The notes beneath the pieces were generated by a model. The model was not told the origin of the DNA, made no database searches, and saw nothing but the letters and a program-made list of their open reading frames with translations. A program made the translations under genes and the position numbers. Positions 1 through 64,000 of a DNA stretch of 64,000 nucleotides are shown one piece after another (the first letter of the stretch is position 1; every line of letters begins with the position of its first letter). The DNA is from Porpolomopsis calyptriformis (lineage: Eukaryota > Basidiomycota > Agaricomycetes > Agaricales > Hygrophoraceae): NCBI GenBank assembly GCA_951640195.1, contig OX621170.1:744001-808000 (forward strand), written 5' to 3'.

Positions 1-234
1 ACTAAATACTAGTACAAGCCCTCAGCAAAACAACTGTTTCAATGATATAACCGGATTCGACAAGGAATATCTCTGGAAGAACTTTACCAATCGTAATGTT
101 TAGGGGCTTGTTTTAAACCCAAGATGAGGGGCTATCTTCCACAATATCTTCATAATTCTCTCTATTTTATATCATGAGATATAATACTGTCAAGTCAAAC
201 TTGCCAAACATTGAAACAGTTTTTTGGCCCACTG
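1..234 (+). mobile_element. Tc1/mariner right end (copy 1, truncated by window edge)
   Basis: This sequence is nearly identical to positions 37820-38053, the right end of the full Tc1/mariner element further along. It ends ...GGCCCACTG at 234, followed by the TA target dinucleotide (235-236). Directly after it, the gag of gypsy copy A resumes in the same place as in copy B, so the element is inserted in that gag. The transposase gene lies outside the window. Confidence 0.9.
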
Positions 235-236
235 TA

Positions 237-1930
237 GTGGTGAGGAGGACATTGAGAAATTCGATGGGTGGCTTCAATCATTCTTGAGATGGTTGAAATT
301 GTCCAACTACGCTGGACCTAATGCTGAGCCAGAGCGTATCGCTTTAACGGCTATTTATCTTGCGGACAAAGCAAGACAATGGTTCAACGACAATGTCGAC
401 AGCGTGTCTAGGCAAAAACGCTGATGGACATTTAAAGAGGTCATCACCAGACTGTATGACTGGTTCATTCATGAAGCATCCATACAGAATGCTACGACGA
501 AATTCTATTCAAGAAAGTACACCATGGAAGGTGGTGTCTCAGGATTTTTCTATGACCTTGAGAGGTATGCAGGTCATATGATACATGAGCCTGACTCATA
601 TACGTTTAAAACCCAATTGTTATTGGGTCTACCTGCAAGGATAACTGACGCAGTTGTCTAGAAAGGCGTTACCACCGAAACCTCGTCACTTGAGATGATC
701 CTCAAAGTTGCTCGATGTGTCGAAGAGAGCATTCGAATAAAGCATCGCTATGATGAGCGACGCAAGGCGACATCTGGAGTAACCAGTCAGCCTAAAGCAA
801 CCGCGAATATGCAGCCGCCAACAAATTAGATGATGAATAAAGAGACGCCATCGTATTCGAAGCCAGCACACAATAAGTACGCTAACAAATGAGGTCCATA
901 CTGACCATATAGACTGACTGACAACCATCAGCCTTACAGACTACCGCCAAATAGACCTAGCAGTTCTGGAAGTAAACTAATGCCGCAGGCGCCGGCATAT
1001 AATAAGAACCAGACAGGATCATCTGGTGTGAAATGCTACGTGTGTGGCAAATTTGGCCACTATGCGACTGATCCGAAATGTCCCAATTTTGGGAAACCCT
1101 GAATGGCAGCAATCCAAGAGGGGGAGGATGCATTCAAAATGGTAGCAGAAGACGCTATCAATGAGAACAACCAAGAGGCAGATGAGCTTTACAACAACTA
1201 CAGAATTGTAGTTGAGGAAGAGGAGGACGATCCTTTACAAGGATTGCAGTATACATCACAAGGTGAAGAGTATCACCTCCAAGAATATGATGAGTATGAG
1301 GAGTACTCACAAGAGGAAGACGACAATAACATCGTCAATGAACAGATACGTTCAATCCGAGAAACAAGTAACCCTACTCATGAATTGATAGCATCTATAA
1401 ATGACAAACAAGTGTTCAAAGAGGACACTCAACCCAAATCATGGATTCGTAAGTCCAGCAGACAGCAGGACCGTCCAGCGAAGCTGAGCACAAAAGTAAG
1501 GCCTTTAGTGGCTTGCATGGAATTAAACGGCCTCATAGCCATTGTAATGTTCGATACAGGCAGCACCTCTGATGCCATTAGCCCAGAATTTGTGAGAGTC
1601 ACAAATTTGAAAATATATCAGTTGAAGGACCCTGTTCCGATCCAACTAGGATGCCGCGGTAGCAGATTGCAGATTAACTACAGTACTTACTATCCTGTGC
1701 GATATAAAAGTATCGCAAAGAAATACTACTTCGATATTGTAAATATCGACAGATTTGATGCTATAATTGGCATCGGTTTCATGCGTGAATTCGAAATTAC
1801 GCTAGAGCCTAGCGTGAACCAGATAATGGTCCGCAGGGTAGCCACTCCCACTCTTACTGAAGGGGAGGAAAATGACGAAATCGTGCGCAGACAATTGCTG
1901 CGACGAACTGAACAAAGGTCTGCTGAATGA
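237..1930 (+). pseudogene. gag: gag-protease of gypsy copy A
   Basis: This is Gag plus aspartic protease, structural and processing proteins of a retrotransposon. A capsid-like stretch (237-800) is followed by a zinc knuckle, CYVCGKFGH then C, near 1032-1080. The distance from His to the last Cys is longer than in the usual CX2CX4HX4C. An acidic tract (about 1200-1330) precedes a protease with the active-site DTGS near 1550. One frame runs throughout, with stops at 422 (TGA), about 658 (TAG), about 890 and 902 (TGA) and 1100 (TGA). Copy B reads Arg or Gln at several of these. The N-terminus is lost to the Tc1 insertion. RT follows in the -1 frame. Confidence 0.9.
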
Positions 1931-2208
1931 CTAGCAGACACAGAACCGAAAGGTTCTGCAGGGAAGACGTCTGGACAGGATGTCATAGAAACTGACAAAC
2001 CAAAAGAGTTTGTCGAGGAGTTTTCAAGAAAAAGGTGTTCAGACACGAACACAAAGAAAATAAAGAGAGTACCCCTACCGGGTCTAATGAAAAGATGCTA
2101 CTGAGTGTAGCTCAAATTGTTCAACCGAACAGAAGGACCGAAACATCCCTAACACATGAGGACAGACCTCGCCTTTGAGCCAAATGGATCGAAGCATGCC
2201 AAGATATC

Positions 2209-5200
2209 ATGCACAGAGTACCTGAGGAATTGCCTCCAGTATGTGGTGTCAATCACCACATACCTCTTATCGACAAAGATAAGAAGTACAATTATTACCT
2301 TCCGAGATGTCCGGACTCACTAAAGCCTCAGCTTATAGTGAAGATCGTGCAGTATACGTGCGCTGGATGGTGGGAATCAGTGCAAACCGATCAAGCAGCT
2401 CCGATGCTGTGCATTCCAAAGAAGAATGGCACTCTATGGATGCCAATTGATTGTCATAAACACAACGACAATACTTTGAAGGATGTTACGCCCTTTCCTG
2501 ATCAAGACCAGATCAGATATAATGTGGCTGGCGGAACAATAAGGTCAAAAATTGACCTATCAGATGCTTATGAGCAGGTATGGACAGTACCTGAAGACAT
2601 GCATAAAAGCGCGTTTGCAACTATATATGGCACCTATGTGAGCCATACAATGCAGATAGGAGACTGCAATGCACCTGCTACGTTCCAGCAGGTAATGACA
2701 ATGATCTTTCAAGATTTTATCGGCATATTCATGCATGCCTATCTCGATGATCTATTTGTCTATAGTGCTTCCATCTCGGAGCATGAAAAACACTTGGGTC
2801 TTGTGTTTGGTAAACTATGAGAATACAAGTTCTACCTCCAAGAGGAGAAATGCAAACTGTATGCCGATGTAATCGACTGTCTAGGTCATAAGATAGATGA
2901 CAAAGGGCTACACGCAGATGCTGATAAAGTGGCAAGAATACGTGATTAGCAACAACCGTGCAATTATAACGATGTCCAGAAATTTATAGGACTTGTACAA
3001 TATCTGGTGCATTTCCTGCCAGATATCTCAAGTTATACAGGGCCGTTAGCAGCCATGACAGTGAATGGGCAACCATTCGCGTGGAGACCAATCCACGATA
3101 AATGCTTTGAAATGATAAAGCAGATATGCTGCTCAACACCTATACTAGTGCTGATACATTACAAGAAAGATGAACCTATATGGGTCATCTGTGATGCCTC
3201 AATACATGGCGTCGGCGCAATGTATGGACAAGGTCCTACCTGGCAAACCTGCAGACCAGCAGGATTTATGTTGCGAAAGTTTACGGATGCTCAATGGAAT
3301 TATTGTATGTTTGAGCATGAAACAATCGTGATACTCAAAGCCCTCCTTAAATGGGAGGACAAACTGATAGGATATTGGGTTCACGTTGTGACCGACTATC
3401 AAGCTCTTCAGTTTTTCAAGACGCAAAGATGCCTGTCTAGCTGACAAGCTTGTTGGATGGAATACCTGTCAAGATTTGACTTTGATATAACATATGTCAA
3501 AGGGCAACTGAATAAAGTTGCTGATGCATTGTCACGTTATTATGAAAGTGATACATGGTATGACGCTCATCCTATGAGCGAATAGGTAGACGTAGATATA
3601 TGTCTATACCCAGAAAAGGATGATCTCCCTTGGGATCGTCTAAATGAAATTAATACTGGAGCCATCGAAATAAAGGCTATCCAGGTTGTTGAAGACATTC
3701 AATGATGCCAAAGCAATCGTCTTCTCAAAAGAGAAGAAGATAGAGATGCGCAAGTGGCAGTGCTCACGCTAGTTCCAATTGCAGAAACAGAACCAATGAA
3801 AAAATTAAGATCATCCCTGGACGATCCAACAATATTCCAATCCCATAAACGAGGAGAGAACTTGCGCGCTTGTATAGAGTGTGATGAATCACTGACAGTA
3901 GCGATTCGCGGAGGATACATATCCGACACATTATTCAGCAAGGTTCTTGAGAACCCTGATCACCATAAGGCGTTCACTGTCCGTGAAGGCCTAATTTGGT
4001 CCAAGAATTTGGGGGGAGAGGAAGTACTATGTATCCCATCTGCAAAGATGGGACAAGAATCAATTTTTGGCCTGATCATTGATCAACCACACTCAATAGT
4101 GGGCCATTTTGGTCCACAATGTACCGCCAACTATGTAAGACGATGGTACTGGTGGCCTAAGATATTTAGCCACGTCAAACAATTCTGCAAGTCATGTCAG
4201 ACTTGTCAAATGTTGAAAGACGATATGCAGTGCCCGACAGGACTGTTGCATTCATTACCCATACCCACGAAACTGTGGCAATCAATAGGAATGGACTTTA
4301 TTGGTCCATTTCCCGAAATTGACAGGTACAATTACCTTTGGGTAGTCATTTGTCGAATGACATCAATGATCCACCTAATTCCGGTGAATACCAAAATGAA
4401 AGCGTCAGAGCTTTCGTGGATCTACTTAAAAGAAGTAGTAAGGCTTCACGGCCTTCCCAAAAGTATAGTCTCGGACAGAGACTCGAAATTTACCTCCAAA
4501 TGGTGGAGTGAACTTCACAGGCTCTTAGGAGCTAAACTATTGATGTCTACATCTTTCCATCCTTAGATGGATGGCGCAACTGAACGAGCTAATCGTTCAA
4601 TAGGTCAAATCCTCTGAGCAACTATAAGCTCGGATCAACGAGACTGGATTGCAAAGATCCCAATGACCGAATTCACAATTAACGTGAGTATTAGTGAAGC
4701 TACAGGCTTCGCCCCATTTGAGCTGAATGGAGCATATATGCCTGCTATGATTAAGCAGGTAGAAAATACTGCTAAGACACTGCCAGGTGTCCAAGCATTT
4801 GCTCAACAAGGGCTGCAGAATCTGGCAGCTGCTCATGATGCGATCATTGCGCATCGCGTATTTCAAAGACACTATGCTAATCAGCGTAGAAGGGAAGAAC
4901 CGTCGATTAAAGTAAACGACTTTGTGTACCTATCGACTAAGAACCTTAAACTACCGCAAGGTAGAGTAGGGAAATTACTGCCAAGGTTCATTGGGCTGTA
5001 CAAAGTCATACAGGCCTTTCCTAATGAATCCAACTATGAGTTGGAACTCCCCGACGAGCTTGCAAAGTGACGGATTCATCCGCGCTTTCACATAACTTGC
5101 TGCATCCACACCATCCAAACGATGATGCATTATTCCCTAACTGAGCGTCAGTAGATGCTTATGACTTCAGTGAACTACTTCAAACTGAATGGTTAGTCGA

Positions 5201-5385
5201 CAAAATAGTCAGCCATAGGTGGGACAACTGAAAACTCGAGCTGGAGGTTCATTGGAACCTCGGAGACACAACATGGGAGCCCATCTCATCGTGTAAAGAG
5301 CTTAGTGCTCTAGATAAATATCTAACCATAATGGGTGTAGATACCCCTCATTAACTGCTGAGATGGCTAGTTAAGAGGCACTGAA
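2209..5385 (+). pseudogene. pol: RT-RNase H-integrase-chromodomain of gypsy copy A
   Basis: Reverse transcriptase has the YLDD active site near 2736-2750. RNase H covers about 3150-3440. Integrase has an HHCC zinc region (about 4085-4210) and a DDE core: D in GMDFIGPFP near 4290, D in SDRDSKF near 4470, E in ATERANRS near 4580. A chromodomain-like tail with EWLVD and GDTTWEPIS motifs lies at about 5185-5330. The frame is broken by stops near 2818, 2947, 3442, 3583, 3703, 4564 and 4615, and by a 1-nt loss near 5090 relative to copy B. The parent would have made cDNA and integrated it; this copy cannot. Confidence 0.9.
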
Positions 5386-5573
5386 TGCTGACTGCACTCA
5401 GAGCCTTGAGGTGTGCCAACAAGCACACCTCGTATGTGTGCTAAACCAAGCGCGACTGATAATTGCCTTAATCAGCAATCAATGGACTGGACATACCTGG
5501 TCCAGTGGTGGACTCACCCCAATTGGGGTAATTAGAGGCACCGGAATGATGCCACAAGTCTAAGCGTGACTTG

Positions 5574-5581
5574 TATAAAAG
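5574..5581 (+). promoter_or_regulatory. TATA box in front of the post-pol ORF of copy A
   Basis: TATAAAAG stands 19 bp upstream of the ATG at 5600, in the 215-bp gap between pol and the post-pol ORF. The same box is kept in copy B at 21386-21393 (- strand). This suggests the ORF is transcribed from its own promoter and not only from the LTR. Position and conservation are seen; promoter activity is inferred. Confidence 0.55.
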
Positions 5582-5599
5582 CACGATAAACAAAAAACA

Positions 5600-7885
5600 A
5601 TGGTAGAAATTTTTCTACCCCATACAACAATGTCAAATGAAAATAACACGCCCACAAGCGTAAGAATGAGCCCCCACCCTGTAGACCTGAGACCACCGGA
5701 AATGGTGGAAGACGACGGGGATCAGCTAATGGCTGGTCCCAACAAAGTCATCAGATCCCCGCGCCAGACACGGTGTAGGCCCTCTTCTGAAGGGGAGAGA
5801 GAGCACCGCTCTCGATAAAACACAAGTAACTCATCAGAGTTACCCCCAAAAACATGGGTGTGTAACAGCACTATCAACGTCGCAATACACTCCAGTCACC
5901 GGAGGTGTAAAGTCTGCAAAGACTATGTAATGCATGTCATCGAAGACAGTGTGTATGAAGACGCCTCGTTGAAAGAGGCATTCGAGGACTGCCGCAAGGC
6001 ACACCAAGAGGAACTCGTCACAGAGATCTGAAACCTAACTGTCTCACTCGAGAAGGCTCAACATGATGGTGATTACTATCGCGCTTATTATGAACACACT
6101 CAAGACAAGCTCTATAAAGCCAATTAGCTCATAGCCAAGCTGAATAAGTCTAACGACGCTAGTGAAGCCGAATCGCTAGGAAAGCGCAAGCGCTCCCATA
6201 CTCAGGGATCACATTCGCGATCGTCAGAATACACAAGGGCAGCTAGCCCTGTGACCAAGACCCCCTCTGCCCAAGACAAGGGCAAGGGAAAAGAAACTGA
6301 CGAGAAGGCTCAATGAAGAGCCAATATGGAACATTTCGATCCGTACTTGGACAACGAGTTAGCGGGCTGTGGCCCAATGTTCGAAAAACTCGACAAGGAG
6401 GATAACGCATACATCAAGAGACGCTTCCCTCAAATCATTCGAGAGAATGAGGAACTGAAGGCTTGCCTTCAACCCACCTTGTATGTCAAGTTCCCAAACC
6501 TCCCAGATCCAGGAGTGAATAATCAATCTGGCCCTAGTGGCAAGATGAGCAAACGGCGCAAGAAGCGCTCAACCATTACTGCTTGGCCCAGCATCCCTGC
6601 TGGGGCCCATTACTCACCCATTGACCAGACCATCCAGGTTGGTGCAAGCGCTGAAGCAGCGCAACGAAATGAAGCGATGGGATTGCCCCCTCTGCATGGA
6701 ACTCGATCTGCGGATGACCGCGGATACCCTGTCAATGCGTGCCAATGGCGCGCTCTGTTCATTCAAGCCCAAGAATTGGGCAATAATGAGGCTCTCAAAC
6801 TTGCGCAATCATGTGTCATGATAGCGCAGGTGACTCCTCGAGAGAGCAGAATGGATGCTCAATGCATCACGTTAATCAATTGGAGAGTTCCCACCTGGGC
6901 TTCAGGTGATTCCACCGATGCACCTGTACAGGTGCCGACTTCTTCTGTGCCTGGACAGATTAACCCATCTCAGCCAACCGCCACGAGCTCCCCGGAAGAG
7001 TGGGCTCATTGGTTCTACATAAACCGCTATGCCGCGCACCCTGGAGTGCACTTAGAACGAGATAGCAGCATTTCGCTGTGAAGCCTCTGCAGGATGCTTT
7101 TGGTTAGTCGACACAAACCAAAGTCACCTAAGACCCATGCTCCTGCTGGATCATCGACAGACACCAACCAGATTCAGTTGCAATACATCAGAGCGGCAGC
7201 CCTCCTGTTTGGAATGCCCAGCTGCTATCGCTCACTTGTGATGGGATTGAACCTGTCCATTGCAGAACCCACCAGAGAACCAGCCCGGTACTCTGGATCA
7301 TCCAATGTCACAGAACAATCCCTCGTTCCATTCTTCGCCAGACAAGGCATTACGTTTGAACAAGTGGATGACGCCTTTGTCTATGCCTTCCAATAGCTTG
7401 AGGACACCCTCCAGGGTAATGTCTTGGACTTATCCTCCCTCGAGACGTACAGAGAGTCTGTGCATAATACATTGGCAAGAAATGGCATTCCTTTGTCACT
7501 CTGTGACAGAAATGACACTTTGTTCCCAGATGGACATCCTCGCTGACGTCCTCAGTCTTGTATCTCATCTAATGACAAGTCTGTCGCCCCATCCGCAGGC
7601 CTTATCACCCAAGACGCATTTGATGCATCTAACTTGTTCACTCGGTATAGACAAATCACGTACACACTCGCCGAGCGTGGACCACCCCATGGCTAGGACT
7701 CGTCCCGCACTTCGCGACACCATTCATGGCACAACTCACAAGACAGCGCTGCACCACCAGGCAGCGATAGCAAGCAAGTTTCACTTGGCTCACTGATACC
7801 CGAACCTGAGCCAGCCTCACTTCAGGAACGTATTGATAGTATGTCAGAGATACCTAACGTCCTGATGGACTACGGACGAATGTAG
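5600..7885 (+). pseudogene. large post-pol ORF of gypsy family 1, copy A (function unknown)
   Basis: One reading frame of about 760 codons runs from ATG 5600 to about 7885 with stops at codons that copy B reads through (for example TAA 5816, TGA about 6314, TGA 7079, TAG 7394). The N-terminal third is polar, with a Cys pair (CKVC) and a coiled-coil-like segment (about 5960-6150), then a basic stretch (KRRKKR, about 6550). The rest is well conserved between the two copies but matches no domain I recognise. It sits where an env would sit in a retrovirus, yet I see no signal peptide or membrane segment, so I do not call it env. It has its own TATA box. Confidence 0.75.
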
Positions 7886-8013
7886 TTGCTGCCACAGTTG
7901 TATTACTTTGGCATTTATTTTCTATTTCTCTCAGTTCTTTCTATATAGTTTATAGATTGTTTTATGTGTATTCTGCCTGGCTATCAGGCTTAACTTACCC
8001 CGGCAGTTAAGCC

Positions 8014-8025
8014 AAAGGGGGAGGA
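8014..8025 (+). other. polypurine tract of gypsy copy A
   Basis: AAAGGGGGAGGA lies directly before the 3' LTR start (TGTAACAG at 8026), the normal place for plus-strand cDNA priming. The same tract is at the matching site in copy B (about 18621-18632 on the - strand). Confidence 0.85.
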
Positions 8026-8106
8026 TGTAACAGATATGTTACATACAGCCACCATGCTGTGTTTGTACATATTTGTACCAGATACCTTAAGTACTGGTTA
8101 CACTTA
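8026..8106 (+). repeat. 3' LTR of copy A, first part
   Basis: It begins TGTAACAGATATG and matches the 195-bp LTRs of copy B (18426-18620 and 35147-35341, reverse strand) until 8106, where the CACTA-like element begins. The second part is at 16285-16399. Confidence 0.9.
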
Positions 8107-8199
8107 CACGCTTGTTCGGGCGAAGTGCTAAACTAAGGATTTGAGCCAGTTCGCTAGTCCAGCACTAGAAATGACCTGAATCTGACCCAGCAACATTAT

Positions 8200-10038
8200 G
8201 ATGAATAAGCGATAAAAATGTATTGCCTTGACAACCCTGAGCAGTGGGCAGCGATTGACCATTGGCCATCCCTGGAATGACAGTCTGGTGGTGGTGGGCT
8301 CTTACTCACTTTAGAGGGGCTGTTCATGGATTTGCAATCAGGGCTGCTCGAGTGAGGACCTATCCCTGGTGTAGGGGTGGCCTGAGGCTCACCACGCATT
8401 CAGATACTGGAAATTGGGATGATATTGAAAAAAGAATGACTGATTGTATTGCAATGCTATCTATCTATCTATGAACAGGAATAATAATGTCAAAGGAAAT
8501 ATGCAAGGTGATTAGAAGGAGTGTATATGAAGTGCAATTAAGGAATGGTGTAGATTCGATTCTGCCAAAATCTTCTGTCAATGTCCAATTTGACTCTGAT
8601 GAAGTCTTCTGTCAATGTCCAATTGCCAGGCAAGCCCTTTTGCCATGAGGATCATCTTCAGCCTAGGATACTGCTTCAGGTCATCTTGAAGAACCTTGTT
8701 GAAAAATCTAAATCGATTGTGAGCATGATAAGATGTATATTAAAGAGAACGCTTACTTCTTCAACCAAGATTCTTGTTCATTTTGATTGGGGCAATCCAA
8801 GGCCGCCTGCTGGCGTACTTGCAGAAGCATGTCATCCATATAGTTCTAGAACTGAGAACTCGAGTAAATGGTTCCCTCATCTCTGCCTGTATCTCCTTGG
8901 TCTTCCATCACTGCTGCATCATCATCAACCTGGATTGTCAAGGAAGCTGTGGATGGTGTTATAGTAGTGGCGATTAAGGCGTTGAAGTCTTTAAGGGTAG
9001 ATTGCTGCAATAGAGTCAGAAACAGTCAACACAAGTGAGGAAATTCACACACCATGAAGGCAACTCTTGCCCAATGATTACTGTTGACTTCCATTGCCTT
9101 GGGAGCCATGGCGCTTGTCAACTCATAAATGCCTTGAGGACAACTCCTGGTCCTTGTGTGCCGGAGAGACAAAGTAAGCTGCAAGATGGAATACTTAGTT
9201 TGAGATAATAATAGCAGATGTAAGACTCACCTTTTGCTTCATCGCACTATGGGTATCTATGAGACAAGACTTCATGAGGCTAATAAGCTGCCCATACATC
9301 TCAGGGTCATCAAACACAGTTTCAGGTATCGAGAAAAAGCCATGCCGTTCTTGCATTACAGTCTACCAAATCCAGTGAGTGCACAAGTTCAGACATGCAG
9401 CAACAAGCGCACCTTGATGCAAGAGTTTACACCATCAAGATAGGCTTTCATGCTAGGCGACATCAAGCATATCGTCAACTGTTCAATGAAGTGTTTCTGA
9501 ATGAACTTGCAGTCAATAAACACGACAATCATGAGCATCAGCTTACCTTGAAATCAGCTGACATGAGGAGCTGCATCAAGTCGTTGTTTTGCCGTGCCCC
9601 ATTGATTTTTATTAGATAGCCTTGAAGCATGATCAACTTGCTGTCGGTATCAAGCTTTGAGGCCACATAAAATATTCAGACTATAAGGGACAAGTGAAAT
9701 CATCTACCAACCTCTGCAAATTTATCCAAGGCGCCGTCTCCCAATCTGAACATCTGGCAGACGCTTCGAGCAAGACCTTTATGCCATTTGGCTGTATGAG
9801 GCAAATTGACTTGATGTGAAGTGCGGAATGGGTCGATCTCGCTTTCCTCACCCTCCTGCTCTCGACGAAGGGGATGGAGGGGAGAGAGGCCTTCTCCGTG
9901 AGCAGACATCTCCCTAGATCGGCTTGGGGTCAACTCAAAATGCATCAAGGGGGTTGAAGAATGAGTTTGAGAGCAGGGGCTGTCATTGCTGGCCAGAAAA
10001 CTGGCAAGCGCACTCATGGTTGTTGATGAAAAAGCCAA
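8200..10038 (-). pseudogene. second gene of the CACTA-like element (decayed)
   Basis: The likely start is the Met at 10038 or the in-frame Met at about 10017. The first exon encodes a polar N-terminus and then a stretch with HTAKWHKGLARSVCQMF and GDGALDKFAEVG, which from memory resembles a family often found beside agaricomycete transposon genes. Further matching pieces appear toward 8500 (for example FFNKVLQDDLKQYP near 8700), separated by introns and stops. Exon limits below 9700 are not resolved. A role as accessory transposition protein is inferred from position only. Confidence 0.5.
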
Positions 10039-10125
10039 GATGAACTTTCAACCTCTGATTGCCACAGGCGCTCACTCATGAAAGTCACATTTCAGTGTAT
10101 AAGATGTGTGAATAAAGGAAACTAT

Positions 10126-13100
10126 TAAGATATATTGTCAGGGGGAAAGGGTTGGAATGATGCCTCTGGATCACTACCAGCTGTAGGAGCATGGGGTCCA
10201 GAAAATGAGAAAGAAGCGACAGAGGGGGATGAGGAATGGGGGTGAGGCAGGGAAGCATACATGTGATGTGACTGGGATAGGAAATTTGTTAATAGGAGAG
10301 GTGGATGTTGGTGCTCGACTACATCAGGAGCAGGGTAAAGCTGAGAAGACAGCGCATTCAACTGTGATTGATAGACAGGAGGGTGGTACTGGGATGATAG
10401 CATTGAGGATGAGGAAAACAGGCAGCTGTTCTAACCCACCGAATAATAAACATTTGGAGAGTGGGATTAAGGTTGACCAATTCCCAATACAAGGGATGGC
10501 TGGGGATAACACTGCCATAGTGGTATGGGAATGGTGTTGTCGTATGGTCGTGATTGATGGGGAATAGTTTGTGGTGCACGGGGTGGTGGGGCAGAGGCAG
10601 AAATGAGCTGCGATTGGGACTGGGAAATTGTTGATGGTAGAGGAGGTAGCAAAGTGCCTACCCACATGCTTGTATCAGCTCTCTGCGGCCTTGATGTCTG
10701 TTTTTTCTTCATTGGCTTTGTTGTGGACAGACTGTTGTGTTGGAAATCCGGCAATGCCTCGAATAGTGAATTGATGCAGTCATCTTCAGGATTCGATGCA
10801 TCCCTGTCCGATGCATTCTTGTCAGTTTTTTTTCTCGCTTTTGCCTTTTTTGTTTCACGAACTTGACGTGCAGCAGTTCTCTGCAGCTTGACAGCATCCA
10901 CCTCATTGTAGCCTAGTGATTCTTGAAGGTGCGTCGGTAGAGTAGCCTTGATATGCCTGTAGTTGTGAAGTGAGAAAATATTGAGAACATAGTGCCGTGT
11001 TATGTTATGGGTTGCGACATTTTGAGTCTGCGGTGTTACTACACATTCTTGCATTACTGGCTTGGAGATGTTTGGTGCATTGCTGCAAGCTGAGAAAATG
11101 CAGTTGTGTTGAACATTTACACTGCAAATGATGTCCTAGAATCATCAAGTCAGTCATCGCTTTATCCATTGTCTCCATATACCTTTCCCAAGACAACTTG
11201 CTCAACTTCTGAAAGCACCAGCTTGGGCACATTCAGGCTTTGATGTAATTTGGGTTCAAAATCCATGCATTGGAGACACATGTGCGATGCAGTGTTTGGG
11301 TCACTCTCGGGAGCAAGTATTTCATGAACCAAGGTGACACAATACTTGAGTAAAGAAAAAGAAATGTCAACTTCAGGGAACAAGGGTACAGACAAGAATA
11401 CATGCCATATCACACTCAGGGTCCTTGAAGATGACATATGAGCCAATATGCATGGTATCACTATGTAACACCCAAAAAGAGATGGCCTCAAGAAAACGGC
11501 ATGACTTCAGAGGTCTCAGGACATCTGTCTTTGAAGAGCGTGTTTCATTCCAGTTCTTGATTAAATGATTGCCTTGAGATCTACTATGCGAACTGCTTAG
11601 CTTGCTGATCGATAGTATCCACCCTCCAAAATGAAATGAGAAATTAAAGTGGTGGATAGGTGAGACGCTTACCTGGTGGGCTGTTATTATTGCTCTTGGG
11701 TATACTGAGCAGTCAAGCATGTTCGGGGTGGCCATCCATATATGATCGCACAGCATCACCAGCACATGCCCATCTTTTTGCAGATGTATCATACTAAAAC
11801 CCACCAGTTGTGACATGCTTGATGATGTCCTGTGAGGCAAATGTATGACAAGCATCCCGACTTGGGGCTTGTTGATTACTGAATATTGATGCAAGGCGGA
11901 AGATATGATTGAAGGCCTCATAGCGTTCTGTTGAGAAGATGATCGCTGGGCCAAATCAATGAATGTATGCAGGGAGGTGGAGTAAAAAATGGAATTTTGG
12001 CTTCAAAATCAGTATACTCGGAGTGCACTGAACTGTGACATTCAACAGATCCTGAATGCATCGGGATAGCTCGGCCTGATGAACAATCAATAACAAGGAT
12101 TTGGCAGAATTAGAAAAGACATACCAAATATGATTCCATATCCTCAATTTCTGTATGCCAGACATGGACAATAAGGCTCCCAATGATAGTCCAAGCCTCC
12201 AGGACCTTCGCCGGAACAAGGCCATAGATAATAAATGGCATGATTTGCGTGAAGCCCTTGAAATGTTTTCCGATGAGACCTCCTTTGTACCGGCATACAT
12301 ACTCTGCATTTATCTTGGGGATGTTAAGGCTGTCAGCATCCAGGGCAGTGAGTCAAGCTTGGAAGATCTCCATCCTCTTCGTTTTGCTCATGAGCCAGAC
12401 ACTCTGTCCCCAAAAGTACTTTACAACACTGAGCAGGATAGTGTGTAAGATTTTTGTTGGTGTATCCTGATGGATGTTAATACCTTGACCAAGGCTTGCA
12501 TCAGTTTTTGACAGAACAATATACATTGTACAACATACCTGGCATTCAAATCAAGGGATTGATTATGCTCAGGAGTGTTTGCTTCGCCAACTCATCTTCC
12601 AGAATCTTCTGAATCTCGGCTTTTGACAATGCCCTTCCACTGGCTCCATGCTTTCGCAATGTCTTGCCCATATCAAGTAACATTCAAATTACAGATTCAG
12701 AACTGGCGTCACTGATACCAGTGTCAGTGGCAGATTTCTTAACTTTATCTGTCCCACCCGATAATGTTGATAGTCTCAACTATTCGAAAATGGTATTCTT
12801 TGTATCTGCTGACATTCGTATCTGGCCAGACTTTGCATGGAGTCAGTGACGACCAATTTGCAAACAAAGGGGAAGCACCGTGAAGAGCGAACAAAACCCT
12901 TTGTCCGATTCTTTGAATACCTTTGTGCCCCCAACCTTACAGGTCTGGCAAAACATATTGCTGTTCAAGCCAGCATGACTACATTCCTCAGCTTGCATGG
13001 GATTATCGCCTGGGAAAAAAAGGGCATACAGACACAGGAGGACCTCCTCCTGGTTCTTGCAATCCTAGGCAATGATACCTTCCTCAGCAGCTTTGCTTGA

Positions 13101-14965
13101 TGAAGTCATGAGAATAATCAAGCCAGACTAGAAATTAAAAACCTATGCTATTGATTCTTTCAATGCCGCATCAATTCCAGAGGAGACACATGAGGAGAAG
13201 AGGTCGCAAAACAAATGGTGAACTCCTTTTCAAGCATTTCTTGAGGGAGGTTGGCATTTGACAGGTATATTACATGGTGTTTGTTCCACTGCTTAGATAT
13301 ATTTGCTGACACGTCATCCATGAAGGCAATGAGGGGGACCGAGTAAACCATCCAGTCAGCTGCCCTCGCATGCGTTGGTGAGGCATATGATTTTTAAATG
13401 ACGCAGAACACTCTGTGATGTATTGAACAGCATGACAAGTTGGTAATAATGATAGACCTACCTGAGAATCTGCACTTGAGTTCCTCCGGATCACTCTCTA
13501 TATCTTCATAGTTGCGAGCAAAATTCTTGACTTTTGTAATGACTCTTGTCTGATCCACAACAAATCCAGCCTGGGAGGAATCAGATAAAGATTCGTGTCT
13601 AACGATATGCACTTACCTGAGAACAGACTACCTCCCAACCCAATGAGTATAGTTCCTCGTCATCACCCCCAGCAGTGCTGACACTTCGCTTCCGGGTAAA
13701 GAAGCATTTAGGAATGAAGTAGTTTCCTGATTTTCATTGCAGTAATTCGCCAACGTAGTATATTTTTCCATCAATGCGAATGGTTGGCGCGACACATTCA
13801 GGAGGGAGATCAAGGAGCATCTTTGTGCCATTACAAACTTCAGACATCCTCAGCCCATCATCCTGGGGATAGTCTGACATTGCATGACAGATCAAGGGAT
13901 TTGCGTAATCCTGTTTGCAATAGACATTACCACACCTGAAAAGATACCCAAAAAAAGATAATACCTTGGCAATAGCCTTCGCCACATCATTGATATAAAA
14001 AACATTCCTGGATGGTGATACTACTTTTTCGGTTGGGTGTCCAACAAGCTGCTCAACCTTCTTTTGACAATGCTTGAGGGCATGAAGCGTCGGAACATCG
14101 TGTGCTTGGAGTTCAGCTGCCCAACTGAGGACAGCTTTTTGTTGGGCCTCAGAGAACTGGAGATGGGGTGATGTAAATAAGAGATGTGTGAGAAACATCT
14201 GCAAGGAATGTAGATCTGCAGCATAATACAGTATAACTATGAAAACTCACTGACATGGATGGCCAGGGATATGTGGGCGATTTGATTGAGGCATCATGGC
14301 TAGACTGCCCCTGATTGTATTCGAGTAGACCTGCCATTCATTATTGAGGATCTTGATTCAGGATCAATGGCAATACTCACCAGACAGGTCAATCCCAAAA
14401 TTGTCATAGCTTGCCTTGTTGTATTCAGATAAATCTTCATTGGCGTGGTCTTGAAGTTCCTCCCAGTTGTCTAGATCATCCGGCTGCAGAGACGAAAACA
14501 TTTGCGAGTCGACCAATGGGATCAATGAATTGACAGGATCCTAGAGCTGATAGAGTGTGATGTTATTGTCACACTGATCGTTGTCATCTCTATCCTGAAT
14601 TGAAACCATAGGAAAGGCATCAAGAATGTCCTCCATCGCTGAGCCATCATTAAAGGCATCCTCCTCCATCGGTAGGTCAATATGATTGCCGCTAGACATT
14701 GGGAACTGAGCACTTGCAGCAGATGACTTGGAGCAGATTACAGCATGTCGGTGTGAATTACTACTCATGTGTCGCTTAACCTGCCTGTATTCAATCTCGA
14801 AACATTCACCCTGGTCTTTGGAACAGACCAGGCAATGGACCACACTGGTTCTTGGGAGTTTAGAGAATACTGGAAATGACTCTGAGTATCAGCAGGAGTG
14901 AGGAGAAAGTAAAATGTACCTTTCAGATCTAGATCACAACCCAGTTTGCTGGGTGCTTTGGGCAT
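10126..14965 (-). pseudogene. CACTA-clan transposase-like gene, intron-rich (decayed)
   Basis: The start is the ATG at 14965; a short exon and a GT-AG intron are followed by a CX2C..H..H zinc-finger-like exon (14541-14870). Further exons read in order: QFSEAQQKAVLSWAAEL (about 14150), PTEKVVSPSRNVFYINDVAK (about 14000), DYANPLICHAMSDYPQDDG (about 13880), VPLIAFMDDVSANISKQWN (about 13290), DNPMQAEECSHAGL (about 12990), SGGTDKVKKSATDTGI (about 12740), a histidine-rich DTPTKILHT region (about 12450), CTPSILILKPKFHFLLHLP (about 11990) and a C-terminal part to about 10890, then a Pro/Ser-rich tail. From memory this order fits a large agaricomycete transposon family; I place it in the CACTA clan by the element's ends. 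An in-frame TAG near 14540 and other breaks suggest a dead copy. Confidence 0.7.
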
Positions 14966-15306
14966 CGTGAGCCTTGAAGCTTGACGCTTTGAAGCGAGCA
15001 TGTAGCAATCTTTAAGCATGTGTCCTTGATAAGTTAAACCGCAACATCACCATGGATGCACACACAATGATGCTCTACTTCGTCAATGGGTCAATGGCAC
15101 AAGGGGACAGTGAAGAAAACAGAGATGTCCAACATCCCATCTCCGTCTCCATCTCCATTTCCGGCCTTCTACCTCCAAATACCAATATTCACGATATCGT
15201 ATACCACCCAACTTTTTTTCCCATAGCCCAAGTTAACCCTCTTTTTTTGTTTTGCAGCCATTCACTTTTTCTGTAACATTTCCACAGGAATATGTAACAA
15301 TTACTA

Positions 15307-15774
15307 TGCCCCCTCTAATTGCTGCACCCTCTGTCAACCCTCAGGGTGTCAAGTATGAGGTACGCCGCCATCTCTCAAGGAACAAATTATTTTACAACCC
15401 GTCTCACACAGCATGACCCCCCCCCATTTTTACTGCTCTCGTCCGACTTCAACTTTGAGGATCATGCTCAATGGATGAGACTTGCAGATACGATCCATGA
15501 TTGGTTGGTTTCCAAAAGTCAACAACTTCACCTGACGTACCAATGGAATTGGGGAAATGAAGTATTTTGGCTGGCTTTCACAACAGCGTATCCTGCATTC
15601 CCCCATGGCGAGTGGCCTAAATGGAATCCCAAGATTGATATGGAGGGGCATTACATTTCTGAGTGGTTGAGGCGTTCAGGTGAAGATGAAGACGTGGATG
15701 AGCTTGCCGCCAAGGGGGGGAGGGACCTTACTGTTGCGTGGCAGGACTTCCAGCATCTCACTCAGTGTGTCTAA
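15307..15774 (+). CDS. short unknown ORF divergent from the CACTA-like transposase gene
   Basis: From 15319 a 151-residue frame runs to 15774, rich in Trp and acidic residues (for example QWNWGNEVFWLAFTTAYP and GEDEDVDELAAKGG). An ATG at 15306 opens another frame for about 36 residues, so either an intron or a frameshift may lie near 15410. It is transcribed away from the transposase gene, sharing a 340-bp gap. I recognise no domain. It could be a third gene of the element or a captured fragment. Confidence 0.4.
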
Positions 15775-16284
15775 GTCTAAGTCTGATACCCTGATAGTCA
15801 CTGTTATTGTATGATACTTTGAACGCGTATGATGAGTTTGATATACTCTGCCTCTGTACATTTCTCAATGAGGACACATAAGTGACCTGGCACTTACCCA
15901 AAGCCTTGGCACACTTGCGCTGGGCAAGGAGCGTGAGGGCTGATACCATCCTCTGCCAGCGCTGAGCAGGTGTGAGACAGCCAATGAGACAGCCAATGAC
16001 AGGCTCTGGTGCCAAGCCCGGTACCAGGGTTTCACAACATTGATGGCTGAGGAATAGATAATATTGGCAAATCAGCCCCTGAAAAGGCCTAAAATTGACC
16101 CATAGCTTGGATCGGATGTCAATAAAGGCTAGTAGCAAATTATCTCAAGGGATTCAGGATCACACCAGTGATTTGTCAGATTATCAACCTGTCGATGTTT
16201 GGGGGGTGAAGGGGGGACACATCATCACTCTATTATTAAAACAAACTAAATGTTAGTTCAGTCCTTTACCCGAATAGGTGTGTA

Positions 16285-16399
16285 GGTAAACAATAAGTTT
16301 ACATCCCACTCCCGCTTATACCAGATTGCCCCCAATACATTGGTTCTGTGCATATCCTGGTATTGAGCAAAGTGTAATAACTTATCCCCAACTCTTACA
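16285..16399 (+). repeat. 3' LTR of copy A, second part
   Basis: It continues the LTR broken at 8106 after one TA (16283-16284) and ends ...CTCTTACA at 16399. The two halves together give about 196 bp, against 195 bp in copy B. Confidence 0.9.
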
Positions 16400-16429
16400 C
16401 CATTACACCCCTTCAATCCCCCTACTCAA

Positions 16430-17757
16430 CCCTGGGACATGATCACGGTTGATCTCATTGGCCCCATACCTGAATGTTAGGGCTACAATGCAATCCTCAT
16501 GATTGTTGATCACTTCTCAAAGGCTGTCAAATTTGAAGCCACCCATATCGAGCTGAACTCCAAAGGATTCGCGAAAATCATCTGGGACCATGTCATCTGA
16601 GATCACAGTATCCCCTGATGCATCATTCATGATCACAATCTGCGATTCATCTCCAAGTACATGACTGATCTCTTCCACCTTCTGGGCACCTCCCAGAACA
16701 TTTCTACAGCTTACCATCCCCAGACTGATGGCCAATCTGAACAGATGAATCAGATGCTCGAACAATACCTTTGTGTCTTCGTCAATCATTGTCAGAATAA
16801 CTAGAAGGAATGGCTTGTGTTAGCAGAGTTCTCATACAACAACTCAGTCCATGCAGCCACATAACAAACTCCTTTCTTTGTCAATTATGGCTAGCATCCC
16901 TGGAGAGGAAATGATACCACAAGAGAAGTCCGAAACAAATCTGCAACTCAATTCGCTGATCATATGAAAAATGTCCATCAGGAAGCTGAAGCCACTCTCA
17001 GGAGAGCTAACAAAATGATGAAGACTGCTCACAATAAACATGTTCAAGTCACTCAAGAATACTTGCCAGGAGACAAAGTATGACTAGCCGCCACCAACAT
17101 CAAAACCAAATGACCCATGAAGAAGCTAGACAACAAATGCTTCGGTCCCTTTAAGGTCATTGAGAAAGTTGGTCACTCTGCCTACAAGCTTGAACTCCCT
17201 CATGAATGGCTAGGGCTCTACCTAGTTTTCAATAAATCCTATCTCTCCCCTTATTGACCTCCTTCATTTCCCAATCAGAAAAAACCTACTCCCCCTCCCC
17301 CTATCCAACTAGAAGGCAACTCCAAATACATCATCAATGAAATCCTAGATTCCTGTCTGCAACAAGGAAAACTCCAATACTTGGTACACTGGGAAGGCTA
17401 CACCAGTGAGGAAAACACTTGGGAACCCGAGTTGAACATCAAGAATGCTCAAGAACTAGTCGATGAGTTTCACACTCTCTGTCCTGAATGACCAGCTCCC
17501 TAACTCCAACTATGCGTCATTCAAATGGATGACTTCTTCAGGATTGATAAACATCTTTATGATTCAATCACAGACTCCACTGGCAAGGACTACAAACTAC
17601 CAAAGGTCAGTGACAACATTGATGTTCTCATTCCACTTCACCCCACAGAAGTCGACTGATTGCTCAAACGTGATTTTGATAGTTCTATCTTCTGCTAGTT
17701 TATGCCCTAGCTTCTTCATGATTTATGTCAAGCGACCTGAGTACTGACTGCTGACAT
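16430..17757 (+). pseudogene. pol: integrase-chromodomain remnant of another gypsy element (G)
   Basis: The frame starts with integrase DLIGPIPE (about 16450), continues with IVDHFSK, AYHPQTDGQSEQMNQMLEQYL (the catalytic Glu region, about 16710) and LAEFSYNNSVHAAT, and ends in a chromodomain (LQYLVHWEGYTSEENTWEPE, about 17370-17430). Stops interrupt it, often TGA or TAG in place of Arg, Gln or Trp. The frame seems to go on past the chromodomain to about 17700 with decayed coding sequence. Gag, protease and RT are absent because copy A is inserted directly upstream. Both the family and the older age relative to A follow from the nesting. Confidence 0.8.
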
Positions 17758-17781
17758 AACACAAGGCTTGTCATTTCAACA

Positions 17782-18179
17782 CTCCCCCTCAAGCCTTGCT
17801 GAGTGTGAGTTCTGAAGTAAAATGCTTGACTTTCAGAGATAGTAGTGCTTTTATGAGGGTGTCTGTGATCATATTATCAGTGGGACAGTAGATAAGTCAG
17901 AGGGTTCCATTTTCAATGATCCAGTAGATAAAATGGTATCAGACATCAATGTGTTTCATCTGAGCATGATACTATAAGTTTTGTGTTAGTGCAATAGCAG
18001 ATTTGTTATTGGAAAACAGGGTTGTTGCTAGGTTTGCAAGTCTGAAAAGTTGGCTTGTCAGCAACTGGAGCTAAATAGCCTCCTTAGCTGTATGCATCAC
18101 AGCTACATATTCACTCTCAGTTGTGGAGAGCAAGACAATTTCTTGCTTTTTAGCACTCCAGGAGATGGCTCTGCCATTT
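17782..18179 (-). pseudogene. pol: Ty1/copia RNase H remnant
   Basis: Read on the - strand the frame gives SWSAKKQEIVLLSTTESEY, then AIALTQ, MKHIDV and TDTLIKALLSLKVKHF, the classic end of copia polyproteins. It has stops. After the last codons a purine tract (GAGGGGGAG) leads into TGTTGAAATGA at 17781, the expected start of the copia 3' LTR. The LTR end is not resolved; the gypsy G remnant lies immediately beyond. Confidence 0.85.
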
Positions 18180-18425
18180 TGTTAGAGATATATTTTTTCT
18201 TTTCCTTTGCTCATCTATTCTTGTTTACATTAGACAGTTTATATCAATAACTGCTTAGCCACCCAAGCTCTGCTTAGTAATAGAAGGTGACTAAGCCATA
18301 TCTAAATTTATATTTAGTCTACCATCACTCTCCTTATCCACATGACTCATCTATAGTTGTTATGACTCACATGTAGTTAGTATAACTCATACATAGCTAG
18401 TATATAAAGCTAGCAGCAGATAGAC
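18180..18425 (+). repeat. truncated LTR of the D family
   Basis: It starts TGTTAGAGATATATTTTTTC as in the LTRs of chromovirus D (49340-49698) and matches, with more divergence, up to ...GCAGATAGAC. The last third (R and U5) is missing; the LTR of copy B begins at the next base. Confidence 0.85.
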
Positions 18426-18620
18426 TGTAAGGGTTTAGGATAAGTTATCACACTTTGCTCAATACCAGGATATGCACAGAACCAATGTATTGGGGCAATC
18501 TGGTATAAGCAGGAGTGGGATGTAAACTTATTGTTTACCTAAGCGTAACTGGTACTTAAGGTATCTGGTACAAATATGTACAAACACAGCACGGTGGCTG
18601 TATGTAACATATCTGTTACA
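18426..18620 (-). repeat. 3' LTR of copy B
   Basis: It reads TGTAAGGG...CTGTTACA on the + strand and is 195 bp. The polypurine tract lies at 18621-18632, so this is the 3' LTR for the - strand element. It is almost identical to 35147-35341. Confidence 0.9.
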
Positions 18621-18766
18621 TCCTCCCCCTTTGGCTTAACTGCTGGGGTAAGTTAAGCCTGATAGCCAGGCAGAACACACATAAAACAATCTATATACTG
18701 CATAGAAATAACTAAGAGAAACAGAAAATAAACGCCGTAGTAATACAACTGCGGCAATGACTACAT

Positions 18767-21367
18767 TCATCCGTAGTCCATTGGGACATCAGGTATCTCT
18801 GATGTACTATCAATATGTTCCTGAAATGAAGCTGGCTCAGGTTCAGGTATCAGCGAGCCAAGTGAAACTTGCTTGCTATCACTGCCTAGCAGCGCAGCGC
18901 TGTCTTGTGAATCGCACTGTGAACAGCGTTGTGAAGTGCGGGACAAGTCCCAGTCATGAGGTGGTCCATGCTTAGCAAGCGTGTACATAGTTAGTCCATG
19001 CTGAGTGAACAAGTTAGATGCATCAAACACATCTTGGGTGATAAGGCCTGCGGATGGGGTGACAGACTCGTCATTAGATGAGATATGAGACTGGGGACAT
19101 TGGCGAGGATGTCCGTCTGGGAACCATGTGTCATTTCCATCACGAAGTGACAAAGGAACGCCATTCCTTGCCAATGTATTACACACAGACTCTCTGTACA
19201 TCTTGAGGGAGGATAAGTCCAAGACATTACCCTGGAGGGTATCCTCGAGCCACTGAAAGGCATAGACAAAGGCATTGTCCGCCTGTTCAAATGTCACACC
19301 TTGTCTGGTGAAGAACAGAACAAGGGATTGTTCCATGACATTGGATGATCTAGAGTACCGGGCTGGTTCTCTGGTGGGTTCCGCAATGGACAGGTTCAAT
19401 CCCATCACAAGTGAGTGATAGCGGCCAGGCATTCCAAACAGGAGGGCCGCCGCTCTGATGTATTGTGACTATATCTGGTCGGTGTCTGTCGATGATCCAG
19501 TGGGAGCACGGGTCTTAGGCGACTTTGGTTTGTGTTGACTAACCAGAAGCATCCCATGGAGGCTTTGCAGCAAAATGCTGCCATCTTGTTCTAAGTACAC
19601 TCCAGGGTGCGCGGCATGGCAGTTTATGTAGAACCAACATGCCCACTCTTCTGGGGAGCTCATGGCGGTTGGCTGAGATGGGTTAATCCATCCAGGCACA
19701 GAAGAAGTCGGCACCTGTACAGGTGCATCAGTGGAGTCACCTGAAGCCCAGGTGGGAACTCTCCAATTGATTAACACAATGCATTGAGTGTCCATTCTGC
19801 TCTCTCGAGGAGTTGCCTGCACTGTTGTGACGAATGATCGCGCAAGTTCGAGAGCCTTGTTATTGCCCAATTCTTGGGCTTGAATGAACAGAGTGTGCTA
19901 TTGGCGTGCGTTGACTGGGTATCCACGGTCATCTGCAGATCAAGTTCCATGCGGAGGGGGTAATCCCATCGCTTCATTTCGTCGCGCTGCTTCAGCACTT
20001 GCGCCAACCTGGATAGTCTAGTCAATGGGTGAGTAATGGGCCCCAGCAGGGATGCTGGGCCAAGCAGTAATGGTCGAGCCCTTCTTGCGCTTCTTGATTA
20101 TCTCACCACTAGGGCCAGATTGATTATTCACTCCCAGATCTGGGAGGTTTGGGAACTCGACATACGAGGTAGGTTGAAGGTGAGCCTTCAGTTCCTCATT
20201 CTCTCAAATGATTTGAGGAAAGTGTCTCTTGATGTACGCATTATCCTCCTTGTCAAGGTCTTTGAATATTGGGCCACAGCTGTTAGACGGCAGTCTAGGG
20301 TTGATTGCAAGGTTTTACTTCAGGCTCTGGGTGTAGGGTTTTAAAGGGTTGGAAGACTACTAATTGGGGTGTTAACGAAAGAAACAGACTTATCCTAAGT
20401 CTATCTACTGCTAGCTTTATATACTAGCCAAGTATGAGTCATGCTGACTACATGTGAGTCGTAATGACTATGGATGAGTTATGTAGATAAGGAGAGTGAT
20501 GGTAGACTAAATATAGATATGGCTTGGTCACCTTCTATTACTAAGCGGAGCTTGGGTGGCTAAGCGGCTATTGATGTAAACTGTCTGATGTAAATAGGAA
20601 TAGACGAGCAAAGGAAAAAGAAAAAATATATCTCTGACAACAGCCCACTAACTTGTCATCCAAGTATGGATCGAAGTGTTCCATATTGGCTCTTCGTCGA
20701 GCCTCCTCATCGGTTTCTTTTCTCTTGCCCTTGTGTATTCTGACGATCGCGAATGCGATCCCTCGGTATGGGAGTGCTTGCGCTTTCCTAGTGATTCAGC
20801 TTCACTAGTGTCATTAGACTTATTCAGCTTGGCTATAAGCTGATTAGCTTGATAGAGCTCATCTTGAGTGTGTTCATAATGAGCGCAATAGTAGTCACCA
20901 TCATGTTGAGCCTCCTCAAGTGAGATGGTTAGGTTTCGGATCTCTGTGATGAGTTCCTCTTGGTGTGCCTTGCGGCAGTCCTCGAATGCCTCTTTCAACG
21001 AGGCGTCTTCATACACACTGTCTTCGACGACATGCATTACATAGTCTTTGCAGACTTTACACCTCCGGTGACTGGAGTGTATCGCGACGTTGATGGTGCT
21101 GTTACACACCCATGTTTTCAGGGGTAACTCTGATGAGTTACTTGTGTTTTGTTGAGAGCAGTGCTCTCTCTCCCCTTCAGAAGAGGGCCCACACTGTGTC
21201 TGGCACGGGGGTCTGATAACTTCATTGGGACCAGCCATTAGCTGATCCCCATTGTCTTCTACCATTTCCAGTGGTCTCGGGTCTACAGGGAGGGGGCTTG
21301 CTCTTACGCTTGTGGGTGTGTTGTTTTCGTTCGACATCGTCATACTGGGTAGAAAAACTTCTACCAT
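18767..21367 (-). pseudogene. large post-pol ORF of gypsy family 1, copy B
   Basis: This is the homologue of 5600-7885 in copy A: ATG at 21367, coiled-coil-like segment near 20870-20960, and a conserved C-terminal half down to the stop at 18767. It is broken by a 43-nt deletion near 20726 between 8-bp direct repeats that both survive in copy A, by the 359-bp solo LTR at 20281-20639, and by a few stops. Apart from these it is more open than copy A: 18767-19432 alone is 221 codons. The function is unknown. Confidence 0.75.
20281..20639 (-). repeat. solo LTR of the D family inside the post-pol ORF of copy B
   Basis: It is 359 bp, exactly the length of the LTRs of chromovirus D, with TGTTAG/CTAACA-type ends. 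It is flanked by perfect 5-bp duplications ACAGC (20276-20280, 20640-20644). Copy A shows the empty site near 6370. It is the product of LTR-LTR recombination after insertion. Confidence 0.95.
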
Positions 21368-21385
21368 TGTTTTTTGTTTATCGTG

Positions 21386-21393
21386 CTTTTATA
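21386..21393 (-). promoter_or_regulatory. TATA box in front of the post-pol ORF of copy B
   Basis: TATAAAAG on the - strand, 18 bp upstream of the ATG at 21367. It matches the box at 5574-5581 in copy A in sequence and spacing. Confidence 0.55.
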
Positions 21394-21582
21394 CAAGTCA
21401 TGCTTAGACTTGTGGCATCATTCTGGTGCCTCTAATTACCCCAATTGGGGTGACTCCACCACCAGACTGGGTATGTCCAGTCCATTGATTGCCGATTAAA
21501 GCAATTATTGGTCGAGCTCGGTTTAGCGCACATACAAGGTGTGCTTGTTGGCATGCCTCAAGGCTCTGAGTGCGGTCGGCAT

Positions 21583-24500
21583 TCAGTGCCTCTTAACTGG
21601 CCATCTCGGCAGTTGATGAGGGGTATCTACACCCATTAGGGTTAGATATTTATCTAGAGCACTAAGCTCTTTACATGATGAGATGGGCTCCCATGTGGTG
21701 TCTCCGAGGTTCCAATGAACCTCCAGCTTGAGTTTTCGGTCGTCCCACCTATGGCTGACTATTTCGTCGACTAACCATTCGGTTTGAAGTGGTTCACCAA
21801 AGTCATAAGCGTCTACTGACACTCAGTTAGGGAATAACGCATCATTGTTTGGATGGTGCGGACGCAGCAAATTTACATGAAAGTGCAGATGAATCCGTCA
21901 CTTTGCAAGCTCATCAGGGAGTTCCAACTCATAGTTGGATTCATTAGGAAAGGCCCGTACAACTTTGTACGGCCCAATGAACCTTGGCAGTAATTTCCCT
22001 GCTCTACCTTGCAGTAGTTGAAGGTTCTTGGTTGATAGATACACGAAGTCATTTACTTTTATTGACAGTTCTTCCCTTCTATGCTGAGTAGTGTAGTGTC
22101 TTTGAAATACGCAATGTGCAATGATCGCGTCGTGAGCAGCTGCCAGATTCTGCAGCCCTTGTTGAGCAAATGCTTGGACACCTGGTGGTGTCTCAGCAGT
22201 GTTTTCTACCTGCTTAATCATAGCAGGCATATATGCTCTGTTCAGCTCAAATGGAGTGAAGACTGTAGCTTCACTGATACTCACGTTAATTGTGAATTCG
22301 GTTATTGGGATCTTTGCAATCCAGTCTCGTTGATCTGAGCTTACGGTCGCTCAGAGGATTTGACCTATTGAATGATTAGCTTGTTCAGTTGCGCCATCCA
22401 TCTGAGGATGGAAAGATGTAGACATCAATAGTTTAGCTCCTAAGAGCCTATGAAGTTCACTCCACCATTTGGAGGTAAATTTCAAGTCTCTGTCTGAGAC
22501 TATACTTTTGGGAAGGCTGTGAAGCCTTACTACTTCTTTTAAGTAGATCCATGAAAGCTCTAACACTTTCGTTTTGGTATTCACCGGAATTAGGTGGAGC
22601 ATTGATGTCATTCGACAAATGACTACCCAAAGGTAATTGTACCCATCAATTTTGGGAAATGGACCAATAAAGTCCATTCCTATTGATTGCCACGGTTTGG
22701 TGGGTATGGGTAATGAATGCAACAGTCCTGTTAGGCACTGCATATTGTCTTTCAATGTTTGACAAGTCTGACACAACTTGCAGAATTGTTTAACGTGGCT
22801 AAATATCTTAGGCCACTAGTACCATCGTCTTACATAGTCGGCGGTACATTGTGGACCAAAATGGCCCACTATTAAGTGTGCTTGATCAATGATCAGGCCG
22901 AAAATTGATTCTTGTCCCATCTTTGCAGATGGGATACATAGTACTTCCTCCCCCCCCAAATTCTTGGACCAAATCAGGCCTTCACAGCCAGTGAACGCCT
23001 TATGGTGATCAGGGTTCTTGAGAACCTTGCTGAATAATGCGTCAGATATGTATCCTCCGTGAATCGCTACTGTCAGCAATTCATCATGCTCTATACCAGC
23101 GCACAAGTTCTCTCCCCGTTTATGGGATTGGAATATCATTGGGTTGTCCAGGGACGATCTTAATTTTTTCATCAGTTCCGTTTCTAGAATTGGAACTAGC
23201 GTGAGCGCTGCCACTTGCGCATCTCTATCTTCTTCTCTTTCAAGAAGATGATTGCTTCGGCGTCGTTGAATGTCTTCGACGACCTGGATAGCCTTCATTT
23301 TGATAGCTCCAGTATTGATTTCGTTTAGATGATCCCAAGGGAGATCATCCTTTTCTGGGTCTAGACGTATATCTACATCTACATATTCACTCATAGGGTG
23401 AGCATTATACCATGTATCACTTTCATAATAATGTGACAATGCATTGGCAACTTTATTCAGTTGCCCTTTGACGTATGTTATGTCAAAGTCAAATCTTGAC
23501 AGGTATTCCATCCAATGAGCTTATTGGCTAGACAGGTGTCTTTGCATCTTGAAAAACTCAAGAGCTTGATGGTCAGTCACAACGTGAACCTGATATCCTA
23601 TCAGTTTGTCCTCCCATTTAAGGAGGTCTTCAAGTATCGCGATTGTTTCATACTCAAACATACGATAATTCCATTGAGCATCTGTAAACTTTCACAACAT
23701 AAATCCTGCTGGTCTGCAGGTTTGCTAGGTAGGACCTTGTCCATACATTGCGCCGACACCATGTATTGAGGCATCGCAGATGACCCATATGGGTTCATCT
23801 TTCTTGTGACGTATCAGCACTAGTATAGGTGTCGAGCAGCATATCTGCTTTATTATTTCAAACCATTTATTGTGGATTGGTCTCCATGCAAACAGTTGCC
23901 CATTTGCTGTCATGGCTGCTAACAGCCCTGTATAACTTGAGATATCCAGCAGGAAATGCGCCAGATATTGTACGAGTCCTATAAATTTCTGGACATCATT
24001 GTAATTGCGCAGTTGTCGCCAATCGCATATTCTCGCCATTTTATTGGCATCTGCGTGTAGCCCTTTGTCATCTATCTTATGACCTAGACAGTCGATTACA
24101 TCGGCGTACAGTTCGCACTTCTCCTCTTGGAGGTAGAACTTGTATTCTCATAGTTTACCAAACACAAGACCCAAGTGTTTTTCATGCTCTGAGATGGAAG
24201 GACTATAGACAAATAGATCGTTGAGATAGGCATGCATGAATATGCTGATAAAGTCTTGAAAGATCATTGTCATTACCCGCTGGAATGTAGTGGGTGCATT
24301 GCAGTCTCCTATCTGCATTGTATGGCTCACATAGGTGCCATATATAGTTGCAAATGTGCTTTTATGCACATCTTCAGGCACTGTCCATACCTGCTCATAA
24401 GCATCTGATAGGTCGATTTTTGACCTTATTATTCTGCCAGCCACATCATATCTGATCTAGTCTTGGTCAGGAAAGGGCGATACATCCTTCAAAGTATTGT

Positions 24501-24655
24501 CGTTGCATTTATGACAATCAATTGGTATCCGTAGAGTGCCATTCTTCTTTGGAATGCACAGCATCGGAGCTGCTGGATCAGTTTGCACCAATTCCCACCA
24601 TCCAGCACGCGTATACCACATGATCTTCACCATAAGCTGAGGCTTGAGTGAGTCT
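21583..24655 (-). pseudogene. pol: RT-RNase H-integrase-chromodomain of copy B
   Basis: Read on the - strand from the break at 24655: RT (24148-24600), RNase H (about 23600-23900), integrase zinc region (about 22740-22890), DDE core (GMDFIGPFP about 22660; SDRD about 22490; ATEQANHS about 22370) and a chromodomain-like tail (EWLVDEIVSHRWDDRKLKLE, 21680-21790). The YLDD of copy A is YLND here, which would kill polymerase activity. The RT N-terminal part lies beyond chromovirus C, at 31349-31581. Stops are fewer than in copy A. Confidence 0.9.
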
Positions 24656-24656
24656 G

Positions 24657-25024
24657 TGTTATGATTCGGTAGTCGAAGGCTTTACTTCTCGCATTGGTGG
24701 GGCTGATGAAGAAATGGAATTTGACTAAAGAGTGAGGGAGTTAACTAGGAATTGAACTTAACCTACTGACTAGAGATCAGGCTTTATATACTAACTACCT
24801 GAGTTGGCATGAGTCAGTCGTATGGATGATTACAAAGCGGAATATGGAATGTGACTTGTAAAGAGTCATGAAAAGAATAACGGAAATGGAATGTGACTTG
24901 TGAAGAGTCGGAAAGAAGGTACATGTGACTAGTCTCTATATATAAAGCGGTAAAGCGGGAGGATAAATGGAATAAGGACTAATCAAGTATGACTAAAAGA
25001 AAAAAAGAAAAAGTATCCGTGACA
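24657..25024 (-). repeat. 3' LTR of chromovirus C
   Basis: 368 bp, TGTTATG...CCGTGACA on the + strand. A conserved purine-rich stretch lies next to it at 25025-25045 (- strand), at the same place as in chromovirus D (62815-62835), and is the probable plus-strand primer. Confidence 0.95.
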
Positions 25025-25105
25025 TACACCCATACTAAAAGGAATTTCATCCCAAAATTCGAGGCGGCCTTCAAGAGTGTTGATGGGTGCGGAAGAGGGG
25101 AAGGA

Positions 25106-25684
25106 CTAGGATAAGTCCTTGTCGGAGATGGCAGTCGACAGGGAAATAATGTTGGCCAGGGAAGTAATGTCGTTGTCGGGGATGGTGATGGGGTTCGACA
25201 ATGAACTGGGGGGAACGATGAGTGGACCTGGGAAAACAGGGGGAGCGGGGGAATCGAGATGAGGAAGTACCTTTGTGATTTCCTCGTGTTTTGCTTCCCA
25301 ATGCTTGGCCTGTTCCCGCCAGTATTTGCTTGTTCTTCTTTCTCCATCCAGACTCAACCACTGACCGTACAGTTCTTCATTTAACCTCGCAATCTCGCTC
25401 TTATAGTAATCGATGTCCTTTTTCAACGACTCAATAATCTGCTTGGGTGGGATGGGTGGTGCGACTATCTCTTCAGGCCATATGGCGAGGTCCCGGTTTC
25501 GTGCGCATCGGTCGTGTTGCCAGAGTTGTCTGGCGAGCTTGGCTTCACCATAAGCGGATGAGGTGGAAGCGAGGGGAGGGGGAGCGCGATGAGGGGGTTG
25601 TCCTCCTGTGGACATATGGGGAGCATGGGGTGGACAACCACCAGTGGACTTGCGAGCAGTTTGGTGAGAGCGTTCAGCGGGCAT
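25106..25684 (-). CDS. post-pol ORF of chromovirus C with a histone H3-tail-like N-terminus
   Basis: An open frame of 192 codons lies between the chromodomain end (25807) and the 3' LTR. Residues 8-16 are QTARKSTGG, identical to histone H3 residues 5-13, which include Lys9. A loose second STGG follows at about residue 25. The middle is Pro/His-rich; residues about 80-145 (IIESLKKDIDYYKSEIARLN and on) form a likely coiled coil; the C-terminus is Pro/Ile-rich. I see no membrane segment. Chromovirus D has a counterpart with ARKSTG at the same place. I infer a role in chromatin binding or in attracting or misleading H3K9-related factors; there is no other evidence. The frame is intact while gag and pol are broken. 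Confidence 0.7.
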   Translation of the reverse strand: MPAERSHQTARKSTGGCPPHAPHMSTGGQPPHRAPPPLASTSSAYGEAKLARQLWQHDRCARNRDLAIWPEEIVAPPIPPKQIIESLKKDIDYYKSEIARLNEELYGQWLSLDGERRTSKYWREQAKHWEAKHEEITKVLPHLDSPAPPVFPGPLIVPPSSLSNPITIPDNDITSLANIISLSTAISDKDLS

Positions 25685-25806
25685 AGCGATGTTGATTCTG
25701 AGGGGAAAGATGGAGGCGAAAGAGGTTATAAGGATGAGTTGGAGTTTGGAAAAGGTGATGAAAGTGAAAAATTCAAAAGAGGGGAGTTGATACTGTGAAA
25801 GAGTGG

Positions 25807-28800
25807 TTAGGTCACCGTTTGAATTGATCGTTCATATTCTAGAATTCGTTCTTTCGCATGAGAAAGGTTCTTCTTCAGCTCCCAAGTTGCTTCTTCAATA
25901 GGATAGCTGACCCATTTGACCAAATATGTGCAACGTCGGGTAGACCCATGATATTGGAGAATTTGTTCGACCTCGTATTCTTCCTTTTCTTGAATGATAT
26001 CTGGAGGTGGGCGGAGATTATTGTCCACTTCTTCTGGATGGAGATTGGAGTTAATGTTAGTGGGTCTCAGGAGTAAAACATGAAAGACGTTGTGTATTTT
26101 CCATGATAAGGGGAGGGCCAGGCGATAAGAGAGTCTTCCGATTCTTTCTAGAATTTTGAATGGTCCAGTGCATCAGACATCGAGTTTGAGGGTTGGACGA
26201 CCTGTTTTTAAGTTACAGGTATCAAGGTAAACGAATTGACCTATTTGGAGTTGGGTATCTTTCCATTTGCGATCTGCGAAGTGCTTCATGGTCTCAGCTG
26301 TTGCTTCTAGAGCTTTTGAGGCTTTTTCTCGGGCTTCTGTGAGATGATCATGGAAGGCGTCTGCTGTGGGATTGGAAGTAGAAGTCATAGGGATGGATGG
26401 GATGAAGGGATGTTGGCCAGTATCAAGATAAAAGGGAGTGTGTTTTGTCGAGGAGTGTTGTCGGTTGTTGTACGCGAATTCAGCTGGAGATAGCCAGTTG
26501 GACCAATCGTCTTGCATAAAGTTAGTATATAAATGAAGGTATTGTTCAAGTTCTTGATTGGTGCGTTCCGTTTGACCATTGGTTTGGGGATGATAAGTGG
26601 TAGATAAACCAGAGATGATTCCCAAATGAGTGTTGAGAGCTTTCGCGAATTTGGAAGCAAATTGAGTTCCTCGATCGGTTATGATCTTCTTTGGCCAGCC
26701 ATGGTGTTTCCATACATTGTCCCTAAAGAGTTTTGCGACTCCTTCTGCTGAAATGTTTGAAGTCGTCAGGATGAAGTGAGCGCATTTAGTAAAGTGATCA
26801 ACAATGACTAGAACAGCATCGTAACCAGATGATTGGGGGAGTTCCACGATTAGATCGGCGGTGATTTCTTCCCAAGGTTGAGACGAAGGGGGAATGGGTT
26901 CCAGAAGACCTGCAGGCTTTGAGGGATAAAGCTTGACTTGTTGGCAGGTCAGACAGGATGATACGAATACACGGATATCAGGGGCAGCACTACTCCAGGT
27001 GTAGTTCCGCAACACAAGCTCACGTGTCTTCTCGATTCCGGGATGGCCTCCATGGGGTAGGGAGTGGGTCAATCAAATTATCTCTGTGTGTAGCGATACA
27101 TCTGCTGGCATGACAATATGATCTCCTGCATCTCTCACAATTCTGTCAGTGAAGGAGTAGCCAGAAGAGGGATTGGATAATTTGATGCGAATGTCCTCCA
27201 GGATTTGATTGAAGTCGGAGAAACAAAGTCTTGATATGAAAGAGGGTTTGGACATGGAAATGATAGCATTGATGAAATGTTCGGGAGGAAGGAGGGCTTG
27301 ACCTTCTAGTTCTTCTTTTTCTGTTCGGTGGTGATCGGGTCAGCGAGAGAGTCCATCGGCTTTGTTTTTGACTCCAGGGGAATACTCGATATTGAAGTCG
27401 AATCTGCCTAAGAATTCCATCCAATGTGCTTGTCATCTGGAGAGGGATCTGTTCTGCATGAAATACTTGAGCCCTAAATTGTCCGTTTTTATCAACACAG
27501 TATCCCTTGCGCCTTCTAAAAGATAGCGCCAGTACTTGAGGGAAGTGATAATTGCAAGCATTTCCAGATCGTGGGTAGGATAGTTGTACTCGGCAGGGAG
27601 TAAGGATTTTGAGAAAAAGCTGACAGGGTGCCAACCATTGTCATGTTTCTGGGATAAGACTGCGCCAATACTGAAATCAGAGGCATCAGTCTCCAAGAGA
27701 TAAGGAAGGTCTGGCCGGGGAGTGAGAAGGACAGGGGCTGTGGTGATGAGGTGTTTGAGTTGTTCAAAGGCTTTTTGACACAAGGGAGACCAATCCCAAG
27801 GTTGGTCTTTCCGCAAAAGGCCACAGAGAGGATGAACCACTGAGGAGAAACTTTTGATATAGCGGCGCCAAAAGTTGGTGGTGCCAAGGAATGATTGGAG
27901 ATCTTGCAACTTCTGGGGTATTGGCCAATTGATGATGGCGTCCACCTTCTTTGGGTTGATAACGAGTTGACCTTTACCGATAATTGTTCCAAGGTAGGTA
28001 ACAGAGGTCTTCTCCATTTGACACTTGACAGGTTTGGCAGATAATTGATTCTTCTCCATGAGTTTGAGGGTTTCGTCGGTCCAGTGGCGAATTTCTTCAG
28101 GGGTGTCACCCATGATAAGAATGTCGTCGATATAGATGTGAACACAGCCAGAGTCCAAAACAGGTTTGAAAAGAACATCTATCATTTGTTGGAAGGTTGC
28201 TGGGGAATTCCGTAGTCCAAAGAACATAACGGTTGGTTCAAAGAGTCCTCGATTGGTGATGAAAGATGCTTTCCATTCATTGCCTTCCTTGAGTCGTATG
28301 TTGTTAAATCCCCATTGGATGTCGATAACTGTGAAAAGAGAAGCAGTAGCAAGCTTCGGTACTTGGAGGATTTCCGACAAAAGGGGAAGGGGGTAGCGAT
28401 CAGGAATAGTCCTTGAGTTGATGTAGCGATAGTCTTGGATGGGATGTAGACCAGCACTGAGACCTTTAGCGTTGATCTCTTCGGCCTTTTTCACAAAGAA
28501 GAAAGGGGCAGCTTGAGGTGACTTTGATGGACGTATTTGACCTGTTCGGAGATTCCCATCAATAAACTTGTTAAGTTCCACCTGTTCATAGGGGGAAAGG
28601 GGATAGAGTTTTCTGACTTGAAATTTGGTGTTCAGGTAGAGGTTGATCGCATGATCAAAGGGACGTCGAGGAGGGAGTTTGTCGAATTCTGCGGTATAGA
28701 AAACACACCAGAAATTATGATAATGACTGGGAATGAAGGATTTGATATCCTCCTCGATGGAAACTGGTCGGGAGTAGTCAACTCCAACCAAGCGAATAAA

Positions 28801-29400
28801 GGAGTCATGTTTCAGACTCGAATCAAAGACGTAGAGTTCTTCCTGTGGGGGCAACACTCTGACTCACATACTACTAAACAGCGTGTCACCAGATGCAAAA
28901 GTTAAGGTGCCTTTTGTCCAGTTGATGGTGGGGTTGTGTTGCAAGAGCCATGGGAAGCCAAGGATGACCTGTTGTTTTCTTCCTAAGTTGGTGACCTCCA
29001 ACCGGATTCGTTCTCAAAAAGATAAGTCTGGTGCCTCGATAAACAGGTCTGTATCATGCATGATAGGACCTCCTCAGTTCTCGGAACCATCAGCATTTTG
29101 TACCAGTATAACCTCATCCAACAGATAGGTTGATATCTCCATTTGACGAACAAACGCTTCGTCAATAAAATTCCCTGAGGCGCCAGAGTCAATGAGTGCT
29201 ATAATAGCCACTCATCAAAGATTGTTGGCACTCGTAATCCAAAGATAAAATTTGAGAGCGCCTTTGCCCTGTTCAAGTGTGCCAAGAAAATGAAAACTTT
29301 TCATAGATGATGGTACACATACATGGGACACAGCCAGAGTACTTGGGCTTTCAGCACTTGACCGGACTAAAAATCCTTTTGCTCTTTTAACGCTCAAGCT
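25807..29400 (-). pseudogene. pol: pol of chromovirus C: protease, RT, RNase H, integrase, chromodomain
   Basis: One frame holds protease (IIALIDSGASGNFID near 29190), RT (474 codons open at 27433-28857, with YIDDILIMG near 28115), RNase H (LLETDASDFSIGAVLSQ near 27690), the integrase zinc region (HGGHPGIEKTRE near 27050), a DDE core (ADLIVELP; TDRGTQF near 26670; QTERTNQELEQ near 26560, catalytic Glu present) and a C-terminal chromodomain (CTYLVKWVSYPIEEATWEL, 25860-25930). In-frame stops lie near 29215 (TGA), 29010, 28858, 27430, 27070 and 26170. The chromodomain would steer integration to chromatin carrying methylated H3. Confidence 0.95.
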
Positions 29401-30801
29401 AGCGCAGCCCGTCTCTCCTTGTCCCAATTTGCGATTCCCATATCCTTCAAGTCGTCCTTTGCCGTTCTTTTCTCTTTCTCGTCGTCCTCCGGCACTTCCT
29501 CTATCCGCACTTCCGATTCTTCTGTGTCGACCCAATTGATTGTTCGGACATTTCGTCCTTTGCCTCGACCGCAATTTCCTCCTTTTCCTCAAGTAGAAGT
29601 TGAGGTCTCTTGATGTGCCGGAACATCTTCAGCGCGTGGGCTTCGACATTCGTTGATATAGTGTCCTTTTTTGCCACAGTTGTAGCAGGTGATGGAGGAG
29701 TTGTCTTGTTTCGCAGTTTTGAGAGAGGCTTCTTTTGTTTCTTGTTTGATCAGGGATGAAGTCGTGGTGGTGGAATGGGAAGGGTTTCCTCAGGGACTCG
29801 ATTTGGCTTCGGACTTCTTTCCTTTTTGATCCCGACTTGACCACAATGCTTGTTCAGCTCATTGTTCCTGGTACTGTTCCTCAAATTGGGCTACTTTCGC
29901 CATCCAGTCCAGCAAAGTTGACGGCATATTATCCATCGAGTAAATCTGTGTTCGGATTGGCTGGGGGAGTCCGGCTTTGTAAAACCAAAGTAGGGCAGCC
30001 TCATTGTACTCAGTTCTTGTCGCATGCTGCATGAACCAAAGGTTGTAGTCTTCTATCGTTCCTGTTATCTTTACTTTCTCTAGCTCGATCCGCGCCTTCG
30101 CCGCTGGATTGATCCTTCTGAAAGCTTCTCAGAAATCATCCAAAAACATTGCATAGTTCCACACGTAATTCCTTGTTCCATCAACTGTCTCCGTGAACAT
30201 TCGTCCCCAAGCCCATGGGTTGCCGTCACCAAGATAGGAGAGCAGATAGATGATCTTCTGTTTGTTGTTGTAGTCCTTCACCACAAAGTTGAGTCGACAT
30301 TGGTGGATGAAGTCCTCTAGCTTCTCCAGGGTTCCATCGTACTTGGTCAGATCGGCGATTTTGATTTTGGTAGGGGCAGGAAGTATAGGGGGAGCAGTTG
30401 TCTGGGTAGTTGGTTGAATGGGAAAGGTTGGCTGAAAAGGGGGTTGGACGGATTGAGTTCTTCTTGGGGCATATACGAAAGGATTTGATGGGGAAAGCCC
30501 AGGTCCCCGAAGTACAGATCATCGTCATGGGGGAGGGGTGGTTGGTTCTTCTTGTTCTTCTTGTCGACTTCCTTTGAGGGCCTTCAGCTCCTTTCAAAGC
30601 TCATCATTGATGTTGACTTCGTTGTAATACCAACCACGGAACTGGTCGATTTGTGCTCTTAGACCTCTGAGCTCTTGTTCCATGTTGAATGGGATGACAT
30701 CTTCTTCTTCTTCTTCTTGGATGGTGGTGGGGATGTTACTGGGTCCAGGTGCGGGAACGGATTGTTTGGCTTCATACTCTTGTTGAGATGTTTGAGACAT
30801 T
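29400..30801 (-). pseudogene. gag: gag of chromovirus C
   Basis: The first ATG after the primer site is at 30801. An acidic N-terminus (EEEEEDVIPF) is followed by a capsid domain (IADLTKYDGTLEKLEDFIHQ near 30360) and a zinc knuckle, CYNCGKKGHYINEC (29640-29690). The frame has a few stops, among them TGA near 30130 where the family would have Arg. Pol lies in the -1 frame relative to gag, as in chromovirus D and between protease and RT of family 1. How the shift is made is not visible. Confidence 0.85.
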
Positions 30802-30963
30802 GGTGTTAAAGATGATGATGAGGGGGAAAGAGGGATGATGGATTGTGCAGGGGTTTGGAATACTATTGGTTGAAAGGGAGTATCTGAATCTGCAGATGAA
30901 AAGATTGACCTTGTTAAGTCTTCAGTGGGATCCAGAGTGAGAGTGATTTGTTGCGCAAGAAGG

Positions 30964-30975
30964 AAGTTCAATTCT
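30964..30975 (-). other. self-primer binding site of chromovirus C
   Basis: Read on the element strand, AGAATTGAACTT follows the 5' LTR without a gap. It is complementary at 11 of 12 positions to AAGTTCAATTCC in the 3' LTR copy and at 10 of 12 in the 5' LTR copy (31067-31078), where only transitions differ. That stretch starts about 30 bp after the TATA box at 31101-31110, where the mRNA 5' end should be. This is the layout of Tf1-type self-priming; see also D and F. Confidence 0.8.
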
Positions 30976-31343
30976 TGTTATGATTCGGTAGTCGAAGGCT
31001 TTACTTCTCGCATTGGTGGGGCTGATGAAGAAATGGAATTCGACTAAAGAGTGAGGGAGTTAACTAGGAATCGAACTTAACCTACTGACTAGAGATCAGG
31101 CTTTATATACTAACTACCTGAGTCAGCATGAGTCAGTCGTATGGATGATTACAAAGCGGAATACGGAATGTGACTTGTGAAGAGTCACGAAAAGAATAAT
31201 AGAAACGGAATGTGACTCATGAAGAGTTGGAAAGAAGGTACATGTGACTAGTCTCTATATATAAAGCAGTAAAGTGGGAGGATAAATGGAATAAGGACTA
31301 ATCAAGTATGACTAAAAGAAAAAAAGAAAAAGTATCTGTGACA
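30976..31343 (-). repeat. 5' LTR of chromovirus C
   Basis: 368 bp. On the element strand it starts TGTCACAG and contains a TATA box TATATAAAG (31101-31109 on the reverse) about 30 bp before the putative transcript start. This is the promoter LTR. Confidence 0.95.
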
Positions 31344-31581
31344 GTCTGGACATCTCGGAAGGTAATAATTGTACTTCTTATCTTCATCGATAAGAGGTAT
31401 GTGGTGATTGACACCATGTACCGGAGGCAATTCCTCAGGTACTCTGTGCATAATATCTTGGCACGCTTCGATCCATTTGGCTCGAAGGCGAGGTCTGTCC
31501 TCATGTGTTAGGGACATTTCAGTCCTTTCGTTCGGTTGAACAATTTGAGCTACACTCAGTAGCATCTTTTCATTAGACCTG

Positions 31582-31758
31582 GTGATATGACCCATTGGTC
31601 CTTTGGACTCTGATTCATGATTTGTATGTGTTGATGTTGATAGTGACTAGTTACAGTAGATGTGACATGTAATGAGAGAAGAAGCCTTTGTATGCAACCA
31701 CCACATTCCCTCTGCACTTGCACTTCTGGAGGGCTCAGGCCCAGCCCAGTCGTATCAC
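31582..31758. mobile_element. MITE-like short insert, copy 1
   Basis: It is 177 bp, absent from the same site in copy A (near 2076). Ends are inverted: GTGATATGAC left and, reversed, GTGATACGAC right. TG flanks both sides (31580-31581, 31759-31760), a possible 2-bp duplication. A second copy is at 48260-48414. No coding capacity. Confidence 0.8.
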
Positions 31759-31905
31759 TGGTAGGGGTACTCTCTTTTATTTTCTTTGTGTTCGCATCTG
31801 AACACCTTTTTCTTGAAAACTCCTCGACAAACTCTTTTAGTTTGTCAGTTTCTATGACGTCCTGTCTGGACATCTTCCCTGCAGAACCTTTTGGTTCTGC
31901 GTCTG

Positions 31906-34900
31906 CTAGTCATTCAGCAGACCTTTGTTTAGTTCATCGCAGCAATTGTCTGTGCACGATTCGTCATTTTCCTCCCCTTCAGTAAGAGTGGGAGCGGCTA
32001 CCCTGCGGACCATTATCTGGTTTGCGCTAGGCTCTAGTGTAATTTCAAATTCATGCATGAAACCAATGCCAATTATAGCGTCGAATCTGTCAATATTTAC
32101 AATATCAAAATAGTATTTCTTAGCAATACTTTCATATCGCACGGGACAGTAAGTACTGTAGTTAATCTGCGATCTGCTACTGCAGCATCCTAGTTGGATC
32201 GGAACAGGCTCCTTCAACTGATATATTTTCAAATTTGCGACTCTCGCAAATTCTGGGCTAATGGCATCAGAAGTGCTGCCTGTATCAAACATTACAATGG
32301 CTATGAGGCTGTTTAATTCCATGTGAGCCACTAAAGGCCTTACTTTCATGCTCAGCTTCGCTGGGTGGTCCTGCTGTCTGCTGGACTTACAAACCCATGA
32401 TTTGGGTTGAGTGTCCTCTTTGAACACTTGTTTGTCATTTATAGATGCTATAAATTCCCAAGTAGGGTTACTCATTTCTTGGATTGAATGTATCTGTTCA
32501 TTGATGATGTTATTGTCATCTTCCTCTTGTGAGTACTCCTCATACTCATCATATTCTTGGAGGTGATACTCTTCACCTTGTGATGTATACTGCGATCCTT
32601 GTAGCAGATCGTCCTCCTCTTCCTCAACTATGATTCTATAGTTGTTTTGAGGCTCGTCTGCCTCTTGGTCGTTCTCGTCAATAGCATCTTCTGCTACCAT
32701 TTTGAATGCATCCTCCCCCTCTTGGATTGCTGCCATTTGGGGCTTCCCAAAATTGGGACATTTCAGATCAGTCGCATAGTGGCCAAATTTGCCACATGCG
32801 TAGCATTTCACACCAGACAATCCTGTCTGGTTTTTATTATGTGCTGGCACCTGCGGCGTCAGTCTACTTCCAGAACCGCTAGGTCTATTTGGCAGTGGTC
32901 TGTAAGGCTGATGGTTGTCAGTCAGTCTATACGGTCGGTATGGACCTCGTTTGTTAGCGTACTTATTGTACGCTGGCTTCGAATACGATGGCGTCTCTTT
33001 ATTCATTGTCAGATGTGTTGGCAGCCACATATTCACGGTTGCTTTCGGCTGACTGGTTACTCCAGATGTCGCCTTGCATCACTCATCATAGCGATGCTTT
33101 ATACGAATGCTCTCTTCAACACATCGAGCAACTTTGAGGATTGTCTCAAGTGACAAGGTTTCGGTGGTAACACCTTTCTGGACAACTGCATCGGTTATCC
33201 TTGCAGGTAGACCCAATAATAATTGGGTTTTAAACATATATGAGTCAGGCTCATGTATCATACGTCCTGCGTACCTCTTGAGGTCGTAGAAAAATCCTGA
33301 GACACCACCTTCCATGGTGTACTTTCTCAAATAGAATTTCATCGTAGCATCTTGTATGGATGCTTCATGAATAAACCAGTCGTACAGTCTGGTTATAACC
33401 TCTTTAAATGTCCATCGGCGTTTCTGCCTAGACACACTGTCGACATTGTCGTTAAACCACTGTCTTGCTTTGTCCGCAAGATAAATAGCTGTTAAAGCGA
33501 TACGCTCTGGCTCAGCATTAGGTCCAGCGTAGTTGGACAATTTCAACCATCTCAAGAATGATTGAAGCCACCCATCGAATTTCTCAATGTCCTCCTCACT
33601 GCTATACTCTTTTGGAGTAGGCAGTTTAGGTGATGAGGTTTGGAGACTGGATAGGTTTCCTTTCAGTGGTTTGCCCACTTGTTCATCAATTAATTTATGA
33701 TATTTACAATGAATGTCTCTGAGGTAATCAGAGCATCGATCTTTCCCCTCATATTTATGAGGTTTATAGCTATGACTTCTGTGTCATATTGTTGTTTTTG
33801 ATGTCTGTTTAGACATTCTCTTACTACTATGTCTGGTAGCATCGGATGGTCGATTCCTTGACTGGTCACTTCCAGTGTCCGTCATTTCACTACGATCGGA
33901 CTCATCATCAGAAGACGATCCTTGATCTGGGTCATCTGAATCACTGTCATCTGACTGGTGATACCGCCTTCTATCTGAGGGCAGCCTGCAGTCTCATTTG
34001 GACCACTCATTTTGTCCTTCTGCCTATAAATCTATGGTTTCTCCAGAAGCATTGAAGGCAATGCCTTGATCGTCCAGGCTGGATCTTCTGGTTTCACGGA
34101 TGTCGCCATTTCTCAACCTTTGGATGGCCACTCTGTCTTTGAGTGTGAATGTGCCCAGTCTCAAGGCCACTTCATTTTCTTGTTCGAACGATCTGTTCCA
34201 GTCATTCCTTTTCTTACTTCCATGTCGATGTTTATTGACTCGATCAGCTGCGGCTCGCCATCTCTGATAGATGGAACTCACCTCATCTTCTTGTCAAGGA
34301 CAGTGAAGCTTAGCTTCTGCTTGTTGCAGAAGTTTGTCATCTTTGTCCCTATCTGGATGAATAGTTGTATCCGTCTTATTTCGACGGGTGTTGTCGCTAT
34401 TCTTATGCACCATGACCTTGTTAAGGTCGTTGGCTAGCTTCATGAATTCCTCATGACTAATTCCACCCATTCTCATCTGAACGAGTACATTGACCCTATC
34501 AACTACATTGGAGAGTGTCTCGCCCAGTGCCTCACGATTCTGCAGGTGCTTTTCTTGTCGTCTCTTAGTACAGGTCACAGTTGACATCTGACTAGGTGTG
34601 GGCGACAGGTCTCGTCGCTCATATTGATCATCTATTTCATTACGCTGTAATAGATTTAACATTTGATGAACGTATACTCATTCATTCAGGTTTCGTGACA
34701 AGGAAGGGACTCCCATCCTTGTTTGACCCTCAGTGAGGGTGTGCATTAACGTATCGAGCATTGGGTTGATTATCATACTTACACGCCGACTTGTCGTCAG
34801 CGACGACTCCTCTCTTTCCATAAGTTGGGAGCTGCCATCATCTAAGTTGGCATGATGTCTTCATTCACTCTGGGGTGAATTTACGGCTGACGCTGGCCAT

Positions 34901-35055
34901 CTTTGGGTGTCGCTGAGGTCATGACATGGCATGCCAGAATGAGTGATGGCACTTGTCTGCGCCATTCCCAGGTCGTCATTGTCAGGCGGTTTGCCTTGCG
35001 AGTTGCATGCTATTGAGGCCTGTGTGATTCGAGTCTTTGTGTGGGTCTTCATCAT
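31906..35055 (-). pseudogene. gag: gag-protease of copy B
   Basis: From a first ATG at about 35055 a long polar N-terminal region (35055-33700) leads to the capsid-like part (33678-33079, open for 199 codons), the zinc knuckle CYACGKFGHYATDLKC (about 32805) and the protease (IVMFDTGSTSDAI near 32290). The stretch 31906-33036 is open for 376 codons. A few stops lie upstream (for example near 34020, 34290 and 34860). Copy B thus shows the complete Gag that copy A lost at its 5' end. Confidence 0.85.
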
Positions 35056-35146
35056 TGACGGAGGCTGTGTCGTCGACAGGGAAGCTTTTTCAATCAAAGT
35101 TGATTTACACAGATATTCCACAATTTCTTGTGGATGTGCAAAAAAG

Positions 35147-35341
35147 TGTAAGGGTTTGGGATAAGTTATCACACTTTGCTCAATACCAGGATATGCACAG
35201 AACCAATGTATTGGGGCAATCTGGTATAAGCAGGAGTGGGATGTAAACTTATTGTTTACCTAAGCGTAACTGGTACTTAAGGTATCCAGTACAAATACGT
35301 ACAAACACAGCATGGTGGCTGTATGTAACATATCTGTTACA
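35147..35341 (-). repeat. 5' LTR of copy B
   Basis: 195 bp, TGTAAGGG...CTGTTACA on the + strand, near-identical to 18426-18620. Gag follows on the - strand. I do not see a convincing primer binding site next to it. Confidence 0.9.
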
Positions 35342-36014
35342 ATTGGCAATATCAGAGCTACTGGTGCTGAAGCTGGGATTGGAAAAAATATTGCTATCGG
35401 TAGAGCTCGAGTAGTAAGTCATAGTGGAAGTAAAGAAGTAAAGAACACTTGAACTCTCAAATATAATAACTTTTCTAGAAAGTAACTCCCACACCACAGT
35501 TACTTCCTATACAGGCTATACTTGCCATGATAGCTATCTCTTATCGTTGCCTCCATCTATTACCTCAAGATGCCACTCTGCCTCTGCTCCCAGTACATCC
35601 CTGGCAAGGAAAGAGTCCTTAGGACTATCATAGTCTCCATCTCAAGCAAGACCAGAGGCTTCTAGCTAGCTACCTAAACCCAAGCCCTAAATATATAACC
35701 TATATACAAGCATGTATCAATTAGAACTCACAACTGTTGGATCAGGAAGAAGGTATGTCCCATAAAACTATGCGCTAGCATACTAATTTCCATGAATAGG
35801 GCCTCTATCTAATGGTCAGTCCATCATGTAGCTGTTGCTGTCAAAATTCTAACAAAAATATATATCAAATTCTTCAAAAATGTTCTGAAAACTCTGTAAA
35901 AATATTCTGAAAATGTTACTACCTTACTGGACACTATTCCAGCTCCTGGTAAGTGAGGCTAAGCTTGCAATATATCCTTCGCCGATCTGAATAATTTCAG
36001 ATTCTAATGTTGAG
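35342..36014. other. unassigned sequence between copy B and the Tnp2-like gene
   Basis: AT-rich DNA without a convincing coding frame on either strand. It may contain the 5' end of the CACTA element whose gene starts near 36015, but I find no clear terminal inverted repeat. Confidence 0.5.
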
Positions 36015-36446
36015 ATGTCTTACGACTACTCCATTACTATTCTTACTCAGGATGATGCAGATATTGCTTTCCCTGAAGCACCTGACCTCAATGTCATATC
36101 TGCTGATGACTGTAACTCCAATGTCATCTCTGATAATGACAAGCTGTCTGAATTAGAACTGGACTCAGATGCAGATTCTGCATCATCCAAAGCATCTGAT
36201 AGGGGTTTGTTGATATTCCCTGATGTTGTATTAAACACTGGGGATAGTGAAGACTCTGCTTCAGAGACTTTAGATGAATCAGAGAATAATAGTAATACTC
36301 TCTCTGATTTAATAGGGGGTGTGCCTATCTCTATTCCTACATTACTTTTATCCATAAGGAAGAAGTTATGTGGGGATTATAGGCCCTCTATAGACCCTCC
36401 CTTCTCAGTGTTTGCTTTGCCCACTTTGACTGAGTCCCAGAAGCTA

Positions 36447-36661
36447 CAGTGGGCCAAAAAACTGTTTCAATGTTTGGCAAGTTTGACTTGATATTATTAT
36501 ATCCTGTAATATAAAATAGATGAAATTATAAGAATATTATAGAAGATAGCCCTTCATCTTGGGTTCGAAACGAGCCCATAAACGTTACAGTCGGTCTAGT
36601 ATTTCTAGAGATATTTTATTTTGAATCTGGTGATATCATTGAAACAGTTGTTTTGCTGAGG
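36447..36661. repeat. left terminal inverted repeat of the Tc1/mariner element
   Basis: Matches 37839-38053 reversed with scattered differences. A 13-bp motif AACTGTTTCAATG near the outer end recurs inverted near the inner end (CATTGAAACAGTT), so each repeat carries two facing copies that may be transposase binding sites. Confidence 0.9.
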
Positions 36662-36807
36662 TACTAAAATCTAGAAAAGATGATATTTTAACTTATAAGT
36701 GAAGACTGTTATAATATGTTTGGTTCCAAAAGTGACCTATGGATCATGTGAGTGTTGAACAGTAACAAACAAACCCAAACAACTAGTTGAACTTGACCAC
36801 TATCATC

Positions 36808-37824
36808 ATGAAAAGCCTTTCTACTGCTGACTGCAATTACATCCTCTCCCTTGTTGATTCTGGTTATTCTGGTCACCAAATCTCAGACATAACTGGTGCT
36901 TCCAATGCTACCATCTCCAGACTACGCTCCAGACATTGCCCTTATCTCCACAAACCTTCTGGAGGACATCCTTCAAAGCTTTCTACCCCTAATATCCGCT
37001 ATGCAATTTGTCTGATTGGCTCTGGGAAGGTTGAAAATGCTGTGGAAGTTACCCAAATGCTTAGGAATGTTACCAACCAACCTCTCTCTTCCAAAACTGT
37101 TCGAAATGGCTTGAAAGAAGTGGGGATAAAGGCTGTGGTGAAGAAGAAAAGACCTTTACTCACTAAGAGGCATAGGAAGGAGAGAATGGACTTTGCTTTG
37201 AGGCATCAAGATTGGACCATAGAGGACTGGAAGAAGGTAGTGTGGTCAGATGAAACCAAAATCAATCGCTTGGGGTCAGATGGTAGGAAATGGGTATGGA
37301 AAAAGCCAGGGGAGGGTTTGAGTAATAGGCTAGTAGAGGGGACAAAGAAGTTTGGAGGTGGTTCTCTCATGATGTGGGGCTGCATGGCTTGGGAAGGGAT
37401 TGGGTATGCTTGCAAGATTGATGGAATAATGGATGGAGACCTCTATGTCAAGATTCTGGAGGAGGAGCTTCAACAAACTATCCAATTCTATGACAAGACC
37501 CCAGAAGACTTTATCTTCCAACAAGACAATGACTCCAAACATACCTGCAAGAAGGCTCAAAAATGGTTGAAGGATCATGGATATGAAGTCCTCTTGTGGC
37601 CTGCCCAATCCCCTGATCTCAATCCTATTGAGTATCTCTGGAGTCACTTGAAAAGGAGGTTGGCTGACTATGAGGTACCCCCTAATGGAATTGTGGAGTT
37701 GTGGGAGAGGGTACAAGTAGAGTGGGATAAAATAGGAGTGGAGGTGTGTCAGAAACTCATAGAGAGTATGCCTAGATGTGTAGAAGCTGTATTGAAGGCT
37801 AAGGGAGGCTATACTAAGTACTAA
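36808..37824 (+). CDS. Tc1/mariner transposase, DD34E, apparently intact
   Basis: 338 residues from the ATG at 36808, a normal length for the family. An N-terminal helix-turn-helix region (residues about 5-60, with GYSGHQISDITGASNATISR) and a second one (about 60-110) bind the inverted repeats. The catalytic core has Asp148 (VVWSDETKIN), Asp240 (FIFQQDNDSKHT) and Glu275 (SPDLNPIEYLW); 34 residues separate the last two, hence DD34E. There is no stop or frameshift and no intron. It cuts and pastes the element into TA sites. Expression cannot be judged. Confidence 0.97.
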   Translation: MKSLSTADCNYILSLVDSGYSGHQISDITGASNATISRLRSRHCPYLHKPSGGHPSKLSTPNIRYAICLIGSGKVENAVEVTQMLRNVTNQPLSSKTVRNGLKEVGIKAVVKKKRPLLTKRHRKERMDFALRHQDWTIEDWKKVVWSDETKINRLGSDGRKWVWKKPGEGLSNRLVEGTKKFGGGSLMMWGCMAWEGIGYACKIDGIMDGDLYVKILEEELQQTIQFYDKTPEDFIFQQDNDSKHTCKKAQKWLKDHGYEVLLWPAQSPDLNPIEYLWSHLKRRLADYEVPPNGIVELWERVQVEWDKIGVEVCQKLIESMPRCVEAVLKAKGGYTKY

Positions 37825-37838
37825 ATACTAGTACAAGC

Positions 37839-38053
37839 CCTCAGCAAAACAACTGTTTCAATGATATAATGAGATTTGACAAGGAATATCTCTGGAAATA
37901 CTTTACCAATCGTAACGTTTAGGGGCCTGTTTTAAACCCGAGATGAAGGGCTATCTTCCATAATATTTTCATAATTCTCTCTATTTTATATCATAAGATA
38001 TAATACTGTCAAGTCAAACTTGCAAAACATTGAAACAGTTTTTTGGCCCACTG
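37839..38053. repeat. right terminal inverted repeat of the Tc1/mariner element
   Basis: Reverse counterpart of 36447-36661, ending ...GGCCCACTG before TA. Confidence 0.9.
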
Positions 38054-40435
38054 TATCCCTTAAACATTATGTGGTATGGAAAAATTCAAATAGGACTGTA
38101 AAGGCCTATAAAAACCATACTGCTGTGTTATAGGGAGCTACTGGTGTGGAAATCCTATCTTTATATGCCAGTTGAAAGCTTTGTGTTACTATCACTAGCC
38201 TTCAAGCTTGTAAAGTGGACATTTGCCCCAATAGTTGTATTGCATACACTGGGGAATTTGAGGAGATAATAATATATCTATATACAAGAGATGGTAAAAG
38301 ATGTGGGCTTCCTAGATATCAGTCAAGGGGAGGTGTATCTTTGAAAAATAAACCTCAAGCTCAAATGATGTATCTTCCTGTTATGGCTACAATCAGAGCA
38401 ATGTTTGCTAATGCAGACACCTCTCTACTTATGGGTCATAGAGATAGGTGCTTGCAGCAAGCACTACATGTTACAGCAGAAGCATTAAGAGAATATTCTG
38501 ATTTTGGAGATTCTAAAGTTTATATGCATTACTACTACAACATGAACTTGTTTAAAGATGCACATGATATTGTATTAGCAATTTCAACTAATGGAGCTTA
38601 ATTAACTATGAAGAAGCAGTCTGATACTTGGATGCTAATTCTAGTTTTGCTCAATCTCCCTCCTGAAATTTGCTACAAATTTAGCAACATCATTGTTGTC
38701 TTTTCTACTCCAGGCCCTAAGCCTCCTGGACACCTAGAATCATTTTTCTGGGTACTTTTCTAGGATATGTTAAAGGCTAGCATGGGAATTTGGACATAGG
38801 ATACTGTGGATAGTACCTATTTTTTAAATAAGGCCTATATATATACATAGTACTAGGAGATATGCTAGGTTCAGCTAAACTGAGTGGAATGGCTGGCCAT
38901 TCAGCAGTATTTGGTGATCATTTCAGTATAGTGAAAGGTGCAAGAGCTAGTTTAAAAAAAGGCTCTAAAGCACAATACTATCCTATTTTACCACCTAGAA
39001 ACTCCCAATACAATCCTGATCATCCTGATGCATATGATCTTGACAATTTACTAATGCATCGGGAAGATCAGTACTGGATGGCTATTAAAAAGCTTGAAGA
39101 AGCTTCTACCAAAACTACTCAGAATATGCTTATCAAAACTACTGGTATCTCACATTTGCCTTTATGTACAGCAAGTCCTGCATTTATCTATCTAACTTTC
39201 TTCCCATTGGACCTATTTGATTTATTCTATGAGAATATTGCTGCTTTTATTTAGGATTTGTGGACAACTATTAGCCTACCTGGAGAAAAGATACATCTTC
39301 AGGTAAACAAGGCTAAAAAAGTTGGTGAACTACTCTCTAAAGCAGTATCAACTCTCCCTCCTGCATTCTGTGGACCAGTTAGGGATATATTCCTAAAGTG
39401 CTAAAGCCAATACAAGATTTATAAATGGATGGCATTAGTGCACTAGTATATGATTCCAATTGGGATTGAGCTTGAGCTCGATCCTGCAGTGCTTATGAAC
39501 TACTCCTATTTTGTTGAGGCCATTGAATTTGCTATGACAATCAAAGGAAGGAGCATAGCTGAAATTACAGAACTTCATAATATTATTAAGAAGTTCTTGT
39601 TAAGCTTTGAAAAGCTCTATATTGGAAGTGATCCACAAAAGATCTCCAGAGCTAGACTTTGCATCTTTCAGCTTATCCATGTTCCACATTATATTGAATG
39701 GAATAGCTCAATAAGGATTGGTTCTCAAGCAACTGTAGAAAGAGCAATTGGTGCAATAGGTTACCAGATTCACTCCAAGAAAGCTCCCTTTGCAAACCTA
39801 GCAAACAACATATATGCGAAGAAGTTGATCAAGTTGTTGCTGTTATATTTTCCACCACTTAATCCTTCTTCAGATTCCAAGCAACCAAGTCAAGCTAGGT
39901 TGATTCATAAAATCAGGATTACTCAGAGAGAGAGAAACCCTAGCCAAGAGCTCTACTCTCACCTAAAAGCATTATGTCTCTGGCTTAAGAGACCATTTGC
40001 TTCTGATCTTGATATTGAAAGATATGGGAATTCTTCCTTCCTGTAGGATATATTCTCACAAGCAAGTTAAATGAGAACCAAGGAAAACCTCTTACCAGGT
40101 TTAGCTGCCATTTTGTGGCTAAAAATAATAGGAATACCCTATTTGGAAGGGCACTTGTATTTTTTAAAGTCCCTCAATTTTCCCAGACCCTGGTAGTATA
40201 CCACCCAATTGTGCAGGTTAATCAAGTGTTGGGTGTGTGGAGAGGAATGTTCTCACAAGATTTGGAAGTTTTGCCAGTGACATTACTTTGTGATTTGGTT
40301 GGGATTTGGTCCTATAGTAATGAAAGAGTGTATATTCAGAGAAAATATCCAGCACTCAACATGTTGAATGAAGAGGAAAAAGGGAATACAAGATATAGTG
40401 GTAGTGGTGAAGATATTGGTATAAACTTTCAATAG

Positions 40436-41030
40436 GTACAGTATCAAGTTATATATGCACAATTCAAAGTTTGACCCACCTGGTTGTCTTTCTCTGACAC
40501 CAGTTTATTGTTAGGAGGCTTCTTCTGAAATAAACAGCAATGCAGAGTAGTATACCTAAAGGGAACAAGTATCAATGATGAAGAATTTGTGGGGTAAACC
40601 ATTCACAATCATGAAGTAAAGTTGTTGTCTCAGTTATGTCTCTGCAAGCTTTCTGTCAAATTTGATCAGCTTTGTGCATTACTGTGAGGGAAATAAATAA
40701 ATGATAATGGCTTATTGAGCCATGCCCAATGCAAGGAGACCACTTCACAGATCTCCTAAATATTTTGAAGCTCAGTAGGGGTCAATAAGAATGTCAATAG
40801 CTGCATTTTCAAGGCACTAGGCACAGTGATAACATGCACATTGCAGTTTAGGTCTGCTAAAGGTCCTCACATATGTTAGAAGGTTATCTATCTCACTGCT
40901 AACACAGATATCTCATTCCTTGCTATTAAGAGCTGACAGTGAGAGGAATTGTAGGCCTAGATGAGCAGTTAGGGGTAATAACTTTTCAGAGAGGGTCAGG
41001 TGTTTGAATGAGATTGGTAGTCACATTTCT
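40436..41030. other. region without recognised genes
   Basis: Several short broken frames on the - strand might be further decayed helicase exons, since RIICAIFEICLKKGWAV of the neighbour ends at about 41036, but I cannot align them. Nothing else is supported. Confidence 0.4.
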
Positions 41031-41640
41031 GTTTGGCTAGAACTGCCCATCCCTTCTTCAAGCAAATTTCAAAGATGGCACAAATAATTCTATATATGCA
41101 AGCGGAAGCAATGCAAGGATGGAATTAAAATCAAAAGTAAAAACTTACTGTCCTACCAATTGCTGCACAAACATATTAGCCACAAGGGCAAAACCTACAA
41201 CTCAAAACACTGACTTAGCAAACTGGTATAAAAGAAGAAAGGAAGAACAATGATGTACCTTCCAGTTTAAGTTGTGCAATATAAGCTTGCAATAACACAT
41301 TGATTTTCACAGTGGGTTCCTCAATGCTCTCCTTGACAGGCATTGGCACTTGTTCCAAAACCTTGGCAAGTTCCAGCTTTTCCTATATGCATAAAAGTAT
41401 CCTTGTCAGAAGGAAAAGGATAGCAGATGAAACAATAAAGTAGCCTAATACCTGAATATTGCCATTGGCAAACAACTCCTCCACAAGTGCTCAATCTTCC
41501 TTCATTATTCCTGTGTAGTGTATGGCAAACTTAAAGCCTTCAAGATAGTCTACATTGCACTCGTGAAAGCTCTTGTGCAAGAAATGGTTGGCAACTTTAC
41601 TGCCTGTTTGACTAACACCTATAGGATCAAAGTTGGCAAG
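41030..41640 (-). pseudogene. BRR2-type helicase gene piece, downstream part
   Basis: Read on the - strand: GFKFAIHYTGIMKED and ALVEELFANGNIQ (about 41454-41560), [20 protein letters not shown] and [20 protein letters not shown] (about 41256-41384), FALVANMFVQQLVGQ (about 41160) and IICAIFEICLKKGWAV (about 41045). These match, in order, the part of the first helicase cassette of BRR2 (U5 snRNP RNA helicase) after helicase motif V. GT-AG-like intron borders separate some of them. A stop replaces Arg after KED. It faces the upstream part of the same gene at 41660-42290. Confidence 0.75.
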
Positions 41641-41659
41641 TTAATGGCAACTCACAAAT

Positions 41660-42290
41660 GACCAAACCGCAGATTTCAGACACCCAGATTATCATGATGA
41701 CACTAGAGCAGTGGAATGTCATTACTCACAAGAGCATAGATACTGGCTACATGAATCTAGTGCGGCTCATCATTGTTGATGAGATCTATCTGTTGCATGA
41801 TGAGTACAGGCCAGTGCTGGAGAGTGTTGTAGTGTAGACCACTCAAAGGATAAAGCACACCAAGAGACTGGTAGAACTATCTGTGATACTGCTGAATTAC
41901 TAGGATGTTGCCATGTTCTTATGCTTGGATGAGAGCAAAGGTTTGTTATACTTTGATGCCTCATATAGGCTGTGTGGGTTGCAGCAGCAGATCATGAGTG
42001 TCACTGAAAAGAAGGCAATTAAGAGGTACCAAGTGATGAATGAGGTGTGCTATAAGAAGGTTCTTGACCAGGCCAGTAAGAACCAGATATTGGTGTTTAT
42101 ACATTTGTAGAAGGAAACTGGCAAGACAGCCAAATTTCTGTGTGACATGGCTATTGAGAAAGAAACCATCACCCAAATTGTGAAACCTGATGGAGCAGTG
42201 AAGGAGATACTTACAGAGGAAGTAGAGAATGTGAAGGATGCAAATTTGAGGGACTTGTTACTAGTCCAAATCAAAGCTACCAGTTGATTC
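41660..42290 (+). pseudogene. BRR2-type helicase gene piece, upstream part
   Basis: The + strand frame reads WNVITHKSIDTGYMNLVRLI, VDEIYLLHDEYRPVLESVV, LYFDASYRLCGLQQQ, VTEKKAIKRYQVMNEVCYKK, KNQILVFIHL, KETGKTAKFLCDMAIEKETI and VKDANLRDLL, as in the first helicase cassette of BRR2. The DEIH box is DEIY here, and stops interrupt the frame. The text breaks off at LRDLL, and the residues that should follow are found on the other strand at 41030-41640, so an inversion separates them. Confidence 0.85.
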
Positions 42291-42520
42291 ATCCTGGTGC
42301 TTGGCTATCTTGTTGAGAATAGTGAGCAGAGCAACATTGGTCTATGCAGTGGGTTAGGACCTATCCAATCATTATGATAAATGTGAATGCATATACCTCA
42401 CTGGCACCTGTAGGCATGCATAGAAGAATTGGCTCATCTGTTGATATGTCTGCTTCATGTATGAGAACTGAACACAGAACAAGGTGCAAGGACAACTATA
42501 AAGAGTCTCAACACAGTCTA

Positions 42521-43051
42521 TGATTAATGATTGTGGAAAGGGAGTGTTCGATCATTCATGAACGAGATCGATCAGGGGATTAGAAGAGTTGGAGAATTGA
42601 AAGAGAAAGTCAAGAGGAAGTCTTAGAGAAGATCTAGACTTGAGAGTGAGAGGGAAATGAATATCTAACTTTTTAGATCACTAGCTACAACATATAGTAT
42701 ATATATCTTCTAGTACAAGGATCCCTTTGAGTGTATATAATAAAAGGGAGCCTTCTCTAATGATCTAAGGAGAATGTAGTGAATGGGAATGAAGAAGTCA
42801 AATGAAAAGGGAGAAATGGAAGAGAAATAATACCTTTGAATAGTATCTTCCCTTTGATATACAAACTTTCATTTGCATTTGGAGAGCTTCGATCGCGTTT
42901 GGAGAGTTCAATGTTTCTTGAACTCATTCAGGATGTTCAGGAGCTATTGGGTGCATTCGAAGGGTTTGTGTTCATGTTCAAAGGACTTAATAGGCATCTA
43001 GTATTTGTATAGTTGAATATACAGTGCTCAGGGGATGGAGGGGTTGTATCA
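42521..43051 (-). repeat. LTR of the gypsy-E family, inverted
   Basis: 531 bp, the reverse complement of the LTR at 43982-44511 with many point differences. Next to its 5' end (- strand sense) lies a purine tract GAGGAGGAGA (about 43052-43061), so it looks like a 3' LTR of a - strand copy or a solo LTR. No clear target duplication was found. Confidence 0.85.
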
Positions 43052-43217
43052 TCTCCTCCTCACTGAGATATTGACTGTCCTCAGTCAATCATGTGATTTG
43101 CTAGTAATTGCTAAGGCATGTTTATAAGTGTAACAACTGTGTCACATTCTTCTTTAGATATAACCATCTTTAAACTGCATACTACATTATCAAGAAACCC
43201 ACATCAAGCTGTTCAAA

Positions 43218-43981
43218 ATGATAAAGAATATCATCACCATCGTGAAAGAGAAGATAAGCAACCAAATGAAGTTGCTTCTGGATGGGGTTGCTGAACCCAA
43301 AGATTACAAGATCTGGGGGCAACAATTCTGCAAGTTACTGGTAAGTCTTGTGTTTTTAATTGTTTTTCTTTGCTAATCTATCTCTTTAGATTGCATATAA
43401 TCAGGTTATAAAGGCCCTTAAAGAAACATTGACAGATGACAAGGTCATTGTATGGCAAAAGGAGGCCCGCAAAACCTTTAATGCTTTCAAAGAGCAGGAG
43501 TGGTTGGAGTGGGAGGGGGAGTTGCTGATACCAAGGTTGGCAGAGGTGGTATATCGAGAGGTTAAGAAGAAAGCAGAGGCAGAGAGGGTTAAGCAAGAGT
43601 CAAGGGAGGAAGAGGAATGCAAGGCAAGCGAGAGAGCAGAGGCATCTGCATGGGAGGAACAAGAGAGGGTTGAGCGTGAGGAGCAAGAGGAATGAGAGTG
43701 AGCAGAGCATGAAGAATGGGAGAAATGAGAGGAGCGTAAGTAGGTCGAGAGGGCAGAACAAGAGGTACAAGAGAAGCAGGAGTGAGAGAAGTGGGAGGTG
43801 TGGGACATGGAGGACCAGAAGCAGGTGGAGGAAGCCTACAAGAGACTCCTTCAGCTGCTTCTAGATAAAAAGATTGACAAGGAGGAGTTCTGTTAGGAGA
43901 TGGAAAAGGCTGCAGGTAAAGGCAGAATGAAGGCGGCAGAGGTGTTGGCAGACATGCCAGACACAATGGGGGTGATAACAG
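43218..43981 (+). pseudogene. Glu/Lys-rich coiled-coil ORF between inverted E-family LTRs
   Basis: ATG 43218; exon 1 to 43340; a GT-AG intron (43341-43389); exon 2 continues in frame. The protein starts MIKNIITIVKEKISNQMKLL, is strongly charged (runs of KAEAERVKQESREEEE type) and would form a long coiled coil. Stops after about residue 140 are TGA or TAG where Arg (CGA) or Gln (CAG) would fit, so the frame originally reached about 43980. Function unknown; it could be a gag-like or accessory ORF or a captured gene. Confidence 0.55.
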
Positions 43982-44511
43982 TGATATGACCCCTCTATCC
44001 CCTGAGCACTGTATATTCAACTATATGAATACTAGATGCCTATTAAGTCCTTTGAATATGAACACGAACCCTTTGAATGCCCCCAAACCCTCCCAAATGT
44101 CCCAAATGAGTTTGAGAATCATCGAACTCTCCGAATGTGATTGAAGCTTTCCGAATGTGAATGAAAGTTTGTATATCAAAGGGAAGATACTATTCAAAGG
44201 TATCAGTTCTCTTCTATTTCTCCCTTTTCATTTGACTTCTTCATTCCCATTCACTACTTTCCCCTTAGATCACTAGAGAGGCTCCCCTTTTATCATATAC
44301 ACTCAAAGGGATCCTTGTACTAGAAGATATATATACTGTATATTGTAGCTAGTGATCCAACAAGTTAGATATTCACTTCTCTCTCACTCTCAAGTCTAGA
44401 TCTTCTAAGACTTCCTCTCAATTTCCTCTTTCAATCTTCCAATTCTTCTGATCCCCTGATTGATCATATTCGCGAACAATCGAAGACCCCCTTTCTATGA
44501 TCATCGTATCA
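43982..44511 (+). repeat. 5' LTR of gypsy E
   Basis: 530 bp, TGATATGACC...CATCGTATCA, followed at 44512 by a putative primer site TTTTGGAGCCCACC and then gag. The 3' LTR is not in the window. Confidence 0.85.
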
Positions 44512-44530
44512 TTTTGGAGCCCACCGTGAG
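44512..44530 (+). other. putative tRNA primer binding site of gypsy E
   Basis: TTTTGGAGCCCACC directly follows the LTR, in the normal position and with the TGG start common for tRNA-primed elements. Which tRNA is not determined. It contrasts with the self-priming layout of C, D and F. Confidence 0.5.
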
Positions 44531-44767
44531 GGCCCACTAATAAATCTTAAAAAGATTCCTTCAACTCAGTCCTTCGAACTGCCATTCCCAACACACAATT
44601 AAGTCACTTGAAGCACTACCCTATGAGATAGATTAACTCGGAATATCAATCCGACCCAACTAGCACTTCCCAACCTGCCAATAAATTGAAATTCAACTTC
44701 AATTAATCATCCTGATTCACCCAATGAACTATCCTCTACTATATCCCTTTCATGATTATCCTTGACT

Positions 44768-46246
44768 ATGACGACTCCACAAACTCTAGTTATACCTGCT
44801 TGCGGTCACTCAACTGCCCTGAAGTTCAATCCTGAACAACCTTGAGAACTTCAAAGATACTTTCAAGACCTCAGAGGTCTTTTTGCTACCTGTAGCATCA
44901 ACGACAATAATGCTAGGAAGACTTACGCCTGCAAATATATCGACATCAATACCTCTGAACTCTGGGAATACCAAACGGAGTTCCAAGCAGGACACACATT
45001 TGATGAATTCATTGCAGCCATCTATAAGCTCTACCCAGGATCGGAAGATGATCAAAAGTGGTCTATCGCTGACATGGACAAAATAGTCAGAGAACTGCTT
45101 CAACCAGGGATTATGAATATGAATGAACTTGGGGCGTATTTCCGATTGTTCCTTGTGATCACCAAATTCCTGTGATCGAAGAACAGAATCTCCAAAGTGG
45201 AACAAAGTCGCGCCTTCACCTGAGGATTCCAACCTAAACTCTAGACTAGGATTATCTGACAACTGGAAATCAAGTTCCCCAATCACTTCCCTGATGATCC
45301 TTATGGGGTAAACGATATCAATGAGGCAGCCCATTTTGTTCTCTATGGAATGTCTCTGAACACTTTTCTACTGCACAAAACTATGACTTCGACGACAACT
45401 ACTGCCCCTGCTATTAAACAAGAAGACCTCAGCATCTTCATGGAGAAACTAATGACAATGCTTGTCAAAACCCTGGACAATAGAGGTCCCCTGAAATAAA
45501 ACCTGCCCCCTCGATCACAATAATCTTCAGAACGATGACCCAACACTCCCAACCCATTCAAGCTGAAAACCTACATCTTCTGTGGAAGCCCTGATCACTT
45601 CATCGGAAGCTGCCCGACCTGTTGCGAATATATTCAAAACAGTCAATGCAAGAAGAACTTCAAAGGAAGGATCGTACTCCTGAATGACAGGTTCATCCCC
45701 CAGCAAATGCCAGGGAAAACATTAAAAGAACAAATGGATGAATGGTATAAACAAAACCTGACCCTAACCACTAGAATGATGTACAGAATTTCAGCCAGTA
45801 TCAAATGTGATCCAGCAACTGAGACATACCAACTATCTGCCGACAAACAGATTGCTACTCTCAAAAAAGAGATTTTCACGTTAAGGAGCAAAAAGATGTT
45901 TGATGGAGTAGAAATCATTCAGCCTCAATGACAGGAACCAGAGAAAGAGAAAGCAGCCAACAAACCATTGAACACTCTGATCGCAACCACCCCAACTCAA
46001 CCAGCTATACAGGAACATCTGTTCTCAAAAGCAAAAAAGTCCAACTATGTACTACCCCATGTCTGAAACTTTGGCTCTCTAATGGCGAAGAGAGACAAAG
46101 ACCCCTCATACCACACTCAAGTGCCGATTCAAGACTTGAAAATCACCTCTGATGTCTATACTCATTCGATGAAAACCCCTTGTGTCATGCTTTCCCCCAA
46201 AGAATTGCTATCCCTCTCACCTGAAGTCTGATTGAAGGTTTGAGAG
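44768..46246 (+). pseudogene. gag: gag of gypsy E
   Basis: ATG 44768. The capsid part is clear: ELQRYFQDLRGLFATCSIND, TSELWEYQTEFQAGHTFDEF, AAIYKLYPGSEDDQKWSIAD. A zinc knuckle YIFCGSPDHFIGSC lies near 45570-45615. The linker continues with SMKTPCVMLSPKELLSLSPE (about 46170-46230), where the 1710-bp insert breaks it. Stops (first at about 44843, TGA) and a frame change show decay. Confidence 0.8.
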
Positions 46247-47956
46247 TGTCATGAAATTGGTGTTCACTCTCTTAAAATTCCTCTCTTTTCTTTGTTCTTT
46301 TCCTTTCTTTTCTATGCCTGTTCTCTTTGGAAGGGGGGCTGTCTTTATTCGCAGCAGAAACTACTTGTACAAAAGGAGGAGTCCAAGTCCGACTAATAAA
46401 AAACCTAAACTAGTCTGTCTTGGCAATCTCCTGCACCATACTATCTCTCAAAAACTCTATGAAACTAGAAACTACTTGACCATCTAAAGTGGCCAACTTA
46501 TTACCCCAGTAGATTGCCCTATTAGTGTCACCACTGGAGGCCTGCAACTCGGTAGCCTTCCCCTCAATGAAACCCACTGCTATCTTTCTCGCTTCCTCAC
46601 CCAACCAATCATTGGTGGGACTCCATAACAAACTAGGAGGAACTTCTTCCTCCTCGATCTTGACGTTGACGTTGGTCAACGACGACAAATCTTCCACTAA
46701 GAATAAAGAGTCAACAAATTATGAAGAGGGTGAGAGAATTGAGAGCTTACCACTAGAAAAAGAACTCATTGGACCAGGGGTCCAAGGATGGAAGGGGGGA
46801 CTGGCAGCCCAGTTGACTACCTCCTTCTTGACAGAAGGGAGGGAATCAGCCCACTTGTCAGACCCCCAATTAACCTGCTCCTCCAAAGGGAGCTGGGAAG
46901 TAGGGGGAGGGGCATCATCATCCCAAGCTAAGAAAGGGAAAGCCTATTATCAACAAACACAGACTAATAAAGACAAAAACAGAATACTCACCAAGTGGAT
47001 CCTCCATCAAGCCACAAGCATGCTGGATTGGCCAGCGAACGAACGGACACTTCTTGACTTTGTGCTTGCCACCGCAAGCAAAGCAGGAGAAGGAAGACCA
47101 ACAGAGGTCGGCGTCAGAGGGGATGCGCTGGAGGTAGTAATGAAATGAATCGCAATCGAGAAAGACAGGAGCAGTGCAGTGCACCACTCCAGACTGCTTG
47201 AAGAATCGAACGTAGTGGCCTTGGTGGGAAGGAGTCATGATGATTGATGAGGATTGAACTGAAGCATAGGGATACAACCCACACCTTTTATATGCCAAGA
47301 CACAAAGGGAGGACCAAAAGGAGGTTCCTCAGTCAAAGAAGAGAAACCCGATACGCCGGACAAGAGATAGAAATAACGGCGATCTCATGACTAGAAGAAC
47401 TATAGAAACCAGTCATGAGACAACACAGCCTAATGCTGCGGAAGGCTATGCCCAATAGAATTGAGTCATCAGAACAACACAAGCCTTACGCAGTATGACT
47501 AAGAACAATAGCAAACCTTAAACTGGGGGCTGTGAACAATAGAAAATGGGGTGACTGCGGAAGCTGACTCATAGTGACTCCTATTTTAGAAATACTATAT
47601 AAACCCTGAGGGTGAAGCGGATCATCACTTCGTCCTCCTGTGAGATTACTTGTAGTAGCACGAACGCAATCAGAATCATCAGACTTCTTTTCCATCAGAA
47701 CAAGAAAAGAGAAACACAAAACTATAATTACTGAGCCAACCGTTCATGCCCATATTCCCTAAACTCTCAGCAGAGGCACGCAATGGATTCAACCTGCAGA
47801 ACAACTTCTTTGTAGAAGTAAAACTTAATTCAGAAGGAATCATCACTCTATACGAAGACGTCCCTGTCAGAACTTTCTTCTGTATCCTACTAGACTTATT
47901 GAGCTCCAAGGCCTGCCTTGTGATTGACGAAAAGACTTGCAACTACAGTTGTGACA
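46247..47956. mobile_element. 1710-bp insert in gypsy E with 5-bp target duplication
   Basis: The insert starts TGTCATGAAATTGG and ends CAGTTGTGACA, so its ends are TGTCA/TGACA, and it is flanked by GAGAG (46242-46246 and 47957-47961). Removing it restores the gypsy-E frame. It has no internal direct repeats of LTR type, so it could be a very long solo LTR or an unknown integrase-type element. It contains an intact spliced gene on the - strand, a TATA box on each strand (about 47286-47293 and 47597-47603) and a short + strand ORF running to its right end. Confidence 0.8.
46410..47238 (-). CDS. 236-residue zinc-knuckle-like protein gene, three exons, intact
   Basis: Exons 47238-46992, 46927-46751 and 46696-46410 are joined by two canonical GT-AG introns (65 and 54 bp); the sum is 711 bp without a stop. 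A TATA box (TATAAAAGG, 47286-47294) lies about 50 bp upstream of the ATG. The protein starts MTPSHQGHYVRFFKQSG and has CFACGGKHKVKKC at residues about 50-62, a CX2CX3HX4C motif one residue shorter than the gag zinc knuckle, then KCPFVRWPIQHACG. The rest is acidic with several Trp and ends EFLRDSMVQEIAKTD. I do not recognise the family. The zinc knuckle hints at nucleic-acid binding. The gene lies wholly inside the 1710-bp insert and is one of the few intact genes here. Confidence 0.75.
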
Positions 47957-47985
47957 GAGAGGTAGTAACCCCTAAACGAACTTAG
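47746..47985 (+). CDS. short ORF at the right end of the 1710-bp insert
   Basis: 79 codons from ATG 47746; most of it lies in the insert and the last codons in gypsy E. It is about 145 bp downstream of a TATA box at 47597 in the same direction. It contains FFVEVKLNSEGIITLYEDVP and a hydrophobic stretch (TFFCILLDLLSS). It could be the leader of a longer protein in the complete parent element. Function unknown. Confidence 0.35.
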   Translation: MPIFPKLSAEARNGFNLQNNFFVEVKLNSEGIITLYEDVPVRTFFCILLDLLSSKACLVIDEKTCNYSCDREVVTPKRT

Positions 47986-49334
47986 CCTACTGGTCAACTG
48001 ATTGCAGTCAAAACCATTGAAGTAGAAGCAATTCCGAATGACACTCTCCCCTATTGCAACAATGACAATTGTTCAATCACCATTCCCAACCCCTATGAAT
48101 CGTATCTAAACACTCTCTCATCTAATGAAACCCCTCACACAGTTACCATTGCAAAGGAATCGCACACTCTCCGATCGATTTTTATGTTGATCAATCATAA
48201 AGAAATGATTGAAGGTATTGTCGATCCCAGATCTCAGATTATCACCATATCTGAAGCCATTGATACAACCCATTGGTCCTTTGACTCTGATTCATGATTT
48301 GACTAGTTACAGTAGATGTAACATGTAATAAGAGAAGAAGCCTTTGTATGCAACCACCACATTCCCTCTGAACTTGCACTTCTAGAGGGCTCAGGCCTAG
48401 CCCAGTTGTAGCACTGTTTATTATGATTTAGGACTAATCTATGACCCGACTATCCAACTAAACATGTAATCAGCCAACAGCAAAATAGACTAATCCTTAG
48501 GTCTCGCGAGGAACGTCCCCTGTCAGATCGGCAACATAACCCTCTACCTACAGATCCATGTTATTTGCACTCCTGCCTATAATATCCTGCTCAGAAGACC
48601 GTTCAATGTTTTAGCTCAAAGCCTCATCAAGAATTTCACTGACGAAAATCAGACAATTACTATTTGCGATCTGAATAGTGGTAGAACCATTATGATTCTG
48701 ACGGTTCCACGAGGTCTACTGAAACATTGTTTGGATTTTTGCTCATCAAGGATTTGATTCCTGATCAAGGAGAGATTGCAATAATTCTACATTACAACTA
48801 CACTACATCTATGCTATCTGTCAATTCCTGTGCACCTCTATGCACATCAAATAAAGTTTCAACAGTTTCCCATGCCTATTTATCTGCTTGTGACCTTCCC
48901 AACCTTATCTATAAATCTCAATCAACTAGTGATCAACCTTCCAATTCTGACCATCTCAATTGATCGATGGAAATTGCAACCTTCCTCGCATCAAAAAAGA
49001 AATACAAACCCATCTCAAAGAAAGTTTGCTCTGTAGTAGCTGAACTCCCCAACAAGTTCTGAATAATCTGAAAAATCCTTGGCAATCCACTTGCGGACAT
49101 GCCAACACTTGACCCGAACCCCCCAATGTTTACTCCAACCAAAAGATATACGATCAAATGAAAGGAGCTTTGCAATAAAGCTTACCTGAAGATTTCCTTT
49201 GGCCTCAGGAAAGGGCCCTCCTTCATGATTTTATGAGAAAGCAAGATCTCGCCTTCACCTGGAATGACTCCAAATGAGGATGTTTCAGATCCAACTTTTC
49301 CCTCCCATCAATCTCCCAGTAGTACCACATATGC
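47957..49334 (+). pseudogene. pol: protease region and linker of gypsy E
   Basis: After the insert the frame resumes (VTPKRT, then IPNPYESYLNTLSSNETPHT, KESHTLRSIF and VDPRSQIITIS at about 48215-48240, the protease active site, with DPRSQ where DPGSQ would be usual). The MITE-like insert at 48260-48414 follows. Then come IYDPTIQLNM, SLGLARNVPCQIGNITLYLQ and LNSGRTIMILTVPRGL (48430-48715). The rest to 49334 is decayed linker before RT, which resumes at 63200 beyond chromovirus D. Confidence 0.7.
48260..48414. mobile_element. MITE-like short insert, copy 2
   Basis: 155 bp, matching 31582-31758 except for an internal deletion of about 25 bp. Ends: TTGATACAAC left, GTTGTAGCAC right. It interrupts the gypsy-E protease. 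Confidence 0.75.
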
Positions 49335-49339
49335 CTTGG

Positions 49340-49698
49340 TGTCAGAGATATATTTTTTCTTTTTCCTTTGCTTGTCTATCTCTATTTACATCAGACAGTT
49401 TACATCAATAACCGCTTAGCCAGCCAAGCTCTGCTTAGTAATAGAAGGTGACCAAGCCATATCTATATTTAGTCTACCATCACTCTCCTTATCTACATGA
49501 CTCATCCATAGTCGTTACAACTCACACGTAGTCAGCATGACTCATACTTGGCTAGTATATAAAGCTAGCAGTAGATAGACTTAGGATAAGTCTGTTTCTT
49601 TCGTTAACACCCCAATCAGTAGTCTTCCAACCCTTTAAAACCCTACACCCAGAGCCTGAAGTAAAACCTTGCGATCAACCCTAGACTGCCGTCTAACA
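49340..49698 (+). repeat. 5' LTR of chromovirus D
   Basis: 359 bp. A TATA box TATATAAA at 49555-49562 is followed about 33 bp later by AAGTCTGTTTCT (49588-49599), the probable mRNA 5' end and self-primer. Confidence 0.95.
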
Positions 49699-49710
49699 AG
49701 AAACAGACTT
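49699..49710 (+). other. self-primer binding site of chromovirus D
   Basis: AGAAACAGACTT follows the LTR without a gap and is perfectly complementary over 12 bp to AAGTCTGTTTCT at 49588-49599. The following CCTTCTTGC is shared with chromovirus C, whereas the 12-bp core differs together with its LTR partner. Confidence 0.85.
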
Positions 49711-49878
49711 CCTTCTTGCTCACTCCACGCTATACAACCTCTACTCTGTCTGGCCAGTGCTGAAGGTCTTTACCCACCAGATCAATTTCACCACCCAGAC
49801 ATCGATATCGATTAGGCTTGCTCTCTCCCCTTGTATTCCCGTCAAGCTCCCCAATATCCAACTGCCACCGTTCCACCA

Positions 49879-51144
49879 ATGGTTTTGACTCGTTCATCAT
49901 CCACTATCCCTCACCCTGCTATCCCTCTCCCCCAGGAAGGCTCTCTCCCTCCTGTCCCAGCTCCCTCCCATGATGAGATGGTTGACCCTGCCCAAGAACA
50001 AGAAGAAGAAGAAGAAGAACAAGTGGGTCCCTCTCACTCAAAAGGGAAAGGTCAAGCTGAGGACAATGATGAGGATGAAGAAGAAGATCCACGTGTAGCC
50101 TTCGAGATTATGAAGCAGGATTATCAACAATTGCTGCAGGTCCAACAGGACCAAGCGCAAGCGAGTCACAGAATCGAACAACAACTTCAAGTATTGATAG
50201 CCAACCTCATAGGCCCCAAACCTGTCCCTGCCCCTCTTGGGCCATTTCCCCAACCCTTCCAAGCACCCCCAGTATTCCCCCAACCTGTCCCTGCCCCTGC
50301 CCCTGCCCCTGCCCCTGCCAAGATCAAAATGAACCCTCCTGACGAATTCTCTGGTGATCCTACCAAGCTTCGCAACTTCCTGCGTCAAGTGAAGTTGAAT
50401 CATTTGGGACGACCAGGAATCTCAGAGGCCGACAAGATTATCTATGCCTTGTCGTTTATGATCAGAGGAAATGCAGAACCATGGGCTGAGCATCAAGTGG
50501 ACACTTACACAACGTTGAACTGGGTTGGTGCCGATTGGGCTGTCTTTGAACAAGCCCTCACCTGAGACTTTGGAGACTTGGACCCCAAGTCAACTGCTCA
50601 ACTGAAGATCAAGGATGTCAAGCAGTTCAACAAGAGCACAGAGGAGTACAACATCAATTTCAATCGATGGGCCCATGATACTGGATATGGACAAGAAGCT
50701 TCGGTGACTTTATATAAAGACAGACTCAACCCCTCCCTTTTGCGACAGATCTACCTCTCAGATCGTCAACCCACCACCCTCTTTGAATGGCAGTCTCGTG
50801 CTGCAGAACTTGACAGACGACATCGAGAATTCCTGGCTAGAACATCTTCTAAGCCCCAGACTTGTAACACTCGTATCACCAACACCCCCTACCGACAAGG
50901 ACCACCTGCTGGTCCCTCCACCTATTCCAACCCTGCTGCCCCCAGAATCAAACAAGAAGGGAAGCCTGCTTCACTAGGAGGAATTCCCAAAGGAGCATGT
51001 TTCAACTGTGGACAATTTGGCCACTTTGCCAGTTCTTGTCCCAATGCTCCTAGGATGAGTACTTCTGGTTCTGGAAACCGCTCCTTCACCCCAGCAGCTA
51101 GAGGTCGTGGAGGAAAGAAACCTGGTCGAGGAAGAAATGTTTGA
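49879..51144 (+). pseudogene. gag: gag of chromovirus D
   Basis: ATG 49879 gives MVLTRSSSTIPHPAIPLPQE. A Glu-rich stretch (about 50000), a Pro/Ala repeat coded by CCTGCC hexamers (50285-50325), a capsid domain (MNPPDEFSGDPTKLRNFLRQ near 50330) and a zinc knuckle CFNCGQFGHFASSC (50998-51040) follow. TGA stops at 50563 and 51142 stand where Arg is expected, and the frame probably went on to about 51285. Pol lies in the -1 frame. Confidence 0.9.
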
Positions 51145-51245
51145 GTTCTGGAGACCTCAGCCTCGATTGAGGAGGTCAACTCCAATGAAGATTCTCGTCA
51201 AGACTTCGAGAAGTGTGGTATCGTCAACTGGGAGCCTAAGAGGAA

Positions 51246-54200
51246 AGAAGAGCTGAAGAGAGCTTTGGAGAAACAGGGTTTTTGAACAGTCCGGACAATA
51301 GCTTGTGCATTGCGGACTCCTTTTCTATGTGTACCACTACCCCTATGCAATCTATTTCCCAAATTCTTGGTGCACTTGATTCGAGTGAAGAAGCTTTAAC
51401 CATACCCCTTTGGTTGGAAACCACAGACACTGGTAGACGAATTGCCGCCAGTGCATTGATAGACTCTGGTGCCTCTGGATGCTTTATAAACTGGAACTTT
51501 GTGCAGGAGCGCGATATCCCTTTTTATCGATTGGAAGGACCAATCCCCGTGCGGAACACAGATGGGACAGACAACCGAGGAGGTCCCATTGAATATGCTG
51601 TAGACCTGTGAATGGAGATGCTGGATTTTCCTAGGGAATGAACCCATTTGGAAGTGACAAATTTAGGAGATATGATACAGGTTATCCTTGGCTACCTGTG
51701 GCTCAAACGTAACGATCCCCTGGTTGACTGGAAGGCTGGAACACTGACTTCACATCAGACTGTGGCCCCAACCAAGACTTCTCAGGCTGGAGTGATAGTG
51801 TCACGAGTAGGCTCTATATTGAATGGCGACTCCTACGCCAAGATTATCAGATTGGTCTCACTGGGAGATCATGCAAGACCCACTACTGTGGAGGAAGATA
51901 TGAAAAAGTATGTGCCAAAGAAATACTGGAGGCACTGGAAGGTGTTTATGAAGACTACCTTCAATCAACTTCCCCCACGATGACCAGAATTTGACCATGC
52001 GATCAATCTCGAACCTACCTTTAGACCCAAGATTGGAAAGGTGTACAAACTCACTGAGTACGAACAGGGAAAGCTGAATGAATTCCTGGAGGAACAACTT
52101 GCAAGTGGACGAATACGACGATCAAACTCCAAACAAGCTGCCTCCTTCTTCTTTGCTGCCAAAGGTGAAGAAGTTAATGCCCAAGGACAAGATGCTGGAC
52201 TACGTCCAATCCAAGACTATCGCTATCTGAATGCTCACACAATCCCAGACACCTATCCCTTACCTCTCATCTCTGAGATTATTCAACAGACCAAGTTATC
52301 AGAAGCGGAACTGTTCACAGTCATGGATATCCGATGGGGCTTTAACAATATTCGTATCAAAGAAGGAGACGAATGGAAAGGAGCCTTCAACACTCGACGA
52401 GGGCTGTTTGAGCCTACCGTTATGTTCTTTGGAATGCGAAACTCACCTGCCTCCTTCCAACGAATGATCGACGTTCTCTTCAAAGAGGTTATCGATTCCA
52501 AGCAGGTCCATATCTATATTGATGATATCCTGATCATGGGAAAGGACCTCACTGAACTCACCTATTGGACGGAATGAACTCTAGAGATCATGGAGAAGAA
52601 TCAACTGTCCTGCAAACCTGTCAAGTGCCAGTTCGAGAAAAAGGAAGTGACTTATCTGGGGATGATGATCTCTAAAGGCCACATCGCTATTAACCCCAAG
52701 AAGGTTGAGGCGATCAGAACCTGGCCTATCCCTCAGAAGAAACGAGATCTCCAATCCTTCCTTGGCACTGCCAACTTTTGGTGGAGGTTTATCAAGGATT
52801 ACTCCCTGATTGCTCATCCTCTTAATGAGCTCCTACGAAAGGATCAAGAATGGATTTGGACTCCTAGGCAACAACATGCTTTTGATACCCTCAAGAATGC
52901 ACTTACCTCTGCTCCTGTTTTGAGGACCCCAAAGCCAGACCTTCCTTACCTTCTGGAGATGGATGCTTCTGGTGTTGCACTGGGTGCAGTCTTGACCCAG
53001 AAAGAGAATGACGAAGAAGATTGGCATCCCATTGGCTTCTACTCCAAGACCCTCCTCCCAGCTGAACGAAATTACCCCACCCATGACCAAGAGCTTTTGG
53101 CCATCATATCTGCCTTGAATGAATGGAGATACCTTCTACAAGGGACATGACAGCCTATTATGATCAAGACTGATAACTAGTCCCTCCAATATTTCATGAC
53201 CAGTTATCAACTCTCCAGGCACCAGGCTAGATGGTCTGAATTTTTAGCTCGCTTTTGGTTCAGAATCAGCTACCAGCCTAGGATCAAGAATAAGGCTGAT
53301 GGACTCTCCAAATGTCTGGATCATTACCCAAAGTCTTATGAGGAGGTGGAGGACAAGGTTCTTCTGCCAAAAGAACTTTTTGTCAATGCGCTTTTCATCA
53401 ATGCGATTATCAGTTTATCATCCCCCAACTTTTTATCCAAGCTTTGTTTTCATTCCCCCCTACCTCTCAAGATCATGGCCAAAATTGAAGATCCCTCTTC
53501 CGGATACACCCACATAGATGGCATTGTGCGCGATGCTGGAGATCATATAGTTGTGCTAAAGGACGTATCTTTGCGCACAGAAATTATTCGATTAACCCAC
53601 GACACACCCACTGGTGGCCATCCCGGCATTGAGAAGACGAAGGAACTGCTCCTCTGTAATTATACATGGGAAGGTGCCCCACAAGATATCACCAATTACG
53701 TGAAGTCCTGCCTTGCTTGTCAACAGACCAAGGTTTATCCACAGAAACCCACTGGACTTCTCCAACCGTTACCCCCTCCTACTAAACCGTGGAAACAGAT
53801 CACTGCTGATCTAATCGTGGAACTCCCTAATTCAAAAGGATTTGATGCTATTCTAGTTGTGGTGGACAGATTCACCAAACGGGCTCACTTCATCCCAACA
53901 ACTGGAAACCTGTCTGCTAAAGGAACTGCTGCGCTGTTTCAAGAACATGTCTGGAAGCAGCATGGATGGCCAGAGAAGATCATTACTGATCGAGGAACCC
54001 AGTTCTCATCAAAATTCGCTACGTCATTGAATGAACTCCTAGGAACCACTTCTGGGCTTTCTACCGCCTATCACCCCCAAACAGACAGACAAACCAAACG
54101 AACCAATCAAGAGTTAGAGCAGTATGTACAGCTCTACACTAACTTCATGCAAGACAATTGAAAAGATTGGTTAGCTCCGGCGGAGTTCGCTTATAACAAC

Positions 54201-54861
54201 CGAGAACATTCCTCCACTCACCAATCCCCCTTCTGGCTTGAATATGGCTGACACCCTCACACCCCCTTATCAGTTCCAACCCAAACCTCAAATCCCGATG
54301 CCAACGAGTTTTACGTGCAGCTCACTAGGGCTAGAGAGAATGCTGAAGAGTCTCTCCAAAAGACTGCTAACTCAATGAAGTTCTATGCCGATCGAAAATG
54401 TCAAAAGGAACCCACATTTTATGAAGGACAAAGGGTCTGGCTTGATGCCAAGAATTTGAAAACTGGCCGGCCCGCGAAGAAACTGGATGTCCGCCGGCTC
54501 GGACCTTTTATAATCCTAAAACAAGTATCGCCTGTGGCTTACCGACTAAAGCTACCACTGTTATGGAGGATTCATCCCATGTTTCACGTTTCACTACTCA
54601 AGGCTCTAGAAGAGAATCTCAATCTCCACCCCCCGATTGGAGAAGATGACAATCTCCGACCACCTCCGGATGTGATCGAAGGAGAGCCCGAGTATGAAGT
54701 GGAACGTATTCTCAATCACACCCCAGGAAAACGGAACTGACAATACCTAATCAAGTGGAAAGGCTACCCGATAGAGGCAGCCACCTGGGAACCACGATGG
54801 AGCCTCAAGCATGCAAAAGACATCTTAATGAATTATGAAAAGTCTATTCAAGCAGTGATTT
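51246..54861 (+). pseudogene. pol: pol of chromovirus D: protease, RT, RNase H, integrase, chromodomain
   Basis: One frame throughout. Protease: ASALIDSGASGCFIN (about 51450). RT: RYLNAHTIPDTYPLPLISEI and YIDDILIMG (about 52518). RNase H: LLEMDASGVALGAVLTQ (about 52950). Integrase: HPGIEKTKE zinc region (about 53620), ADLIVELP, TDRGTQF (about 53985), and QTKRTNQELEQ (about 54090), where the catalytic Glu is Lys. Chromodomain: QYLIKWKGYPIEAATWEPRW (about 54742-54800). Stops at 51609, 51639, 51981, 52575, 53148, 53178, 54159, 54249 and 54738; all but 53178 (TAG) are TGA. Confidence 0.95.
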
Positions 54862-55267
54862 AACTCTCTTTCACAAATACTACCGACATCACGATCGTTG
54901 AGCCTCTTTTTCTCCTTTTCAATCTCCGACGATTATAAGGACTTCCCCTTCCCAACAATCATCAAAAGAAGCACGAAATGCCCCGCCAAGTTCTTTATGC
55001 TCGCAAGTCGACTGGGAGGCATCCACCTTGAGGGAACCCCACTGCTTCTACCTCCAACCTTCCCCCTGACTCCTCTTCCTCCTCTTCCTCGTCTGACAGC
55101 GTCTTGGTTACCCGATGGTTCAAGAAGCCGAGACGACGCACCGATACTATCGACAAGCCGGGACGAAATCGTAACTACCGAGGGCTCCCCTTTGCCAAGG
55201 TCGAGCACCTATCTGGGTGCCCCGAAACCTACGTCCCTTTTATCTCTGGAGCACGTCGATATGAACT

Positions 55268-55767
55268 TATTGCTGTTTGCACATATTATGGCGGTTGCCT
55301 ATTTGGGCACAAATATGCGTAATTCGCCCTCAAACTTACAACCATTATAACTCATGAATGGATGATCCAAATCACTCCATTCCAGGTGCGCTTTGATTGC
55401 ATTCAGACAGGCTACAGTTCTGACAGAGAATATATTCATTTTTGGCCTTAGATCTTTTTTGAAAATTCCAAGGTGAACACATCAGAAGTTCCTTATAACT
55501 CATGAATGCGCTGTTCAAATCCCTCAAAAGTGAGTAAATCTTTCGCGCATTTACTTATTCTATGATGCTGACAGACAGGATTTACTTTCTGACAGAGCTG
55601 AAAACTTGCACGCAACATCCCCCCATCCAACACACACTCAATCACTTTGTGATTGTAGCCGCTGAATCTGCAGCTTGGGTCAGTCAAAACTTGGCCAATT
55701 TATTGGCCCTCATCACGGTTACCTAATAACCCATGAAATGCAATACTTGGTGCGTGGTTTATTTCAT
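55268..55767. repeat. left 500-bp terminal inverted repeat
   Basis: Contains three copies of a TAACYCATGAA motif (about 55349, 55496, 55728), possibly binding sites. Pairs with 61656-62155. Confidence 0.9.
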
Positions 55768-56159
55768 CAACAATGTAGCTAAATCTGATTTAACACACTT
55801 AATTCTCTAGCTCGTCTTCCCTCCCTTGTCTTCCCGCAATCACTGACTCAAAATGCACAGGGAACTCACTTGAGCCTGTGTGAATAATACTGCCATAGCA
55901 CCTGGTTCCCTTTCACCAAAGGGATGCCAAAGGGATGCTTACTTTCGGTCCAGAATGCTATCGCTCTTAAGCAATAAACAAATTTGATTTCAAGGCAGTC
56001 ATTTGTGTGCTTTCATTCAGCCTGTCCCTTTTACTCATTCATTGTATTCTCTACCATGTAATCAGAAACACCATTCAATTTACTACTGAATTGACTGTAC
56101 TACAACTGGGGCTTAGGTAATATTTTGATTTCAGATGAGTAGATGATGACAACTTTCAG
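55768..56159. other. region between the left inverted repeat and the transposase exons
   Basis: No clear coding frame; it should hold the promoter and the first small exon of the transposase gene. An intron-like TTTCAG end at 56154-56159 precedes the first recognisable exon. Confidence 0.4.
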
Positions 56160-57325
56160 ATGACCTTCGATGGGTCATCATTCGCATGCGGCGTGCTCTT
56201 TCGATCCCTGAGATCATGCGCTATACTGGGGTGAAAAGGAGGACAATCGAACGAATCCTTTCTACCCATAAACACACTGGGGATGTTATCGCTCATCATC
56301 ACCGCTCTCTTGCAGGAAGAAACCATATTCTTGATGACAATGACCTCAATGTAAGGAAATTTTCAATCTTATTGTATACTTAACTCACATCTATTTCTAT
56401 TTCAGTTCATTTCAGGTATGATTGCCCATAGCCCAGACATATATCTCGATGAGCTTCAACAAGCGTTGGATGTAAATCACAGTGTGAAAGTATCCTGTTC
56501 AACCCTTTGGCATGAATTGACATGGAATGGGTTCTCTATGAAGAAGGGAAGAAGCTATATTTTCTAGCTCCTGGACTGATTCAACATATAAAACCTGCAG
56601 GTTACCAAGGTTGCTATTGAACGTAACGAGGACTGACAGAATAAGTACATATACACAGTGGGCTTGTCATTCACGCCCGACCAGCTTGTGTTCATTAATG
56701 AAAGTGCATTCGACCGCCGAGCCATATCTCGTGGATATGCCTGGGCACTGCTTGGACGACGTGCCATTTGCAAGGTCTTCTTCGAGGAAGACGGTTAGTT
56801 ATCTATTTTTTGTATTCTCTAAACAGGCTAATTATGAATTTCAGCTATTCCATTCTGCCGGCCATCTCTCTTGATGGTGTGCTCGCTTGTAACATTGTAG
56901 AAGGGTCGTTCAATGCCCCTCGCTTCAAGGATTTTGTTGCGGGCCTCCTCAATGAAATGAACCCATTCCCCAGCCCCAAATCTGTTATCGTAATAGACAA
57001 CTGTCGCATCCATCGAACAGCAGGGATTTCAGAGATGATCGAAGCACGGTAAGTATTCGAACTGGCTTCATTCTTGTTTCTCATGGCTCCAATGTCTAGC
57101 GGCATGAAAGTAATCTACCTCCCACCCTATTCTCCCAACTTCAACCCCATTGAACTTGCATTCTCAGCAATCAAGAATAACGTGAAGCGGCATGGTAATA
57201 TTGCCCGTGCAGCTGTTCAGGATGAGGATGATTTGGATGTTTACTTATTTCTGTACCGCGCCATTTTCAGTATCACCCCAAGTCATATCTTGGGTTTTTA
57301 CCGGCATTGTGGATATGTACAATAG
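56160..57325 (+). pseudogene. IS630/Tc1-like DDE transposase gene with introns, catalytic Asp lost
   Basis: Exons: DLRWVIIRMRRALSIPEIMR helix-turn-helix part (56160-56351); GMIAHSPDIYLDELQQALDV (from about 56407); VTKVAIERNEDRQNKY and LVFINESAFDRRAISRGYAW (56600-56790); ILPAISLDGVLACNIVEGSF and SVIVIDNCRIHRTAG (56845-57048); VIYLPPYSPNFNPIELAFSA (57100-57170). Introns with GT-AG ends lie near 56351-56406, 56793-56844 and 57049-57099. The second Asp (DNCRIH) and the Glu (NPIE) are 34 residues apart after splicing, so DD34E. The first catalytic Asp is Asn (INESAF), and stops stand near 56565-56600. The protein would not be active. Confidence 0.8.
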
Positions 57326-57469
57326 ATTGTTCATACTGTTTTTGTTCTAGTAGTGTTCGGACTTGTAATAATAAGACACCTCACACTAGTGGCAGTCTGA
57401 CAATGACAAGCTTACTCATCAACCTTGACATAATTACTCTGAAATTTCCTGATGCGAAAACCCATTCCA

Positions 57470-58990
57470 TCAACCCCCGACGGCGGCAAGACCAAGGTCC
57501 CAAGCTTCCTGTCTCTCAGCTCTCACTGTGAGCTCCAACGTTACACCTTGCTCCTTGAACATTGCATGAGTGCCTTCCCTCCCCCACTAGTAACTAAGCC
57601 AGATAACTGAAGAGTGTGCACTGATGTAGAAGCTGGTGTATGCAATCCACCGAGTGCATCCATGTTAAGAACCTCGATGATCGAATCACATGCAGCTGTT
57701 ACCGCAGTCACATGTTAATACAGTTATGATTAGTTTTTGCAACTCTCACCTTGCAAGCTTTCCATCACCGATAATGCAAATGTCTCTGTCACAGTAGCAC
57801 CTGTCCGGAGTTGATCCTACTCCGACACAAACGTGGCATAACTTGGAACGGTGTAGTCACTCCCAGTGCTGGCCTCCACCTCTTCCAGTTGATACTCGTC
57901 TTCGTAGCCTTCCTCTTCCAGTTGATACTTGTCTTCGTAGCCTTCCTCTTCCGGTTGCCCTATCAAAGGGTTAAGCTCCTTGCTGATAAATTTCAGACTG
58001 CACTGGAATGAGGCCAGTGCGTATTCTTCTAGCGTGTCACACATGAATGACGTAGACAATGCTTACTGATGTAACCAACTTCTAGCAAGTCGAGCATCTG
58101 CTTTTGGACACTGGAAAAAAAGTGTTAGATGGACCAAGGCCAATAGAAGAAGAAAAACCCACTTTGGATCTTCTTCCATTACTTTTGCGGCATATCAAAT
58201 AAGCATGCACAAGGCCATTGGATTTTTCAAGGTTATTCCGGCACCAGATTTGTCCCCACCAAGCTGCTGAATCATCTTTGTGCCAGCCATTCGATCCTGC
58301 TGATGAATAAAGTAAAGGAGGCTGAGAGCATGGTATTGTGTGATATAGCTGGTTGAGGGAATAGTCTGTTGACCATTATGGGCTTGCGATGAAGCCCCAA
58401 AACCAAGGTAAGAGCTTCCAGTGTTGGCGCCAAAGAAAGACAAGCCAGATTTCGCATTGATGGCTTCCTGGGCCTCATTCACCCAGCATTTGACCACATC
58501 CTTTGCTACAGGGAAGAGATGAGGAGTGCGGCTGATGAGATTGAGGGATTGCGATCAACAATGGTGGCCTTAAAGAACTGTTCCACACCTTGCGCCATAG
58601 ACAGCTTGAATAATTTTAGACTTGGTTTGATCGTGTCATGAGAGAGAAAAGAGAATGTTTGCATACATCTACAATCCTGCCGAATGGCGTTGGGTCTGTA
58701 AATAACTTCAGAATTGGGCTGTATGTCATCCTCAGCAGTGGTTGTGAGTTCTTTGATGGCTATCTGCCGCAATGCACTCTGCAAGGAAAAGGTAACCTTC
58801 AGGCTATGCGCAAGAGAATTGGGAGGCCTTACATCTTGTCCTAGTCGTTCCAAAGAACAGCGTTGTCGCCTCTTGTGTTCCGAGGGTTTCACCAATGTAA
58901 ATCAAGTAAATCACCTGCGTCAGAAGCTGTCACTTATATATCAATTTGTACGGTGCAGCATGTTGAATGCTAGTAAAAAGGATAAGGGAG
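57470..58990 (-). pseudogene. coatomer gamma subunit (gamma-COP) gene copy, internally deleted
   Basis: On the - strand: VIYLIYIGETLGTQEATTLF (about 58900), IYRPNAIR (about 58690), VEQFFKATIVDRNPSISSAA (58530-58600), VVKCWVNEAQEAINAKSG, SYITQYHALSLLYFIHQQDR, KMIQQLGGDKSGAGITLKNP and MALCMLIRYAAKVMEEDPKV (58180-58500), QKQMLDLLE (about 58090). Then, after a large internal gap, come EEYALASFQCSLKFISKELN, EEEGYEDEYQLEEVEA and VPSYATF (57840-58030), and the C-terminal part VLNMDALGG, VHTLQLSGLVTSGGG, QGVTLELTVRAERQEA to the stop at 57470. Gamma-COP is part of the COPI coat for Golgi-to-ER transport. Stops and the deletion make this a dead copy; a 33-bp unit coding EEEGYED is duplicated. Confidence 0.85.
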
Positions 58991-59079
58991 GAACTGGCTG
59001 TGCGCGTTCACATTCTGGGGTATCTGTGCAAGGCAAAACAACAGTTAGATACTGAGAAATTAATGTACTCGCGCCCGCT

Positions 59080-60749
59080 TTCATCCACCCCTTGCATCCT
59101 GTTCCAGCCTATTGATATCTTCCTGAACGAAATTGAGAAGACATTTTGCAGTACCCTTCTTCATTCCAGGGCATACGTCACACAATTCAGAGTTGACGAG
59201 ACCGTTTAAATCATTGAGACGAAGAAAATTTTCTTCCCTCAATGGTTGGGCCCATTGTTCATAATGTTGAGCATCTCAGCCGCGGGTTGGATGTTGATCG
59301 AGAGCTGTGAGCCATTCTGGAATGGTGGGGTAATTGATATTGGATACGTCGGAACCATCATCAGAGCTGCGTGACCGGATGGAAGGTACTGCAGGCAACA
59401 TACCAGGGTCATGGAGATACATGGGCATTCGTTGCAGGGGTAAGGTACGACTCTGCATGAGCATATTCTGTGCCAGCATGAATCCGAGCATCCATTGATT
59501 TCCACCATCAGGATAAACCGGTGGAATGGAAGCCGGAGGTGGAATCATCATGCCTGGAGGGACGATAGTGGCTGGGGGTGGGACAACAGCTGCAGAGGGG
59601 GCAAGATGGGATGTGGCTGGCTGCTCAACATCCAAGGGGGCCTTTGACCATGAGGGATCTGCAAAATTGAGTTTTTGTGGAGGTTGGTCAACCTGCGCAA
59701 GATTTTGGGACTAATGTACACGATATTAGCAAGAGAAAAAAAATATTGACTGGACACTCACGCATAGATGTGCCCAAATGGCGTAATCCTCCATGGTTGG
59801 ATTGACGTGCTGGCCATTCATGACAACCACGCATACGCGTTCATGGGCATTACAGTAATTGGCTTGCTTGATCTTCTCAATGATCTTGTATTGTTTCTCC
59901 TCTTCGCAGTCTATTGGAGCAGGGGCTGCAGGGGCAGACTTAGTTTTATTAGATCCCTATCCACAGCAATAGATATCAATTCATTTGTGAAATAAATGAA
60001 TAATTAAGGCATACCTTGGCCTCGGCTTCAACTTTCGACAACTCATAGAGCTGGATCATCCATGGTTTGACTACACCCTTTCCACCCTTCTTGGCCTTTT
60101 ACTCAGCCTCGTAATCTCGGATCTCTTTGACAAGCATTTGGAAGTCGTCAGGGCCATCGAGAATTTTCTTCACAGGTTTTGACCAACTGGTTGAGCACCA
60201 CGATGGTGTATAGCATAATTTCGGGATGGAAATATGGGAGCATCCCATTACCCCAGCAATCTTGACAACAACCTGGGGCCATGGGATGTTTGAGGGGATA
60301 CTGATGGAACGTGTTACGGGACCAAGCGGGACGAGAAACTCGATGTCGATAGCCTTGCCTTGAGCTGTAATGAGGGTGGGGGGAGGGGTGATCTCTATGG
60401 TATCCTCTGTCTCAATAAGTAAGCAATAAAATGTGTAAAGAAATGGAATGACAATACCATTCTCATAAGTAACTGAGAGCGGGTCATCATCATCTTCATC
60501 CTCTTCCTCCTCCGCAACATTAGACAATGCAGCACTATCTTGGAATCTCTGAGTGGATGGTATACCACCCATCATAACCAATGCATCAACTGCGTCTTGC
60601 TTGATGGCCTGGACCGCACCCCGATATGCAGGTCGTGGTCTTGGCCTTTTGGTCTTGACCTTGGGTTGTACTTCTTCCGGTTCAGCGGACAAGCGAGCTG
60701 CACAGGCAGCTGATGTATCCCGCTTCGCAGATGCCTTGGGCTGACCCAT
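59080..60749 (-). pseudogene. uncharacterised gene with acidic tract and SAM-like C-terminus
   Basis: Start ATG 60749 (MGQPKASAKRDTSAACAARL). A basic stretch (KVKTKRPRPRPAYRG), an acidic run (EEEEDEDDDD, about 60490), a GT-AG intron near 60410-60460, then FLVPLGPVTRSISIPSNIPW and KILDGPDDFQMLVKEIRDYE (60110-60340). Later exons: KQYKIIEKIKQANYCNAHER (about 59860), a Pro/Met-rich part (59400-59635) and PTIPEWLTALDQHPTRG ... LRLNDL ... KGTAKCLLNFVQEDI (59090-59330), which looks like a SAM-type helical bundle. A stop interrupts after DYEAE and another after HPTRG. I recognise the pattern as a basidiomycete family without known function. It belongs to the cargo of the TIR element. Confidence 0.55.
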
Positions 60750-60774
60750 TTGAGTTGAGGAAATGGGTTTTCGC

Positions 60775-61540
60775 TTATATAATTCCCCAAATGCAAAAAC
60801 AATAATATTTACATTTTATATTCATTTCTAAGCTGATGCAATTATCCAGAGGATTCACTATAAGTGCGGCAAACGTGAGTGTCACAATTTCAAGTTCTGT
60901 GGTTGGCAACCCTTCGACACCGCGAGTGATACACTGAAGTATGAACCAACTTGTTTGGAGTAGCACCACAGCTTTCGACAGTATGTCGCCTTTGCTTTTA
61001 TCTTTGATTTCCTCCTCGGTGATTTCGATCTCGTGGCTTTCTAGATAGGGACCTAGCTCCTCCGGTTTGAGTGTGTGAACAGGTTGGTCACCGTCGTAGA
61101 GCACGAAACCACCCATGATAGCAAAAAATCCATGGGTTCATGTCCAACACGTTGTCACTGCTGTCAACAATGGAAACTTGACTGGAGGACAAAAAAGATA
61201 CACCTTGGTATTGCTTTGCGTATCCACTGGCAGCCAACCACTGCTGCATGGCCAGTGTGACAATAAGTTCTGGTGCAATTACCGCAAGTGCCATGACACT
61301 AATACGACACTTCGTTCTGGTAAAAAATGAATCATTTGGGCCAGGGATGTTCATATGGAGTGTGACCCAAGTGAGCGCTAACACTGTCGTCAAACAGCTC
61401 TGGATGATGTTCCAAACGGCATGACTTTGCTTGGGATCATTGCAGTGGTCAGCGGAGGAATGCGTGTCAATGAATTGAGTGACAGGGAGAGGTTGGGCAT
61501 ATTGGGTGAAGATGAAGAGAGCAATGAGAAAGGCGAACAT
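60775..61540 (-). pseudogene. fungal membrane protein gene of unknown function
   Basis: Start ATG 61540 with a hydrophobic, signal-like N-terminus (MFAFLIALFIFTQYAQPLP), then IIQSCLTTVLALTWVTLHMN, NIPGPNDSFF and a second hydrophobic segment ISVMALAVIAPELIVTLAMQ. After a probable intron near 61150-61195: THGFFAIMGGFVLYDGD, ITEEEIKDKSKGDILSKAVV, LLQTSWFILQCITRGVEGLP and TELEIVTLTFAAL. The segment order fits a multi-copy agaricomycete membrane protein family. A TGA (about 61133) stands in place of a codon before THGFF, so this copy is probably broken. It lies inside the TIR element next to the right inverted repeat. Confidence 0.65.
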
Positions 61541-61655
61541 GGCAACTTGAGGCTATACTGTGGATGTGTGCATTATATAGATTCAGGACCCTGTGAATCC
61601 ATTGGAAAATGAACTAAAGGAGGGAAATCTTCGATGAGATATAGATATCTATAGT

Positions 61656-62155
61656 ATGAAATAAATCACGCACTGAGTATTGCATTTCATGGGTTATTGG
61701 GTAACCGTGATGAGGGCCAATAAATTGGCCAAGTTTTGACTGACCCAAGCTGCAGATTCAGCGGCTACAATCACAAAGTGATTGAGCGCGCGTCAGATGG
61801 GGGGATGTTGCGTGCAAGTTTTCAGCTCTGTCAGAAAGTAAATCCTGTCAGTCAGCATCATAGAATAAGTAAATGCACGAAAGATTTACTCACTTTTGAG
61901 GGATTTGAACAGCGCATTCATGAGTTATAAGGAACTTCCGATGTGTTCACCTTGGAATTTTCAAAAAAGATCTAAGGCAAAAAATGAATATATTCTCTGT
62001 CAGAACTGTAGCCTGTCTGAATGCAATCAAAGCGCACCCGGAATGGAGTGATTTGGATCATCCGTTCATGAGTTATAACGGTTGTAAGTTTGAGGGCGAA
62101 TTACACATATTTGTGCCCAAATAGGCAACCGCCATAATATGTGCAAACAGCAATA
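61656..62155. repeat. right 500-bp terminal inverted repeat
   Basis: Reverse counterpart of 55268-55767 and of the same length. Ends ...CAGCAATA before ACT. Confidence 0.9.
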
Positions 62156-62835
62156 ACTACGACCATCACTGGTACACGTTCGACAAGGACAGCGACTTTG
62201 ACGACAAGAAGAATCAACTTGAAGATTGGCTGGAGGCGTACTAAGTTGGGCGCCAACTTTTGATGGTTATACTGGACCAGGATGAATCCGACGTCACCAC
62301 CCCCACTATCCCCGAAGACCCCATCTCGCACTGCATCCATCGCGTCACCGACCGACTCTATGCTGCCCAGAACGGGTACCGCTCGATGATGGATGCCAAG
62401 TACAAAAGGATCCTTGACCTGGAGGAGAATGCTGTGATGTGTAGGGAGCTGGCTGAAACTTGGTTGCAACGTGCCCGGGAGTTGGATGGTCGTTACCACT
62501 GGTTTGACCCAGATGGACACCTGCTTCAACCCCCAGTTTATGATGGCACGACCTAGGGACCGGATGCTGTTCCCAAATGAACAGTATTCCTTATGCCTCC
62601 CTTCTGGATGTGTGGTTAGAGAAGGTGATATCTACTGGAGAGTTGAGGAAAAGTATACCTAGTGGATAGTCTTTGATCCGACAACTATCCACTCATCCCT
62701 CCTCTTCATCGCTCACCCATCTCATCACCCCTCTACCCACCTCTACCATCCCTTTACACCTCTCCTTGACACCCTTCCTTCGCTTTGAAGGGTCTTCTCA
62801 AAATTCGGGACGAATTTCCTTTTTGTGGAGGTGAA

Positions 62836-63194
62836 TGTTAGAGATATATTTTTTCTTTTTCCTTTGCTCGTCTATCTCTATTTACATCAGACAGTTTACA
62901 TCAATAACCGCTTAGCCACCCAAGCTCCGCTTAGTAATAGAAGGTGACCAAGCCATATCTATATTTAGTCTACCATCACTCTCCTTATCTACATGACTCA
63001 TCCATAGTTGTTACGACTCACACGTAGTCAGCATAACTCATACTTGGCTAGTATATAAAGCTAGCAGTAGATAGACTTAGGATAAGTCTGTTTCTTTCGT
63101 TAACACCCCAATCAGTAGTCTTCCAACCCTTTAAAACCCTACACCCAGAGCCTGAAGTAAAACCTTGCGATCAACCCTAGACTGCTGTCTAACA
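62836..63194 (+). repeat. 3' LTR of chromovirus D
   Basis: 359 bp, nearly identical to 49340-49698. The preceding purine-rich end GTGGAGGTGAA (62825-62835) is the probable plus-strand primer, and the stretch before it (GGGACGAATTTCC) is similar to the one next to the 3' LTR of chromovirus C. Confidence 0.95.
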
Positions 63195-63199
63195 CTTGG

Positions 63200-63551
63200 G
63201 TACAAAAGAATATTCCGATTACCCTAGGTATCTATTATAAAGTATGCAAAGTTATCCAGCAAAAAATCGACGCTGGTGTCTACGAACCCTCCAACTCCTC
63301 CTACTGATCGCAATGGTTCACTGTTCTAGAGAAAGGAGGGAAAGAACTTAGAATCGTTCATAGTCTCGAACTACTCAATCAAGTCACAATTCAACATTTG
63401 GGAGTTATGCCAATTCCTGAACACTTGGCCAAACAGTTCAGCAGTCGATCCTGTGGCACTATGTTCAATCTTTACATTAGATATGACGAATGAGTGATCG
63501 CACCTTCATCTCACAATCTAACCCTGTTCCAAACACCCTATAGGGCCCATC
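63200..63551 (+). pseudogene. pol: RT start of gypsy E
   Basis: It resumes gypsy E after the duplication CTTGG: QQKIDAGVYEPSNSSY, QWFTVLEKGGKELRIVHSLE, LLNQVTIQHLGVMPIPEHLA and FSSRSCGTMFNLYIRYDE, the first RT blocks. TGA stops follow SSY and YDE where Arg is expected. It breaks off at 63551, where the LTR of F begins. Confidence 0.85.
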
Positions 63552-63806
63552 TGTTACATCCCAGTTCCAACAAACTCCAATGAATTCCGATGAACTCTGA
63601 TAACTCTAACAACTCTGAACACTCCATACTTTTCACATGTTTCCTACTTGTGATGTCCTCTATTATCACTATGTCTCAGATATAATTATCTAGCAGGTAT
63701 ATAAGTACTGCATTTTTTCCTGTATCTGTAGACAGAATATTGACTAAGTCCCGTTGTTTATCCATCTCCGATCTCTGAATTCAACTCCAAAACTTCGGAC
63801 CTAACA
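63552..63806 (+). repeat. 5' LTR of LTR element F
   Basis: 255 bp, TGTTACATCCC...CGGACCTAACA, with TATA box TATATAAG at 63698-63705. The stretch AGACAGAATAT (63730-63740) lies about 32 bp further, at the expected transcript start, and is complementary to ATATTCTGTCT at 63809-63819, just after the LTR. The rest of the element is outside the window, so the LTR call rests on its ends and this self-priming pattern. Confidence 0.7.
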
Positions 63807-63841
63807 GTATATTCTGTCTCTAGCTCAGGTTTTTATTCACA

Positions 63842-64000
63842 ATGACACAACGTACTCTTGAACGTTTCATGGGATTTTCAACTAGAGGTCGATTATCTCC
63901 AACCAACTCCAAAACAAGTCCTGTGTCTCCGACTATGCATATATCTGAAAGGCTCCCTACTGCTTTTCATGATCAAGAAAATCCATTACGACCTGTAACT
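63842..64000 (+). CDS. first codons of the gag of element F (cut by window end)
   Basis: ATG 63842 is the first start codon after the primer site. The open frame reads MTQRTLERFMGFSTRGRLSP and on to the window end without a stop. Polar and Ser/Thr-rich as in gag N-termini. The family cannot be given. Confidence 0.5.
   Translation, partial: MTQRTLERFMGFSTRGRLSPTNSKTSPVSPTMHISERLPTAFHDQENPLRPVT

What the first reader, a model, noticed from the sequence alone, without database searches (positions are those of the whole stretch)
25106..25684. Histone H3-tail mimic at the N-terminus of a retrotransposon's extra ORF
The post-pol ORF of chromovirus C has QTARKSTGG at residues 8-16, identical to nine residues of histone H3 (5-13), including Lys9, the H3K9 methylation site. 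The same element encodes a chromodomain, a module known to bind methylated H3 tails. A protein offering an H3K9-like tail could recruit or titrate silencing factors, or tether the element's own integrase. The ORF is open although gag and pol of the same copy are broken.
Basis: partly seen in the sequence, partly recalled or inferred. Interest (0 to 1): 0.88.

Follow-up and report, generated by a model that had tools for sequence, protein, structure and literature searches.

The report
Retrotransposon protein with a histone-like tail
A fungal retrotransposon carries an extra gene whose protein begins with a near copy of the tip of histone H3 that cells use to mark silent DNA, and evolution has kept that tip in many copies and in a second element family, so the element probably interferes with, or hooks onto, the cell's gene-silencing system.

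Summary
The minus-strand ORF 25684-25106, between the pol chromodomain and the 3' LTR of a Ty3/Gypsy chromovirus (family C), starts MPAERSHQTARKSTGG, matching H3 residues 5-13. It is not chance: ARKSTGG codons occur 70 times in the genome, 2 reversed; 67 lie in family C, 3 in H3 genes. Of 72 aligned copies 70 keep the K9 equivalent. In 46 stop-free copies TARKST shows 0 nonsynonymous and 18 synonymous non-CpG changes, against 159:295 elsewhere; over all nine codons the signal is weak.
Several mushroom-forming fungi have uncharacterised proteins with 3-4 such tails; a similar one, from an unnamed contig, shares QTARKSTGGRPPRA with family C.
Most likely: a selected H3K9-tail mimic on a helical accessory protein, engaging H3K9 methyltransferase and chromodomains. 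Decoy or tether is undecided; methylation and binding are untested. Against generality: 9 of 150 top chromodomains have the tail pattern downstream.

The parts
25106..25684 (-). Family C accessory (post-pol) ORF, 192 aa: H3-like tail, disordered linker, long helix
   Evidence: AlphaFold2 on the single sequence gives residues 1-43 without structure and helix 80-142 (mean pLDDT 56.7, ten-residue blocks over the helix 70-94)
25637..25663 (-). Codons for QTARKSTGG (residues 8-16; Lys12 = H3K9 equivalent at 25649-25651)
25259..25447 (-). Predicted long helix, possibly a coiled coil (residues 80-142)
   Evidence: residues 88-159 of copy L012 match the tail-less ORF of family E, BLASTP E 2e-10 without composition correction; E 2e-6
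25726..25730 (-). TATAA 46 nt upstream of the ORF's ATG; found at -45 to -49 in 36 of 37 copies examined
25828..25977 (-). Chromodomain of family C integrase, Y/W/Y cage positions kept
   Evidence: Pfam Chromo; PDB chromodomains of HP1, MPP8, Clr4, SUV39H1 and others matched
26173..27072 (-). Family C integrase core (H2C2, rve); stop before the chromodomain
27433..28857 (-). Family C reverse transcriptase and RNase H segment
24653..25024 (-). 3' LTR of the family C element
   Evidence: 95.4% over 372 bp to the other LTR
30973..31343 (-). 5' LTR of the family C element
54978..55268 (+). Family D accessory ORF, first part: MPRQVLYARKSTGRHPP (a stop follows in this copy) and continuation; tail codons ARKSTG at 54999-55016
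62107..62553 (+). Family D accessory ORF, second part (residues 66-212 of the comparison piece), separated from the first by about 6.8 kb
   Evidence: C8:806107-806553
54690..54845 (+). Family D chromodomain (approximate limits; a stop lies inside in this copy)
   Evidence: the same domain in copy L051, Pfam Chromo 57.3 bits
49340..49639 (+). LTR-like repeat, probably the 5' LTR of the family D element; second copy at 62836-63135 (98%)

Best explanation
The ORF encodes a trans-acting accessory protein of a chromodomain retrotransposon that displays a histone H3K9-like tail. The N-terminal 43 residues are a flexible arm with the sequence read by H3K9 methyltransferases and by chromodomains; the C-terminal half holds a long helix that probably oligomerises and so shows several tails at once. 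A TATA box just upstream suggests its own short transcript rather than translation with gag-pol. Proposed working: the host's SUV39/Clr4/DIM-5-type enzyme methylates Lys12; the methylated tails then occupy chromodomains, host HP1-like readers and/or the element's own chromointegrase. I favour the decoy form (drawing writer and reader away from the element's chromatin, i.e. anti-silencing; about 0.35) over the tether form (holding or steering the element's own chromodomain integrase; about 0.25). Shown: the tail, its spread, its conservation, the chromodomain, the upstream TATA, one Pre-SET methyltransferase candidate in the genome. Inferred: oligomerisation, separate transcript, methylation, binding, effect.
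For: Motif far above chance (70 against 2). Tail kept across 72 aligned copies: Lys12 70 of 72, Thr14 72 of 72. 0 N:18 S non-CpG changes in TARKST in 46 stop-free copies against 159:295 elsewhere, Fisher p = 0.0005; in all 72 copies 7:36 against 437:650, p = 0.0008; internal branches alone 0:9 (p = 0.023) and 1:17 (p = 0.003). Second family D, 66% identical in RT and 62-69% in integrase, has ARKSTG at the same place while its body shows no detectable similarity; its codon form has 49 genome hits against 0 control, all 49 at the start of a family D ORF match. C's helix region is homologous to a tail-less ORF of family E, which has no Chromo hit, so the tail behaves as a module. TATAA at -45 to -49 in 36 of 37 copies of C; in D at about -44 (D counted by eye). 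Pre-SET match at C14:899559. Related tails, mostly 3-4 per protein, in Agaricomycete and unnamed-contig proteins.
Against: No biochemical or expression data. Over the full nine codons the test is weaker: p = 0.04 in the 46 copies and p = 0.22 in all 72. The core 9-14 was partly chosen after seeing the data, and related copies make the p-values approximate. Other six-codon windows of the ORF also have zero nonsynonymous changes in the 46 copies (starts 77, 97, 122), and with all 72 copies the tail is not among the eight lowest windows listed, so it is not uniquely constrained. Of 150 best chromodomains 9 have a tail pattern downstream. The mimic lacks K4 and has R-P for K14-A15. The search for HP1 (chromo shadow) was empty but uninformative, since nothing rang in the controls either.
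Confidence: 0.6

Rival explanations
1. Tether: the methylated tail binds the element's own chromointegrase, holding integrase on a multivalent scaffold or steering it, rather than acting on host silencing.
For: C and D each encode both a tail and a chromodomain with Y/W/Y cage positions (cage read by eye); family E shows neither. MAGGY's chromodomain binds H3K9me2/3 and its loss lowers transposition (passages of PMC3350952).
Against: 134 of the 150 best chromodomains belong to elements other than family D and none of these has a tail pattern or 31 downstream. A tail would compete with genomic H3K9me for integrase.
Confidence: 0.25
2. Self-limitation: the tail recruits H3K9 methyltransferase and HP1 to the element or its protein, so the element silences itself or targets heterochromatin and harms the host less.
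For: Same anatomy; copies show CpG-type decay (R to C/H/stop), consistent with DNA methylation and silencing of copies (inference).
Against: No DNA-binding family was found in the ORF (Pfam) to direct recruitment; decay of silenced copies needs no such factor.
Confidence: 0.1
3. The stretch is conserved for another job, such as a nuclear localisation or AT-hook-like basic motif (ARK, GGRPPR), and the identity to H3 is convergence without H3-type recognition.
For: C and D share RPP after the tail (D in copy L051), and GRP resembles an AT-hook core (recalled); Pro18 and Pro19 are kept in 70 and 72 of 72. Other parts of the ORF are as constrained.
Against: Nine consecutive residues equal H3; TARKST is among the cleanest stretches in the stop-free copies; fungal proteins with several tails vary after the GG but mostly keep TARK[ST]TGG.
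Confidence: 0.15
4. Passive passenger: a stretch of H3 or of a multi-tail host gene was captured recently and hitch-hikes without function.
For: One host H3 gene has a micro-exon for nearly just this stretch, and some TE copies (L012, L019) match another H3 gene at 26 of 27 bases.
Against: Synonymous divergence without amino-acid change over the core; presence in two families with bodies not detectably related.
Confidence: 0.08

Closest known systems
Fungal Ty3/Gypsy chromoviruses (MAGGY, Tcn1-type), some with an additional ORF of unknown function (passages of PMC2864245)
   Same: pol with integrase and C-terminal chromodomain, LTRs, extra ORF
   Different: Extra ORF here starts with an H3K9-like tail; no such tail is mentioned in the passages seen
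H3K9-type histone mimics (WIZ, LIG1 and others, passages of PMC10611923; viral NS1 recalled)
   Same: Short linear motif like the H3K9 context
   Different: Encoded by a retrotransposon that has its own chromodomain; nine residues identical to H3. The disputed case of SARS-CoV-2 ORF8 shows that an ARKS motif alone can mislead (passages of PMC10833455)
Multi-tail proteins: P0007 Daedalea DAEQUDRAFT_482210, P0009, P0015 and P0093 Armillaria, P0010 Peniophora PENSPDRAFT_749582, P0011 Heterobasidion HETIRDRAFT_318391; P0001-P0005 and P0008 from unnamed contigs
   Same: TARK[ST]-type H3 tails; P0001 shares QTARKSTGGRPPRA with family C, P0007 shares LYARKSTG with family D
   Different: 3-4 tails per protein (2 in P0008); the four named ones scanned, P0007 and P0009-P0011, reach no Pfam cut-off. 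No such gene was found in this genome: the P0001 search rang 32 places, each at a family C place when read against by eye; a gene split by introns could be missed
VANC anti-silencing proteins of VANDAL transposons (start of abstract of PMC10398659 in the listing)
   Same: A separate protein of a mobile element working against silencing, if the decoy reading holds
   Different: VANC is described there as sequence-specific; no histone-like tail is mentioned in the text seen

Membership tests
Ty3/Gypsy chromovirus | RT, RNase H, integrase and LTRs | tested here: met
Ty3/Gypsy chromovirus | C-terminal chromodomain with Y24/W45/Y48-type cage (group I) | tested here: met
   Pfam Chromo; cage positions read by eye from the alignment; cage definition from passages of PMC3350952
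H3K9-type histone mimic | Sequence match to the K9 context (TARKST) | tested here: met
H3K9-type histone mimic | Match under selection | tested here: met
   TARKST core: p = 0.0005 and 0.0008; all nine codons: p = 0.04 and 0.22
H3K9-type histone mimic | Accessible, flexible segment | tested here: inconclusive
   Residues 1-43 of low confidence and without structure in a single-sequence AlphaFold2 model
H3K9-type histone mimic | Lysine methylated by an H3K9 enzyme and bound by a chromodomain | not testable with these tools
   Only a Pre-SET match was located
Histone H3 (whole protein) | Histone fold | tested here: not met
   No histone family in Pfam for the ORF at E <= 1
Multi-tail proteins | Two or more H3-like tails in one chain | tested here: not met
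   One full tail plus a partial MSTGG repeat at residues 24-28

The most novel reading that the evidence does not exclude
Mushroom-forming fungi have a family of proteins that display histone H3K9 tails away from nucleosomes, host versions with 3-4 tails and retrotransposon versions with one tail on a helical scaffold, forming a soluble layer of the H3K9 writer/reader system over which elements and hosts compete. Tail modules have moved between unrelated protein bodies, perhaps between host genes and elements.
Probability: 0.35. Interest if true: 0.92.

Novelty: new variant of a known kind. Interest (0 to 1): 0.8.

Why it matters
Chromodomain retrotransposons are known to read H3K9 methylation. 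An element that also makes its own soluble H3K9-like tail would be a new way for a mobile element to act on the silencing system, and it is directly testable with peptides, a methyltransferase and chromodomains. The multi-tail proteins of other mushrooms suggest that the same device may be used by hosts.

Tried and rejected
Protein search with the window ORF alone found no relative at E <= 0.001; an alignment of 12 copies found three at E <= 1, one of them below 0.001. Viral-contig and prokaryote-genome scans with the alignment gave no relatives. I considered that every chromodomain element carries the tail and rejected it (9 of 150 by the exact patterns, 16 of 150 family D). These are lower bounds for the tail, since only the patterns were used; one search lists one more ARKSTG hit beside a family D chromodomain (C5:248688). 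I considered splicing of the ORF from a longer RNA: the window copy has CAG before the ATG, but other copies do not keep it, so an own promoter is preferred. Origin from the H3 micro-exon alone is weakened by the match to P0001 running past the exon end. A multi-tail host gene in this genome was sought and not found. Ten literature searches showed, in the 8-25 papers listed for each, no title or abstract start reporting a transposon-encoded H3 tail or multi-H3-tail fungal proteins; some matched hundreds of papers or more that were not listed, and only the held open-access library was searched. Passages were read of PMC3350952, PMC10611923, PMC10833455 and PMC2864245.

Dropped before the selection test on 46: 26 copies. 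The 37 copies are those with at least 120 bases of upstream sequence, a match from residue 1 and at least 60% identity. The protein search scored 7961 candidates, had 1550 at E <= 1 and listed 120. Of family D the window copy, L051 and a partial copy L057 were read as letters, 17 of 131 rows have no stop inside and a 243-residue open frame, so copies open through the window copy's stop exist. 93 of the 131 rows cover at least 210 codons.

Full report
What is there. The ORF is real and on the minus strand (25684 to 25106, 192 aa). It sits in the last stretch of a Ty3/Gypsy element, after the integrase chromodomain and before the 3' LTR; the LTRs are 95.4% identical over 372 bp. It begins MPAERSHQTARKSTGG; residues 8-16 equal H3 5-13. 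In this copy RT, integrase and chromodomain are separated by breaks. Another copy, L054, has a 1088-residue open pol with RT, RNase H, integrase and Chromo domain and an open ORF with the tail.

More than chance. The codon pattern for ARKSTGG occurs 70 times in the 33.5 Mb genome, 2 times when reversed. Checked against the family matches, 67 of 70 lie in this ORF family; the other 3 are host histone H3 genes.

Conservation. I aligned 72 copies. Counts at the motif: Q 70 of 71; T 72, A 66, R 59, K 70, S 71, T 72, G 66 and G 65 of 72. The 13 losses at R11 (H 7, C 5, Y 1) are consistent with CpG decay of CGC. The codons vary silently: GCT/GCC, AAG/AAA, TCT/TCC/TCA, ACT/ACC. On a FastTree tree with parsimony changes and CpG changes set aside, TARKST has 0 nonsynonymous and 18 synonymous changes in the 46 stop-free copies, the rest of the ORF 159:295 (p = 0.0005); in all 72 copies 7:36 against 437:650 (p = 0.0008). 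Over all nine codons the result is weaker: 3:18 against 156:295, p = 0.04; 18:36 against 426:650, p = 0.22. In the 46 copies three other stretches (windows from 77, 97 and 122) are as clean, and with all 72 copies the tail is not among the eight lowest windows. A first version of the test had a midpoint root that fell on a decayed copy and was replaced. So the core is under purifying selection, as is much of the ORF.

A second family. A looser pattern, ARKSTG, gave 125 hits against 14, which led to window 54978: the post-pol ORF of another chromovirus begins MPRQVLYARKSTGRHPP, then a stop in this copy. A codon form special to it occurs 49 times against 0, all 49 at the start of a family D ORF match. 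Copy L051 reads MPRQVLYARKSTGRRPP. In one search, 17 of 131 rows have no stop inside and a 243-residue open frame that runs through that stop. RT is 66% and integrase 62-69% identical between C and D, the integrase end with chromodomain 55%; the ORF bodies show no detectable similarity. A third family, E, has no Chromo hit in 617 residues of pol and an ORF without tail whose helix region is homologous to C's.

Relatives elsewhere. Searching with the C alignment found three proteins, the best at E 3e-5 and the others at 0.08 and 0.15, each with 3-4 H3-like tails. Searching with those gave 1550 proteins at E <= 1, of which 120 were listed, nearly all with histone-fold domains. Twelve of the 120 carry no Pfam domain and have several tails: P0001-P0005, P0007-P0011, P0015, P0093 (tail counts: 2 in P0008, 3 or 4 in the others). 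The named ones come from Daedalea, Armillaria, Peniophora and Heterobasidion; P0001-P0005 and P0008 have no name. P0001 shares 14 residues with C and P0003 13; H3 shares 9. P0006 and P0017 look H3-derived and are not counted. Whether the multi-tail proteins are host genes or parts of elements is unknown.

How it may work. AlphaFold2 on the single sequence gives an unstructured arm 1-43 and a helix 80-142 (low overall confidence). TATAA stands 45-49 nt before the ATG in 36 of 37 copies. The genome has one Pre-SET match, the domain of SUV39/Clr4-type enzymes (the link is recalled). The chromodomain resembles those of HP1, MPP8, Clr4 and SUV39H1. From established knowledge (recalled), H3K9 enzymes and HP1 chromodomains contact residues around T6-T11, the stretch kept here. 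The parsimonious reading is a selected H3K9 mimic that engages writer and reader proteins; decoy and tether cannot be told apart from sequence.

Against over-reading. Of the 150 best-scoring chromodomains (718 candidates in the first look), 16 belong to family D elements and 9, all of them family D, have a tail pattern within 1.2 kb downstream. The other 134 belong to other elements or genes without such a pattern; the family C chromodomain of the window scores 41.6 bits, below the lowest row listed (59.7 bits), so family C is probably not among the 150. So the tail is a trait of some families. The dispute over ORF8 shows that an ARKS motif alone proves nothing (passages of PMC10833455).

Noticed in passing
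L097 (C2:3412919): One host H3 gene has a 25-nt micro-exon encoding QTARKSTG and the first base of the next Gly codon, between two introns; the other two H3 genes also have an intron right after this stretch (splice sites read by eye).
   Followed up: partly
P0001-P0005, P0007-P0011, P0015, P0093: Proteins with 2-4 dispersed H3-like tails, several from named Agaricomycetes; P0001, P0002, P0004 and P0005 share a K-A/S-E/Q-x-L-G motif after the first tail.
   Followed up: partly
L031, L034, L035, L039, L043, L046: At six loci a diverged family C 3' end (tail MPAERIQHHSQTARKSTGG in L031, L034, L035 and L039, with changes in L043 and L046) lies about 1.4 kb from the matched part of a family E ORF, as if copied as a composite.
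   Followed up: no
window 55268-62107: About 6.8 kb splits the accessory ORF of the window's family D element, probably inserted DNA.
   Followed up: no
window 20648-21367, minus strand: Another gypsy element's probable post-pol ORF, 239 aa, with no H3-like tail and no Pfam match.
   Followed up: no
window 36787-37824: Tc1/mariner-type transposase ORF, 345 aa (HTH_Tnp_Tc3_2 and DDE_3).
   Followed up: no
L037:2669-3385: Family E has a second post-pol ORF of 239 codons without Pfam match.
   Followed up: no
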